A DNA stretch of 64,000 nucleotides from Picochlorum sp. 'celeri'. Lineage: Eukaryota; Chlorophyta; Trebouxiophyceae. Position 1 is the first letter of the stretch; every line of letters starts with the position of its first letter. The DNA is taken from assembly GCA_010909725.1 (NCBI GenBank), contig JAACMV010000022.1, positions 930,001 through 994,000 of the forward strand, given 5' to 3'. The notes beneath the pieces were generated by a model. It did not search any database. It was not told the origin of the DNA and was given only the letters and a program-made list of their open reading frames with translations. Shown here one piece after another: positions 1 to 64,000 of the stretch. The position numbers and the translations under genes were made by a program.

Positions 1-1
1 G

Positions 2-1849
2 GATAGATTGGATGACGCAAGGAATGCTATTCAATCGTACATTGAAACATATCCTGAGACGACAGATTTGACTCATATCAATCTTCTCTCTGAGCTTTAT
101 ATGCATCCTGATATACGCGATTGGAATGCGTTATTGGGATTGATGGAAGAGACGCGGCAGGTTGGGTGGGCAGATCCTGAGGATATGCCCACTGAATTAG
201 AGAGCAAAGAAGCCATTGCATACGCTCATCTGGGTGATGTTGAAAAAGCTTCAGCAATCTGTCAAAAATTGCTCGAAAAACCTGTGGATATATTTCCAGA
301 TGTATTCATCTATGTAGCTACTGAGTTTGAGGCGTTACAGATGTATGATTATGCTGTACCATTTCTTGAAAGACTTGCATGTGAGGCGCATGGGTCATCC
401 ATGGATGTGTGGAGGAGATATGCAAATGCGTGTCAGCAAGCAGAAGGAGGTATACAAGGTGCCATAGAAGCTTGTACGAAAGTCGTGCAACGGGTTTCGA
501 GGGACAACCCAGACTTCATTGATGCTGTCATTAGACTTGCTGACTTGCTCTTGGAGAATGGTCAGATAGAAGAAGCAAAATCTTCTCTTGCTGAGCTGGA
601 ATCAGTTGATCCATATCCTGGCGGGGTTTTAACAGTCCCAGAACATGTATATACTACGAGATCGCGCGTGCTGAAGGCATGCGAGTGCGATGAGTTGTAC
701 AGCATGCTGTTTTATGAGCCAGTTTTGAAGAGCTTGAAACTGATTTTCCACTCGCCTGATCATGTGGAGAGAAAGGGTCGGAAAAAATTAGGTGATGGAG
801 GCGATAAAATTGGAAATGATTTGTTTGTGTGGGAGAGTTCTCAAGAGAAGCGCAGGAAAAAAGCAAAGCAGCAGGATGGGGGAGTTGAAGAACCCAGCAT
901 GTTTGGTGCTGATATGGAGGAGTCAGATGTGAATATTCCAGTGCTCAGCAATCCATTAAAAGATAATCAATGCTTTGACGTGGTTGTGCACTTGATCAAA
1001 GTGTTACTAAAGCAAGGTGAAATCGAAAAGGCTCACGATACTTGCGATCTTGCCGTGACTGTCCTGTCAAAGAAGCACCCAAACAAGGATAGAAGGGATA
1101 CAGTCAAAATGTATCTGGCAGATTGTCAGTGTCGCATGGGCGACCTCTCTAGCGCTTTGAAGCATATCAAGGCCCCTGCAGATCATTGGCCCGACTCTGC
1201 AGAGGTATGGAATATATTTACCAAAATTACCCTTGGGGTTGGAGGTGTGAGGCAGACTTCAAAGTATATTAGCAACATGAGGCGGAGGCATCCACACTCT
1301 TTGGCACTTGCTCTTTTGAATGGCCACGTATTTCTCCAAAGTCATCAATACGCTGCTGCCCTTGGTGAATATTTTGATGCGTACAGGATGGGTCCCTGGG
1401 AGCCTATTGTCAAGATGTGCATAGCAAATCTCTTTGTCAATTACGCATGTGTGACAAAGAAGGATAGGGATATGGCACTGATGCATGCATTTGCCTGGAT
1501 GCAAGAATATGCCAAACTGCGTAAGAATCATGTGGAATTTGCATACAATGCTGGGAGGATAGCACATCAGTTTTCCCTTTTACATTTGGCGGTGCCACTG
1601 TATAAGGAAGCCCTGATGCACCACGATCATGCCAACCTTCCGTTCGATATGGAACAACTCGAGATAGAGAGGAACGCTTTCAACAATGGACATGTATCCA
1701 GGATCTCTCACTATATTTCTAAGGGTAGTTTAAATCCAAAGAAGTCGGATCTTTCTCGGGAATCTGCTTTTAATTTGGCATTACTATTGCGGGAGTCTGG
1801 TGCACATGAACTTGCAAAGAAATGCATGAAAAAATATCTTGTATTCTAA
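2..1849 (+). CDS. TFIIIC TPR subunit (GTF3C3/TFC4-like), 5' partial
   Basis: The frame is open at the left edge with no start codon seen, so the N-terminus lies outside the window; about 616 residues are present. The protein is a TPR array interrupted by an acidic/basic linker near residues 255-310. Its C-terminal third matches the family pattern of GTF3C3/TFC4: a LALLNGHVFLQ-like helix, a long helix with MALMHAFAWMQEY, then HLAVPLYKEAL and a final SAFNLALLLRESG repeat. In other eukaryotes this subunit of TFIIIC bridges box A binding and TFIIIB recruitment at tRNA genes. It is one uninterrupted exon and converges on the ATG1 gene 56 bp downstream. Family assignment is by recall of the C-terminal pattern; generic TPR similarity alone would not be enough. 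Confidence 0.8.
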   Translation, partial: DRLDDARNAIQSYIETYPETTDLTHINLLSELYMHPDIRDWNALLGLMEETRQVGWADPEDMPTELESKEAIAYAHLGDVEKASAICQKLLEKPVDIFPDVFIYVATEFEALQMYDYAVPFLERLACEAHGSSMDVWRRYANACQQAEGGIQGAIEACTKVVQRVSRDNPDFIDAVIRLADLLLENGQIEEAKSSLAELESVDPYPGGVLTVPEHVYTTRSRVLKACECDELYSMLFYEPVLKSLKLIFHSPDHVERKGRKKLGDGGDKIGNDLFVWESSQEKRRKKAKQQDGGVEEPSMFGADMEESDVNIPVLSNPLKDNQCFDVVVHLIKVLLKQGEIEKAHDTCDLAVTVLSKKHPNKDRRDTVKMYLADCQCRMGDLSSALKHIKAPADHWPDSAEVWNIFTKITLGVGGVRQTSKYISNMRRRHPHSLALALLNGHVFLQSHQYAAALGEYFDAYRMGPWEPIVKMCIANLFVNYACVTKKDRDMALMHAFAWMQEYAKLRKNHVEFAYNAGRIAHQFSLLHLAVPLYKEALMHHDHANLPFDMEQLEIERNAFNNGHVSRISHYISKGSLNPKKSDLSRESAFNLALLLRESGAHELAKKCMKKYLVF

Positions 1850-1905
1850 TGTACAGAGTCGATAATAATAATACATATACAAGGATATCAAATTTTTTGT
1901 ATCAT

Positions 1906-3609
1906 TCAATTCTTCATGCTGGCAACAGCAACCCATCTGGCTGCAACAGCCGTACATTGTTTCTGAAGCAGGGCAGAGTCAACAAAGCAGGATTCTGTGG
2001 CGCTTCGGATAATTTCCTCAGATTCTACAGCTAAAAAATATAGCAATAGACCCGACTTTTCATATTTCTCTCTACAAAGCTCATAATTTCCCAAAAGTTC
2101 TTCTGCAGCGCCTTCTTGAGCCAATTCCTGTGCTGCCTGATGGCAAATATCAAACCACTCTAGAATCGATACATGGTCATGAATATACCCTGCATGATAT
2201 TTGTACAAATATCCCATCGCCGACTTGGCTCTCTCTGCTATTTTATGGCAGTGATCTGTAATACTTCCTTTGTCGACATCATCGTTACTCTCTACGCTGG
2301 CCTGGGATGATGCCATTGTGGGTTGGTGCTCAACACTCTCAATAGTTGCATTCAAAATTTGCAATGCTGCAACATGAAGCCCAATCTTTTTCAAATACTG
2401 ACCCATGGAAGTATCAGGAAGGCACTGGATATCTTGTGCTAGCGAGTCTAAAAGGATTGCAACTTGGGACAAAAACTGGTGTTTACCATAATGCTGCCAT
2501 GGAACCTCTTCAATAATCTTTTCTGCCATGCAACCCTGAGAGCTCGATGGCAAAACAGGCTGACATCGCTTTTCACCCTTGTCCAGTGATCTTGGAGAGT
2601 GTAGTAGCACAAAATCATCTTTTTCTTCGAACAGGATGTCTTCTTCAGTAACATCCATTTCTTCTACCCGAGGCTGTTGGATAGGCATCAGGCCTACATG
2701 ATGCACAGGATGTTCTGCACTCGTAGTATCCAATGTGCCTTCCCCGAGAATATATGGGTGACTGAAGAAACCCTCAAAACTTATCCTCTCTACAGGACGC
2801 CTCTGCAATAAAGTGCGCATCAAATGCTTGCATGCATATGACAGCTCTGTTGAGACATCAGATGGGATGCATGGCTCCCGACTTCTCATTTCCTTCAGCA
2901 AAGATGCTTGGTTTGACCCCGTGTACGGAGGGCCTCCACATAGCATTTCAAACATGATCGCACCAAGGCTCCACAAATCTGCCTTTGCGTCATACTGTTG
3001 TCCCATAAGAATCTCTGGAGCCATGTACAATGGACTTCCGCAGAGCGTGTCAGCCATCAGATGAGGTCCAAGTGCCCTTGCAAATCCAAAATCAGCGATT
3101 TTCACCACAGGTGACTCCTCGTTATCATCAACTAATAACAAATTCTGCGGCTTCAAATCCCGATGGACGACATGATGCTTCCACATTTCTTGCATCCCTG
3201 CACGCAACTGCCTCAGAATGTGTCTTGCCGTCTTTTCTGAGAGTCTACCAGTGTCCCTCAACCTCTGTGACAAATCACCTCCAGCACAGTACTCCATCAC
3301 TAGATACATTTTCCCACCAGACTCGATAACATCATACAGCTTGACCACATTTACGTGGTCAATATGCCGAAGGGTGTAGATTTCTCCTTCCAGGGACTGT
3401 CGAAGTTTTGGACTCAACTTGTTTTTATGGATCTCTTTAATCGCTGCCAATCGACGCTTTCCTGTCTCTATGTCAATCTCATCCACATGCACAGCCTTCC
3501 AAACGATAGCAAATGACCCAGACCCTAGCACAGATACAAGTTCCCAGGAACCTACAACGTGGCTCTTTCCCTTCGACGTTCCCTTCCCTACGTCCTCATG
3601 CGCACTCAT
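1906..3609 (-). CDS. ATG1: Autophagy kinase ATG1/ULK-like
   Basis: A 567-residue single-exon Ser/Thr kinase. The kinase domain lies near the N-terminus (about residues 22-290), with glycine loop LGSGSFAIVWKA, VAIK-type lysine in AAIKEI, catalytic HRDLKPQN, DFG in IADFGFARAL and the APE motif. The sequence around LRHIDHVNVVKLYDV and SLYMAPEILMGQQYDAK-type segments is typical of ATG1/ULK. A helical C-terminal region (about 370-560) fits the tandem MIT domains by which Atg1 binds Atg13. Expected role: initiation of autophagy in the cytosol. The first ATG is used and upstream codons do not extend the kinase fold. Confidence 0.88.
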   Translation of the reverse strand: MSAHEDVGKGTSKGKSHVVGSWELVSVLGSGSFAIVWKAVHVDEIDIETGKRRLAAIKEIHKNKLSPKLRQSLEGEIYTLRHIDHVNVVKLYDVIESGGKMYLVMEYCAGGDLSQRLRDTGRLSEKTARHILRQLRAGMQEMWKHHVVHRDLKPQNLLLVDDNEESPVVKIADFGFARALGPHLMADTLCGSPLYMAPEILMGQQYDAKADLWSLGAIMFEMLCGGPPYTGSNQASLLKEMRSREPCIPSDVSTELSYACKHLMRTLLQRRPVERISFEGFFSHPYILGEGTLDTTSAEHPVHHVGLMPIQQPRVEEMDVTEEDILFEEKDDFVLLHSPRSLDKGEKRCQPVLPSSSQGCMAEKIIEEVPWQHYGKHQFLSQVAILLDSLAQDIQCLPDTSMGQYLKKIGLHVAALQILNATIESVEHQPTMASSQASVESNDDVDKGSITDHCHKIAERAKSAMGYLYKYHAGYIHDHVSILEWFDICHQAAQELAQEGAAEELLGNYELCREKYEKSGLLLYFLAVESEEIIRSATESCFVDSALLQKQCTAVAARWVAVASMKN

Positions 3610-3899
3610 ATTGAGCTAATTTTATTTGTTCTAGTGAATGAACACCAGCATTCAACGATTCTTCTCTGCAGACATTCGAGTCTGGATACTGTTCCTGAAA
3701 CAATGTACCAATTGCTCGAACCCTTCTATGCCTTATTTCTCATCTACGAATCCCTTGTATTTACATTAATATTTTCTATGACAGTTTGAGAGTAAAATGA
3801 ATGAATGAATAATACTGCGAGGGGAACCCTTGAATTGTATTTTCGAAATGGCCTAGTATTACATCCTCCTCCATGGACTGGCCAGTCCACTGATCAGTG

Positions 3900-3913
3900 T
3901 GAGTCATGACTCA
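3900..3913. promoter_or_regulatory. Palindromic double TGAGTCA site
   Basis: TGAGTCATGACTCA is a perfect 14-bp palindrome made of two overlapping inverted TGAGTCA half-sites, the element recognised by AP-1/GCN4-type bZIP factors. It sits between two divergently transcribed genes. Function is inferred from the motif only. Confidence 0.4.
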
Positions 3914-4372
3914 TGAATGGGGCCACCCTGCTTGGCCATGGGTGGTGCAGCAAAGTTGCCTTGGGAATTCCAATGTCGCTGTGAATTGTACAGTGGGCAA
4001 CGTATTCAGATGTCATGTTCATGACGTAGTAGTAGACGTGTTGGGATACGGCATGCTTACCCCTGAAGTATGTCTCAGCAACATGAGTGAAGAACTCAAC
4101 ACGACTCGGGGAGCTTGTTGGTTGTTTTGTCTTTCGAGCATCTACGATGCGGCGTACCATATGACGCCTTGACGGGCTGTACGTTCCATTACAGTATAGC
4201 TATTATGTGTAGGAGATCCAAGGAAACAATCGCAACCAGGGTCAATAGCGGCTGAATCCACCTGCGTGGATCTCGACAGGCAATACCGCGGCTGCGCGGC
4301 CGAATCCAGCGAATCCTGACGCAATCATGTACACGTAGCCTGCAACACGGCATCAATCACCCGCGGATCGTC

Positions 4373-4379
4373 TATATAA
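4373..4379 (+). promoter_or_regulatory. TATA box of the small secreted-protein gene
   Basis: TATATAA lies 95 bp before the ATG at 4474, a plausible distance for a core promoter with a short 5' leader. No transcript data support it. Confidence 0.45.
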
Positions 4380-4473
4380 CGCTCACGATCACGAACCCAA
4401 ACCAGAAATAAACAAAAGAATACATCTTTTTCGAAAACTGAACCATCACCCAAAGACGAAGAACATTCATACC

Positions 4474-4917
4474 ATGTTCCGCTACTGTGCACTCGTTGTC
4501 GCTGTCGTGTTGCTCGCACTCGGAAGCGTGCAGGCTGTTGATGACAGGCCATTCATGTTTGGACCCACTGGAAAGTGGAGAGGAGATAAGGTGAAGCAGA
4601 AGAAGAGCAAGTGGACAGGACCGGACGAGGATGTCCGCGAAGCTGAAGCCATGGGAAGTTGCTGGCTCTACTGCACCAGTGGAAAGAATGCAATCCCCAT
4701 GTACTACACTGTGGGCAATATCATAGCCAAGAACGAGGACGAATACATTTGCCAGTGCTATGATAAGAGAAATAAGAATACCAATTTTGTGCACTGCACT
4801 GAGGAGAATAACCAATGCTCTGGTGGGGATGTGAAAGACTTTGGTTTCGACAGCACCTACCTCACCTTCTTCTGCAAACCAGGCATTGACGGATTCCCTT
4901 GCAGCAAGACGACCTAA
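4474..4917 (+). CDS. Small secreted cysteine-rich protein
   Basis: 147 residues, one exon. The first 21 residues form a clear signal peptide (hydrophobic VVAVVLLALGSVQA, cleavage expected after AQA/QA). The mature part has a basic N-terminal segment rich in K and W, then eight cysteines in SCWLYC, ICQCY, VHC, QC, FFC and FPC contexts, enough for four disulfides. I recognise no family. A TATA box and a bZIP-type palindrome upstream suggest a regulated, possibly abundant, extracellular or vacuolar product. No membrane segment or GPI signal is visible. Confidence 0.7.
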   Translation: MFRYCALVVAVVLLALGSVQAVDDRPFMFGPTGKWRGDKVKQKKSKWTGPDEDVREAEAMGSCWLYCTSGKNAIPMYYTVGNIIAKNEDEYICQCYDKRNKNTNFVHCTEENNQCSGGDVKDFGFDSTYLTFFCKPGIDGFPCSKTT

Positions 4918-5123
4918 TAAAGTAATCGATCCTGGACTTCCCTTTTACGGAGATAAGGGATGTTCCGCAACAGGCTGGTCTCTCTCTGCGCGTGACAGTG
5001 TCGTGGCAATGAGTGCCACGTCAGCAGAGAACTCCTAATGGCAATATGAGATGCATTGTAGCGCTCGCATACTCATATGATGAATCAAATAAACGTGTAA
5101 CTTACAAATAAATAATACGAAAC

Positions 5124-6542
5124 ATGATAGTAAGAGATTTACTCACAATACAAAGGCATCGGTGTGTGCCAAATTCGGCATCATCTCACAAGCCTTATGC
5201 ACCCATGCGCCCTCGTGTAGCACAATGTGGTATTACAAGGCATCCAATATGCCATAAAAATAGCAAAGTACTAGTAAAAGGGGTGAAGCATGAAGCTGCA
5301 CCTTTAGCAACAGAAGAAGACCACGTCAGACAAATCCTTGCTGACGTTGGAGGCAAGCAAAAGGTTATGATTGCCCAGGTTGCCCCGGCGGTACGCGTGA
5401 GCCTCGGTGAAGAATTCAATGTAGATCCTCCGGTGACGGGGAAGATTGTGACGGCTCTGAAATTGCTGGGATTTGATTATGTCTTTGATGTTATTGCTGG
5501 TGCTGATCTCACAATCCTAGAAGAAGGCTCGGAGCTGATACAAAGACTTGCTGATAATCTACAAGGGAAGGAAGACGCAGCACCTCTTCCAATGTTCTCT
5601 AGCTGCTGTCCGGGTTGGATTGAATTTGTGGAGAAATGCTCTCCAGAGGTTATACCATATGTGTCTACAGCAAAGAGTCCTCACATGATGCAGGGCGCCA
5701 TTATCAAGACATTCTTTTCTGATATTATCAAACGATCGGAGGAGGATATTAGCGTGACATCGGTGATGCCTTGCGTGCGGAAACAAGGTGAAGCTGATAG
5801 AGAACCAAATCAAACACCGGCTGGTCATAGACATGTGGATCATGTCGTTACCACAAAGGGACTCGCACAAATGATCAAGGATGCAGGTATCGATTTTGCA
5901 AATCTTCCTGATACTCATTTTGATGCCTTCATGGGGCTTGGATCGGGAGGCGCAGTACTGTTTGGAACCACTGGTGGTGTTACGGAAGCAGCCCTCAGAA
6001 CTGTGTATGATATTGCATCGCAAGGATCAGGAGCTGGGCCCTTGGATCATCTTGAATTTGAAGACGTTCGCGGGATGGATGGTATCAAGGAAACTTCTCT
6101 GCGAATTCCTGCAAATCCAGAGGGTCCTCTACACAACTCGGAAGAGTTGGAGTTGCATGTGTGTGTATGCAATGGCTTAGGTAATGCGAAAAAGCTACTC
6201 AAAGAAACGATCGAAGGAAAAAGTAAATACCACTTTGTCGAGGTGATGGCATGCCCGGGAGGGTGCATAGGCGGAGGTGGACAACCAAGATCCAAGGGAA
6301 AGGAAGCCTTGATGGCCCGCCAGAAAGCATTGTACAATTTGGACAGTTCCAGTGAGATTCGCCAGTCCCACCAGAACCCAGTCATCAAAGATCTATATAC
6401 CAAGTACCTCGTAAAACCTGGAAGCGAGGTCGCTGAGACATTGCTTCACACTGGCTATGTTGAAGGTGGACCAGCAAAATACAAGGGACAAGGTGTTTCT
6501 GAAACATCCGATGAAGACATCTGCGACGCTGATGATATCTAA
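5124..6542 (+). CDS. HYDA: Algal-type [FeFe]-hydrogenase
   Basis: 472 residues, one exon. All three H-cluster motifs are intact: L1 SSCCPGW (about 159-165), L2 MPCVRKQGEADR (215-226) and L3 MACPGGCIGGGGQP (375-388), placing the four ligand cysteines near 162, 217, 377 and 381. There is no N-terminal ferredoxin-like [4Fe-4S] domain, as in green algal HydA enzymes that take electrons directly from plastid ferredoxin. The first ~60 residues are basic and rich in S, H and R, consistent with a plastid transit peptide. The L2 QGEADR sequence and the FGTTGGVTEAALR segment set it apart from the related NAR1/NARFL Fe-S assembly proteins. Expected reaction: reversible proton reduction to H2 under anoxia. 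The HydE/F/G maturases are not in this window. Confidence 0.93.
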   Translation: MIVRDLLTIQRHRCVPNSASSHKPYAPMRPRVAQCGITRHPICHKNSKVLVKGVKHEAAPLATEEDHVRQILADVGGKQKVMIAQVAPAVRVSLGEEFNVDPPVTGKIVTALKLLGFDYVFDVIAGADLTILEEGSELIQRLADNLQGKEDAAPLPMFSSCCPGWIEFVEKCSPEVIPYVSTAKSPHMMQGAIIKTFFSDIIKRSEEDISVTSVMPCVRKQGEADREPNQTPAGHRHVDHVVTTKGLAQMIKDAGIDFANLPDTHFDAFMGLGSGGAVLFGTTGGVTEAALRTVYDIASQGSGAGPLDHLEFEDVRGMDGIKETSLRIPANPEGPLHNSEELELHVCVCNGLGNAKKLLKETIEGKSKYHFVEVMACPGGCIGGGGQPRSKGKEALMARQKALYNLDSSSEIRQSHQNPVIKDLYTKYLVKPGSEVAETLLHTGYVEGGPAKYKGQGVSETSDEDICDADDI

Positions 6543-6583
6543 TCCCATATTTTATGCACATTTTATGTTTAATAATTTAAAAT

Positions 6584-8245
6584 ATGAAAGAAAAAACGCC
6601 ATCAAAGGCATCTAGGGGAACTCCTGCAAGGTACGAGGAATTCAAATTTGAACGTTCGTTGGTGTTGCCAAAAGCGGGGCTAGATGCGACTATGACGGAT
6701 GTATGTAGGTCCAAAAAGGATAGTAATCTTCTGACTGGTATTTTAAAGAGGCGATTAGCCAGAGAAGAGCAGGACAAAAAGGCCAAGGCAAAACTCGAAG
6801 AGGCACGGCAACGGGCGTCTGAAAGAGAGGCTAATTCGGATGTGGAACAGCATATTCTGTCTCTTGAACAGCAAATTAATGATTCATTCCGCGGAGACTG
6901 TAATGAAGAGTCAACAGAGAGCTTTTTAGAGTCCGTTCAGGTGATTCGGGGTGTGGAGCAGCTGGATGATCTGGACATTCAGTTGGGAGAAACGCTGTTT
7001 GGGAGGAAAATGAAGGAAATACTGGGCTGCATGAGTGCTTCACTTGGATATACAGAGAAACAGAGGGCATTGATGATTGTGGGTGAATTTATGCTGTCTG
7101 GAATGATGGAGGCACTGGTGCAAACTCAAGGAGTGTGCCCAAAAGAGTTGCTGTGTTTAATGGTTCGCATCATTGGACATCACGATGATATCGAAGAGGC
7201 CGGTAACGCAAAACGATGTTTGGAAAGAATATGGAAACTTCTTTATATTGGCAAGAAGAAGCCTGCGAGTCTTCCCAATGCTGTGACACGTGTGCATGTT
7301 GCTGATCTACCCAGTCTTGGAGATTATTACAAGGAATTGGTTGCCAACGGATGTCAGATGAAAGCTGTGGAGGTGAAGGAGGATGTTCGAAGTCAAGGAT
7401 ACCCTGAAAGTTCTAGGATTCATTTTATTGGACTTATCTTGGATGCTATCAGTGACTATTGCTGCTTTCTAAAGGATGCTCGGTGTCATCTTGATCAGAG
7501 TGAGATTGAGCAGGCATCCATATTGGTGCAATTGGTGATATGTCTTCGATATGATCCCAATGCTTTTCGAATTTTAGAAAGCCTTGATACGGCGCTTGTG
7601 TGTTTGCTGGGCGCATTTGATGATGTGACATGGAAAATGCTGCTCCCCACTCTAAGTTATCAAATGGCAGTAGCATTTTCAATGGATGCGCCGAAAGGCC
7701 TCAAGGTCAGAGTGATCAGAGGATTGCCGTGTGGGTTTAGAATTTTGAATAAGCGTATGGATCCTATTCGCCGAAGATGCACAGAGTTGCAGCAACTCGC
7801 TGCAGCACTCATGCTGGATGTCATCTTGGAGCCATTGGATTCGAGAAAGCAGCCGCGCAAATCCATCACGACCCGGTATCCGCTGGATGTAGAAAGCTTT
7901 ATATCGTCACAGAAATGGTTCTCTAATATGGAGCTTCTATCTGAATGCCCATCTTCCGAATCAAATGCTATGAACCATTTCACCAGAGTTGAGATGCTTC
8001 TCCATCTGTCCAATCTCATGATGTGGCCGTACATTCTCACAGCGATGAATTCATCTACAGCTCCTATTACGTATCTGACGACGACATTTTTGAAGAAATG
8101 GGCAAACATGCTGGCCCAACTTCAGCGAAGAATTAAGAATTTGAATCCTGAGGAACAGGCTGTCAAAGTGTTGGCGAATTTCTGGAAAATGCAGTATGAG
8201 ACGTATCTCGACGAATACTGCAATATTAAAAATATCCATGTATGA
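6584..8245 (+). CDS. Uncharacterised helical protein with N-terminal coiled coil
   Basis: 553 residues, one exon, starting only 41 bp after the hydrogenase stop on the same strand. Residues ~50-105 are a charged coiled coil rich in K, E, A and R. The remainder is predominantly helical, with repeated leucine-rich segments (about 140-320) resembling an armadillo/HEAT-like solenoid. There is no signal peptide, membrane segment or catalytic motif. A faint likeness to the SLF2/NSE6-type (CANIN) domain was considered but is too weak to use. The gene is convergent with the kinase downstream. Confidence 0.6.
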   Translation: MKEKTPSKASRGTPARYEEFKFERSLVLPKAGLDATMTDVCRSKKDSNLLTGILKRRLAREEQDKKAKAKLEEARQRASEREANSDVEQHILSLEQQINDSFRGDCNEESTESFLESVQVIRGVEQLDDLDIQLGETLFGRKMKEILGCMSASLGYTEKQRALMIVGEFMLSGMMEALVQTQGVCPKELLCLMVRIIGHHDDIEEAGNAKRCLERIWKLLYIGKKKPASLPNAVTRVHVADLPSLGDYYKELVANGCQMKAVEVKEDVRSQGYPESSRIHFIGLILDAISDYCCFLKDARCHLDQSEIEQASILVQLVICLRYDPNAFRILESLDTALVCLLGAFDDVTWKMLLPTLSYQMAVAFSMDAPKGLKVRVIRGLPCGFRILNKRMDPIRRRCTELQQLAAALMLDVILEPLDSRKQPRKSITTRYPLDVESFISSQKWFSNMELLSECPSSESNAMNHFTRVEMLLHLSNLMMWPYILTAMNSSTAPITYLTTTFLKKWANMLAQLQRRIKNLNPEEQAVKVLANFWKMQYETYLDEYCNIKNIHV

Positions 8246-8349
8246 TATTTTGAGTTACATATACGTTTTCATTGGTGTGGAAAAATCAGTTCTTTCTTCA
8301 TTCATCTTGACAAACTTCATGCATGTATGCATGCTCACGAAAAATAATA

Positions 8350-9853
8350 CTAACACAGGAAAATCTTTTGAACAGCCTTCTTTAAAGACCCTTCGCTATG
8401 AGAGGACTCCTTTTCCTTCAGAACTTCTGATGTTGGCGTGGCGTCTCTTCTGCTGAGTCTGCGCAGAAGAGACATGCGAGAAAGCGGCGTCACCTGCCTC
8501 TGTGAGTTGCTTACTAATTTATCCTCATCGTCGCCTTTCTCATGTGGCTCATTTGCCGTTTCTAACACACTGTGTTGAACCACAATATCTGATCCGCACA
8601 TGGGCGTTGCATCATCTTCTGTTGCTTTGGGAATGTGGGCACCACCATGATGTGCTGACCCATGAATGAACACATCTGCCTTGAGAGGAGGCTCTTGTGG
8701 ATTTTCTGAATGAGGAACAATCTCGACAGTCTCTGAAGTTTCCGAAACATGGCGTACTGGATCACATGGCGTTGCATGATCACGTCTCTGAAGCAGTTTA
8801 GTAATCCTACGGCGAAGTGTGAATGCAGATGGGCGATCCTCTGAGCGATACTGCATCATATCCAGGATAATATTTTGACATTCTACGGATACACACGAAG
8901 GAAAAGACCCTATGTTATAGCTTAAAATAGCGTCTTTAATCGCCTGCTTGCCTTTCCCAACAAAAGGCAATTTTCCAGTAACAAGTTCATACAATGTCAC
9001 TCCAAGAGCCCATATGTCCACCTTTTCATCCGTCGGATGAATATCCTGAGGTTTGATCTGACGCTGGACAATCTTCTCCACCGGAGGCAACAACACCACT
9101 TCCGGGGCCATATACTCCACGGTACCAACAGGTGATATGGCAGATTCCTGAAGTCTGCACATGGTCAATCCAAAGTCACCCAGCTTGACCTTGCCATCTT
9201 TATCGAGGAATATGTTTTCCAATTTCAAATCTCTATGGATGATCTGAAGAGAATGAAGATGACAGAGAGTGTCCAGCAATGGCACTCCTATCCGACGAAG
9301 GGCATCAACTTCATGCATGGCCTTTTTCCTGTCCAAGATCCACTCCAGCAAGTCACCTCCAGGGCAGTACTCCATCACTATATAGTAGTTGAACTCATCG
9401 GCAAAGGCAGTAAAAATCTGTACAGTGTTTGGGACTTTTCTTGAAGCAAAATATCGCATCATTGCTATTTCTCTCTTGATGGCTCTCAACTTTGTACTAG
9501 ACACTTTGCCCCTCTCATACACTTTGATGGCCACCTCCAACCCCTGCTGCTCTGCTTCAGGGATATCTCCTACGCTCACATCTGTAGACACATTTTGTAA
9601 CCTCTTGCAAAACGCCTTGTATATGATAGTATCCCTGCACAATAAGAGTACACATTCTCGTCAGTCATCATTCACGGACGAGTCCCTGAATACTAACAGC
9701 AACGTACTTGCCACGCCCCACTTCCACAATCCTCTCAAAATCCTTGCCAATATCCCAATTTCTCTCGTGAAATATACCAATTGGGCACCTTGGTTGATCC
9801 ATATGCTCGGCACGTGCCTTCAGAGAATCCTTGAGAGCATGATCTGTCATCAT
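8350..9853 (-). CDS. Serine/threonine protein kinase
   Basis: Two exons, 9853-9708 and 9634-8350; the 73-nt intron joins VGRGK to DTIIYKAF in frame (GTACGT donor, TGCAG acceptor). The N-terminal exon supplies the start of the glycine-rich loop, so the larger exon alone would be an incomplete kinase. Motifs present: AIKVYERG (catalytic lysine), HRDLKLEN, LGDFGLTM and TVEYMAPEVV. The C-terminal ~150 residues after the kinase fold are disordered, rich in S, H and E, ending in a basic RRLSRRDATPTSE stretch with potential phosphosites. The pattern is AGC/CAMK-like but I do not assign a subfamily. Confidence 0.82.
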
Positions 9854-10517
9854 CTAACTATTTTTATACTAACACAGTTTCCTTGCTTTTCACCTTTGCA
9901 ACAGTAATCACTAGAACTGAATCCGTCACTCTCGCAACCAAAAGCAGCTTAAGTAATAGTTCTAGCACTTGATGTCTCTGTCGATTGATTTAGAAGAATA
10001 TCGATCGACCGACGAATCAATGGTCTACTCCTTTTGGTCTTTGAACAACAACACACGTGGCTAGCTGTTTGCTCACCTGCCCTCCATCCATTGATATCCT
10101 GACCTCATTCGACTATATATTTGTACACTATTCTATCAGTACCTATCGTCGAAGCTGGTGCGAATGAGAAAGAAGACGAGGTCGACCACTGACGTCCCCT
10201 TGGGGTTGACTCGGTGATGGTTGGAAAAGACACGCAGAGCGCCAGTCAACGACACGAAAATATTCTCCCTGATATTCTATCGTAAAAACCTATATTTAAA
10301 GTAATACTATCTTCCATAATATTGAAGCTATGCGAGTGGGATCAATCGCATGTCCCTGGGTTCCTTGGGGGTCCGACGGTGTCCTAGGCAATACGCTTTA
10401 ATGGCGCCCCCGTTGAACTTTTTGTGGTCATGCATGACAACCATAGCCCGATGGGAGCTTTTCTGCCCTTCGTTTGCTAGTCTGATTTTAAATTAACATG
10501 AATCATTAAATACTATA
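9854..10517. other. Intergenic region with G-box and TGACGTC motifs
   Basis: About 660 bp between the kinase start and the 3' end of the GT31-like gene. It contains a CACGTG G-box near 10055 and TGACGTC near 10189, both plant-type bZIP/bHLH motifs, in the part nearest the kinase start. I see no open frame, tRNA or snRNA pattern that I can support. Confidence 0.5.
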
Positions 10518-12289
10518 TCATTTGCCGCATTCACGATAGTAATATTCCATTGGGTGGTCACACATTCCCTGTGTGCATGAAGCATCATTGAATGCAATGC
10601 ACTTGGTACCATGTCCAGTCATTTTCTCAGGGGAGCATTCCGATGTACTGCAACAGAAGACACCTTCATCTTTGTGGCTAATTTGCAGGCCGAGCATCCA
10701 TGCCCCAACGGAAGTGTCTTCATTTGCATATACATGCAATACCTGTCTGCTACGGGCCAGATGTCTGGCGATTGCCCTGGTAAAGCCATAAAAGTCCCCT
10801 GAGGCATGCCTGGGGTACTGTATATTGCTATCTTCATCTGGTTTATCGCCAAATCTCCAGGAGTCTTTCTCGAACCAGGAGCTGCCAGGCTCTGTGACGA
10901 CTGCTCCAGACTTCATGCAGCCAAGGTACAGATTGCCCTGGTTTCGAAATGGTTTCAGGAATTTTTCAAGTCGATCTGGGAATACAAGCATTGTATCTTT
11001 TGATATAAAATAATATCGCGCATCGAATTGTTTCACGGCTCGTTGCAGACCAAAGAGCACACGATCAGCTCCGAGAGACTTGCTAACACCTGCATCCATC
11101 AAAATCAAATCTTTGCCATGGGCTTCATACTCTTGTTGAACTTTTTCTTTGTGGGGACCTGAAAAGCGATTGTCGACTAAAAATTTGACAAGCGTGGTTT
11201 TCTGCTGTTTCCCAGAACCCCATGTTTTTCGTATTGCCATTCTTCTGTCTGCATTCTGTGCATCTGATTGAACCAGAATCACTGCAGTATACTCTGGAGT
11301 TTCTGACCCCTCTAATGATATTTCTTCTGCATCATTCTCTGCCCTTCTCCAAGGAAGTTGCGTCTCAATCTCGTCCCACAGTTTCGTCAGCTGGTTATTT
11401 CTTTGTGTGATGATTTTGTCTTTCCGTGCAATTACAGTTTGTGCACTGACTTCTCTGGTACTCTCTTCGAACTGCACTGGAGAATGGAACGCCTCTATCA
11501 TTTTTGATTCAGGTTGATTTGGATCTGCGATGAATAATCGCAGTTGATGGATCCCCAATGGAATCCGAGGCAATGAAATATTGAATGTCAAGATGGGCAC
11601 ACTATCCTGCTCTTTGCTGTCATCACCACGACACACAGCCACCATGTCCGTCGTCGGATCTTCTTCAACAGAGTCAATATTTATACGAGATACTATGTGC
11701 CCATCTATTCCCACGTATCCTACAAGAACAGTCTGCTCAGATGTTTCCTCTCGATTGCAGGCCCATCCTGACAGAAACCCTTCTTCAATGGTATCAATGG
11801 AAGCGATTGATGTCTTTGATGTCGGTGCTAACACATCTTCTTTTGAAGGAAATTTGACGCCAATGTCTTTGATGCGATCTGGAATGTCCCCATGACTGAT
11901 GGACCTGATGCTGTAAAAGGATGGCTCAGTCTTCTTGCTGCAGTCTCCCGGGGCTCTGGAACGACTCGTGCTTCCTAAAGAACCAGCGTCCTCTACTTTG
12001 AAATTGTATAACTCTGATCTCTGTAGACAGTGTGAAGTATATTAATATAGTTAGAGTACGCGACGTTTCAAATGAGGACGACAGAGACAAACGCACCAGC
12101 CTTTCTATTTCACGATGACCTTGCCATAACCTACAGGAGCGAGCCATATCTTTTAAAAACAGTAAAGATACATTCTTTCATTAATTTATAGACGTACCTA
12201 GATGAAATGTACACTGTTGCCGCAAGAGCTAAGAAACTGAGAAACGTCAATTTCGACTGCTGGATCCTTTGTCCAGAGTGATTTTTCAT
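10518..12289 (-). CDS. GT31-like (beta-1,3-galactosyltransferase family) Golgi glycosyltransferase
   Basis: The ATG at 12289 opens an exon (12289-12198) encoding a short basic tail and a signal anchor (TFLSFLALAATVYISS), typical of type II Golgi enzymes. It joins in frame to the main exon at 12018; the gap may be one intron or hold a 15-nt micro-exon (12149-12135). The main exon carries an N-terminal segment with the motif SGWACNREE, a linker, and a GT31 catalytic region: RRMAIRKTWG, LGADRVLFGLQRAVKQFDARYYF and NEDTSVGAWMLG (the EDxxxG motif). The usual DDD/DxD metal motif is replaced by SKDTML, so donor binding may differ or activity be lost. A cysteine-rich tail (FCCSTSEC...CTQGMC) ends the protein. 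Confidence 0.75.
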
Positions 12290-12466
12290 TGAACTGTATC
12301 ACAATTTTACATACATAAAATATCAAACCAGAATATGAATAGGTTCAGCAGGGTATTCGCTGCATGTAGTCGACCCATTGAGCTCGGCATGGCCCCTGGG
12401 CTGACCAAGATCTCTCATCTGGATATCTGGAGCAACGTGTTGTTCAGATATGCCGACGAGAGTACA

Positions 12467-15280
12467 TCAATCTTGTTGAACAGGATCCTGTATTCGTTCT
12501 TCTGCCTGATTCATGGGGTTCTGGGCATTATTCTCGTCTCCTCTCCCTTGCTCTGCGCCATGCTGTGCCGTGCGCCTTCTCCATACAATTAGCCCTAGTA
12601 TTGCCACAAGCCACATAAGTAAGGACGAATCCACAGCGTCGTCAACAAAATCAAATAGTTTCCCCAAGGATACGAGCGATTTCACCGGTGCATGGAGAGC
12701 ATATGCTGTCATGCCAAAGATTGTTGCTTTCTGAGCTCCAGTAGAGTCTGATTCGAACATGGGGTTGATTAGCCCGATCAGAGCATTGGGAAGTTTTGGC
12801 CTCGTCATATCCCAGAATTGGTGCACTCGTAGCCATAGAACTGCAAGGAAATTGGGAAGGTATGTGCCTGGACCAATGAGCATTGCTTGATCATAGTACC
12901 TCTTTGCAATATGCATATCTCGGGGCATGCCGAGTCCATATTGGTGCATATACCCGAGGTTGAACAATGCTCTTGCATTGTTACGCTTTGAGGCAGCAGT
13001 ATAGAAGTGTCCAGCTCTCTTCAAATCGACATCCACCCCTCTACCATACCAATATGCATCTCCCAAAGGAATCAGTGCACCCGAGTTTCCTTGTCCGGCA
13101 GAGAGCTTCAACATGTATGCAGCAAGGGTATCAGATTTTGGTCCATTATAGCCATACGCTCGCCGAAGGAGGCATGCAGCATTACTTTGTGCAAGTTCCA
13201 CACCAATGCTTGCACCCTTCAAGTAGTTGTAAAGCGACCAACTATAATCACCTTTCTCATAATCGCCTGCCGCTTCTGATAAGCTTGCCCAGCCACGCTC
13301 GGCTACTTTTTTCAGGAGCTTGACTGCATCTTCACATGCATCGGTTGAGCTCGCACTTGTGCCTGTCAGATGCAAAACAGCCAAGTTGTATGATGCTAGC
13401 AAGTTGCCTCCTTTGGATGCGGTCTGGAAATATTGCGATGCCAGAGAGACATCTCGCGTCACACCCCAACCATGGAGGCGTACTAATCCTGCAAAAATAA
13501 TAAAATATGAGCAATGAAAAATGTGAAAAGATTACGCACACAGTGTGCTTCCTCTCTTCGCCGCCGACAGGATTTGAACCTGCGCGTGTCTCCACAACGG
13601 ATTGTTCAGGTCGCCTGAACCGCTCTCGAAAGCCGCGTTCGAGCGACTATTCAAATCCGGCCCCTTAACCACTCGGGCACAGCGGCTTGGAGTGCAAAAC
13701 CGAATTTCCAGGGCTACAGCTCTAGATGAGTCACGCCACGGAGCCTTACAAAACGACGTACCTGCGTAAAAATAAGCATCCGATTTACCAATCCAGTCTT
13801 GTTTGATATCTATTGATCTCTTGAAGTACTTGGCGGCCAATATGTGGTCCACTTGGGACCCTTGACCTGTGAGGTGCATCAAGCCTAGACCGAAAAGACC
13901 ACTTGGATGTCCTGCAATACACAATCGTCAGTGTGAAGCGTCCTGATACAATTATATTCATGCGCACGGACCTTTTTCTGCTGCTTTCGTGAACCAAGAT
14001 CGCGCAGTCGCATTGTTCTGAGCAACAGCTATACCATTTGCGTATGCATGACCAACATGTGCCATGGCATCAGCATCACCCATCTCAGCAGCTTGCAACA
14101 AATAATCCAATGCAGATATAAGATTTTGTTCTTCTCCATGGGTAAGAAGATGTGCAACTGCCCGCGCAGCTTCAGCATGGCCATAATCTGCAAACCATTG
14201 ATAGTGCAGGAATTCTTGCTCTGCTGAGGGCGATGGCCTTGATTGCCGTTTCTTGTCCCCAAGCCTCATGTCGTTTATGGTAGGAAGTCCTCCATCCACT
14301 GTCGCTGCGGACACGACGGAGGATGCCACGGGTTCATAATACAAGAGTGCTGCTGGACAGCTCTTTTCAACTCCGAGACCCTGCACCACCCACGCAAGAT
14401 TTCTGTGAGAATCACTCCACACACAAGAAACACGTAACCAGCATCTCATGTAGAAAATACATACATGATAGTACCGAAAACCAAGGGCCATCTTTGCTAA
14501 TGGATCATCTCCTTTGGCAGCAAAAGAAAAGTGTAGCATTGCAAGATCCAAGTCAGGTTCTTTCAAAACAAATAGCCAGTCATCATCATTTGGAGCAACT
14601 GGCTCTACACCGACAGAATATAATACACCCAAGTCAGCCTGAAATTCGGCAATTCCAACCGCAGCCAACTCCTTCACCAGTCGGTGAGCTATTGCTGGAT
14701 TCAAGGGCACTCCAGAACCTACACAGTCACACCTCGTTTTAAATCCATCTCTGTGATACCACACGAGTACCAAACATGTCGTACCATCTCTAAATGCAAA
14801 AATAAGCTCTCGGACAGCGTCGATGTGCTGAATAGTGCCATTGCGCCATTCAACCTGGACATCATCTGCAGTGTAATAGAGAGATCCGTTCATTTCATAC
14901 CCAGATGCACTGGAATGATTCATGGACAGATGCACGATCCCAGCGGCGGCATATAGCTGATGAACAGACAACCTCAGTTCCTCTTTACTGGCGTGGTCCT
15001 TCAATCGGGTAGCCATTGCTTTTTTGAAGAGTTCCTCTGCTCTACTGCTGCTGCTGTCATTTCTGTGTTCTTCTTCTTTCAGAGAGGATGTCTCGTTTTT
15101 CTCATGAACTGTCGCATTATTCTCCCCAACACTGATATTAGAAACATTAATATTGCCCACCAGGACACCGTCAGATGGCGTGTCAAGGTCTCCTTTTGTG
15201 TTTTGGCAGCACGACAGCACCAAGACTAAAACGATCACTACAGACGCCCATTTCCCTCTAATGAAGCAGTGCTGTCTCAT
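12467..15280 (-). CDS. SEL1L/HRD3-like ERAD scaffold protein
   Basis: Four exons: 15280-14465, 14380-13972, 13911-13762 and 13488-12467, giving 798 residues; every join is in frame, for example RYYH to GLGVEK, a classic HRD3/SEL1L junction. The ATG at 15280 starts a signal peptide (VVIVLVLVLSCC). Then come N-glycosylation-rich acidic sequence, Sel1-type TPR repeats of ~36 residues (LGxxYxxGxGVxxx pattern), and near the C-terminus a membrane span (LLMWLVAILGLIVW) followed by a basic, hydrophilic cytosolic tail. In other eukaryotes SEL1L/HRD3 delivers misfolded glycoproteins to the HRD1 ligase. The third intron (273 nt, against 84 and 60 nt for the others) contains a tRNA gene. Confidence 0.87.
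13559..13686 (-). tRNA. tRNA-Ser(UGA) with a 47-nt intron
   Basis: On the minus strand: acceptor GCCGCTG pairs with CGGCGGC (one G-T), D-arm CCC/GGG, anticodon loop TTTGAAT giving UGA, a variable arm with a GTG-GAGA-CAC stem, and T-arm GCAGG/TTCAAAT/CCTGT. The intron lies one base 3' of the anticodon, about 13649-13603, the canonical eukaryotic site. The outermost anticodon-stem pair is a C-T mismatch. A TTTT run follows about 30 nt downstream, fitting Pol III termination. The gene lies inside, and in the same orientation as, an intron of the SEL1L-like gene. Confidence 0.9.
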
Positions 15281-15713
15281 TATGAAAAAAACGCTATATT
15301 TCAGCTGATATGAATCCGTTATTGCTGTCCAATTCGAGAATATGCGTGGATCAACATTTTTTCGAACGAGTCCCTCAGCATCTGACGACCATTCTAGAGC
15401 ATCCAACCAAGGATTCAAATAAAAGACGTATAAATCTTTAGTTCAATTTATATAATGTAATAAATTTGAGACTTTTGGCTCGAGTTGCATTTCTTTCGAG
15501 AAAGCATTTGCTGAAACCATGCGATTGATCGACAAGAGACACCTGGCAAACAGTCCAACTCTCTTGGGCAAACAAACGCCTTGACAATCGTCCAGGTAGT
15601 TGCGACACCGTTGATCAGATGATTTAGTAGAACCACGACATGTTTTCTCTCAGTAGAAAAAAACATCATAGGTATTTTTTTTTTTGCTACCTGTGTCGTA
15701 TACGTGCAGCAGT
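15281..15713. other. Divergent promoter region between SEL1L-like and LPMO genes
   Basis: About 430 bp. An open frame extends upstream of the SEL1L-like start but has no ATG and encodes nothing recognisable. A TATATAA-like stretch near 15450 and a long T-run near 15675 are visible. No RNA gene was found. Confidence 0.5.
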
Positions 15714-17298
15714 ATGTGGAAATTGTCTGTCATACTCGTCATCTTTTTGCCAGCTCTTTGCTTTGGACATGGGTACCTGAAATACCCACCCAGTAGAAAC
15801 TTTCTAGCTCATAGTTACTACTGCCCACAATGTTTAAACGCTGCTCCAACAAATCCGAATGGGGAGTCGTTCCCTGATGGAAAACATGGAATCTGTGGAG
15901 ACCCATACTACTCCCCAACACCTCGTGATCATGAAGCGATGGGCAAGTTTTGGACAGGCGAGTCGCAAGCGACCTATAAAGAGGGTCAAGTTATTGAGCT
16001 CAATGTGTTTGTCACAGCATATCACAAAGGAAATTTTGAGTTCAGTATTTGCAAAATTGACGGAACGAGGGCAGAGGATGAAGCAAGCCAGCTTACACAG
16101 GGATGTCTTGATGAGCACAAGCTTGTTCAAGCAAATGTGCCACAAGCACAGGTGCCAGGAGACACCTATTATTATATCGGACCAAGTTCAGATGGGTTGG
16201 TGACGGGAAACAACTGGGAATATACAATGTACTACCAACTGCCTGAAGGACTAACATGTGATGGAGAGTCTTCCCGATGTGTGATTCAGTGGCATTGGAT
16301 TACGGGCAACTCGTGTAATCCACCAAACACTCCACCACAATATGGCAGCTCGTATCTTCCAACGTGTGGTCCTGGAAGCGCGTATCCAGAGGTATGTGTT
16401 CTCATTTGCACGATGGACCCTATTGTTCATTGCAATTCAATTGATCTGTGTCATGCAGGAGTTTTGGAACTGCGCTGATATTACAATCCTACCACAGTCC
16501 CAAGATCCTCTACCACAGCCCAGCCCAGTACCTGAGAGCCCACCAGTAGATCCTCCCGAGGCAATCCCAAGTCCACCTCCTGAAGAGATCCCACCACCAT
16601 CTTTACAGCCTGCCACACCAGCAGAGGCATTTTGTGCATCTGTGGAAACGCTTGGGTACTATGCTGCAAAGGAATCAGGATGCAAGGGATATTATTTATG
16701 CGACGCAGGAGGCGCATATTACTTTGATTGTCCTTTCGGAACTCTGTTCAATGAAAATGTAGACTACTGTGATTGGCCAGACAATGTTGACTGTGACGTG
16801 CCTAATGGAGAAAGTCCAGAAGTTCCATCACCTGAAAATCCATCTGATGCGGACATTTTCTGCAAAGACATTATAGAATCAGGAAATCCATTCGGATTTT
16901 ATGCAGATGTTGCTGTCAACTGCGAGGGATATTACTTCTGTGATCCATATGCATCTTTGTATTTCAAGTGCCCAGGAGGAACTCAGTTTGATGAGCAAGT
17001 GAACTACTGCGTCTCTACTGGAGTCGATTGCCTTCCTAATACCAATCCAGAGCCTAGTCCTGAGCCTAGTCCTAAGCCTGATGAGCCAAACGAACCTCTC
17101 ACCCCTGAGGAATTCTGCGATGATGTTCTGAATGTTGACGGGGATGGATATGGCTTCTATGCTGATGTAGCCTCAGGCTGCAAGGCATACTATCTATGTG
17201 ATATCACCGGCTCGTTCCGCTTCTCATGCCCCGCTGGAACCGTGTTCAATGAAGAAGTGTCCTTCTGCGACTGGGCTTCTAATGTCGAATGCAACTAG
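15714..17298 (+). CDS. Secreted lytic polysaccharide monooxygenase with three CBM14 chitin-binding domains
   Basis: Two exons, 15714-16391 and 16459-17298, joined at PE|EFWNC, 505 residues. An 18-residue signal peptide ends exactly before HGYLKYPPSRN, so the mature protein begins with the histidine needed for the copper histidine brace. The second brace histidine is in TAYHKGNFEF (about residue 104), and IQWHWITGNSC is typical of AA15/AA10-like LPMOs. A Pro/Glu/Ser-rich linker leads to three peritrophin-A (CBM14) modules of about 55 residues, each with six cysteines and the CxGYYxCD pattern, separated by proline-rich linkers. Predicted role: oxidative cleavage of extracellular chitin or a related glycan, tethered by the CBM14 modules. 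Confidence 0.9.
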
Positions 17299-17635
17299 GG
17301 AGAGAAAGACCTCTCTACAAGAGTTTTTTTTACCAATGCATTACCTGTCGATTTGATTCTCTGAATGATACGTACACTCTTTCTTTCTTTCTTCTTTCAT
17401 CGTCATCAGGTGATTCCTCCTGCATACATTCATGTAACAGTCACTCTGACCAAATATCAAACAAAAAAACAGCCTTATGATCAAGCCAGAAGCTTGATGG
17501 AGGAATCCTCGTAAGAGATCGCATGGGAAGAAGACAGTGATCCATGCCAACATCTGCAAATAGCCAATAAACTGAAAAAATAAAAAATATCGTATCATTG
17601 GAAAGCCAACAGGTGGCAGAGGACACTGATACGCC
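17299..17635. other. Intergenic, nothing recognised
   Basis: About 340 bp between the LPMO stop and the ATP synthase delta start. T-rich 3' flank, no supported open frame or RNA structure. Confidence 0.5.
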
Positions 17636-18402
17636 ATGTTGAGACGCGCGAGTTCCAGAGTTGTTGCCCTTGCGCAACAGCGTATTATGAGCCAGCGTGG
17701 GGTTTCCAGTTCACTGATAAAATTCGAAGAGGAAGATGCCAGTGCAAATAGCAAACAGGTACGTCAGATTGGTCACTTTTGCACATGTTGCGAATCTCAT
17801 GAAATCGGCACATTTCTTTCTTCTTTTGCGATGAATCGTCAGGATATGAGCCATATTATTACTATATATAGGAATTTTTGAAAAAATTCGAGCCTATCGG
17901 GGGAACCCTTGCCCCACCCGAGTTCCCTAGCAACTTCGTTCCCAAGGAGGCTGCAGGTGAAGAGGAGAAAGCCGGTGTCACCCCGGATAAATTGAAGTTC
18001 AACTTCTTCATGCCCCACAACACCGTATTTAAAGGGGAAAATGTGGATCTGGTGTTGATGCCAGCCGTGACTGGTGATTTTGGAGTGATGCCTGGGCATG
18101 TTCCAACTGTTGCAGAACTCCGTCCTGGGCTGGTAACAGTTCACAAGGAATTGGACAAGGATGTAGAGAAGTATTTTGTCAGTGGTGGCTTTGCATTTGT
18201 ACATGAAGATTCTACTGCTGATGTGTGTGCTGTTGAGGCTGTCCCAGTGAGCGATTTGGACCCAGAGGCCGTCAAGGCGGGGCTGCAGGAGTACACGGCA
18301 AAGCTGGCATCAGTGCAGGCAAAGGGAGATGATTACGAGATTGCCGCAGCCCAAGTAGGGGTGGAGGTGTATTCTGCTATGAATGCTGCTGTCGGTAATT
18401 AG
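17636..18402 (+). CDS. Mitochondrial F1-ATP synthase delta subunit
   Basis: Two exons, 17636-17758 and 17872-18402, joined at NSKQ|EFLKKF, 217 residues. The N-terminus (LRRASSRVVALAQQRIMSQR) is an amphipathic Arg-rich mitochondrial presequence. The body has the bacterial-epsilon-type beta-sandwich: LKFNFFMPHNTVFKG, LVLMPAVTGDFGVMPGH and KYFVSGGFAFVHEDSTADV. The C-terminal helical part (LQEYTAKLASVQ...) is that of the mitochondrial delta subunit. It sits at the central stalk with gamma and epsilon. The gene converges on the AGPase gene 82 bp downstream. Confidence 0.92.
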
Positions 18403-18484
18403 ATATTGATTTTTATACCTTGTTAGACTTTCTTACATCATGTGGGCATCCTTTCAAAATCTGTTGGAATGTGGGGAAAATGGT

Positions 18485-20060
18485 TTATATGACAGTGCCG
18501 TCCTCGATTGTTGCATCCTTGGTGATGACAATCACTCCGTCACGGATCACGTAGCCCTCTTCTTCTCGCATGGCTTCCTGTACATTGTCGACATTGACGA
18601 TACGGCAGAATCTTCCGATTCTTGCATTCTTGTCCACAATGGCACCCTTGATGTGTGTACCTCTTCCAACTCCAATTGGCATACAGTCACTGAATACCTC
18701 GCACTCTCCTGACTGTTCGTAGTAATCTGCTCCCATCAACAAAGAGTCTTCAATAATACAATCTTTTCCGATCTTTGATCGAAGACCAACAACTGAGTGC
18801 AACACCTTGGATCCAGAGTCAACTGTGCATCCATCTCCAATAATCGACTTTTCCACGGTGGCATTGATCACCTTGGAAGGTGGAAGGAATCTAGACATGG
18901 TGTAAATTGGAGCATCTTTATCATAGAAAGAAAAGGCTGGGTTTGGTGTATCGGTCAGTGCCAAGTTGGCATCATAGAATGCCTTGACAGTTCCAATATC
19001 CTCCCAGTAGCCATCATATAAATATGCCTGAACATGCATCCCCATGTCCTTTGCACCTGGGATAATGTCGCTGCCGAAATCGTGTTCCTCTGTGAAATGC
19101 TTACCCAAAAGATCCTGCAGTGCTGACGCTTTGCAGACGTAGATGCCCATGGATGCAATGTAGGGCTTCTCGGTTGCTTGATCCTTGGACAACCCCAAGA
19201 CTGTTGTATCGACCTGCATGGCCTTGAGAGCGTCACCCTTTGGCTTCTCCGCAAACTCCACAATCTTCCCTGTGTCGTCGATTTTCATCAGACCGAAAGC
19301 TTCTGCTTCCTTCTCTCTGCATGGGAGAGCAGCGACGGTGATGTCTGCACCAGCCTGGCGATGTGCCAGGACAAACTGAGAGTAATCCATTCTGTACAAA
19401 TGGTCTCCAGAGAGGATCAAAAAGTCCTCAACTCCATCTCTGCATGCTTCATCAAACAACCACAGATACTGACGGACTGCATCGGCAGTACCTTGGAACC
19501 ATTTCTTGCTAGAAGTCGTCTGGGATGCAGCCAACACTTCAACAAAACCTCTATTGGTATAGCCTCCCACACTGGCATTGTATGCCTGAGACAAGTGACG
19601 ATTCAACGATGCAGAATTGAACTGCGTCAAACAGTAAATTTTATTGACCCCAGAGTTGATGCAATTTGACACGGGAATATCGATCAATCTGTAGTTTGCA
19701 CCCAATGGCACAGCAGGCTTGGCACGCTTTTTGGTCAAAGGGTACAGGCGAGATCCAGCTCCTCCTCCAAGAATGATACCGAGGACCGTCTTTGACATAT
19801 CATAGATTGTCTTGTCGCTTGGAGATGTAGTGGAAACCTTCTGCCCGGCATCCTCATTCACATCCACGGCAGCTCTGACAGTTGAGCCATGAATCTGCAC
19901 AGATACACACAGAGAGAGGGGTGAGCAACGTCAGGGTGTCACAGCCAGACTCGACAAAGACATCAGTCACATACATTTTTACGCTGGAATGTTTGCCTCT
20001 GGTTCACAATAGATCTAGATCGCACATGTTGCCCACGGAATGCGTGAACCGAAGATAGCC
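18485..20060 (-). CDS. ADP-glucose pyrophosphorylase, small-subunit-like, plastid
   Basis: Main exon 19894-18485 (470 codons) plus an upstream exon 20060-19975 joined in frame at QRKN|IHGS; the latter encodes S/R/Q-rich sequence typical of a plastid transit peptide. The initiator exon is further upstream and unresolved: the ATG at 20132 is a candidate but its donor is weak. The catalytic region has [46 protein letters not shown] and [11 protein letters not shown], and a C-terminal left-handed beta-helix. The first half reads like the small (catalytic) subunit of plants; the C-terminus is intermediate. It makes ADP-glucose, the committed substrate for starch, and pairs functionally with the starch synthase at 42-44 kb. 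Confidence 0.9.
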
Positions 20061-20408
20061 CTGCACAGCAAGAGGATAAGAACTAGGTACGTTGGACCAA
20101 CCGATGGAACTTTGAGGACTCGAATGGCCCATAAAGCAATAAAAATACTATTTTAATGAATTAAAACAGATTCCAATGCCCAACAGAGTGCAGTACAGTG
20201 AAATATATTTTCGAGGAAGCGACAGATTGACCCGTACCTGAAGACGTGTTTCTTTCGAGTGAAAACTGCATTATGACCGAAATGAACCCTCTCAAATCGA
20301 TTATAGTATTTAAATATATATTTGGAAGGAAAGGATGGCCCGATTAATGGCCATCGCGTTGATTGATGATATTGATGCAAACCTGCCATGATGATCTTAC
20401 ATCCTGCC

Positions 20409-21743
20409 TTACTTGGTTCTTTTGTAAATACGATTCAATAATGGCATGAAGACATCCTTTGGAAGCACATCTTGTCCTTCTATCTTGGCAATCATATCAT
20501 TATAGCTGCTTGTTTCGTATTCTTTGAACAACTTTTCCAGTTCAAGGTCATTGTACAGGCTCTTGATGGCTGAGACTGATGCAGCGTCTGACTTGCCATA
20601 GTTCTTCTCTATCACAGATTTCTGTTCATCGGTAGCCCGTTTCAATGCTTGAACAACAAGCCATGAGCATTTGTTGTCCTCAATGTCGGTACCGATTTTC
20701 CCAATGGTCTCTGGATCTCCAAAGCAGTCCAGATAGTCATCCTGGATTTGAAAGTACTGCCCCATTGTCATGCAAATGTCTTCAGCAATGGCATATGCCT
20801 TCGGGTCCGAGGTCCCTTGTAAACGGAGTCCACACGCGATCGGCAAATAAAATGTATAGAAAGCAGTCTTGTACGTCACGATACGCATGTATCTTTCCTC
20901 TGTATACCGAGAAAGGTCGACAGATCCAATTGGGGCAGTGGTGGTATCAAGCAATTGCCCATGGGCAGTCTGATGCGTGACTTCATGGAACAAGTCCAAC
21001 AAGTCAACGTACACCTCAGACGTCGAAAAATGCTTTTTCAAAATACGATAGATACAAGATTCCAGAATAATTCCGTCATTGATGGCAATGAGCCCAATAT
21101 CTGGTTGCTTGTACCAACATGGCTGCCCTCTTCTGGTGATGGAATGGTCCATAATGTCGTCGGCTACCAAAAAGTACGCTTGTAACTGCATTGATGAGAA
21201 GAGTGAGAACAACACAAACAAACAAACAATCATATATGATGATGGTGCCATGACAACGTACAAATTCAATGCACCATCCCAAGATGCGTGCCTTGTGAAT
21301 CTGCTCCTCACTCATCTCTCCCTCTCCAACTGACGCTTTGAATGCATCTAAAACCGCCATTCCTCGATTTAATTTACCGTGCGGTACATTATAATCGATC
21401 ATCTGCAGTTGAACATGCAATCACGTGTGTGTAGGAACATGAATTCACATTGGGAATCACCACGCACCCTCTTCATCCATTCTTTCGTCTGTTCAGGCTG
21501 ACCATCCCCCAAAAGATCATCATGAACAAGCTCATCACGCAGCTGATCAAAGACTTTTAAAAATTCCTGCAGATACGTGTGCTCATATCATACGGTGAAC
21601 TGACTTCCAGCAACTTCCCTTTAGGACACATCATAGGGATCAAGAGAAGAGAGATGTACAATCTATAGAATTGAATCATCATAACAACATACCTGCTTCT
21701 CCTGATGCGCATCAGTCTTCTGTTTGGTATTATTGCCGGACAT
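20409..21743 (-). CDS. FPS: Farnesyl diphosphate synthase
   Basis: Four exons: 21743-21693, 21566-21468, 21402-21262 and 21185-20409, all joins in frame, 355 residues. The first Asp-rich motif is the variant LVADDIMDHS and the second DDYLDCFGD; upstream MIDYNVPHGKLNRG and downstream MGQYFQIQDDYLD confirm the short-chain prenyl transferase of the FPPS class. The C-terminus ends with basic KRTK, as usual. It condenses IPP with DMAPP/GPP to give FPP for sterols, dolichol and ubiquinone. No organelle-targeting extension is seen, suggesting the cytosol. Confidence 0.93.
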
Positions 21744-22309
21744 TTTTGTTGTGAGAAGACACAAGTTGGATCAGTCAAGAAGCTAAAAATATCTGTATCT
21801 CTGGACAAAATACTACTCCCAGAACTGCAAGGACATATTTTTCTATTAAAATACACCACGATCAGCTCAATCCACGCAACAGAGTTGTCCCATCTCCCGA
21901 TTTGGACATGCGTCAGTCCATCTGATGCAGGAGAATATCAACGCATTCAGCATCCACACCCCATCATCGCACCTTTTTTTACCCAAAATCGATTACAATA
22001 CCTGCGATGGGTCCAATGCATCACCAGCACGATCACACCACTGCCAATGTATATGCTTCCCCATCAAATAAATATCTGACCGATCGATCGAGCCTCGCAA
22101 TCACACGTACTTGTGTGTGAGGATTGTGTCCTCACACTGCTGTAATCTTTACCTACATCCTTCATGCCCTCAAGACTGAAAAATACATGTATATAGGGCA
22201 AGTATAGGAGAACCGATACACCATTAAGTACGTACTCATACGTGGACTCCTCGGAGCAATAGTAGCAAGTGTGCTGGCGTTGGGATTGATCAAAACCAGA
22301 AACAACACC
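21744..22309. other. Divergent promoter region upstream of FPPS and MsrB
   Basis: About 565 bp. A TATATA box at 22190-22195 lies 115 bp before the MsrB ATG. The DNA just upstream of that ATG, in the MsrB frame, encodes a hydrophobic stretch (about 22235-22300) but has no ATG and is closed by a stop codon. No RNA gene seen. Confidence 0.5.
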
Positions 22310-22837
22310 ATGGGAGCTGCAGCAAGCAAGACCACGCCAATGGCACAGGTAACAGATAGGCCAAAAGTGAGCTCTTCAGGCTATGACATTACGAGAATGC
22401 CAGCGGCAATCATTCAGGAAAGGGCAAAGTCATTGACTCCACTCCAAAGAAATGTGGCACTCAACTCTGGAACAGAGGTTGCATTCACTGGCGTCACGGT
22501 CGATGGGTCTCCACATGACAATAAACGTCGAGGAGTGTATGTTGGATCAATTTCCGACCTGCCACTGTTCTCTTCAGACCACAAGTTTGATTCAGGAACT
22601 GGATGGCCTTCCTTCTACCAACCAATCGATCCATTGCATGTGATCGAGGAGAGAGACACATCCATCCCATTCATGCCTCGCGTCGAAGTCCTCGACGCAC
22701 GATCCGGGGCGCATCTAGGACACGTCTTCAACGACGGCCCTCCACCCACACGGAAGAGATATTGTATGAATGCCGCCGCGCTCAGGTTTATACCAGAAGG
22801 TGAACCTTTGCCAGACAAACAACCAACATACGAATGA
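22310..22837 (+). CDS. Methionine-R-sulfoxide reductase (MsrB), zinc-less form
   Basis: 175 residues from the first ATG, which has a good context (ACCATGG). Signature segments: FDSGTGWPSFYQPI, LDARSGAHLGHVFNDGP and the catalytic cysteine in KRYCMNAAALRF. The two CxxC pairs that bind structural zinc in many MsrBs are absent (VGSISDLPLF and LDARSG replace them). The N-terminus MGAAASK fits the N-myristoylation consensus, which would place the enzyme at a membrane. It repairs oxidised methionine. Convergent with COX5C. Confidence 0.9.
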   Translation: MGAAASKTTPMAQVTDRPKVSSSGYDITRMPAAIIQERAKSLTPLQRNVALNSGTEVAFTGVTVDGSPHDNKRRGVYVGSISDLPLFSSDHKFDSGTGWPSFYQPIDPLHVIEERDTSIPFMPRVEVLDARSGAHLGHVFNDGPPPTRKRYCMNAAALRFIPEGEPLPDKQPTYE

Positions 22838-22948
22838 ATATAAAAACACATGTAACATTTTTGTCTACTTTATATTTACATCATGATGTAATGTGTCTCT
22901 ACAGTCTCATCCATTCTTCTTTCCTTGTGCAGCAGCTCTACCACTGCA

Positions 22949-23152
22949 TCACTCCTCTGCCTTCCCCGAGCTCCCAGAGGAATAGAAACTCTCCCATCGC
23001 TCATTCTCCTTCCAATGATATGTCTGCCATATCAACCCGAGACTCACGCCAAGGAAACTCCCAATGACAATGTCCTTCACAACAGACACCTTGGACCCCA
23101 TCCCCTCCTTTGAGAACACCTGAACAGCCCTAATCACTTCTTTACCAGCCAT
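22949..23152 (-). CDS. COX5C: Cytochrome c oxidase subunit 5C (plant type)
   Basis: 67 residues, one exon. Layout matches plant COX5C: short N-terminus MAGKEV, VVKDIVIGSFLGVSLGLIW membrane helix, then the HWKENERWESFY motif facing the intermembrane space. The subunit belongs to complex IV of the inner mitochondrial membrane and is specific to the green lineage, which supports the taxonomic reading of the window. Confidence 0.85.
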   Translation of the reverse strand: MAGKEVIRAVQVFSKEGMGSKVSVVKDIVIGSFLGVSLGLIWQTYHWKENERWESFYSSGSSGKAEE

Positions 23153-23781
23153 ATTTTGTATCTATCTACCCAGAGTACGATGATTGTCGTCCACCGGGGT
23201 GTTGCTGCCTCGTGTGGAATAGGAATGGATGCTTGATATCTGTTCCCTCAAAAGAACCCCAGATCTCAGTCTATGTTGCGTGCACTACTAAAAATATTGT
23301 ATGGTAATACAACCCCACGAGTCATGAGAAGAAAACCTTGTGGTGTTGTGGTCTGTGACATTCCTCATCGGCCTGTGTTTTCGCAGTACCAAATTAGGTA
23401 CTGTGAAATAGGGCAGCAACAGAAGGGTCACGTGACGTTATGCGTCTGACCATCAATCCCAGATTCTCCCAGGATGCGCAACATCCACAGATGTAGGGCT
23501 GGCGGTTCTGCCTGGTGCATTTTAACTATTGATATTTTTTAGTACGCGTACAAAAACCATTATACCATTTATTGGTGGGTACAGTATTCTGATACGCAAG
23601 AAACTCCTACCTACTGGTGCTGCGGTTCTCAGCGACAAGCAGCCAAACGGAAAAAGCAAGAAGAAGAAGCCCTCGTGTGCATATATATTTGCTTAGAAAG
23701 CGGATATATCAGTGCATAGACAAGAAGAGGTGTTATATCGGTTGAACGAACTCATAAGGAAAAGGAAAAGCGGACGGAATC
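23153..23781. other. Divergent promoter region between COX5C and the bZIP gene
   Basis: About 630 bp, no supported open frame or structured RNA. Contains CACGTGACG near 23430, a G-box/ACGT-type element, and a TATATAT stretch near 23683, about 100 bp before the bZIP start. Confidence 0.5.
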
Positions 23782-24853
23782 ATGTGTCGAGTAGCAGTCA
23801 GACAAGCGTCGGCGCGTGCGCATCGTCAAGCAGAGCAAGAGAATGCTATTCATAGCAGTAATGAGTCTGTCCAAGGGAATGGAGGACACGAATATTTTGA
23901 TGTGGACGCCCTGTTGGGGGAATTGGACCAGTCGTCTGCGGATGCCGGTGCGTGAGGCTTGTGTGGGTATATTGCGTTGGTTTTGGAATGATTGGCCACA
24001 ATGGTGGGAAATCATGGGGGGATGTGGTGGGAACGTGTTGGTTGGCGGTGGTCGGAAACGGTCACGTGCCCTTTTTTTTGGTGGGCGCCTTTTTTAATTC
24101 CGTACAGGAAATTGAGAATGGTACTTTTTTTGTGGTGCAGATTTTGCTTTTATGCAATATCTTAACAGTGGAATAGTTCCACAGGCAACTGTTCCTCAGG
24201 AGCAGCAGTTGAATGTGGTGCAAGGACAGCCAGTGGGGTATACATCACAGCAGGCTGGGAGCTATGTGCAGCCAATGATGATGATGCCGACGCAGCCAGG
24301 TGCCGACTATGTTGATCATCACTCGATGAACAATAACTACTTGGGTGGCTATCAGATGCATCAACAGCAGATTATGAGTCCAGCAATGCAGCAAGACTCT
24401 GTGAATGGAGCTCCTGATGATGGTGCCAAGGACGTGAAGGAAAAGCCTGCAAAGAGAGCTCGAGGGAAGAAGACAAAGAAAACCCCAGAAGAGATTGCAG
24501 AGCAGGTTGAGCGTGTGAAGCGCAGAAGAAGGGAGTCTGCTCATCGTTCAAGGCAGAAGAGGTTTGCATACATTAAAAACTTGGAGACTGAGAATCAGGC
24601 TCTTAAGATGGAGAATGAGCGCTTGCGACAAATGCTGTCGTCATCAAAGACGACCGCTGCACCAAAGGATGACGGATCAGTGGATTCTTTGGAATCTATG
24701 GAGAACAAAAAGGAAGACATGTATGTCAAATCTGAGCTTGCTGGATCTAGCAGTGCCCTCATTGACTCTACATTCAATGATATCATGTGCAAGGCAACCT
24801 CACAAGAGATTGCCATGGCGGCTGATCTTTTGGGAATTAAAGCAGAAGATTAA
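23782..24853 (+). CDS. bZIP transcription factor
   Basis: Two exons, 23782-23947 and 24141-24853, joined in frame (ADA|DFAF), 292 residues; the 193-nt intron has a GTGCGT donor. The N-terminus holds an acidic-hydrophobic segment (EYFDVDALLGELDQ) that looks like a transactivation or dimerisation motif, followed by a Q/M-rich region. The basic region RVKRRRRESAHRSRQKRF (N replaced by S in the usual NxxxAxxSR core) runs into a leucine zipper, IKNLETENQALKMENERL. The substituted Asn at a base-contacting position could shift DNA specificity. Nuclear role inferred. Confidence 0.9.
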
Positions 24854-24986
24854 TGAGGATGATTGATGAGTACTATTTCTAGCGCTTCCCAGAATGTTGA
24901 GAGTCCTGAAGAACTACCTGTCTGTACTACTGTTTCATGCTGCGACAATACTATACAATGTAATGAAAGATTTTTTTTTTTTTGAG

Positions 24987-26589
24987 TCATCTTGTTGGTT
25001 TGAAAGACAGTCCAACAGGTGGGAGGCACGCCCCAAGACTAGAGTCTGGGGGGCCTTGCTGCTCTGAGGCATCTGATTCCATCATTTCCTGATTGGATGT
25101 CTCCTCAAGACTCTTGTCACTATCCTGCGTTGAGACATCTTCCGAGCAATGTGTGGTTGGGCACCATGTCATGTTGCTCTCCAATGGCATTGCCAATGTG
25201 TCATGCACAGTAACGTCAAGCTGCTGCATGTCTGGCAATCTGCCATTCATACAAAACTGTGGGGATGGCATCATCCCTATGGCACATGGAGTCCATGCAT
25301 CGACTCGCGTCCAACGTTCTGCGTCGTGGTACATAGTATGTATCATACCATCATCATCATCATTGATGCGTTTCATGGTGTCCAACGCCTCTGATGTTGT
25401 TGGCATGGTGAAGAATGCAGCAGCAAATTCTTCTACTCGTCGCCTACAAGCTGGAGTCAATGATCCTTTCACCCGTATTGTATCAAATGTCTCTCGTAAT
25501 CTATTCAGTGTCTGTTTCAAGTTCTCATCCTCGCGGCCTTCAACAAAAGCTTCAATGTGGCGCTGGCGAAGAAGGGGTCCTTGAACAATCATAACATCCA
25601 ACATGACAGCATCAATATTCCCAGGTGACATGGTATCAAGCGACTCTTCCATCCAAATTCTACTCATTATTGTGTCAGAAGATTCAAATCGTTGATCTAA
25701 AAACATGCGGACAATCATACAGTGCACATCTGGCCATTCTCCGAGGAGATGGGTCAAGACCCTGGAGCATGCCCTACGCAGGGCATGCTCAGGAAACTCT
25801 ACAGACACGCATTTCAGCATCATCGTCTGAACTAATATCTTCTCTTCACCTTTTGGAACGCTTGTGCGAAGCTCTGTAAACAGACTCTGCCGATGCTTCT
25901 TCTCCTTTCGAACATCATACTCTTCATTGTCACTAGCATTTGGCCTCTTCTCTCCATTCCCATCATCATCATCATGTCCCCTAGATATTTCCCTCGATGC
26001 CGCCGCAATGTGTGAATCAATGAATGTGTTCATCACATCCCGCACATTGGCCTCAGAATCCGCAAGACACGTCCTCTGAGCCTGCCAGTATTTGGTACGC
26101 AACCATTCCAAAGCTTGCTTGGCTGCTACTCTCAACACAGACAACGACGGCAACTCATTATGCGTCGATTCGTGTCTAATATCTACTAAAATTCTAGGTA
26201 TACCAGCTTGCTGGGCGAGGTGAGCAACAGATGATGCCACTCGACCCTTTTGTGCAGAGTCAGCAACCCCATTCACAAAACGCACCAAGGCCAACGAATA
26301 CTGCAAGCGAATCAGAGCATCCGATACGCTCCCTACCCGATCTCTGCATAGATAATAGACAACTGTATGAGTTACATATCCTCCAGATCATGGTGCATAA
26401 AATATCGTACGCATGTTGAGTCTCTCGAAGCAATGCAGTAGCATCCACCCCAACTGGCACTCTTCCACGAATCCGCCACGCAGATACAATATCCAACCCT
26501 TGGCTTAGAGCCGTGTCGTCATATAAACATTTTCCTACCGTCTCCCACTCATCCCAGCCCATCCATGGAACAAGTCTGCCCAGAGACAT
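24987..26589 (-). CDS. LAS1: LAS1-like ribosome biogenesis protein
   Basis: Two exons, 26589-26411 and 26343-24987, joined at TQHA|DRVGSV, 511 residues; the boundary is uncertain by a base or so. The N-terminal HEPN-type domain has the LAS1 signatures VPWMGWDEWE, LQYSLALVRFVNGV and RHESTHNELPSL (the RxxxxH-type catalytic motif), then LAAKQALEWL-type helices. In other eukaryotes LAS1 cleaves ITS2 during 60S subunit maturation with Grc3. The C-terminal half is poorly conserved and acidic. Confidence 0.9.
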
Positions 26590-26707
26590 GTCACTACATT
26601 GACTTCCATGCAACCGTGTTGCTCCGTTTCTTCTAGAATGTACCAGAAAAGAAAATAATTGTAAAATACATATTATTATTCAAAAAAGTACAGTATATGG
26701 ATGAATG

Positions 26708-27766
26708 TCAGCTACCGGTATTCTTCTTGTATGTGGCAAGCATTGCCAACAACTCCTCATCTGCTGCAATCATCCTGGTTCTAAAACTGTCCACAGGAAT
26801 CATATCTCCTTCTGGCAATGTGCCACCGATACAAGCATCAAGTATGTTCAAATCAAAGTACTTTTTCATGTCAGCCGAAATCTCAGAATCGTCCTTCAAA
26901 AAGACGAGCTTTTCTCTAGTCACTGGGTCAACAAAGGGCCGGATCGCCTTCCAAAAGAGTTCAAACAACCATGGCGGCTTGAAATTTACTGCTCGACCCA
27001 ATCTTTCTGGGTAATGGTTCTGTACGATGGACAGTGTGGAGAGGGACACTTTCCACGGTGGCTGGTTCTGTCTATTGTACCCAACATAATCAAGCAACCA
27101 GGTCATTTTACCATCAGGAGCTGCATATATATTGAGAAGAAGGATGACATGTATGTATTTCTATGACAACGCTCGATAATTATACTTCTTTTGTAACATG
27201 TATATATATAAACCCTTGTGATACACACCTGATTCATCAGCAATCTTGCTGGCATGTTCCATGATGTACACCACATACTTGAGTTTTAGCTCATTATCAC
27301 TCGATTGCTTCTCATTTCGTGGTCTCATAAACACAATAGGTCTTCCTTCGTTATCAAATTCATCCAATATTGTCACCTTTTTCAATGCAGCTTCACTCTG
27401 AATGCTATCCCATGTTATAGCCTCTGGCTTGTACTGTTCCCTCCATTTCAAAGTTTCCTTGAGCATTTTGCTTGCTTTGTGCACATTAAACTGCCGAGCC
27501 CTCAGATAACGAACATAGGTACCTTGGGTACAGAATACCTTGTGAGGAGGGTGTGCCTGCACATACAGGTGGCATGCATCAGGATCATTCGTGTACGATT
27601 GATCCATCGAATATAGCATTCATCACAAGTAGATCGCCGTCACTTGACATACCTCGACGATTGAAGAAACCTGCTTTTCCAACTGGAGAACAAGTTCCTT
27701 TTCCTTGTCAGTGATCGAGCGAGCAAAAGGCTCGATGGGACGTTCAGTGGTGTCTGATGCACACAT
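26708..27766 (-). CDS. Sec14-like (CRAL-TRIO) lipid transfer protein
   Basis: Three exons: 27766-27653, 27556-27229 and 27120-26708, all joins in frame, 284 residues. The N-terminal CRAL-TRIO helix region has YVRYLRARQFNVHKASKML and LKWREQYKPE; the lipid-binding domain has GRPIVFMRPRN, WKVSLSTLSIVQNHYPERLG and the NFKPPWLFELFWKAIRPF segment. No membrane span or presequence. Predicted cytosolic phosphoinositide or other lipid exchange. A short helical tail follows the domain. Confidence 0.88.
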
Positions 27767-28224
27767 TATATGCAATAGTATCTATTATTAGTATGGGGGT
27801 ATGCAAAGACATGTGCCACGGTGTTTCTGTAGACGCAAAGATCATGCCCTTTTGATTTCAAGATCTCTACAGATCTCTACAGATCTCTAGAGATCCAAAC
27901 GTTCGGAATACCGCGTTTCTTACAGGTAACGAGCGACCGCACAGCGATGTGCATACTGAAATTGTAAATCTTTTTATGTATCTATGACACGCGTGTTGCA
28001 GTAGTAGGGAAAGGAAGTCATTTGGAGAGTAACAATAACGACCTTGGGGCTGTCCAGTTTTCTCTGGCTGTGAGTCTTTTTTAATTTGGAGCAGAAAGGG
28101 GAAACGCTCTGCTGTGGATCTTCATATTACGTGTAATTTTAAAAAATAGCAAGCGCGTGTACAGTGATTGAGACATTGCCTCGCCTTGTTTGGCAGTCGT
28201 GATACGGTTGCAGAGACGAGAAGA
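27767..28224. other. Divergent promoter region between Sec14-like and GH16 genes
   Basis: About 460 bp with a short direct repeat (separate entry). An open frame runs upstream of the GH16 ATG but lacks an ATG of its own. No RNA gene seen. Confidence 0.5.
27861..27896. repeat. Short tandem repeat of AGATCTCTAC
   Basis: Two exact copies of AGATCTCTAC, a third with one change, then a partial fourth (AGATCC). The repeat also contains BglII-like AGATCT palindromes. It lies in a divergent intergenic region. Confidence 0.85.
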
Positions 28225-29680
28225 ATGCAAAGGGACCCAATGGAGGGTCGTCACGCCAATGATGCGTCGCAAGAGCATGCATACACGGAGGAGGAGACCA
28301 ACGCACGAGTTTATGATGGTTTTAGGCCAGATGATAAGGCGTCGGTGGTTTTGGAAAATGTCAAAGTGTTTGATGGAGATCAGGAAGTGTCATTCCAGCC
28401 ATCATGCTGGAGTCGGTTCAAAGTGCTGATTTGGGGGACAGCGGCGGTTCTTGTGGTTGCTGCTATTATTGGGCTGTCTGTAGCAATGGTGGAAACGAAT
28501 AAAAATACGACGACGAATGGTCAGTCTGAAGCAGAGATATTTCCGCCACCCGGAGCTCCACCCTACTCACCTGGGATGGAGCCAGAGGAATCCAGTAGTG
28601 GTGGTGGTGTAACGCCTGAAGGCGTTCCTATCGTTGTGAAGGAGTCATCTGATGAAGATGGAACTTTGGAAATAATGAAAAATCCCCCTTTCAATGTTCC
28701 AAATGGGTGGACTGCGTTGTGGTGGGAAGAATTTAATGGCAACAGCCTTGATCCACGTTGGTGGAATTATCAATATGGATATGGTGAAGCGGAAGGCCTG
28801 TGGGCATGGGGTAACGAAGAAGAACAGTTTTACACAGATAGTGAAGCTAATGTTCAGGTATCAGATGGGACGTTGAAAATTACTGCTCGGCGGGAGGATA
28901 CTGTCCTGCCGGATGGGTATGTTTTTGAGTACACATCTGGGCGAATCAACACAAAAGGAAAGGCTGCGTTTTATGGTGGTATGACAACTGCCGATGGAAC
29001 TCAATGGAATACTGTTAGAATCGAAGCTTCTCTGAAAGCACCGAGGCCAAGTATGTTGTGAAAATAATGCATGTTGAAAGACATGATTAGTCATAATATT
29101 CATCCTTGTCTGTTTTTTTGTGCAGCTGTTGGGTTATGGGCAGCATACTGGATGCTGCCGATTGACTTGAGGTATGGCGTGTGGGCATCTTCTGGAGAGA
29201 TTGATATATACGAAATGAAGAACCAGTTTATCAAGAATAATATGGCTTTGCATTACGGAGGCCCATGGCCAAAGTACAGTGAAAGGTTTAATGCATATGA
29301 AAATAGACCAGGGGGTGGGTCTTTTAGCGAAGATTTTACTGTCGTCACCATGGATTGGTCGCCGACAGAAATTCAAAGTACGTGTCTGATGCTCTTATAT
29401 GTTATTGCATGTCTTCTTAGTTGTTCATTGTTTCACCGCATGGTCTGCAGTGTCCATGGATGGTGAATTGGCATTCACATTGAAAAGCCAGAGTGTCGAC
29501 TCGAAGAATGGATGGTACAGTAAAAGTCTGAATGGTGGACCAAACTCTCCATTCGATATGCCGTTTTACATTATTCTAAATTTAGCAGTAGGGGGTAAAT
29601 ATCCTGGAGATGCAACCCCTGACACATTGACACCAAATACATTTGAGATTGATTACATTAGGGTATTTGGAAAGAATTAA
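28225..29680 (+). CDS. Membrane-anchored GH16 glycoside hydrolase
   Basis: Three exons: 28225-29050, 29126-29377 and 29451-29680, joins in frame, 435 residues. A cytosolic N-terminus of about 70 residues precedes a signal anchor (VLIWGTAAVLVVAAIIGLSV), then a Pro/Ser/Gly linker and a GH16 catalytic domain. The domain starts with TALWWEEFNGNSLDP and carries the catalytic motif GEIDIYE (ExDxxE) in exon 2; it ends with the FEIDYIRVFGKN strand. Family members cleave beta-1,3 or mixed beta-glucans, agars or carrageenans; substrate cannot be fixed here. A type II topology with the catalytic domain outside or in the Golgi lumen suggests a role in cell-cover or scale synthesis. Confidence 0.9.
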
Positions 29681-29706
29681 TATTCTCATTCGTTTGTATA
29701 TTGTGT

Positions 29707-30954
29707 CTATTCCAAATATGTTTTATACGTGCCTCCGAGCATCAATGTGTTGGGCAAGGGCCCTGCTTTTGGTGCCAAATACGTGACAATTCCCTTGTCC
29801 ACATCCACATCCTGAACATAGATGAATCCCGCGACATTAGACGACACAAGCAGATCAGGAGACGTTGCATGTGACACTGCTACCATAGTAAACATTGTTT
29901 CCCTCAAATCAGACACTTTGGTAATCTTCAAAGGGTCAGACACTGATGTTGCGCCAATTGGCAATGCAGTGGATGGAGCCTTGGGACCTCCTCCTACTTT
30001 ATACACCTGCAAGTCTTCAATTTTTGCATTCTGAGACGCCGGATGCAGTTCTTTTTGGATACCATAAAAATATTCTTCAACCCGTCGTCGCCGAGCGTCG
30101 CTTCTGTATTCTTTTGACCGCAGAACTACTCCATCAGACTTTGGTGCCTTGACTACAGTGATACCCTTTGAACTCAGCGACCTGTTCATCTGACTATGCA
30201 ACCTATCCTGACCAATCACTAGAACTGTATTTATCTTCAAAGTCTCAATTGAATGCAATAACAAGTCATACCCAAGTCCTTCCACCCATCCCATTGAATT
30301 GACAATCATTCCAGCAGCTGCAGCTGCTGGGTCCTTTTTGCACCGATCTTCCAGCACATCAGCAAGCCTCTCCACGCAGTGCTTATACAACGACGCATTA
30401 TCACTTGGAGACACTCCTCCATAATAAAACACCACAGGAGGCTCCCCAGGAAACCCTCCCTCCTCCACATCAACTGGGTTTTCCACGGCACATGCAGCCA
30501 GGCACCCAGGCACTGTGAGGGATCCTTGTCCTATATCTACATCCGCAAATACCGGCCCTTTCCCTGCTCTAACCGCATAATTTAGCAAAATTTTACACAA
30601 TGTACTCTTCCCCGAATCAGAAGGCCCCACAAGCATCACCCGTGGTGCTGTACCACCACCAGACAGAGCAGCCTCACGCTGTGCATGCAACACGTCATGA
30701 ATATTCACATACTGCGCCATTGGAGTTTCCTCAGCCACATAAATTACTTCTGGTGTACCGTCCACCTCCAACACACAGCCTTGCCATGAAAATATGGCAA
30801 TCTTCTGCCCACAAATTTTAGTTTTCTGTCCCAACAACAGTGACGTCCCAAAAATCTCAGCCTCCCCGTCCTTGAGGGTGACAAAAATATGCTTTGACCA
30901 TTCCACTTCTACACGAAGCTCATGTCCAGCTAATAATGTATACGTCTCTGCCAT
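29707..30954 (-). CDS. CLP1: CLP1 polynucleotide kinase, pre-mRNA cleavage factor
   Basis: 415 residues, one exon, from the ATG at 30954. N-terminal beta domain (LLAGHELRVEVEWSKHIF), P-loop GPSDSGKST, FADVDIGQGSLTVPG and VNSMGWVEGLGYDLL are CLP1 hallmarks; the C-terminal domain has the final LMLGGTYKTYLE. CLP1 links cleavage factor II of mRNA 3' processing with tRNA splicing endonuclease in animals. Convergent with GH16, 26 bp apart. Confidence 0.93.
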   Translation of the reverse strand: MAETYTLLAGHELRVEVEWSKHIFVTLKDGEAEIFGTSLLLGQKTKICGQKIAIFSWQGCVLEVDGTPEVIYVAEETPMAQYVNIHDVLHAQREAALSGGGTAPRVMLVGPSDSGKSTLCKILLNYAVRAGKGPVFADVDIGQGSLTVPGCLAACAVENPVDVEEGGFPGEPPVVFYYGGVSPSDNASLYKHCVERLADVLEDRCKKDPAAAAAGMIVNSMGWVEGLGYDLLLHSIETLKINTVLVIGQDRLHSQMNRSLSSKGITVVKAPKSDGVVLRSKEYRSDARRRRVEEYFYGIQKELHPASQNAKIEDLQVYKVGGGPKAPSTALPIGATSVSDPLKITKVSDLRETMFTMVAVSHATSPDLLVSSNVAGFIYVQDVDVDKGIVTYLAPKAGPLPNTLMLGGTYKTYLE

Positions 30955-31087
30955 TGAATCAAGTTTTCTGCTGCTCGCCAATCAATTCTGATTCCCTCAG
31001 AATTAAAAAATACCACCGAATACTATACTATTCGTTGCTCTAGAATCCTGATGGCTCCTCAATCAACCCCCCTTTTTTTTGTGTGAT

Positions 31088-31115
31088 TATTGATTCAACA
31101 ATTGTTGAATCAATA
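31088..31115. repeat. 28-bp perfect palindrome in a divergent promoter
   Basis: A perfect inverted repeat with no spacer, centred on ACAATTGT, with arms TATTGATTCAACAA. It lies between the divergent CLP1 and PEP-mutase-family genes, 139 bp before the latter's ATG. Could be a dimeric regulator site or cruciform-prone sequence. Confidence 0.8.
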
Positions 31116-31253
31116 TGGGCCATGCATGCAGTTTTCCATGGCGAGGCGAGAAGAGCAAGTCCGTATTCAGGAATTAAAAAAAAGGATGTGGCAAATCTCC
31201 TGACCCGACATGGTTCATGCGAACTGCCGCTATAATCTTTTCCAAGAAACGAA

Positions 31254-32429
31254 ATGAATATGCCGAATCAAATTAGTTGCACCGATCGTGTACGATTGGT
31301 CAATGCGACCCGCAGTCGCAGGGTTCTCGTCGCGACGAAAGCCATGTCGGAGAATGGCACACCTCAGAGACCAAAGACGACCATTCACAAGCTTGTTGAT
31401 TATTTTGGAGCCATTACTGTACCAGGTATGCGATTTGAGCGTTATTATAGCGTATTGATGGATCGAGAACGAATTGGAAGGAAGACGTCCATCTAGTGAC
31501 GAGAGTGACGCCGACTGATTGTGGATGATTGCCCTGTAGGATGCTACGATGCTCTCTCTGTGAAAATATTGCAGCAGTCTGGACATCAAGCTGCACTCGT
31601 CTCGGGCGCCGCAGTGTCAGCGACGCAGCTTGGTGAGCCTGATCTTGGTCTCTTGACACCACCTGAAATGGTTCGGCGTACTTCTCAGATTTGTAATTCT
31701 GTACCGACGTTCCCTGTCATTGCTGACATCGAGTCTGGTGGGGGAGGTGTTTTGAATGTGCAGCGGACGATTAAATCATTGATGGCAGCTGGTGCCAGTG
31801 GATGCATCTTAGAGGACCAGGCCTGGCCAAAGAGGATGGGGACTATCCGCTCTGTTGTTCCAAAGGAAGAATTCCTGTCAAAAATTGCTGCAGCTAGACA
31901 AGTTATTGGCGATGCAGACTTCTTTTTGGTGGCAAGGACGGACGCTAGGAATACATCTGCAAAGAGAGGGTTGGAGGAGGCCATGATCAGGGCCAATCTC
32001 TTTACCGACGCTGGAGCAGATGCTCATTTGGTAGGAGGATTGAGATCTATTGATGAGTTGCGTATGGTAGGTGAGCATACAGGAGGATTGAGGGTTGCGA
32101 ACATGGTTGAGGGTGGTGTCACTCCAATTTGCAGTACAGCCCAACTCCAGGATATGGGCTTCCACCTGGTATGCTATCCTCTCTCGTCGCTCTATGCTGC
32201 CACTCGTACCTTGGTAGATGTGTATGGTGGTCTTGCAGCCACGGGAACAAGTCAAGATAGTTGGGAAAACATGGTGAGTTGGAGGGCGTTCCAAGACATT
32301 CTTGGACTGGAGGATAAGTATGCCACAGAAGAACATTTCAATTCTGTTCAAGGACCAGCATCAAACATTGAGCACAAACTGAGAAAGGTGAAGGGATTGG
32401 TGAAGCCTCATACACGCAGTGATAATTGA
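31254..32429 (+). CDS. Isocitrate lyase/PEP mutase superfamily enzyme, plastid
   Basis: Two exons, 31254-31425 and 31540-32429, joined at VPG|CYDALS, 353 residues. The first ~40 residues are basic and rich in S, T and R, like a plastid transit peptide. The core is the alpha/beta barrel of the superfamily: PGCYDALSVKIL, PVIADIESGGG, GCILEDQAWPKR and LVARTDARNT, with Asp/Glu metal ligands. Plant homologues are annotated as carboxyvinyl-carboxyphosphonate phosphorylmutase, chloroplastic, although their real substrate is unclear. It lacks the KKCGH motif of true isocitrate lyase. Confidence 0.88.
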
Positions 32430-32609
32430 TACAATGATGTAGACTGTTTTTTCCCTTCCTTCTCAACATTGTAGCACCATGATCATGATGTTGATGTAAA
32501 TGAGATGAGATCTTGAGATTTTAGAATCGTCTGCCATAGGCCTGATGTCGGGCTGGATGTTCCGTGTCGATCAAAATTAGATTTTCTATCCGTTATATAT
32601 CCGATAAAG

Positions 32610-33538
32610 ATGGAACGAGTGGCCTCCAGAGCAGTCTCCGTCAGAAACGGAACATGTGTGTCTCGGTCGTTTCGGTCTTTGATTTCTCCGCGAATTGTTC
32701 GCTGTATGGCGACCAATGCTAGAATCAAACATACTATGAACGATTGTGAAGGATTCGGTATGGATCGTAGGATGCTGATGGCAGCCATCATGTCGGTGGT
32801 GGTAGGAGCAGAGGTGGTGCCAGGTGCTCGTGCAGAGGAGCAATACGAGGCATTCTTTGGTACAGCAGCACCTCCAACAAGCTATGGTGGTTATGGGGGG
32901 AATGCAGAGGAAGATGCCAAGTATACATTTGAGTACCCAGCAGGATGGAAGCCATCAGTTCCAAACAAGACTGAAAAGGGCACTCAGGGCATTGATTGCA
33001 GGATTACAAATGTGCGTGTGTGGTGATGGATGATCGTGTTTGTGATTTTTCATCTCATATTGTTGAAATCTATATGTTCTCTTGTGTAGCCGCGTAACAA
33101 GGGGCAGACAATTACTGTGATCACCTTTGGTCGTGCTGGAGAGGACAATAAATCATTCAGGGTGACAGACATAGACTTGACGATTCAAGGGTTTGCAGGA
33201 GCTGACTATGATTTGTACGTGTTTTTGAACAGTGTATTTTTTTGTCTACGAGGAGTATATATATGTCGCGCTTCTTTCATCCCTCATCATGTGTATGTGT
33301 GCGTGTCTGTAGGCAAGATGCATTGTCCATGGAGTCTAACCGTGTGAATACAGAGCGTGAAGTCGAAGGATCACTGTATTACGATGTTGAAATCGACAGC
33401 CCAGATGTGACGTACTTGGTATCTGTCACAGTCAAGTATGGAAAAGTGTTTGCTCTGTTTGTAAAGAGTCCAACAAAGTCATTCACAGCTGATCAGGAGA
33501 AATTGAGGCATGTGGTGGAAACCTTCAAGACATTGTAA
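32610..33538 (+). CDS. PsbP-domain thylakoid lumenal protein
   Basis: Three exons: 32610-33011, 33090-33214 and 33313-33538, joins in frame, 250 residues. The N-terminus is two-part: an Arg/Ser-rich transit peptide, then DRRMLMAAIMSVVVGAE with a cleavage site after GARA, the pattern of Tat/Sec targeting to the thylakoid lumen. The mature domain has FEYPAGWKPS, ITVITFGRAGEDNKS and YDVEIDSP, matching the PsbP-like (PPD) fold. Which PPD class it belongs to, and whether it acts in PSII or NDH assembly, cannot be told here. Confidence 0.85.
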
Positions 33539-33590
33539 TGAATAAATTACATATAAATAGAATGTGGTTTAATATATACACGACACCGTA

Positions 33591-34251
33591 TCAATCTAGA
33601 TCTGGCTCGACACATGCCTTCTTTTGTGCATGTTGTCCTTGTGCTTTCTCCACATGTTCAGGCGTCGTGTTTGGATTCTCCACTCCTGCTTTCATCTTTT
33701 TCTTTTGCTTCTTCTTCTCCTGCGCACAGCATGATGCATACCCTCAGTCACCACTAAAACAATGCAATATCAGCATGCAAACTCACCTTTTGTTTTAATC
33801 GTTTCGCCCTTCTAGCCGCAGTCTTGGACTCTTCCTCTGCATTCTTCGTCTCCATGGATTCCTTAAATGCAGCATTCCGCTCCTCTGCGAGAGCTTCCTC
33901 CTCCATGGCCCGTAGCCTCTTCATCTCTCTACTCTTTGAATGCCTATACAGATCAAACGTACTCGAATTCGCCCCAGCATTACTTCCCATCACAAAATAT
34001 TCTCTGTCAGGAACATTCTCCATAATATTCCGTATCTTTGCATCCAATTCTTCCGCCTACACAGGTTCAAATCAACACAAACACTGGTAGTTCAAAAGCT
34101 CCATAGACACACAACCAACTTTATTATTCTTGTAGGAAACACATACATCTCTCGCTCGTTTCTCAGCTTCTTCTGGTGTAATAGTATTCTGATACAGAAT
34201 CATATCCTGCTCATTCGCTCCCTTGGAGCTCTCGTATGGTTGAATTGACAT
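33591..34251 (-). CDS. PRKRIP1-like spliceosomal protein
   Basis: Three exons: 34251-34147, 34056-33787 and 33719-33591, joins in frame, 167 residues. The signature REYFVMGSNAGANSSTFDLY corresponds to the VMGSSAGAGSGEFHVY motif of PRKRIP1. It is followed by a long charged helix and a Lys-rich C-terminus (KKKQKKKMK). In human structures PRKRIP1 is a long-helix factor of the catalytic spliceosome. Divergent from MMADHC. Confidence 0.83.
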
Positions 34252-34529
34252 TTTCTTTGAATTTATTCCTCAACAATGGTCTACGAATGACCTGAATGTG
34301 TCACCATAGCAATTGCATATATAAATTGAAGAAAATATATAGCTCTTTTCGGCACGCAGGGGACTGTTTGAATGGGTTGGGTATCGTTGACATGTCGTAA
34401 ATAGATTCATTAAGAAAACACTAGCGTCTGCATGGAATTGGACAATGCAGCGCTGATTTCTGGATAGATCCATTCCGTATAACGCATGTATTTTTATGAT
34501 CCGCAATTGAATCTGATACGCCCTCAAGC

Positions 34530-35366
34530 ATGCTCAAACCCGTGACGGCGACCCTCTGGGGCATGGAGTATTCAATTCATGGTGAGTTTGAGGACATGCC
34601 TATGCAGCATCCATCTCAGCTAATTCGATCATGTGTATTGCAGAATGTCCCAAGACCCATCGAGATGACGTAGCTTCAATATTTCCCCAAGAGGACATGC
34701 AAGGTACGGCATTCTTCTTCTTCTCTGGTTTGTTTGTTTGTATGTAGCAGCACCATGCTGCTCTCTGACTACAATTCCATCGAAAAGTTCACGACTACTA
34801 CCATACAAAATATGCAGGTATGTTGATCGTGCCAACATGCCAAAAATCTGATGTCAATCTTGTGGCATGGGGAGAACAGGCAGATGTTGAGAAGGACCGT
34901 TTACTAGAGCGGGTATGTTGTATATTTCTTCTTCTTCTTCTCTCGAATGATGAATGCATCAGCACATGCATGAACTGTCTTTATATATAATATCATCGCA
35001 AGTTTACCCTCTAGATATAAGGAAACCGCCTCTTTCTGATCCTATTGTCAATGCTTGAATTGAATGCAGTTTGTACAGTTTGCCTCGTGTGTCTGTGAGT
35101 GGTTGATGGACAAGGGATATTGGGCAGATTACATCGATCCCTGCTCCGGTCTACCGATGATCCATAAGAATGGTAACAATGTATATGGCGAAGTCCAAGG
35201 ACTGGTCACATTGCTGGGATATCAAACCCAGAATGCCGGATGCTGTAAAATCATTCTGCATCCAAAGTGGGGATCCTCCGTGTACCCAGCATCATTCTTT
35301 ACAAAGGCGCCTTTGCATGAGCTTGAAAATGCGATTCGGCATGCTGAGACTGTTTTAGCACCGTAA
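34530..35366 (+). CDS. MMADHC-like cobalamin trafficking protein (short)
   Basis: Four exons: 34530-34581, 34644-34703, 34818-34912 and 35070-35366, joins in frame, 167 residues. The C-terminal part, DKGYWADYIDPCSGLPMI, NAGCCKIILHPKWGSS and the final SFFTKAPLHE, matches the flavin-reductase-like domain of MMADHC (CblD). It is much shorter than the human protein (about 296 residues) and has no evident mitochondrial presequence, so it could act mainly in the cytosolic branch or the N-terminus may be mis-modelled. The family directs cobalamin to methionine synthase and methylmalonyl-CoA mutase; the mutase itself is encoded at 58.8-61.0 kb. Confidence 0.85.
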
Positions 35367-35408
35367 TTATATATATAAAATTATTTATGTACGCGAGTGA
35401 GTGTCTAT

Positions 35409-37727
35409 ATGGCAGCATTTGAAGAGGTGGGCATTTGCCCTGAATTGGTGAATGCTGCATCTGATCTTGGATGGAGGTGCGTCGCCCTATCACAGGTTCA
35501 TTTATATATGTAAAAATGTAATATGAATGCATGCATGCGTAGTTTGCCCACTGATATTCAAGCGGAAGTTGTTCCACTGATTTTGGGTGGAGGGGATGTC
35601 ATGGCCGCTGCGGAGACAGGATCTGGTAAGACTGGTGCATTTTGCCTACCTGTTGTTCAGATTGTTCACGAAAGGCTGAGATCGAGGTGCTTGAATGAGG
35701 CAGAGGACACGGATGAGGTGCCGACTGCCTGTGTTTTGAGTGCCCAAGACCGGAGTTCTATTGTGGCCATCTCTGAGGATGGTTTGCAATGTCAGGCTCG
35801 ATCTGATAGGGAGTGGGGTGGCTGTAGAGGAACAGGATGTATATATAAGGAGGGTAAGGCGTATTTTGAGATCACCGTGGAGGATGAAGGGCTTTGTCGT
35901 GTTGGGTGGGCAACACGGCATGGATCATTGGATATTGGGACGGATACGCAAAGTTTTGGATACGGTGGCACTGGGAAGAAGAGTCATGGGAAAAAGTTTG
36001 AGGATTATGGGGAGTCGTTTGGACTGCATGATGTTATAGGATGCTGGGTTGATTTGAGTGCCAAGACATTGGGATTTACCAAGAATGGTAGAAATCTTGG
36101 TGCAGCGTATACAATTCCAAATGCCCTTGTCAAAATGCCGCTGTATCCTGCAGTATGCCTTAAAAATGCACAAGTGTCATTTAACTTTGAGACGAGCAAG
36201 TTTCCAAAAGGGTATCCGGATGGATGTAGACCTATATGTGATGTTTGTTTGTTGACAAACCCATTAGAGACATCCAATAACAAAGCAACAACAGATGCTG
36301 TTTCGCAGAAATTGCCTGTGGCTCTCATCTTGGAGCCAGTGCGAGATTTAGCTCAGCAGACAAAAGATGTCATGGAAAATTTCGCTAGACATCTCACGGA
36401 TCCTGCCGTCCCTGTATCTCTCTTAATTGGAGGAGAGTCGGCAGCAGCTCAGATCAAGAGCATCCAAGCTGGCGCAGCAATCATTGTTGGGACACCTGGT
36501 CGTGTCGCTGATTTGGTTCAGCAAGGTAAACTCGACATATCAGGGGTCAAGTTTTTTGTGTTGGATGAGGCTGATGCTCTCCTTGAAGCTGGGCACAGGG
36601 ATGTTATTCTGTCTCTGTTTAGAAAGGTTGGCACCTCTGGCACTGGAATGAACAGGCTGCAGACGCTCTTGTTCTCTGCAACTCTTCATTCTCCCCACGT
36701 CATGCGACTCGCAAACGAATTGTGTCAAAATGCGGCGTTCATTGATCTCAAAGGGATGAATGCATTGCCAGATGCTGTTGATCATGCCTTGGTTATGGCA
36801 GACCCAGAAGAGGATAGGACATGGTTGCAGTCAACACCAAGGGTATGGACAGATCGAATGCATGATGTCGATCCTCCATTAGCTCCAAATTCATCAGGGG
36901 CTGAGGCCTGGTCGTGTGCAGTCAAATGCTTGAAACCAAGGCTTTTGCAGCGTCTTATTCATGGTCTGGACATTCAACAGGCATTGATATTTTGTCGAAC
37001 AAATTTCGACTGCGAGAATTTGGAAGCGTTTATGAATGAAATTGATAAAGGAGTAGAAGAATCGCCTGATAAATCATCAGTCGGCGATAAACGAAAAAGG
37101 TCCTCACGATACAGCTGTGCTGTTTTGGCAGGTGCACGGTCCATGGATGATAGGAGGGCAGCATTGGATGCCTTTAAAGCAGGTACAATCCGATACCTCA
37201 TAGCCACTGACGTCGCCGCACGAGGTATCGATGTATCAGGTCTTCCCTTTGTGATCAATATGACCCTTCCAGACAAGTGTGAGGATTATGTCCACAGGTC
37301 TGGAAGGGTTGGCAGGGCAGATACTCCTGGCCTATGCATCTCCATCGTATCATCTGTCCCGGAAAAGGTGTGGTTCTGTAGAAAAAAAGGCTTAAAGCCT
37401 TGGTTGAATCCGACCAAAGAAAATACGTCCACGAAAAAGGGAGGCCACGCCATTTGGTTACAAGAAAAGCTACTCCTGAGAGATATTGAGGAGAGGCTTG
37501 GAACAGGCATTGTCCCACTTCAGAGTGACATGTCCCTTCCCCCTAGTCTACTCGGATCTCGATATGGAAAAGGAGGTCAGCCAAAGACTGAAGCCGATGC
37601 TATCGCGCTCGAGGTGGCAGCCAGGGTGGAAGCATCCAGAGAGTCTGTCAAAAAGCTTGCTCAACTTGAACACGAGGCACAGCAGACATTTTTCAAACTC
37701 CAATCTCTTGGATGGTCACGTTCATGA
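35409..37727 (+). CDS. DDX1: DEAD-box RNA helicase DDX1
   Basis: Two exons, 35409-35476 and 35543-37727, joined at GW|SLPTDIQ, 750 residues. The architecture is specific to DDX1: motif I AAETGSGKTG, then a SPRY domain inserted inside RecA domain 1 (about residues 110-250), then PVRDLAQQT-like motif Ia, TPGRVADL, VLDEADALLEAG, LFSATLH and, in domain 2, LIATDVAARGID and HRSGRVGRA. In animals DDX1 is part of the RTCB tRNA ligase complex and acts in RNA 3' processing. It starts 42 bp after the MMADHC stop. Confidence 0.95.
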
Positions 37728-37768
37728 TGGTAAATACATTTACAACAGTATATATATATTATGATACA

Positions 37769-38527
37769 TCACGCAGCGGGCTTGACCCCTCGCATCAAAC
37801 AGACATAAAAATCATCATCAAACAGCACCTCGACATTTTCAAACCCTGCTTGTGCCATCACATCCCGCAGGTCGTCCAAAGTTTCGGGAATGTCATTCTC
37901 CGATACATGCTTCCATACATCTCGTATTTCTTCTTCATTTAAACCCTGATATGCGTGCATACGCTGGTGCCAGTGCTTCTGAACAACGTCTCTGCTATCA
38001 GTTCCTGGGAAACGGTTGTACACATCACCATAGTAAAAGAGTCCACCTGGAGAAGTCCGCTCATATATTCGCTTCACCAATCTCTTCTTTTCGTCCAAAG
38101 GAAAGTGATGCAGAATGAATGTGGCAAAAACAATGTCAAATCTGTCTGCATTCCCGTCTTCATGAGAGAGAAACTCCACAAGCTCAGACTCCACCAACTC
38201 GACCTCATCAGCCCCGAGTAACGAGCGTTTTGCAATGTTCAAAGCATCCCTTGATGCATCTACTCCAGTGAAATGTTTCATCGTCAAACCATCCATCCCA
38301 GCAAAAACCGAGCTTGGAACATGAGCGTCTCCACACCCTACATCTGCCACATTGCACGCTCCCTGCTTTTTTGACGATCGCAAATCACATTGGACGGCTT
38401 CGATGATATTTTGATGCCATAATTCATTATTATCAACCACTGTTCGATACACATGCCACTGCTTTTGAAACAACGAAGCCGTTTCGACACTCGCCAACCT
38501 CGCGTCCTCCACAGCCGTGTTTGTCAT
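37769..38527 (-). CDS. Class I SAM-dependent methyltransferase
   Basis: 252 residues from the ATG at 38527; the longer open frame upstream starts at a non-ATG codon and is Lys-rich. Motif I is VADVGCGDAHVPSSVF, motif II-like GVDASRDALNIAKRSL and motif post-II FDIVFATFILHHFPLDEKK. The small, Rossmann-type domain with LHHF resembles UbiE/COQ5-type or small-molecule methyltransferases. Substrate unknown; no targeting peptide. Confidence 0.8.
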   Translation of the reverse strand: MTNTAVEDARLASVETASLFQKQWHVYRTVVDNNELWHQNIIEAVQCDLRSSKKQGACNVADVGCGDAHVPSSVFAGMDGLTMKHFTGVDASRDALNIAKRSLLGADEVELVESELVEFLSHEDGNADRFDIVFATFILHHFPLDEKKRLVKRIYERTSPGGLFYYGDVYNRFPGTDSRDVVQKHWHQRMHAYQGLNEEEIRDVWKHVSENDIPETLDDLRDVMAQAGFENVEVLFDDDFYVCLMRGVKPAA

Positions 38528-38626
38528 TTTCTTCTTCTTCTTTCTCTCCTCTTCAGTTTTTATATCTGCAACTCTGTGGTCTGGACCAATCAATTCTTGT
38601 GATGAAATAGTACAGATGTCGATTAA

Positions 38627-39992
38627 TTATTTCTGTTGCTTCCAGCATGTGACAGTCCCATCATATCCACCAGCAAGAATCATCATGCCCATACAGCAGA
38701 CATGTGATAGAGGGTGATTATCGACCACCAGACTGCCCACTGGGCTAATCATGTTCATTTCATCCTGTCGAACATCAACGGCATGCGTGCCATCATCACA
38801 CACGTGCATTGAGGATGATTCTTCATCTTCCAAGGCAATATCCCACATGCATAGCCTGCAATCCTGTCCCACAGACACCAACAGCAGCGATGAACACGAC
38901 TCATCATTGACAAACGCAACAGAACTAACCCAACTGGTGTGTCCCTCGCAGTGCGCTTGCACCCTATCAGAGCCCACCTTCCATATAGATATTAAATCAT
39001 CCTCTCCTCCCGCAGCAATCACGGTACCATCTGCACTCCACGCACAGCACGTGATTGCCCCAAAGAAGGAGTGAAATCCACCTACAGTTTTACCAGAGGC
39101 CTGCAGATCGACAATAATTAATGCCCCAGTGCGGGTGCCCACTGCCATGTACCGTCCATCTGGTGACATCTCTGCAGTAGTAATGCTACACCCCTCCAGA
39201 TGTATGATGCTTTCTGTCGTCTCATGCCCACCTCCAGATGATGATTGATTGAGTAGGTCAGAGTCAGAACTGTTGCCAATGATTTTATGGTGTCGGATAA
39301 TATCTCCATCTTCATACACGGCAATGAAGCAGGTACCTGATGCATCATCTGCTGCCCACACAGCTCGTACACAAGCAGAAGAATTGACGCTTTTCTGAGA
39401 ATTAAATCGCATAATGCGGCTATAAAAATCGGTCGAGGATGATTGAATCGGCAGTGGCATTGCTTGCACTGCATCATCATCAATAATAAACATTGTCACA
39501 CATGTGCCATGCATGGTTTGCATTATGAATGCCTTCGTACCTTCCCCCGAAGAAAACGCCACAAGCATGGCTCGATCATCCAAACATGCTGATGTAAAGT
39601 CCATACTCGTGATACTGGATGTGTCGGACGGACCTGTATCGTTGCCGTGCTTGCTCAGGTCAACCCTGCTCACAAGACCTCTTGAGGTCATCTCATCCTC
39701 CTTCCCGCCATTCTCATCACCCTGCATACATTTGATCCTTCTTTGATTTCATGATGGAAGTTTATCTATACTCGTGAAGAAGCCCACGCACCCATTGCTC
39801 TGGATTTTCGTTCAAAAGAAGAAATCGAACGACATTGAACGCAATCAGGTTTCGTCCACCATACGTTACAGGAATGCATTTCGTAGATTGTTTAAAGTTA
39901 CATTGGGCTTTGAGAGGCCGTGTGGAGCCAAGATATTCCCAGCGCTGGTTGTTTGCAGTTTTCAGGTCGGAGCAAGAACATTCCTCCTCCAT
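38627..39992 (-). CDS. WDR20/DMWD-like WD40 protein
   Basis: Two exons, 39992-39792 and 39721-38627, joined in frame (EQW|GDENGG), 431 residues. WD repeats include TAEMSPDGRYMAVGTRTG, CAWSADGTVIAAGGEDDLIS and VSVGQDCRLCMWDIAL; the sequence of a repeat with GGEDDL, a following GHTSWVS and SVGQD is that of the WDR20/DMWD family. In human cells WDR20 activates USP12/USP46 deubiquitinases. Catalytic partners are not in the window. Confidence 0.78.
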
Positions 39993-40086
39993 AATGTCAC
40001 GTTTTCTTCTTCTTCTTCTTCTTCCCGTTGTTTTCACAGATAGATTGCATATACAAAAAAGAAAAAACAAAACAAAGAATGAATAG

Positions 40087-41280
40087 TTACTGAGGCTTTT
40101 GCTTCTTTCTGGCAGATTGCCTCGTCACCCGCATTGAATTTTCCTCTTCTTGCTGGGCTGTGGCTCTGCTTTCGGTATACTCATCCTGCTTTCCAGTGTC
40201 GCCGCTATCCCCACTTGCTTTACTGACAGCATCGCATACAACTTCTCCTTGTAGCTCGAACGGTTGCTGCACGGTGGATACCGCATCCTCTGCTGTGTGG
40301 GCAAACTGGTCCAGGTGGATCTGGATGCCCCCTGCAGCACTGCTTCCTGTTGGAAGTGCAACATTCACCCCTCGCGTTTGCGCTGGCGGGGGAAGCATGG
40401 GCGGACGAGTGCTGGAATTCTTCCTCTTGAGCCCACCCTCTCTCTCCTTCTGGCGATTTCCACTGTTACTGCTGTTCCCAGGGACAGGGGCGGTCGCCTG
40501 GACTACTTTGGCAGATTTCCATGCTGCTGCCGCAGCAACTGCCGCAGAAGACTTGCCATGCGATGATGGGTGACCATTCTGTAGGACATGAAGCGCTTCA
40601 TTCGTGTCAATTGGCATGTCACTTGAAAGCGTCTTGATCAGCAAGCTGTCAGGCCTATCTTCCCTCATCATTCTGCCAGTGGTCTGGGAGACTAACGATG
40701 CAGCTGTGGCAATAGCAGCGGCATACGTGCCTGGCAGCGCCCCAGCAGCAGCAGAGGACAATGACTCTGTCGGCCTCTCTGTATGTGCATTTCTGTCTTG
40801 CTGCTCCATCTCAAACGACGACACGCGCCTCTTCAACCCATCGGGGAGTTCAATCTTGCTTGGATTCTCCATTGCCTTTGACACGGCGGACAACGAGTCC
40901 TGATGATCCTGACAGTCTCCCACGAGCTGAGCAACATTTTTTGTAGCATCCTGTGCCTCGGCACTGCTCATGGCTTGTGTCTGATTCTGCTGTCCACTCG
41001 GCTTTGCCGTATTTGCCAAAACTACTTGAACAGTCCCTTCTGATGATGATCGCTGTTGTCTCAAACGTGGATTGCCACTTGCTCCACTCCTCCCACCAAT
41101 ATGCACAGTAGCATACTGCGATGGGGCACTCCTCCCAACTGACCCTCTCTCCCTAGTATTCTGAGCCACCCCGGGGGTAGTGTTGTTCACCTCTGGAGAG
41201 AACCCAATAGACATGCCAGACTGCACGCCCGCGCTTCCACGAGTCCACTCGGCCACGAGTGGCACTTCCTGGGGAATCAT
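40087..41280 (-). CDS. Low-complexity nuclear-type protein, unrecognised
   Basis: 397 residues, one exon. Mostly disordered, rich in S, A, Q, G and T, with an alanine run (AAVAAAAAWKSAK) and a proline stretch (PPMLPPPAQTR). Two basic tracts (GLKRKNSS and RVTRQSARKKQKPQ at the end) look like nuclear localisation signals. No domain is recognisable. Its full-length continuous frame over 1.2 kb in a compact genome argues for a real gene. Confidence 0.55.
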   Translation of the reverse strand: MIPQEVPLVAEWTRGSAGVQSGMSIGFSPEVNNTTPGVAQNTRERGSVGRSAPSQYATVHIGGRSGASGNPRLRQQRSSSEGTVQVVLANTAKPSGQQNQTQAMSSAEAQDATKNVAQLVGDCQDHQDSLSAVSKAMENPSKIELPDGLKRRVSSFEMEQQDRNAHTERPTESLSSAAAGALPGTYAAAIATAASLVSQTTGRMMREDRPDSLLIKTLSSDMPIDTNEALHVLQNGHPSSHGKSSAAVAAAAAWKSAKVVQATAPVPGNSSNSGNRQKEREGGLKRKNSSTRPPMLPPPAQTRGVNVALPTGSSAAGGIQIHLDQFAHTAEDAVSTVQQPFELQGEVVCDAVSKASGDSGDTGKQDEYTESRATAQQEEENSMRVTRQSARKKQKPQ

Positions 41281-41777
41281 ATCTAGTCTCTATTACTTTG
41301 TGCACTAATGCTTCTCTTTGCTGCAGGTCATCTTCTTTTTTTCTCCCAGAAATATGTGGCGCTTTTTTATTTACCGTTTCTTTTGTTGTTGTCTTGGAGG
41401 ACAACAACCGTCTCGACCAAGGTTGGTATCGTTCGTACCAATGCTACTGCTGCTGCTATAAATATGAATATATATATATTCAAAACAGAGAGACGCTGTG
41501 ATATATTCACAGCGTCGAATATAACAACAAAAAAGCCTTGTCCCGCACGTGAACAATGCCCACGACAGTATCCGAGAAACCAGTCTCTTGTCTGAGACAC
41601 CTCTTCAGATGAATGTATCTAATAAAATGTAATACAAAATAAACACGAGTCACGAGACTGTAGAATCATACGCATGGCAGCACATTCCGAGATTAAAAAG
41701 GCGCCCTTTTCCATCCGGTCGACGTTGTGCTCTCGATGCAGCGCAGGGATGTTGTATTAATTCATCATGTAATCAGA
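41281..41777. other. Divergent promoter region upstream of Asterix
   Basis: About 500 bp. Contains a perfect 10-bp hairpin (separate entry), a CACGTG-type box near 41549 and A/T-rich stretches. An in-frame ATG at 41736 precedes the chosen Asterix start and would add 14 residues. Confidence 0.5.
41492..41516. repeat. Perfect 10-bp inverted repeat, 5-nt loop
   Basis: GACGCTGTGA and TCACAGCGTC flank TATAT. It lies in the divergent intergenic region upstream of Asterix and the low-complexity gene. No following T-run, so a terminator role is unlikely. Confidence 0.75.
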
Positions 41778-42068
41778 ATGGGTAAAGGAATAGCCATTGC
41801 GAGGCCGTATTCAAGTGTGAGTTTCACACGAGAGACCGAAGAGGGTGGGGATGGAGATGTCTATAGTTTCCTCGCCATGTTTGCTGGGATCTTTGGGATT
41901 ATATCGAAAATGAGAGCAGCGGCTCTGGCATGTGCAGCTTTCTGTGTGTTGCTGGGGGTTAATGTCAACTTTAGTTCCCCCACGCAGGTTCGGCAACTCT
42001 TGAGTTGTATTGGGGTTGCTGTTTTTTGTGGATTTGGTGTATACATTCAGCCTCAAGGGCAGCGATAA
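41778..42068 (+). CDS. Asterix (PAT complex, UPF0139)
   Basis: 96 residues. Features of Asterix: FLAMFAGIFGIISKMRAAALACAA-type first span, a hydrophilic break with FSSPTQVRQLLSC, and two further hydrophobic spans, ending in QPQ. In animals Asterix and CCDC47 form the PAT complex, a chaperone for nascent multi-span ER proteins. The ATG at 41736 is an alternative start; MGKGIA was chosen because it gives the family's usual length of about 100 residues. Confidence 0.82.
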   Translation: MGKGIAIARPYSSVSFTRETEEGGDGDVYSFLAMFAGIFGIISKMRAAALACAAFCVLLGVNVNFSSPTQVRQLLSCIGVAVFCGFGVYIQPQGQR

Positions 42069-42092
42069 TGTAATAGAAATGAATGAAATCAA

Positions 42093-44009
42093 TCACCATT
42101 GGTATTTTGCTTCGACCAAAACCTCTTCGTAGAGTTCGGCAGCATGCTGCCAGCTCAAGTCTTGTTCCATGCCTCGTGTCTGGAGGCCTCGGAAGGATTC
42201 TCTGTGCTCTCTGTATGTATATAGAGCATCTCCCATGGCTCTCTGGAACGCTGATGCATCTGCCCATTCAAAGGTCCATCCTGTCCCTGTATTTTCGAAT
42301 GGGTTGAATGGCTGCACAGTGTCTCTCAGCCCACCAACGGCATGGACAATGGGGACTGTTCCATAGGCCATGGCATACAACTGATTCAGACCGCATGGCT
42401 CAAATCTAGATGGCATGAGTAAAATGTCTGCTGCTGCTGTGATTCTGTGTGCTGTGCGGACGGAGAATCCTACCCAGGCTCTACACTTGTCATTATTTCT
42501 GTTTTCCATGTCTCTGAGCATGCCTTCCAAATCATCCCTCCCTGATCCCAAGAGGACCAACTGCACGCCTTCCGACATGAGCCATTCGTAGTTTTCGCAT
42601 ATCAAGTCGACGCCTTTTTGGTAGTCCAGGCGACCAATGAATCCCAACAGGGGCACGTCTGGGTTTTCAGGGAGCCCAAGCTCTCTCTGCAAGGCAGCCT
42701 TGCATGCTGCTTTGCCCTTGACGAATGTTTCAATATCATAATTTTGGTATCCATCAGATTGTAAATCTGTATCAAGAGAAGGATTCCATTCCTTTGTATC
42801 AATGCCATTCACAACCCCTCGAAGTTTCCAATTATTCTCCCGAATGACGCCATCGAGACCCCATCCTCCCTCTTGTGTCTGACATTCCCATGCATACCCA
42901 TTGCTTACAGCTACAACTCTATGCGACGTGATGAGGGCGGCTTTCATGATGTTCATGTGTTCTCCACCGACAGGATCATCGAGTCTGAACAAGTCGACAT
43001 AATGATCTGGCACCTCGAATGGACCCAATTCATCCATCGGAGCCCGACCTTGATGCGCAATATTGTGAATGACAAAAATAGAACGCGCATATTCCATCTG
43101 ACCATGGTCTCGATAGTGTGCCTGCAAATATACTGGCAGCAGAGCTGTGTGCCAATCATTTGCAATAAACACCAGGGAATCATCGCCATAGACAGTGCCA
43201 CCGCAGGGCACCATCCATGGAGCTTCCAACGCTGCTTTGCTCAGTAAAGCACATCTAAATTGTAAATCCGCTCTGCTACCACCATAAATATCGTCTCCGA
43301 AGGATAAATACGTTGGATGGTCGACAAACACAAAATCCACCCCGTCCACATATGCATGGAAATAGCCAAATTCGTGCTCTTGTCCCATGACTCGTACTCG
43401 ATGCCGGACACCAGTCTCCCATGCATCTTCGTAGCACTTGTACCGTGGCACGACAACCATGACCCGATGCCCTCGCTGTGCCAGAAATTTGGGCAGAGCC
43501 CCAACAACATCCCCAAGTCCTCCAGTCTTTGACCATGGTGCGCATTCTGCCGCCACCATGACAACATTCATCGCATTTGGATTGCTTTCCTTCTTGTCAT
43601 CGTCTTGCGGTGGAAACACGAGCTCGGTGATACCACCATCATGCTGTGTCTCTGCATGATATTCTGGAGGAGGAGGAGGATGCTCTTCCTTCTCTTCCTC
43701 CACCTCGATTTTCTTCATCGCCGGATTTCCAAGTAAATTAGAGAGTTCAGCTTGTGCCTTTTTCCTCTCTTCAATCTGCTTCATCAACTCTTCGTGGAGC
43801 TTTTTCAAATCCCCAGACTGTATTGTCTCGTTAGATGAGGTGGAATTCTTTCCGGCGCTGCTCGCCTGCTTCCGAGGCCTTCCACGTTTTCTCTTTGGAC
43901 CATCAGACATTGTGATGTCACAATGCAATCGGCGGCCAGTCTTCCTAGTATTATTCACATTCTCGCCTCGTGCACATGTGTCCAGACATGGGCTGAACCT
44001 TCTCAACAT
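42093..44009 (-). CDS. Granule/soluble starch synthase II-like (GT5), plastid
   Basis: 638 residues, one exon, from the ATG at 44009. Residues 1-50 are basic and Ser/Cys-rich, consistent with a transit peptide; an acidic, proline-rich linker follows. The GT5 domain has [19 protein letters not shown] (ADP-glucose site), the [12 protein letters not shown] motif, and in the GT-B second domain [14 protein letters not shown] and [15 protein letters not shown]. The match is closest to SSII. It elongates amylopectin chains from ADP-glucose made by the AGPase at 18.5-20 kb. The linker N-terminus contains KRKRGRPRK, an AT-hook-like sequence. Confidence 0.93.
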
Positions 44010-44423
44010 GATGCTTTGGTTATTTCTGACACTGCCCTCGCACGATATCAAATTTGAATCGACTCTGCGAATTCTTACAAGCACGACTCCCTGGAATGAG
44101 CCAAGGCGGGTCTCGGAGTTTTGATAGAGGCTGGATAAGATTTGTTTCGATCAATCAATTGCCGATTACACCGTGCTGTGTGTGTACATATAGCTATCAA
44201 ATAAAGGAAAAAAATCTCGAATATGAAATTCTCGAATCCGCATTGTCACGTCGCAACATGGAGATGCATGATGGAAAGAAAACCAAACCTTCCCATCAAA
44301 GGCCATATTTGATAGTTGAACGAATTGTGTGAGAACTTCCTGTGCTCAGCACAGCAAGTTGTCAGCAAGATTCCTAGTTGTTATTATTATTATTATTATT
44401 CGGTTATTCACCGGAGCAGGAAA
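44010..44423. other. Divergent promoter region between SSII and BASS genes
   Basis: About 410 bp. Contains a TTA microsatellite near 44381-44400 just before the BASS ATG. Weak open frames on both strands have no ATG in a useful position. Confidence 0.5.
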
Positions 44424-45803
44424 ATGCAAGTGCTTCATTGCAAGCCACCCGCCTTGTCAGCGGGTATCACCACGACTGTCTTGTCCAGAAAGGCAACATG
44501 GACACCACAGTGCGGCAGGTTTCGCAGCAGTAGAGTACCAGAGAGATTAGAGAAAAAGAAATCAATCATCTTGACTAGGGCAATGCAAAGCGTGGCTGCG
44601 TCGGCAGAGACTGATGATGATGATCCTAGTTTGTACGATCGATTGGAAGCGCTCGCGACCGCAGCGACGAATTTATTCCCATTGTTTGTCATTTCTTTCG
44701 CGATATTGGGTACCATGAAGCCATCGTCAATGACATGGCTGCCCCCGTCTCTTCTCTCCTGGACGAGTGGCTTGTCCATGCTGGGCATGGGGTTGACTCT
44801 GACATTCAAGGATTTTCAGCGAGCCTTGTCCAATCCAAAGCAGATTTTGACAGGAGTGACATTACAGTATACAGTCATGCCAACTTTGGCCTTTATCATC
44901 TCACGCATCGCACAGCTTCCCATCGACATGACGATTGGTCTCTGTGTGGTTGGAGCCTGCCCTGGGGGAACGGCATCCAACATTGTCACCTATCTGGCAA
45001 AGGCGGATGTGCCGCTGTCGGTGACCATGACAACCGCCAGTACTCTTGGCGCCGTCATCATGACTCCATTTCTGACCAGCATACTCTTGGGGACCTTGGT
45101 GCCGGTGAATGCAGCAGGCCTGCTCATGTCCACCCTGCAAATTGTTTTGATTCCAGTGCTGGTGGGATGTGCACTGAATCAGTCCTTTCCCAGGACAATG
45201 GCCAAAATGGCCCCATTCAGTGCCTTTGGCGCCGTCATATTGATTGCTGTGCTGTGTGGAAGGATTATGGCGGACAATAGCGCGTCCCTCTTGTCTGCAG
45301 GATGGTCTCTGCTCTGCAGCGTGTTTGCCCTCCATGCTGGAGGATTTCTGTTGGGATACCTGGTGAGCAAAGCTGTCGGTGTCAAAGAGAGCGCGGCTCG
45401 GACGAATTCAATTGAAGTTGGAATGCAAAACTCTGCTCTCGGAGCTCTCCTCGCGACGCAACACTTTCCGATGAATCCCTGTGCTGCAGTGCCCTGTGCC
45501 ATCTCTGCATGCACGCACAGCATGCTGGGATCCATGCTTGCAGCCATCTGGAGCCGACGAGAACCAGAGGATGTGATCCAAGAGGAAAAAGAACGCCGTG
45601 AAAACAACTTGGCCCGTAGAAAACTGGAAGTGCGATCCTGGATCTCTCGGTGGAGGGCGAGAACTGGAGTCGCGAGTGGCCCCATCCGAGAGTGGGTCAC
45701 TCCGGACGAGCGCGACGTGTACTCGTCCGAGCAGATTGAATTCTTGACCCGCAAACGACAAGCCCAAGTCAACATATTTAGCAGCACTAGTGGCAAGTTA
45801 TAA
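44424..45803 (+). CDS. Plastid BASS-family Na+-coupled organic acid carrier
   Basis: 459 residues from the ATG at 44424. N-terminal transit peptide rich in S, T and R; then about nine to ten hydrophobic spans. The core shows the bile-acid:sodium symporter signatures GMGLTLTFKDF, GACPGGTASNIVTYLA and NSIEVGMQNSALGALLA. Plant plastid BASS members carry pyruvate, glycolate or glucosinolate precursors; the substrate is open. A basic, charged C-terminal tail (about 70 residues) is unusual. Confidence 0.9.
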   Translation: MQVLHCKPPALSAGITTTVLSRKATWTPQCGRFRSSRVPERLEKKKSIILTRAMQSVAASAETDDDDPSLYDRLEALATAATNLFPLFVISFAILGTMKPSSMTWLPPSLLSWTSGLSMLGMGLTLTFKDFQRALSNPKQILTGVTLQYTVMPTLAFIISRIAQLPIDMTIGLCVVGACPGGTASNIVTYLAKADVPLSVTMTTASTLGAVIMTPFLTSILLGTLVPVNAAGLLMSTLQIVLIPVLVGCALNQSFPRTMAKMAPFSAFGAVILIAVLCGRIMADNSASLLSAGWSLLCSVFALHAGGFLLGYLVSKAVGVKESAARTNSIEVGMQNSALGALLATQHFPMNPCAAVPCAISACTHSMLGSMLAAIWSRREPEDVIQEEKERRENNLARRKLEVRSWISRWRARTGVASGPIREWVTPDERDVYSSEQIEFLTRKRQAQVNIFSSTSGKL

Positions 45804-45872
45804 TTTATTTTTCGGTTTTTTTTTGGTAGCTATTATTATGTTGTGAAGCGATTCAATTCAACAACAAGAAGA

Positions 45873-47087
45873 ATGATTTCAACAACAACAACAACAAAAG
45901 AGCATGTGCTGAAAGATTCGGCAGTAGATAACACTAGAAGTAATACAAAGAAAAAGAAGCGAACATTTGCAGACGTGGCGACGTGCACAACAACGTCAAG
46001 GCAAAAACATGTTTTTCCTTCAGCAGCACTGGGAAGCGACTGGTTGCCTCAGTTTGCCAAGGCTCGAGGGAGTGAAAAAGAAAAGGCGTGTTCATCACGG
46101 CTTCCTCCTCCATCGAACGAGCCCTTTGAAGATTGGACGCCGTGCACCACAGTGCGCATCTCGTGTGAGACTCTCTCGGAGAAGAAGAAGAAGGAGAAGA
46201 AGAAGAAGAACAATATCCGGGATGTGGTCGAGGCGGATCTGCGACACGTGTCATCTGGCATATATGATCGGGTATCGAATCGTGATGATGAGAATCTTCG
46301 GCTGGCCATGACGGCTGCGACGTCGACATGGACGTTTCCCCAGAGGTGCATGTCGCCAGGCGTCTTTCGATCCCTGCCAGATGATGTGAAGAAGGAGCGG
46401 CGCCACGATTGGAAAGAAGCGCTGTGCTCTGTGTACGACATGTATAAAAGCGCAACAGAGCCCTTTGTATTCTACGTGTCGTCTCCAGAGTATCAATCAA
46501 GTAGATCAAGCCACCCAAAGTACACAGTCATGTTTGCCACCTCCAAGACCTCGAAGAGTCAGAAACAACGAATGCACGCCGTTCTGTCCCAATCGACAAA
46601 AGGGCTTCGGAGTTTATTACACTCGTGTGGCATTGGGTTTGAAGCTCCACTGCTGAAGGATCCCTTGAAGAGTAAAGACCAAGGAGCGAGGAGCATTCTT
46701 GTGTTTGAAGGGGCATTGAGGGTCCATGGCATGTTTGACATCCTCTTGAACAAGGCGATTGGAGGCATGTCCCACGACGATTGTGATGTACCATGCGTGC
46801 ATGCACCAGGGCCCTTTCGAAACGCCACCATGGTGAAGATTCCATGCCAGATCCAATCGAGTACCGTGACAATTGGGGGCAGCCATAGCTCGTGGATTCC
46901 ACCATGGACGATTCGTCGAATCCTGCAATGCCTGGTGTCAACAGAAGACTACACGATATGGTTGACGCCGGTTCCAGACGTGTCTCGTGGATGCATGAAT
47001 TCGTATGGAGAATGTCTCTTGAGTATTGAATACAATAATGGCATGTTTACAGCAGTCAAGGCCAGTGCACCCCTCGCACCCGTGTAA
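45873..47087 (+). CDS. DONSON-like replication protein
   Basis: 404 residues from the ATG at 45873. The N-terminal ~130 residues are disordered and Lys-rich. The conserved part has ALCSVYDMYKSATEPFVFYV, YTVMFATSKT, STKGLRSLLHSCGIGFEAPL and FEGALRVHGMFDILLNK, the layout of DONSON/Humpty dumpty. In animals DONSON helps load CDC45 and stabilise forks; in plants the homologue is needed for cell division. Gap to the TIM44 gene is 2 bp. Confidence 0.75.
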   Translation: MISTTTTTKEHVLKDSAVDNTRSNTKKKKRTFADVATCTTTSRQKHVFPSAALGSDWLPQFAKARGSEKEKACSSRLPPPSNEPFEDWTPCTTVRISCETLSEKKKKEKKKKNNIRDVVEADLRHVSSGIYDRVSNRDDENLRLAMTAATSTWTFPQRCMSPGVFRSLPDDVKKERRHDWKEALCSVYDMYKSATEPFVFYVSSPEYQSSRSSHPKYTVMFATSKTSKSQKQRMHAVLSQSTKGLRSLLHSCGIGFEAPLLKDPLKSKDQGARSILVFEGALRVHGMFDILLNKAIGGMSHDDCDVPCVHAPGPFRNATMVKIPCQIQSSTVTIGGSHSSWIPPWTIRRILQCLVSTEDYTIWLTPVPDVSRGCMNSYGECLLSIEYNNGMFTAVKASAPLAPV

Positions 47088-47089
47088 TA

Positions 47090-47989
47090 TTATAACAAAT
47101 GATGCATGCCCCGAATCAGCATTTCGCGCAGCTGCCATCGAGGCGGATGGTGCTTTCCATCCTGCCCAATATACCCCGCCTCTTCCTGCTGAAGCGCCCA
47201 ATAGTAATACACTCGGTGAACCTCTTCCGGCCCACCTTCTACCACATTCCCATGCGTATCCCTCGTACAATTAATCTGCTGACATGTAAACTGCGCTACA
47301 ATAATCGGCGAGTCGTCCAGCATTTTCAAATCCACCAACTCGACCTCGGACGTGTCCAGCAGCGTCGGATCTGGCACCAACCCAGCCTCCTTTTGCGCTT
47401 TAATAATCCCCGTCAGCCGCTCAATCATCTCGGGAGAACAATACTCTTTAATCACGTCCTCCTTCCCTTGGAGATATGCCTTGATGACGACTGGAACATC
47501 TGATTTCACCCGCTGCAGAAACTCAACCATGTCAAACCCAACATCCCTCGACCGAATCTCTCGAAGCGCCTGTGCAGCCTCTGATTCCTGAAAGAATGAA
47601 TCAGAAGCATCCTGAATTCGATGCACCAATGGTGAATCTGACATTTCCCATCGCTCCTTCATGGCGTCAGCCACATCCTTGCCCTTGCTTCGCAGCCTCT
47701 GAAAAAACGGATGATCGTAAATCGTCTTTTTATCACTATCTGCTATCGGTGCTATGTCTGTTCTATCAGATGTCTGAATATTGTCTGCCTTTTCAGAAGC
47801 TCCTCGAATGGCTGATGCTCGAGGAGGCTCTGGGAGCACTGCCTTGTACATTTCCCTCAGAAACGACGACGTGGCTTCTTTTGTTTTGTTGCTTTCTGAT
47901 GTGTATTCGCGCAAGAAGAGAGGAAGACTATTACTACGACTAATAATGCTGCTGCGTCTTCGTGACGCAGCAACAAACAACAATGACAT
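47090..47989 (-). CDS. TIM44: Mitochondrial import motor subunit TIM44
   Basis: 299 residues, one exon. An Arg/Ser-rich presequence, then a charged helical region with the Hsp70-recruiting segment and a C-terminal Tim44 domain: ALREIRSRDVGFDMVEFLQ, IKEYCSPEMIERLTGII and VYYYWALQQEE. It tethers mtHsp70 to the TIM23 channel in the matrix. Confidence 0.9.
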   Translation of the reverse strand: MSLLFVAASRRRSSIISRSNSLPLFLREYTSESNKTKEATSSFLREMYKAVLPEPPRASAIRGASEKADNIQTSDRTDIAPIADSDKKTIYDHPFFQRLRSKGKDVADAMKERWEMSDSPLVHRIQDASDSFFQESEAAQALREIRSRDVGFDMVEFLQRVKSDVPVVIKAYLQGKEDVIKEYCSPEMIERLTGIIKAQKEAGLVPDPTLLDTSEVELVDLKMLDDSPIIVAQFTCQQINCTRDTHGNVVEGGPEEVHRVYYYWALQQEEAGYIGQDGKHHPPRWQLREMLIRGMHHLL

Positions 47990-48038
47990 GTTGTTGTTGT
48001 TTATATTTTACACAACAAAAAAAAAAAATTTGATTGAT

Positions 48039-48676
48039 TTACAACTTTGGCACGAGGACTCTGTCAATCACCTGGACAATGGCGCGATCGGCCCTGATGT
48101 TTCTCAGCCCTGGAATAATCTTGGCGCTTCCTGGGTACTTGAGAGACTGTCTTCCTGGCTGGACACCACCGTAGTAGATGCGCACAGTTCCCTTGGGGCT
48201 CTTGAAAATGTCCAAGACTTGGTCGTCATCGAGGTCGGTGCCCCAGCTCTGGAGCTGCTCCAAGCTCTGGGTGGTCAACCTGTCATCTGGAATAACGTGG
48301 TATCTCAACACGGTTTGGAGCAACTCGGTGTTGCCCAACAATTCCTCAGCAGTGACGCCCAAATTATCCAACAAGATGCCAAAGGCGTCGTTGGTTGGAG
48401 CAAAGACGGTTCCCCTGAAGTTTGGGTTGTTCAACAGGTTTTTAAACCCGGCAGCATCGATTGCTGCCACCAGAGTAGACAGCGCGTCAGAGTCCTTGGC
48501 AGTCTGGTACACGGTCTTTGCCGAGCATGTTGTTGCTGCTGAGATGAACAACAGCGCAAACAATGCGACGATGCGACTTTTGTTGTTGGTAGGGAATCCT
48601 GTGTTGTAGTAGTAGTATTTTAGTTTAGTCTAGGGTCTTTTTTTTATTCTCATGAACACTATTGATACGTACCCAT
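48039..48676 (-). CDS. Secreted fasciclin (FAS1) domain protein with 4-nt first exon
   Basis: Exon 1 is only ATGG (48676-48673), joined across a 74-nt intron (GTACGT donor, ACACAG acceptor) to exon 2 at 48598. This gives MGFPTNNKSRIVALFALLF..., a proper signal peptide. Without the splice there is no ATG in this frame, because a stop lies just upstream of exon 2. The single FAS1 domain has TVFAPTNDAF, the H-box-like YHVIP and the terminal IRADRAIVQVIDRVL. Total 187 residues. No GPI signal. Role: extracellular adhesion or matrix protein. Confidence 0.82.
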
Positions 48677-49054
48677 TTTGTATGAAATTGAGCAAAGATT
48701 CAATCTTTTTTCTCAGTTTTTATTTATTTACTTATTGTGAATTATCTGTTGTGAATGATGATGATGATGAATACTATTGGTGAAGAATCTTCTGATGCCG
48801 CGTCAGCATCATCATCATGATTCAAATGTGTGGCCAGGATTGATTGCAGATTCTTCATAGGGCATTGGATGAATGGCATTATTATTTAAACGTCACGTCT
48901 TCTTAATTCTCATATTTTATTAGGAATACGCTACATATATGAACACAATGTACATATAAGAATAGCTGGCTTGGGGGTGACCCAAGTTTCTCCGCGAGTG
49001 ATTTTGGCCTTTCTATTCCTCAGATATTCGGGGGTTTCATATATCCTGTATCAT

Positions 49055-49181
49055 CCATATTCGAAAGAGCGCAGGTTCGAACCCTGTCACGATCAATACA
49101 TAGTACCGGAGTTTCGAAATTGACAGAAACTTCCCATCAAAGCGATCGTGTGGCCGAGCGGTTAAGGCGTATGGGTAAGGT
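49055..49181 (+). tRNA. Circularly permuted tRNA-Leu(AAG) gene
   Basis: The 3' half precedes the 5' half. 3' half 49055-49095: CCATA (anticodon stem), variable arm TTCGAAAGAGC, T-arm GCAGG/TTCGAAC/CCTGT, acceptor CACGATC and discriminator A. After a 48-nt spacer comes the 5' half, 49144-49181: acceptor GATCGTG, TG, D-stem GCC...GGC, G, anticodon stem TATGG, loop GTAAGGT (anticodon AAG at 49177-49179). The acceptor pairs 7/7 and the anticodon stem 5/5 only if the halves are joined in permuted order; variable-arm and loop sequences match plant tRNA-Leu(AAG). A TTTTT terminator lies at 49216-49220. Exact end positions of the halves at the anticodon loop are uncertain. Confidence 0.92.
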
Positions 49182-49238
49182 CCTTAATTAGAACATTAAA
49201 TATGTTCCGATCACCTTTTTGCAACATCTCCGTTTGAG

Positions 49239-49286
49239 GCAGGTGCACCACTTGGTGCTGGAAGCTGCACCAAGTGGTGCACCTGC
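49239..49286. repeat. 20-bp perfect inverted repeat with 8-nt loop
   Basis: Arms GCAGGTGCACCACTTGGTGC (49239-49258) and its exact complement (49267-49286), loop TGGAAGCT. It begins 18 nt after the tRNA T-run. Transcribed, it would form a very stable hairpin. Role unknown. Confidence 0.9.
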
Positions 49287-50890
49287 TTCCAGCTTTTTAC
49301 ATTCCTTTTACAACACGATACAGACATGCCTTCTATTTGTATTTAGAACATTAAAACGTTCTAAGATTCATTTTTTTCAACAAGGAACTAGTGGAAATTT
49401 CTAGAAAGGTTGTCACAATTGGCTTTACAGGAAAAGCCAAACATGTGGGCATGAACGAAACGATTCGCTGTCAATCTGACGGAAGAGAAATTTATAAATC
49501 TAGTGCGATTGGAATGTGATGAGATGAGTCCACCAGGAGCACAATTGTCAGCTTCAACAAATATACGAAAGTCTTCCTCTTTGTCCCATGCTGACAGAAG
49601 AAACGACATGGATCTTGCGTTTCGGAATGCACATTTCAATATTCTGGATCTATTGTCGGACTTTTATGGCTGATGTTTCAAATAAACACTAGATCACGGT
49701 GATTATTAATCACAATATTGTGGGTGTATCATCATATCTCACAAGAAGTTTGGATGATGACAAATTGTCATTGACAATCTTCTCACACATTTGTTCCTCT
49801 TGTCCCGTCAATTCCTCGATGCTTTGCGACTCATTCTGGAATTAGATCTAATATGTTATCACTAAAATGCAAACTTAAAGCTTCATGGGATCTTTCTGGC
49901 TCTGGTTCTGTGACGAGAGGGAAACGACGCCTCTGCGGTCAACAAAGAGTGTCAGGAAGCCCCACGCGCGTATAATGTAATGTTGTCCTTTGAGCATCTT
50001 TAATTCAAGATGTTAGGTATCGCATAGGATTGCCACGGTCTTTTCGTGGCCAAGAGGCTGCGGCGACCAGGTCACTGGCATGGTTAGTCATGTGGCAATG
50101 TTTCATATAGACCACATCGATACACTTGAAGAAATTCTTTACTCTGGGAACATGCATAACATGGACTCATGGAAAGGCTTTCGCGTCTCTCAGTGGTGGC
50201 TGGTTACGGTGTGCACAACGATAACGACCCTGTGAGATGAAAGTTGGTGCCGTTGGCATCGTATACAGAGAAGAATTGAACATGTATTTTATTATCGATA
50301 AAGACGTTCTGCACAGTCATGGGCCATTAAGGGGCTTCCAGATGTGAAGAAACGATGAAAGACGCTCTTCTTCTTCTCATCGCTCCGGATCTACTCTCCT
50401 AGATCCAGATGATGATGACGGTACGTTTCTGTATCCTGTCGTGTTCCTCTTTCTTCTGGCTATCATTTCTAGTACGATTCTGTGCAGATGGGCCATTTGC
50501 AGCACTAGCAGCAATGCCTTGCATTGCTACACCAGGAGTATGGTTGGTTTTGGTATCCACAAGCTCTTCCCGCCTTGCTGGCTACTTTGAAAAGCCTTTC
50601 GTCAGATCATCCTCATCATCATTACTGGACAACAGGTATTTTTCCTACTCGAGAGACATCTGAGAGGTACTCATGAATGGTGTTATCATGTGTCATCTGA
50701 ATGAGAGGAAGACGTGTCCTTTTTTTGAAAACCTATAATAAACAGAAAGAGAGCCCGAACCGAACCAGTGGATGCAATATATATAATTCGAGTATATAGA
50801 TAATCAGAGGTATTTTGGGTGAAGGAAGGGGTGGAAGATGGATGTCCCATCCATGATTGTTCATGTGCTGCATGAAAGGGTGATCAAGGA

Positions 50891-53800
50891 ATGGGCGCCC
50901 TTCATGCACTGTCCGATGTCGCATCACGGTATGGCATCTGTGTTTTTTTCAATCTTGTTCATTCATTTATACTTTTATGATTATTATTATAATATTACAG
51001 AGTGTTATCGGTCTATACAGCGGAGAGTCAGGTACGCAGCAGGTTTTTGTCCGTTTCGCGCGCGGAACTCCCCGCGCGACATCTGCAGCGTGTTTTGGTT
51101 TGATTTAATCGTATATATGATATTTATATTATATAGGGTAGATTTCAGCTTTTGAGGAGATGGAGAGGCCCAAGAAGAAGAAGAAGAAGGAGGCAGCTTC
51201 TGCCAAGGTGCGTCCACCGTCATATCAAAACTTGCTCTCTTCGTGTCCATCCACCTATTAATTTTTGTTGTTTTTTATAATTCAGAAACCTCGAGAACGC
51301 AAGGTGATGAAGGAACTCAAAAAGTCAGCAGAGGCACCTGGCCAACAAACTCTCAACAGCTTCCTGCAGCGGACAGGGCGCAGTAGCAATGATGGTGATG
51401 ATAGTAGTATCCCTAGTGGCACAGAAAATGTGCAAAGAAATGAGCAACAACCACCATCGGTTGCCGCCCAAGCGGTGGTAGAAGAAGAGACTAGATCTCG
51501 AAATGATCCAGGTATGTTGGTGTTGTGTTGGAGTGGTTTTGAGGTGTTTTTATCACATCTTTTGCTGTTGCAGATGCTACTGTTCAGGATAATAATAGAA
51601 AGCAAGAAGAGGAGGTGGTGGATCTTACGACTGTTCCAGAGGATCTTCATGATGATGGTATTCCTGAATCTCAGGATGCAGCATCGCATGCTGAGCAAAT
51701 GAAGGAGGACTATGGTGAGAGTGGCATAACACTAATGCAGCAATTGAGGCCACTCCATGCCCCTGTGTCTCAATCTCGAGACGAAAGAGAATCAAGAAGG
51801 CCGGCAATTCAGGGCTGCATGGCACTTGTTTCTCTGGAGCAATTTGAGTCCTGGTGTGCGATCGGGAGGCAGGCAGTGCCAATCACAGTGGACGATGGCT
51901 TGAGTCATCCATATGTAGTGGACGCTCCTCGTCTGATGCAGGGTATGGGGATCCTTGAGAAGACTGCCCTTGCCCATGCGATCTATTCTGATACGACTTG
52001 CCAAGGAACCTTGTTTAGAAAGGAAGAATATCCCTCCCTGGTGTCTTCCTCATTAGGAATGTTCGTGTGTGTGGAGGACGTCATAGAGTGGATGATGGAA
52101 AACCTTGATGGTTTCATTCTCGAGGAGGTGAAAGAAGCCTTTCAACAGCAGCAGTTTGGTGCCTTTGTGAGCATGTTACAGAATCAAAACATGCTACATA
52201 TGATGGAGGATATCTACTCTGGGTACATGCGCCCGACTGTCAAAATAGTCGAGCTAAAGGTCTCCATCAGTCTGTTTGATCTCATCCTCCACATCAAGGA
52301 ACCTGGAGTCTGCAGAATGTACTTGCTGGAGGATGACCATACTGCTGCTCCTAGTCATGTTCCGGGACTTTTTAGTGATTCGCAAGATAATATCCATCTG
52401 TATTGGTCGCAGCCATGGCCTCTTGGCGTTGTCGATACTGGGTCAAAGGGAGAGCGTCGAGAACCTTTCTCATGCAGTGATGTTCTGGTCATGTCCAATG
52501 GTGTGATATTCTCTCCAGTCTCTGGACGCGTGAGGTATTTTAATAGACAGGGACGCATGATGAGCACAGTCGACAAATCTGGCAACCAAAATGTCATTGC
52601 AGCAGCTGATCTCGTGCATGCTGCTTTATATGGTATATCAGTGGAGGAGGTGCGAAGGCTTCGCCAATGCAACACATGGGAAAATGATCATTGTCCCATA
52701 TTTCACATGAATCACTCGGTTCATTGTGTGCGACTTGCGACTCGGAGTCAAAATATGCAGAATCGAATTTTCGGGAGAGCATCAAAGGGGCGTACCACAT
52801 ATTTCACGGAGAGGGAGGCAGAAAAGAAGTATGGCGAAGGAATCACAACGCCAGGGAATGATCCAGGGCAATGGATTCCAGCGTATCTTGCTCATCACTC
52901 ATATACAATGAGAGATCTGGCAGAATTTTGTGCAGAGAATCAGGAAATCAGCATCTAATTTCAGCGCATGGAGGGTCTCTGGGTTCACAGAGACACATCC
53001 ATGTTGTGTCGGTTACGCAAGGGCGACTACTATTTCATCATGCCGGAAGACTGTTTATTATGTGAAAGGGCCGGGTATCCAAAAATAGATACGACTATTG
53101 ATGGAGATTGTCACCTGGTCCGTGTGCACTTGATATTGCACGACTCTATCATGAGGCATACAGATCCAGAGTACAAACGTCCCCTGGTCCAACGCCTCGA
53201 GGATGGTCAATGTCACATCATGGTGGTGGATCACGTCAATCGGGATAGAAATAATCAGCAATCTACCACCCGTGAAGAGAATCATAGACGAAAGCTGGCG
53301 CCACGGATTGGGCATCTTGAACTCATATCCATGAGTGAGAATACCAGACGTGCAATTGGTACCTGTGTATCCATCGAGATTGTAGACAAGTCTAGAGACC
53401 TGCAATCTGAAGCAGAATGCACTGGTATGGTGGAGATTTTCGGATTCCTGCAAGAGAATATTGCCAATGTTTCAGTAGAGGCTCTCAGGTATTGGTGGGA
53501 GAACAATTTCGCACGTGGCAACGTGGCAGACATCATCAGGCAAAAAGACATTTCTATAGCAATGAATAATATCCAAGTGGTCCATCATGGACGTGTCGAT
53601 GCATGCAAGGTGGTGACATTGAAATGTCAGGTGGTTCAGCAGCTCATGTCAGACCGTGTGACCAGTGGAACCTCGGCAACCTGGGTGTTTGTATATTTTG
53701 GGAATGAGTATCAGCAAACAGTTAGATTCACGTGCGGTATGGGTGCGTGCAAGGAATTAATGTGTCAGCATCAGCCTCTAGGAAAGGACAAGGTAGACGT

Positions 53801-54461
53801 CACAGATTCTGCAATGCAGCAGCTGAGGCCAACAGGCAACTGCATTCGTTTCTACAAATGCATCGCTCGTCCTCTGAACAAAACGCCCAACAACGAGCGT
53901 ACATGGCTCGTGAATGGACATGTTCCCCTGTCAATGATACTTCAAGAAAAGTACGAGGAGATTGCCAATCATTATAAGCGCCCCTGTGCCAAGATACCGG
54001 TATCTGGTGCCACGGTATCATCCCAGAGGCGATTCCAGACCTACTGCGATGCTGCCAGGGAGAAGATAAAAGAGTGTACTGGTGAGATAAACAGGGTTGG
54101 TGGAAGCTCTTTGCGCAGATGCCGCGAGGGGATTCGATCTCAACTGCTCATAATGTACAATGAGAAAACGAAAATCAACCAAGAACAAGCAGGAGGAAGC
54201 AAGGAGCATACGTCCAAGTGTCGCTCTTGTTTGATGCATGCCATTCAGCTCATGCCGGCAGAGAATGTACACAAGACCTTTTTGTGGTCCTTGGATGGCT
54301 ATGAGGGCAAAACGTCTAACAGCAATGGTGCCATTTTAGAATCTATGATTCAAAACATCATCAATTACCGAGAAGAGATCTTGGCAATCTGGAATGAAGG
54401 CCAGGAGGGCCTGGAAGATGATGTGTGGGACAAGGTGACAACCTTGATCGGTTTTGATTAA
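50891..54461 (+). CDS. Large unrecognised nuclear-type protein with PIP box and two HNH-like regions (in-frame stop)
   Basis: Exons 50891-50928, 51001-51031, 51142-51207, 51286-51511 and 51574 onward, all joins in frame; about 1,080 codons. Lys-rich RPKKKKKKE is an NLS; QQTLNSFL (residues 65-72) is a textbook PCNA-binding PIP box. A first HNH-like region (52512-52770) has DHCPIFHMNH then VRLATRSQNMQNR, matching HNH_3-type spacing but with the third catalytic Asn replaced. A second (53150-53353) has VDHVNRDRNN then HLELISMSENTRRA with an insertion between. A single TAA (52956-52958) interrupts the frame; a GT-AG intron (e.g. 52883-52990) would remove it. Otherwise the family is unknown. If the stop is real, two proteins result, the second from 52968. 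Confidence 0.6.
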
Positions 54462-54687
54462 ACAAGATCAAGAGGGCATGGGTAGGACTTTTTTTTAAAA
54501 TCATACTACTATCAGTACTATTCATACAGAATTTGTAATCATTATATCCAAATAAGTAGTAGGATGAGTAAGAAGGAATCCTTTTTTAGTGCCACAGTTT
54601 CCCATCAAAAAAGGCGACAATAAGAAATCTTGTTGTTTACCACCGAAAAATAAAAAGGATCCGGATGTGTTCTTTCATTAGCATCGA

Positions 54688-56013
54688 TTAGAGACGCTTT
54701 GTCCTGATTTCCGACAAAATATCAGCCGCCTCGATTTCAGATATGGGGGACATCACCTCTTGGGGATGACCAGGAAACTGTTCAGACACGGTGGCATCGG
54801 ATGATGAGCAATCAGGATCTCGCGTGCCTCCTGCCGTAGGCTCAACCAGCTTTTGTCTCTTGTTATTCGGTAAAACAGAGTCGGGTGAACCATGAACGTG
54901 ATTTTTGCCTTGTCCTGCTGCTGATATGTCACCATCACCATCTCCTCCACCTATTGATCGCACCAGACACGATGCATGGCGTGGCTCCTTCTTGCCATCC
55001 ACAAGATCCAATGGCCTCTGTCTCTTACTACTCCTTTTCACAAAATCCCAAAAGTCCTGGTCTGGACGAGGGTGGCTAGGCTCTACGCCATGTCCTAGGG
55101 ACGACACCATCCCCATCAAATCTATGGCTTGATTCTCCTGCCATGGCTGTGGCAAAACCGAATTGGGGGATCCATCAGAGGTATCTCCCTGTTCTGTTAC
55201 GTCACCACCATCTGCCTCTCTTCTTGGCCGTACCGAACGCACAGCATGCTGTAGTGTGTCGCCATCAAGACCTGATGATATCTGTCTCTTTTCATTACGG
55301 CTGGACGGGCCTGCATCTCCTCGTGGATTGGTAGCCGTTTCCCTGCGTTTATTTGAGATGGGGATCACTTTAGCTGCTGCCATCAATGACATCTGTGCCT
55401 CCCTAAGCGTTTTGTCTCCAACCGCTCTACTAAAGCTCTTGTGTAAATCTCGTTTCAGCAGCTTCCAGTTCTCATTATCTGCGAGATCCTCATCGCTAGC
55501 CCTACACTGGATGTAGGCACACACCTGGACACGTACGCATACCCGTGCTCTAGGTGTTATTTCTTGCGTGGTTGCCCCCACCTGTTTCGACGCCTCATAC
55601 ACCACCGAAACATCGTGAATGATTTTCTCGTCCTCGGAAAAGAACTGCTGCAGTAACATGTTGAGACACTTGGGCGACACAATAAAAAAAGAGTGGATTG
55701 TTGTGCTCTGCTTCCCCACTCTGTCTGGACAGACGACATGTTCGATACCATCAAAGTGCCTCTTCACTATTGCTGTGACCCTCTGGTTGATAATATTCCG
55801 TTTCATTTCCTTTGGAGTGACGAGTGTATAATGGACAAGCGGCAGTCGTTCATCTTCTAGAAGACTATATTCTATAATGGTCTTTTGAAATCCACCCTCA
55901 ATCTCACCGTCCTCACATGCCGCCGATATTTTCTGAATCAGTTCGATTTCGCCATCCTCGGATTTTTTTTCACAGATGTGCCAGAAACGTTCAAGTTCTC
56001 CGTGATCGGCCAT
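54688..56013 (-). CDS. Unrecognised protein with degenerate KRQ-starting repeats
   Basis: 441 residues from the ATG at 56013. The N-terminal 210 residues look folded, with mixed alpha/beta sequence (IIEYSLLEDERLPLVHYTLV, YIQCRASDEDLADNENWKLL). From about 240 the protein turns disordered and repetitive: modules beginning KRQ at about 242, 330 and 385, each running into HxxxSxRSx, GDxSD/GDIS and GSPxSVLP. Several KRQ/KRR clusters may be nuclear signals. No family recognised. It is convergent with the HNH-like gene and 226 bp from its 3' end. Confidence 0.55.
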   Translation of the reverse strand: MADHGELERFWHICEKKSEDGEIELIQKISAACEDGEIEGGFQKTIIEYSLLEDERLPLVHYTLVTPKEMKRNIINQRVTAIVKRHFDGIEHVVCPDRVGKQSTTIHSFFIVSPKCLNMLLQQFFSEDEKIIHDVSVVYEASKQVGATTQEITPRARVCVRVQVCAYIQCRASDEDLADNENWKLLKRDLHKSFSRAVGDKTLREAQMSLMAAAKVIPISNKRRETATNPRGDAGPSSRNEKRQISSGLDGDTLQHAVRSVRPRREADGGDVTEQGDTSDGSPNSVLPQPWQENQAIDLMGMVSSLGHGVEPSHPRPDQDFWDFVKRSSKRQRPLDLVDGKKEPRHASCLVRSIGGGDGDGDISAAGQGKNHVHGSPDSVLPNNKRQKLVEPTAGGTRDPDCSSSDATVSEQFPGHPQEVMSPISEIEAADILSEIRTKRL

Positions 56014-56711
56014 GGCTTGTTCGTTGTTCTTTCTCGGTTTTGGTTTGGTAAGTTTCAAAACAAAAACTAAAAGCACCCGCGACTGTTACGCGACCTTGAG
56101 ATTATTCTCTGCATATCAATAATAGATATAACACCTATAAATCATGATAGAACGATGGAACAAGAGCCGAATTGACAGAATTGTCGATTCAAAATGATCG
56201 ACAACAAGATGTCTCCGGCACCTCGATACAGTCAAAACCGTTCATGGTAACACTTTCTAGCGAATTATATACAGAAATAAAGTATATGAGCATGGCAACC
56301 AGAACATATAACAGCACGTACAAGAGTTTCGAATCCAGGTTGACGACTTACTACTCTTCTCGATATTCTCCTCTCTGATGAAAAGAAGATATGATAGTCA
56401 GTACCTATATTTATAGAGAATTGGAATTCTATTCTTATTACGTCCAAGGTCGAATTCATTTCAAGGAAATGCTGCGTTTTCTCCTTTTTTGAAAATGTGT
56501 TCTTAATGTTTCATCTACGGACTTGCTTCGAAGCATTTGAATTCAAATACGCCAAACTTTGAGGATTGCCGTTGTTAACTACCTCATCCTCTGAACATTT
56601 GGCAACAGCACTCATACCACGATAGTATCCTGGTATTAAATTCTATATATATTATTCATTTGACATACTGCTCCCAAGAGCAGTATATATACCGTACTGT
56701 TCTTAAGTAAA
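56014..56711. other. Divergent promoter region in the unrecognised block
   Basis: About 700 bp between the divergent repeat-protein and zinc-finger-like genes. A/T-rich with TATATATA near 56645 and 56685, the latter about 25 bp before the zinc-finger-like ATG. No supported open frame or RNA gene. Confidence 0.5.
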
Positions 56712-57457
56712 ATGGTAAAGAAGAGAAACGGTAAAAGAGGACCCCGCCGAAAAAGGAAACACGTCCTTCAGAGGGGCAAAATTGAGATGGCTGTTATGAA
56801 GATGAATTTTAAAAGGGTATTGGTAAGAAATAATAGTGTATGTCCGTACTGCTCTAGGGTTGTCGCGGACAATTGCGACCGAAAAACATTCATCAAACAC
56901 ATGGACAGTGCATGTTGCCCGAAAGAAAACCAACCCCTACGGGAGAATCTAGCTACTGACACAGAAAATGATAATGAAGAATCCGGAGCGAATGCCATGG
57001 GCGAGGACGCTGTGGATGGATCAGTCTCAGACACTCCTCTTGAAGAGGACGTTCGAGATATCCAAAATCCCAATGCATGCTGGAAGAAGCACAGAATCAG
57101 ACACATTGTGAAAGAGTACTGCCCGAGAGTGGTTGTTCAGGGGGAACATTATGGGATATTTGTGACACCCGAGTCTAAAAAAGATTTCAATAGTTCATGT
57201 GATTTTGCATATGAGAGAATGGCGATTGCTTTGATTGAGGACGCAAGAGCTCACAAGTACGATTCGACATGGGCCCAGGAACAAGCAAGATTGTACGTCG
57301 ATCTGGGATCATGCACCATTTGATTGTATTTTTTTTAATGTGTAGGACCATCCATGGCTGGAATTATGCCATCAGACAAGCGGACAGCAGGGAGTTGATG
57401 TCAAGCGATGAAGACGGACGTATAGTCCGTCACGTATATGGGCAGAAGAAGTTCTGA
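56712..57457 (+). CDS. Small zinc-finger-like protein, unrecognised
   Basis: Two exons, 56712-57292 and 57346-57457, joined at RL|TIHGW (GTACGT donor, TGTAG acceptor), 230 residues. The basic N-terminus (KKRNGKRGPRRKRKH) is an NLS-like and possibly nucleic-acid-binding tract. Residues ~44-69 (CPYCSRVV...TFIKHMDSACC) hold a C-x2-C...H-x4-C arrangement suggesting a zinc finger. An acidic linker follows, then a conserved-looking region (KEYCPRVVVQGEHYGIFVTP, YERMAIALIEDAR). Family unknown. Confidence 0.6.
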
Positions 57458-57875
57458 CGTACCCACACAAGGATCATGTGGATGGATCATGAGGATGCAC
57501 CCAAGACCTTTTTGTGGACTTCAATTTCTCAATTGAAGAAATTAAAATGGCCATTCTGGTCGTTACATGCCACGAAACTCCTCACCCTTTTCCAAAGTCA
57601 AGTACATGCAAATACATTCATCTACATGTGGTAACCTTGATGTGCAATACACACTAGAAAGAACGACATCCCGAGTCTTTGTTCTACCACTTGATGCTGA
57701 TGAAATAGTACTCAAAAACAATATATATGTATATATAATTGGCACTATTTTACGATTGTATCAACAAAGTTGTGGCTAGACCCGTAGTCAACGGATTCCT
57801 CTGCAGTGCGCCAAGATGGCTGTTTTCCAATAGGAAAATCATATACACACCCATTCGATCTGAACAATAATAACA
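57458..57875. other. Intergenic, nothing recognised
   Basis: About 420 bp between the zinc-finger-like gene and the glycosyltransferase. Short open frames on both strands lack support. TATATATA near 57720 is the only core-promoter-like element. Confidence 0.5.
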
Positions 57876-58814
57876 ATGGAGGAAATATTCAGCGGTGGGA
57901 GGCTGGCAGTATCACTAAAAACAATGGTTGTCGCTGGCGCACTCTTGTGCGTTGCACTCGTCGCCTACACATTTGCGGACATACAGAGAGGTTGCGATGT
58001 TGTGCTGAACAAGACACGGTATATGGATGTACAAGGCTCACAACCAACACTTTTGATAGCAATCGCATTCTATTTTGTGCCCAGCAGACTGATTCATCTC
58101 AGGCAAGTTTTGATGAATTTTGAATCCTACCAATCAATGTTCAGAATCAATGTCACGATAGATACAACAGGCACTGGGTTGAATTTATATCTGGATGCAC
58201 TGCAATTACATCTGGATTGTCAGGTTCGAACCTTTTTAAATCTTTCAGACCCATTCAACCTTGCTGGTCAGCATCGGAGGCTGTTTGTTAATACCATGAA
58301 GAATTTTGATTGGTACATGTACCTTGAAGATGATATCCTGATTCCGTTAAAATCAATGAAGTATTTTATGGACAGTTTTGATGAGGTATGGTCGAAAGGC
58401 TATTCTCCAGGGTTTCTGAGGGTTGAAGAGGTTGGTGGAAAATTCTATGCATCAGATTTGCTTGATGCACAGCAAACAATGTCCGATTCCCAGAGGTTTG
58501 ACGCTGGAGATCAACAGTTTGTATCTTTGATCACACCATATCATGCATTCTGGATATTGCCGGGGCGTGTGTTACAGCAGGAAGGAGAGCACTTGCTTCA
58601 GAATCCGTCTTGCTTGGAAACAAGGGAAACCTATGCATCTTTTCCATGGTGCTCGCTACATCATAGACCAGCTGTTCCTCTCTTGCCAGATGGACACATC
58701 AATCCCGTTTCATGGGTGTGGCATCTACCCAACAATTATGCAAAGGATGGCAGTAGAAGACTTGGAACAGTGCAGGTTTTGGATGTCGCATGGCAACATA
58801 CTACCTACTCGTAA
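57876..58814 (+). CDS. Type II membrane glycosyltransferase-like protein
   Basis: 312 residues, one exon. A short cytosolic tail, then a signal anchor (MVVAGALLCVALVAYTFA, about 17-34). A lumenal domain of Rossmann type: LLIAIAFYFVPSRLIHLRQ (N-terminal strand and helix) and the DxD-like acidic motif MYLEDDILIPLKSM, followed by DQQFVSLITPYHAFWILP. The pattern is that of a GT-A glycosyltransferase but I do not assign a family. Only 22 bp separate it from the mutase gene downstream. Confidence 0.7.
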   Translation: MEEIFSGGRLAVSLKTMVVAGALLCVALVAYTFADIQRGCDVVLNKTRYMDVQGSQPTLLIAIAFYFVPSRLIHLRQVLMNFESYQSMFRINVTIDTTGTGLNLYLDALQLHLDCQVRTFLNLSDPFNLAGQHRRLFVNTMKNFDWYMYLEDDILIPLKSMKYFMDSFDEVWSKGYSPGFLRVEEVGGKFYASDLLDAQQTMSDSQRFDAGDQQFVSLITPYHAFWILPGRVLQQEGEHLLQNPSCLETRETYASFPWCSLHHRPAVPLLPDGHINPVSWVWHLPNNYAKDGSRRLGTVQVLDVAWQHTTYS

Positions 58815-58836
58815 AACAAAATACATAACTAATACC

Positions 58837-61008
58837 ATGCTCCTCCTCTGTAGACATTTGATACGAGAAAGACAAGCTTTAATATCCACACGATGCAATC
58901 ACAGCAGGTGGTGGTGGTCGTCGTCGTCATCGAGTAGACATTTCCATGAAACATGTCTGCCTGTATTCCGGCGTTGCTTTTCCTCAAAGGACACGGGGCT
59001 GTTTACGACAGAAGATGTGCAACTACAAAATCCTGACGATGCCTGTGCTGCAGGAGCATTTCCGTATACGAGAGGCCCATATAAAGACATGTACGTCAAA
59101 CGACCATGGACTATTCGGCAATATGCAGGGTTTTCCTCGGCAGAGGAGTCGAATACGTTCTACAAGAGAAATTTAGAGAAAGGACAGCATGGTTTGAGTG
59201 TCGCATTCGATTTGCCGACGCATCGAGGTTACGATAGTGACAATCCCATTGCGACTGGGGATGTGGGGCTTGCTGGTGTCCCTGTTGATACGGTGGAGGA
59301 TGTCAAAATACTGTTTGATGGGATCCCGTTGGATACCATGAGTGTGAGTATGACCATGAATGGGGCTGTGTTGCCCATTATGGCGTATTACATTGTGGCT
59401 GCAGAGGAGCAGGGTGTGAAGGACTTGAGTTGTTTACAGGGGACGATTCAGAACGATATATTGAAGGAGTTTATGGTTCGGAATACGTATATTTATCCTC
59501 CAAAAGAATCATTGGAAGTGACGTCGCATGTGATTGAGTATTGTGCAGAGCATATGCCAAAGTTTCACCCAATATCGATATCAGGGTACCACATGCAAGA
59601 AGCTGGTGCGACACCAGCGTTGGAGCTGGCGTATACGCTGGCGAATGGACTCGAATATCTGAATTTAATGCCAGAGAGGGTGGATGATGTGGCTCCGAAA
59701 GTGTCGTTTTTCTTTGGGTTGGGGATGAACTTTTTCAGCGAGGTGGCCAAACTGAGGGCTGCTCGTCGGATGTGGGCAAAGCTCGTCAAGGAGCGGTTTT
59801 CTCCCAAGAATCCCAAGTCCATGGTGATGCGAATGCACTGTCAAACGTCTGGGTACTCTTTGACGGCGCAGCAGCCATATAATAACATTATCCGGACGAC
59901 AATAGAGGCGATGAGTGGGATTTTTGGGGGTACACAATCACTGCATACGAATTCTTTTGATGAAGCGGTGGCGCTGCCGACAGAGTTTTCAGCCGATCTT
60001 GCTCGTGCGACGCAGCTTATTTTAATGGAGGAGACAGGGTTTACGGATGTGATTGATCCGCTAGGCGGGTCGTACTATGTTGAGCACTTGACTGATGCAC
60101 TCGAGCATGAAGCCATGGAAATCATCAAGCACGTCACAGAAATGGGCGGGATGACGGAGGCGATTCTTGCAGGGATTCCCCAGAGGCGAATAGAGGAGAG
60201 CGCGATTGTGAAACAGGCTCGTATTGATAGTGGAAAGGATGTGATTGTTGGTCTCAACACGTTTTCGACAGGACATGATGACCATCATCACGCGGTTGAA
60301 GCGAGACGAATTGATAATGAGAAGGCTTTGAAAACACAACTTGAACGATTGAAAAAGGTCAAGAGCTCTAGAAATGATGTGCGCGTGAAAGAGTGCCTCA
60401 AAGATTTGGAAGAGAAGAAGGGCAATCTGTTGGAACTTTCTATTCGTGCTGCACGAGAACGAGCAACGGTTGAAGAAATAACACATGCATTAGAGAAATC
60501 ATGGGGTAGATATGAGGCCAAATCATCCATTGCGACAGGAATGTATAGCAAGATCAACGCTGGTGAGATGACCACGCAGATTGAAGACTTTGAGCGAGAA
60601 CATGGCAGACGTCCGAGGATTTTGATTGCGAAAATGGGTCTCGATGGCCACGATCGTGGAGCCAAAGTGATGGCTTCAGGACTTGCTGATATTGGGTTTG
60701 ATGTTGACATTGGGCCTCTGTTCATGTCTCCCAAGGATGTGGCACAACATGCCATTGATGCCGATGTGCACATCATTGGTATTTCGACACAAGCTGCTGC
60801 CCACCGGACAATGATTCCTGAACTCATGGAAGAATTACGTCGCCTCGTCCCGGACGATGAGGATGTACCAATTGTTGTATGCGGCGGCATTATTCCCGAG
60901 GAAGACCACCACGACTTGTTCAAGCATGGGGTCAAGGCCATGTTTGGTCCAGGAACAACAGTCCCACAGGCTGCTTCAGATCTCGTTCATCTGCTGCAAT
61001 CCCAATAA
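58837..61008 (+). CDS. MUT: Methylmalonyl-CoA mutase (B12-dependent), mitochondrial
   Basis: 723 residues from the ATG at 58837; the open frame runs further upstream but overlaps the glycosyltransferase and is not needed. N-terminal ~50 residues are Arg/Ser-rich and lack acidic residues, a mitochondrial presequence. The mutase barrel has RPWTIRQYAGFSSAEESN, GLSVAFDLPTHRGYDSD, RMHCQTSGYSLTAQQPYNN and GGTQSLHTNSFDEA. The C-terminal cobalamin domain has MGLDGHDRGAKV (DxHxxG, base-off ligand) and the Rossmann-like segments after it. It isomerises methylmalonyl-CoA to succinyl-CoA, the last step of propionate catabolism. The MMADHC-like gene at 34.5 kb fits the same pathway. Confidence 0.96.
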   Translation: MLLLCRHLIRERQALISTRCNHSRWWWSSSSSSRHFHETCLPVFRRCFSSKDTGLFTTEDVQLQNPDDACAAGAFPYTRGPYKDMYVKRPWTIRQYAGFSSAEESNTFYKRNLEKGQHGLSVAFDLPTHRGYDSDNPIATGDVGLAGVPVDTVEDVKILFDGIPLDTMSVSMTMNGAVLPIMAYYIVAAEEQGVKDLSCLQGTIQNDILKEFMVRNTYIYPPKESLEVTSHVIEYCAEHMPKFHPISISGYHMQEAGATPALELAYTLANGLEYLNLMPERVDDVAPKVSFFFGLGMNFFSEVAKLRAARRMWAKLVKERFSPKNPKSMVMRMHCQTSGYSLTAQQPYNNIIRTTIEAMSGIFGGTQSLHTNSFDEAVALPTEFSADLARATQLILMEETGFTDVIDPLGGSYYVEHLTDALEHEAMEIIKHVTEMGGMTEAILAGIPQRRIEESAIVKQARIDSGKDVIVGLNTFSTGHDDHHHAVEARRIDNEKALKTQLERLKKVKSSRNDVRVKECLKDLEEKKGNLLELSIRAARERATVEEITHALEKSWGRYEAKSSIATGMYSKINAGEMTTQIEDFEREHGRRPRILIAKMGLDGHDRGAKVMASGLADIGFDVDIGPLFMSPKDVAQHAIDADVHIIGISTQAAAHRTMIPELMEELRRLVPDDEDVPIVVCGGIIPEEDHHDLFKHGVKAMFGPGTTVPQAASDLVHLLQSQ

Positions 61009-61034
61009 TAAAAATATATATTATTATTTGAAAA

Positions 61035-61796
61035 ATGAATATACCACCATACTTTCCTGATTATAGATTAATAGCTCCGGTGACGTTGCCAACGAATGCA
61101 AACAATGTGCATCACTTTGCCAACCTGACCAATGGACTCGAAGCACTGCCACTTTTGAAATCGATAGACGTGCCAATCCATTTTTGCAGACTTCAAAGTA
61201 CACAATGTGAGGCGAGTCGACCAGATTTGCTCATCTCGGCGGTGGAGTCGGGAATGCTCCTGTACCTGGCCCTGGGTGAGTGCTGTCTGGTGTACGACTT
61301 TGGCAGTCGAAATAAAGAGACGGGGGCCTCGAGGGCCATTTGGTATGGCCTTGAATTCTTACGCTATACATTACGGAGAGTATGGTATCCAGAGGCATCT
61401 AAAGGTGATGTCGCGTATCTCCGCGGTAGAAACGTCAGCAGGATGTTTAACGAGATTATAGATTCGTTCAGCAAGGCCACCATGAGGCAGATTAAATATT
61501 ATAGACAGTTCACCTCCCCTGAAAAGACGACGGATGTTCAACTTTATGGAGTATACAATGCGACATCAAACGATTCTGACCATGAATATTATCAGAAGAT
61601 TGCATGGGGATTCAAGGACTTGCCAATTGGCGAGCATCGCGAACAGTTTCGGCAAGCTCTTGGGCAAGGCATCCCATTCGACGAGACATATACTCGTGAT
61701 GCATGCCATCCAGTAGAACGTGTTTTAGGCATGCGCCTGTTTTTAGGAGGTCTATCGCAGGAAAAGTATTTACAGTTCAATGGAATGATCAACTAA
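61035..61796 (+). CDS. Unrecognised 253-residue protein
   Basis: One exon, starting 26 bp after the mutase stop. Looks globular: PDLLISAVESGMLLYLALGE, a charged middle, then KYYRQF, LYGVYNATSNDSD, GIPFDETYTRDACHPVE and LRLFLGGLSQEKYLQF. No signal peptide or membrane span. The composition and length suggest a single-domain soluble protein. No family recognised. Its last 27 bp overlap the UBE2J-like gene in antisense. Confidence 0.6.
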   Translation: MNIPPYFPDYRLIAPVTLPTNANNVHHFANLTNGLEALPLLKSIDVPIHFCRLQSTQCEASRPDLLISAVESGMLLYLALGECCLVYDFGSRNKETGASRAIWYGLEFLRYTLRRVWYPEASKGDVAYLRGRNVSRMFNEIIDSFSKATMRQIKYYRQFTSPEKTTDVQLYGVYNATSNDSDHEYYQKIAWGFKDLPIGEHREQFRQALGQGIPFDETYTRDACHPVERVLGMRLFLGGLSQEKYLQFNGMIN

Positions 61797-62672
61797 ATTT
61801 GCACCATCATACTCGTGTGTAAACACATTGCGTTGCCTTCCTCCATATAATACAATAAACACCACCTTTCGCAGCACAAATACAACGACAATAGCTACAA
61901 TACACGCTATGAGGAAACTTGACACCGAGTCGGCAGGCGCGTGGGCAACACTCAAATTCGAGCCATTGGTGGAGGGATTGCTTGTGTCTTGTTGAGTTTC
62001 TTCTTCGACTTCTTCTTTATTTTCTTCGTCTAATGCTGTGGATGTCTGAGATGCATATAATGCTCTCGACGCCTCTTCATTTGACACCATCTTTTGGTGA
62101 ATCTGGTCTATAATCTCCTGCCGATCAGAACACCCAGCCTGCACGCGAGGTGGTCCCTGCAGCCGAGATTCCAACGCCATCTCCCGCCTATCCTCTGCAC
62201 TCGAATCCATAGACCCAATAGCACCATTCCCAGGAGTCTGCATAAAAGCAATCAGAGCCAACAAGGCACTCTCTACATTCCACGATGGCTGCCAGGACTC
62301 TGGGTGGTGAGAAGAAATCGACAAGCAAATCTTCTTCCCCGTCTCAAACCGACCACTCGGTGTCATCATAACAAACGCTGGTGGATTGAAAGGATAATCT
62401 GCTGGCATCAGTATCCTTCCATGATAAATACCCCGCTCAAATTCGGTACCCCACGCTCCCCGAATCGCAAAAAACCATTCGAAAATGTTCGACTCTAACG
62501 CTGACGCCTCAATATCAGGATTTTCACTCTCGTGAATCTCTTTCAACTCTCTCATAATTCTTTTCACTGCGGCATTCCTTCCATTCCACTTGCCTGGACC
62601 ATTCGTAGAAGGAACGTGTTCACCACTGGTCTGTGTCGAATCCCTGCCGCTCGTACTGCTACTTGGCTCCAT
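61770..62672 (-). CDS. UBE2J/UBC6-like tail-anchored ubiquitin-conjugating enzyme
   Basis: 300 residues, one exon. The E2 fold shows AVKRIMRELKEI, WFFAIRGAWGTEFERGIYHG, YPFNPPAFVMMTPSGRF and the active-site cysteine in GKKICLSIS, with the UBE2J-type HHPESWQPSW in place of the usual HPN...LDIL. An acidic linker leads to one C-terminal membrane span (FLIACIVAIVVVFVLRKVV), anchoring it in the ER. In other eukaryotes it works in ERAD, matching the SEL1L/HRD3-like gene at 12-15 kb. Confidence 0.92.
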   Translation of the reverse strand: MEPSSSTSGRDSTQTSGEHVPSTNGPGKWNGRNAAVKRIMRELKEIHESENPDIEASALESNIFEWFFAIRGAWGTEFERGIYHGRILMPADYPFNPPAFVMMTPSGRFETGKKICLSISSHHPESWQPSWNVESALLALIAFMQTPGNGAIGSMDSSAEDRREMALESRLQGPPRVQAGCSDRQEIIDQIHQKMVSNEEASRALYASQTSTALDEENKEEVEEETQQDTSNPSTNGSNLSVAHAPADSVSSFLIACIVAIVVVFVLRKVVFIVLYGGRQRNVFTHEYDGANLVDHSIEL

Positions 62673-62709
62673 TCTTTTTGTATCTATTCAGCAAAAGATT
62701 ATCAAATTT

Positions 62710-63651
62710 TTATTGGGGAGTATCAAATTCAAGAGGATAGAGAAGGTGAAATGCCCATGTGTCCAGCACGTGTGTGCTTCCATACCATGGTCGCTTGGGC
62801 CGAGTTCCATGCCACACCCCTGGCAGAATTATATTGTCATGGGCTTTTTCCAACAATGCGATGCACACCGGGGTCACAGAATCACCAGTCACGGATCCAT
62901 CACCACACACAGCCTTGTAGGCCTGGTATGCGAGGACATTGTCGAGATTCCTGAGGTTGGGAGACAGCGTCTTTTCACCTTGAATGGCATCTCCGGCAAC
63001 ACACACAATTCTAACGCCCTCAAATTCGTCCCCCCGGGGATAGAAATAATTACAAAACTGCAAACTAGACTGCTTTTCTAATCTTACGGACGGCGGAAGG
63101 TCCAGCTTTTCGTCAAACCTGCCGAAAGGGTAGTCCTCTATGCTCTTGTGAGGTGTTCCAAGGGTGATGAGACTGCAGACTTTGCCACAGTTTTTCACAC
63201 CATAGTCCTTCTGCTGGTATGGAGCACTGCCCAGAAACAGTCGACCAATCCATCCACCAGCTGAATGTCCTACTAATCGTACTGGTACGTCACCTCCATG
63301 CGTCTCGAACACGTCCGTGACCACCTCCTCCAACCTGTCCAGGTAGACGGTCAGGTCTCCCCCCAAAATCACCTTGATCCAGTCCCTCAACGAAAACTTG
63401 ACGATTCGAATATCGCTCGTGCACGCATCATCCGTATACTGATGAATCCATGTATTTAGATTAGTCGCCATGGACGCATACGATGCATCTGTATTCAAAA
63501 ACCCTGGCAAGATGACAATTGGCACCACCCCCCTTGGCATGCTGCTCCTCGTCCTCGACTGTTGCCGAGGAAGAGAAGAGCTGCAGCACCGCAGACTGCA
63601 TCTCAATATCATTAATATTACACTACTACTGCTTGCTGATGATGATATCAT
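62710..63651 (-). CDS. Lipase-like alpha/beta hydrolase
   Basis: 313 residues, one exon. The N-terminus (SSSASSSSVILMILRCSLRCCSSS) is Ser/Arg-rich, possibly a plastid transit peptide. The core has PIVILPGFLNTDAS (oxyanion strand), nucleophile elbow VRLVGHSAGGWIGRLF and SLITLGTPHKSI, the PGAP1-like or plastid lipase style. Ser in GHSAGG is the nucleophile; a catalytic His is probably in the VWHGTRP or STHVLD segment. Substrate unknown. Confidence 0.82.
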   Translation of the reverse strand: MISSSASSSSVILMILRCSLRCCSSSLPRQQSRTRSSMPRGVVPIVILPGFLNTDASYASMATNLNTWIHQYTDDACTSDIRIVKFSLRDWIKVILGGDLTVYLDRLEEVVTDVFETHGGDVPVRLVGHSAGGWIGRLFLGSAPYQQKDYGVKNCGKVCSLITLGTPHKSIEDYPFGRFDEKLDLPPSVRLEKQSSLQFCNYFYPRGDEFEGVRIVCVAGDAIQGEKTLSPNLRNLDNVLAYQAYKAVCGDGSVTGDSVTPVCIALLEKAHDNIILPGVWHGTRPKRPWYGSTHVLDTWAFHLLYPLEFDTPQ

Positions 63652-63826
63652 GTATGATTTTGTTTTCTATCCACCATCACCTGTACGATGATGGTGTTTC
63701 GGTGAACAATAGCATTTTTTTCTTCTTACTTTTTAAGGAACTTTTCGACAGGATCGTTTGCTCAGAGAAAGAAAACCCCAATCTGTAGGAAGAAGAAAAC
63801 ATTGATTGAACAAAACAAAAAACAGG

Positions 63827-64000
63827 ATGGCTGCACCAAGCAGCAGTGACCCGTTCTACGTCGTCAAAGAGGAGGTGAATGACACGGTATGTCAAAGTCG
63901 TTAGTAGTATTGCTATGCAGTCCCTTCTGATTCCAAGGAATCACGACGAGACAAATGAGTATAACTCAGTGTATTTATATTGTGTTGCAGTTGAAGACAG
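63827..64000 (+). CDS. Syntaxin-6/SYP61-type SNARE, 3' partial
   Basis: Exon 1 63827-63886 encodes 20 residues, MAAPSSSDPFYVVKEEVNDT; a GTATGT...TTGCAG intron leads to exon 2 at 63991, which runs off the window (TTG AAG ACA G...). The DPFYVVKEEV motif is the conserved N-terminus of syntaxin-6/Tlg1/SYP61, the trans-Golgi/endosomal t-SNARE. The SNARE helix and tail anchor lie outside the window, so the call rests on this short motif. Confidence 0.6.

Follow-up and report, generated by a model that had tools for sequence, protein, structure and literature searches.

Circularly permuted tRNA genes, in which the 3′ half of the tRNA is written upstream of the 5′ half, are already known as a kind, though a rare one. 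To 2014, 34 such genes had been catalogued in seven species, 11 of them in Cyanidioschyzon merolae (PMC3978253). The type II genes described there from Ostreococcus and Micromonas share with those of Picochlorum that they are nuclear and green algal, have their junction at tRNA positions 37/38, carry a relaxed bulge-helix-bulge (BHB), encode no CCA and include class II tRNAs (Leu, Ser); they differ in number, with 3 to 6 permuted genes per genome in that source against at least 17 loci in Picochlorum, a trebouxiophyte. C. merolae is like Picochlorum in having many permuted genes, Leu(CAG) included. Its genes have an AT-rich element upstream and a T run downstream, an arrangement that Picochlorum probably has as well, with a weak upstream element at Leu(AAG). 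Its junctions lie at several positions, however, whereas all 18 Picochlorum sequences examined are joined at 37/38, and its spacers reach 74 nt, the maximum in that source, as opposed to 128 nt in Picochlorum. It is also described as without homologues of the TFIIIC subunits TFC1 and TFC3 (PMC3978253), whereas in Picochlorum a reading frame of 1597 aa on contigs C7/C24 matches B-block TFIIIC. Leu(AAG) is absent from Table 1 of that source.

Permuted tRNA genes were reported in 2025 from Auxenochlorella UTEX 250-A, which belongs to the same class as Picochlorum and likewise has a streamlined diploid genome; they were noticed there because the tRNAscan-SE set was incomplete (PMC12636532; preprint PMC12633428). 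In the Picochlorum SENEW3 paper, tRNAs were called with tRNAscan-SE. Among the titles and passages listed by our literature search, with subscription papers mostly outside its scope, none reports permuted tRNA genes in Picochlorum, and prior mention is possible. A preliminary description of the DNA studied here had taken such genes to be confined to a few lineages (Cyanidioschyzon, prasinophytes, nucleomorphs) and had read this as a taxonomic clue. The clue misled, the organism being Picochlorum (Trebouxiophyceae) and neither a red alga, a prasinophyte nor a nucleomorph.

The window, a stretch of 64,000 nucleotides from Picochlorum sp. 'celeri' (C22:930001-994000), has a G+C content of 41-50% in 2-kb bins and encodes a BASS-family protein with 98% identity over 93% to a protein of Picochlorum sp. 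BPE23. On its plus strand lies what is very probably a functional, nuclear, circularly permuted tRNA-Leu(AAG) gene of type II with its junction at 37/38. The gene itself is as the preliminary description had it, and only the ends given there, 49055..49181, were off by one base, the gene occupying window positions 49054-49180 (Table 1).

Table 1. Features of the permuted tRNA-Leu(AAG) gene and its flanks, in window coordinates.
Feature	Position	Strand	Basis or remark
Weak match AGATATTC, 2 mismatches from GGAAATTC, the element found upstream of this genome's tRNA genes	49022..49029	+	weak here
BHB helix, leader strand (bases -6 to -3)	49048..49051	+	3/4 pairs with 49175-49178
3′ half, tRNA positions 38-73	49054..49095	+	sequence; same in C2 allele and Leu(CAG)
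Position 38 (T)	49054	+	
Anticodon-stem 3′ strand, CCATA	49055..49059	+	
Variable arm	49060..49070	+	
T arm	49071..49087	+	
B box GGTTCGAACCC, 5′ of the A box	49074..49084	+	sequence
Acceptor 3′ strand	49088..49094	+	
Discriminator A	49095	+	
48-nt intervening spacer; hairpin predicted at 49108-49115 / 49126-49133	49096..49143	+	fold, z -1.98
5′ half, tRNA positions 1-37	49144..49180	+	sequence, pairing
Acceptor 5′ strand	49144..49150	+	
D arm (A box)	49153..49168	+	
Anticodon-stem 5′ strand	49170..49174	+	
Anticodon AAG	49177..49179	+	
T5 run, likely Pol III terminator	49216..49220	+	sequence; T4+ run within 50 nt downstream in 18/18 permuted sequences, no shuffle control

Both halves are on the same strand, with the 3′ half upstream of the 5′ half, and this is not the order of a linear gene with an intron. 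All seven acceptor pairs and all five anticodon-stem pairs form. Folded without constraint, the precursor takes the shape of a permuted cloverleaf, in which the spacer is enclosed by the acceptor stem and the T arm, the anticodon stem and a D stem of 3 bp also form; the halves joined at 37/38 fold as a cloverleaf. The variable arm, TTCGAAAGAGCG, recurs in this genome in a linear Leu(CAA) with an intron (L033). The preliminary description was borne out in its B box preceding the A box, a T5 run, its putative terminator, after the 5′ half and its 48-nt spacer without CCA, the spacer starting with ATA directly after A49095. It had also proposed looking for a bulge-helix-bulge at the termini, and one is present.

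Standard tools passed over this gene. ARAGORN reported no tRNA in the window, and Rfam missed Leu(AAG) and reported a single tRNA, linear with an intron, at 13559-13686 on the minus strand. That tRNA, read by eye, is Ser(TGA). Given the Leu(AAG) sequence in genomic order, ARAGORN again found nothing; given the rejoined sequence, which the preliminary description had said should score as a tRNA, it reported tRNA-Leu (aag). We then scored the locus with R1, a covariance model for permuted tRNAs of class I. Its training set consisted of the real permuted Thr(TGT) and 12 of this genome's linear tRNAs rewritten in permuted order, with no Leu among them. An alignment mixing class I and Leu tRNAs had misaligned Leu rows and was discarded. 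R1 gave Leu(AAG) 36.0 bits, with an E-value, rough as all R1 E-values are, of 9e-9 over 80,487 bases, and the runner-up in the window reached 9.6 bits. In the whole genome searched (27,412,692 bases, 30 contigs), CACGATC followed after 40-60 nt by GATCGTG occurs at four places, namely Leu(AAG), its allele and both copies of its paralogue Leu(CAG), likewise permuted. Many tRNA loci occur in contig pairs, and the P. celeri assembly is described as phased diploid, with 27.43 Mb in two sets of 15 scaffolds, 46% G+C and 0.8% SNP heterozygosity (PMC7225527). One of our 30 contigs, C12, is only 25 kb long, so they are not all chromosomes.

Between the C22 window and its C2 counterpart there are 84 mismatches in 8253 aligned bases. 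Both tRNA halves are identical in the C2 allele (L001), with 0 changes in 79 tRNA bases, and the spacer has 4 substitutions in 48 nt; the flanks have 2 substitutions in the 200 bp upstream, and 2 together with 8 gap positions in the 200 bp downstream. The permuted Leu(CAG), found on C11 and C19, has the same 3′ half as Leu(AAG) and differs from it by 3 changes in 79 bases, which fall in the D loop and at positions 32 and 34 of the 37-nt 5′ half; the two spacers align with 5 substitutions and 10 gap positions. As both genes are permuted and their spacers related, duplication and the change of anticodon appear to have come after permutation. The spacer hairpin is also predicted in both alleles and in Leu(CAG), and the changes in its 3′ arm leave G-U pairs, as judged by eye. 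A linear Leu(AAG) elsewhere, which the preliminary description had named as evidence against a permuted gene, did not appear when the genome was searched by BLAST with the rejoined tRNA: the 6 matches were all halves within the four permuted Leu loci. This search did not pick up the linear Leu(CAA), which has the same variable arm, or the Leu(CAG) 5′ halves, and thus detects close copies only.

Could the locus be a relic, that is, a permuted pseudogene or a rearranged tRNA fragment that has fallen into disuse? The G at position 32 of Leu(AAG) would fit, as a G there is unusual in anticodon loops. We nonetheless consider a relic very unlikely, since all stem pairs are intact, the alleles share all 79 tRNA bases while differing in the spacer, the BHB is kept across the permuted set, and BLAST, which detects close copies, finds no linear Leu(AAG).

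Just 3′ of the gene, at window positions 49236-49289, lies an inverted repeat whose arms, of 23 nt each (96%), flank a centre of 8 nt. This centre is reverse-complemented in the C2 allele, as if the palindrome had flipped.

We sought further permuted genes in the genome. At least 17 permuted loci with 16 anticodons were found on C1-C15 in what is a partial census: Leu AAG, CAG and TAA; Thr TGT, CGT and AGT; Ala TGC, CGC and AGC; Gly GCC; Arg TCG (two loci), TCT and CCT; Cys GCA; Ser GCT; and Met CAT, an elongator as judged by eye. Two more permuted Ala genes, AGC and TGC, lie on C30 (L128, L129). Thr(TGT) first surfaced as a sub-threshold Rfam match of 19 bits; its sequence was taken from C20, and its C5 counterpart is known from the search for linear relatives described below. 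The two Arg(TCG) copies, both on C8 (L095 at 59 kb, plus strand; L098 at 537 kb, minus strand), are 99.3% identical over 593 bp. The Ala(AGC) genes on C4 and C30 were considered as oppositely oriented alleles; their 1.5-kb surroundings align over only ~286 bp at 77%, and they are therefore counted as separate loci.

One source of candidates was the pattern GGTTCRANYCC, with 187 places in the genome (reversed control 157). Among the first 100 listed, we took the 94 on C1-C15, of which 30 came as loci, 52 were retrieved as 51 loci and 12 lay inside known tRNA loci; 11 proved permuted, 9 of them new. On the 51 loci, R1 gave 37-64 bits to seven, the next being a linear tRNA at 18.4; on a set of 49 loci, three scored 36-52.5 bits and the next, at a linear gene, 27.9. 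Places on C1-C15 with GTTCGA T loops were also picked and retrieved for AGTTCRANYCT (24 of 86 listed) and CGTTCRANYCG (16 of 53), and these 40 yielded 5 further permuted genes. Neither pattern is in excess by count (166 places against a reversed control of 259, and 105 against 251, respectively), and the census took in no TGTTCGANYCA place. Overall, permuted genes scored 36 to 72 bits with R1, the 72 of Thr(TGT) being by construction, as this sequence is a member of the training set.

All Ala and Thr genes encountered in this partial census are permuted, and it turned up no linear gene for Ala, Thr or Cys. Linear genes were seen for 10 anticodons without an intron (by ARAGORN) and 12 with an intron (anticodons by eye), the latter including a Pro(CGG) missed by Rfam. 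One locus, L032, called Ile(aat) by ARAGORN, is read instead as an intron-bearing Trp(CCA). Expected anticodons not found in the partial census were Gln TTG, Gly CCC, His GTG, Leu TAG, Ser AGA, Tyr GTA, Val AAC and CAC, and Sec TCA. A genome search with RF00005 gave 34 of 36 matches above the cut-off, but with no more than 63 of 866 candidates scored, and the linear genes at L101 and L140 undetected, it is no census. Two exact patterns had 0 matches in viral contigs. Among 26 matches from 14 candidates there were no linear relatives of the permuted Thr(TGT), Ala(TGC), Gly(GCC), Arg(TCT), Ser(GCT) or Leu(TAA); all 26 are permuted loci or their other-haplotype counterparts, those on C27, on C16 and at C30:205 kb being presumed counterparts.

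The structure seen in Leu(AAG) recurs across 18 permuted sequences, one for each of the 16 anticodons plus the two C30 Ala genes, with the near-identical second Arg(TCG) locus left out. The acceptor stem (7/7 pairs), the anticodon stem (5/5) and the 37/38 junction are the same in 18/18, and ARAGORN reads every rejoined sequence as the expected tRNA; in genomic order it reports nothing for 17 and misreads Gly(GCC) as a tRNA-Cys. The BHB helix is paired at 58 of 72 positions over the 18 sequences, as the best of 32 registers, against a shuffle mean of 30.5 and a total reached by 0 of 20000 shuffles. G3:U70, the identity pair of tRNA-Ala, is kept by the five Ala sequences. An assembly artefact that swapped the halves has next to no chance of accounting for the permuted order of Leu(AAG): we found nothing in its favour, while that order is present on both haplotype contigs and at unrelated loci, linear tRNAs are intact in the same assembly, and the leaders match the swapped junction.

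Spacers in the permuted set are 11-128 nt long, and the 128-nt spacer of Arg(TCG) is strongly structured (z -4.3). A run GACGAT...ATCGTCCG is common to the two Ala(AGC) spacers and that of Ala(TGC) on C30, and is absent from the spacer of Ala(TGC) on C4; we take the common run as a sign of duplication after permutation.

Permuted and linear genes have a candidate upstream element in common. Allowing up to 2 mismatches, GGAAATTC, which was chosen by eye from part of the same sequences, occurs in the upstream 60 nt of 14/18 permuted sequences, where 500 shuffles gave a mean of 5.4 and a maximum of 11, and of 13/22 linear genes (5.4 and 11), two of the linear upstream stretches being shorter than 40 nt. 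With up to 1 mismatch the counts are 8/18 (shuffle mean 0.6, largest 4) and 6/22 (0.7 and 5). Two other sequences found near several tRNA genes, AGAACATTAAA and TTAAGGAACTT, are not enriched in the window, with 2 matches each against 1.5 and 1.0 expected.

At L009, L010, L021, L025 and L028, a shared sequence ending in ggcgtgcagaaaacacggctc and then an A run stands ~60-120 bp before tRNA-Asn, Asp and Phe genes; the A run is shorter or altered in L028, and a ggcgtgcagaaaacacggctc-ended sequence also precedes Ala(TGC) on C4 (L070). The placement looks as if a retroelement favoured the upstream regions of tRNA genes. At L009, L025 and L028, GGTCCCGGGTTCAAA, which resembles tRNA positions 46-59, abuts the first base of the linear tRNA-Asn and tRNA-Phe.

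Since the second half of the tRNA is written before the first, the ends of the RNA presumably must be ligated to each other and the molecule cut anew before it can serve in making protein. A single transcript, presumably made by Pol III, would run from the leader through the 3′ half, spacer and 5′ half to the trailer. At the anticodon stem, the leader side pairs with the trailer side to form a relaxed BHB, which the tRNA-splicing endonuclease would cut; ligation of the new ends 37 and 38 would give a circle, RNase P and tRNase Z would open it and take out the 48-nt spacer, and CCA would be added before the tRNA is used in translation. Red and green algae are described as processing their permuted tRNAs by the same pathway (PMC3978253). 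Alternatively, RNase P and tRNase Z may remove the spacer first, leaving two base-paired halves for the splicing machinery to join with no circle; the sequence does not dictate the order of processing, and because the predicted precursor has the spacer enclosed by the acceptor stem, the enzymes that trim the ends could precede the endonuclease. We regard this order as unlikely, as in red and green algae circular intermediates of such tRNAs have been detected (PMC3978253).

The genome encodes two splicing-endonuclease catalytic domains, at two kinds of locus. The second domain is found at seven places, on C10, C16, C9, C12, C21, C25 and C26; its coordinates are identical on C9, C12 and C26, and the C10 and C12 copies match exactly over 1367 bp. 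The seven places reflect either gene amplification or redundant contigs.

Taken together, our findings indicate that Picochlorum probably exceeds every genome of the 2014 catalogue in its number of permuted tRNA genes, with at least 17 loci for 16 anticodons where C. merolae has 11 genes; all Ala and Thr genes that we encountered are among them. The set is probably not a frozen relic: permuted genes duplicate and switch anticodon (Leu AAG/CAG, and Ala AGC/TGC with common spacer sequence), spacers extend to 128 structured nt, and ordinary translation would depend on BHB cutting and end joining. As ARAGORN detected none of the 18 permuted sequences correctly, overlooking 17 and misreading one, tRNA annotations of Picochlorum made with standard tools probably lack much of the set. 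Because this marine alga grows fast and has at least 17 permuted loci, among them paralogues with a common spacer and different anticodons, it could serve to test spread by duplication against repeated new origin, as well as the dependence of Ala, Thr and Leu decoding on the splicing endonuclease.
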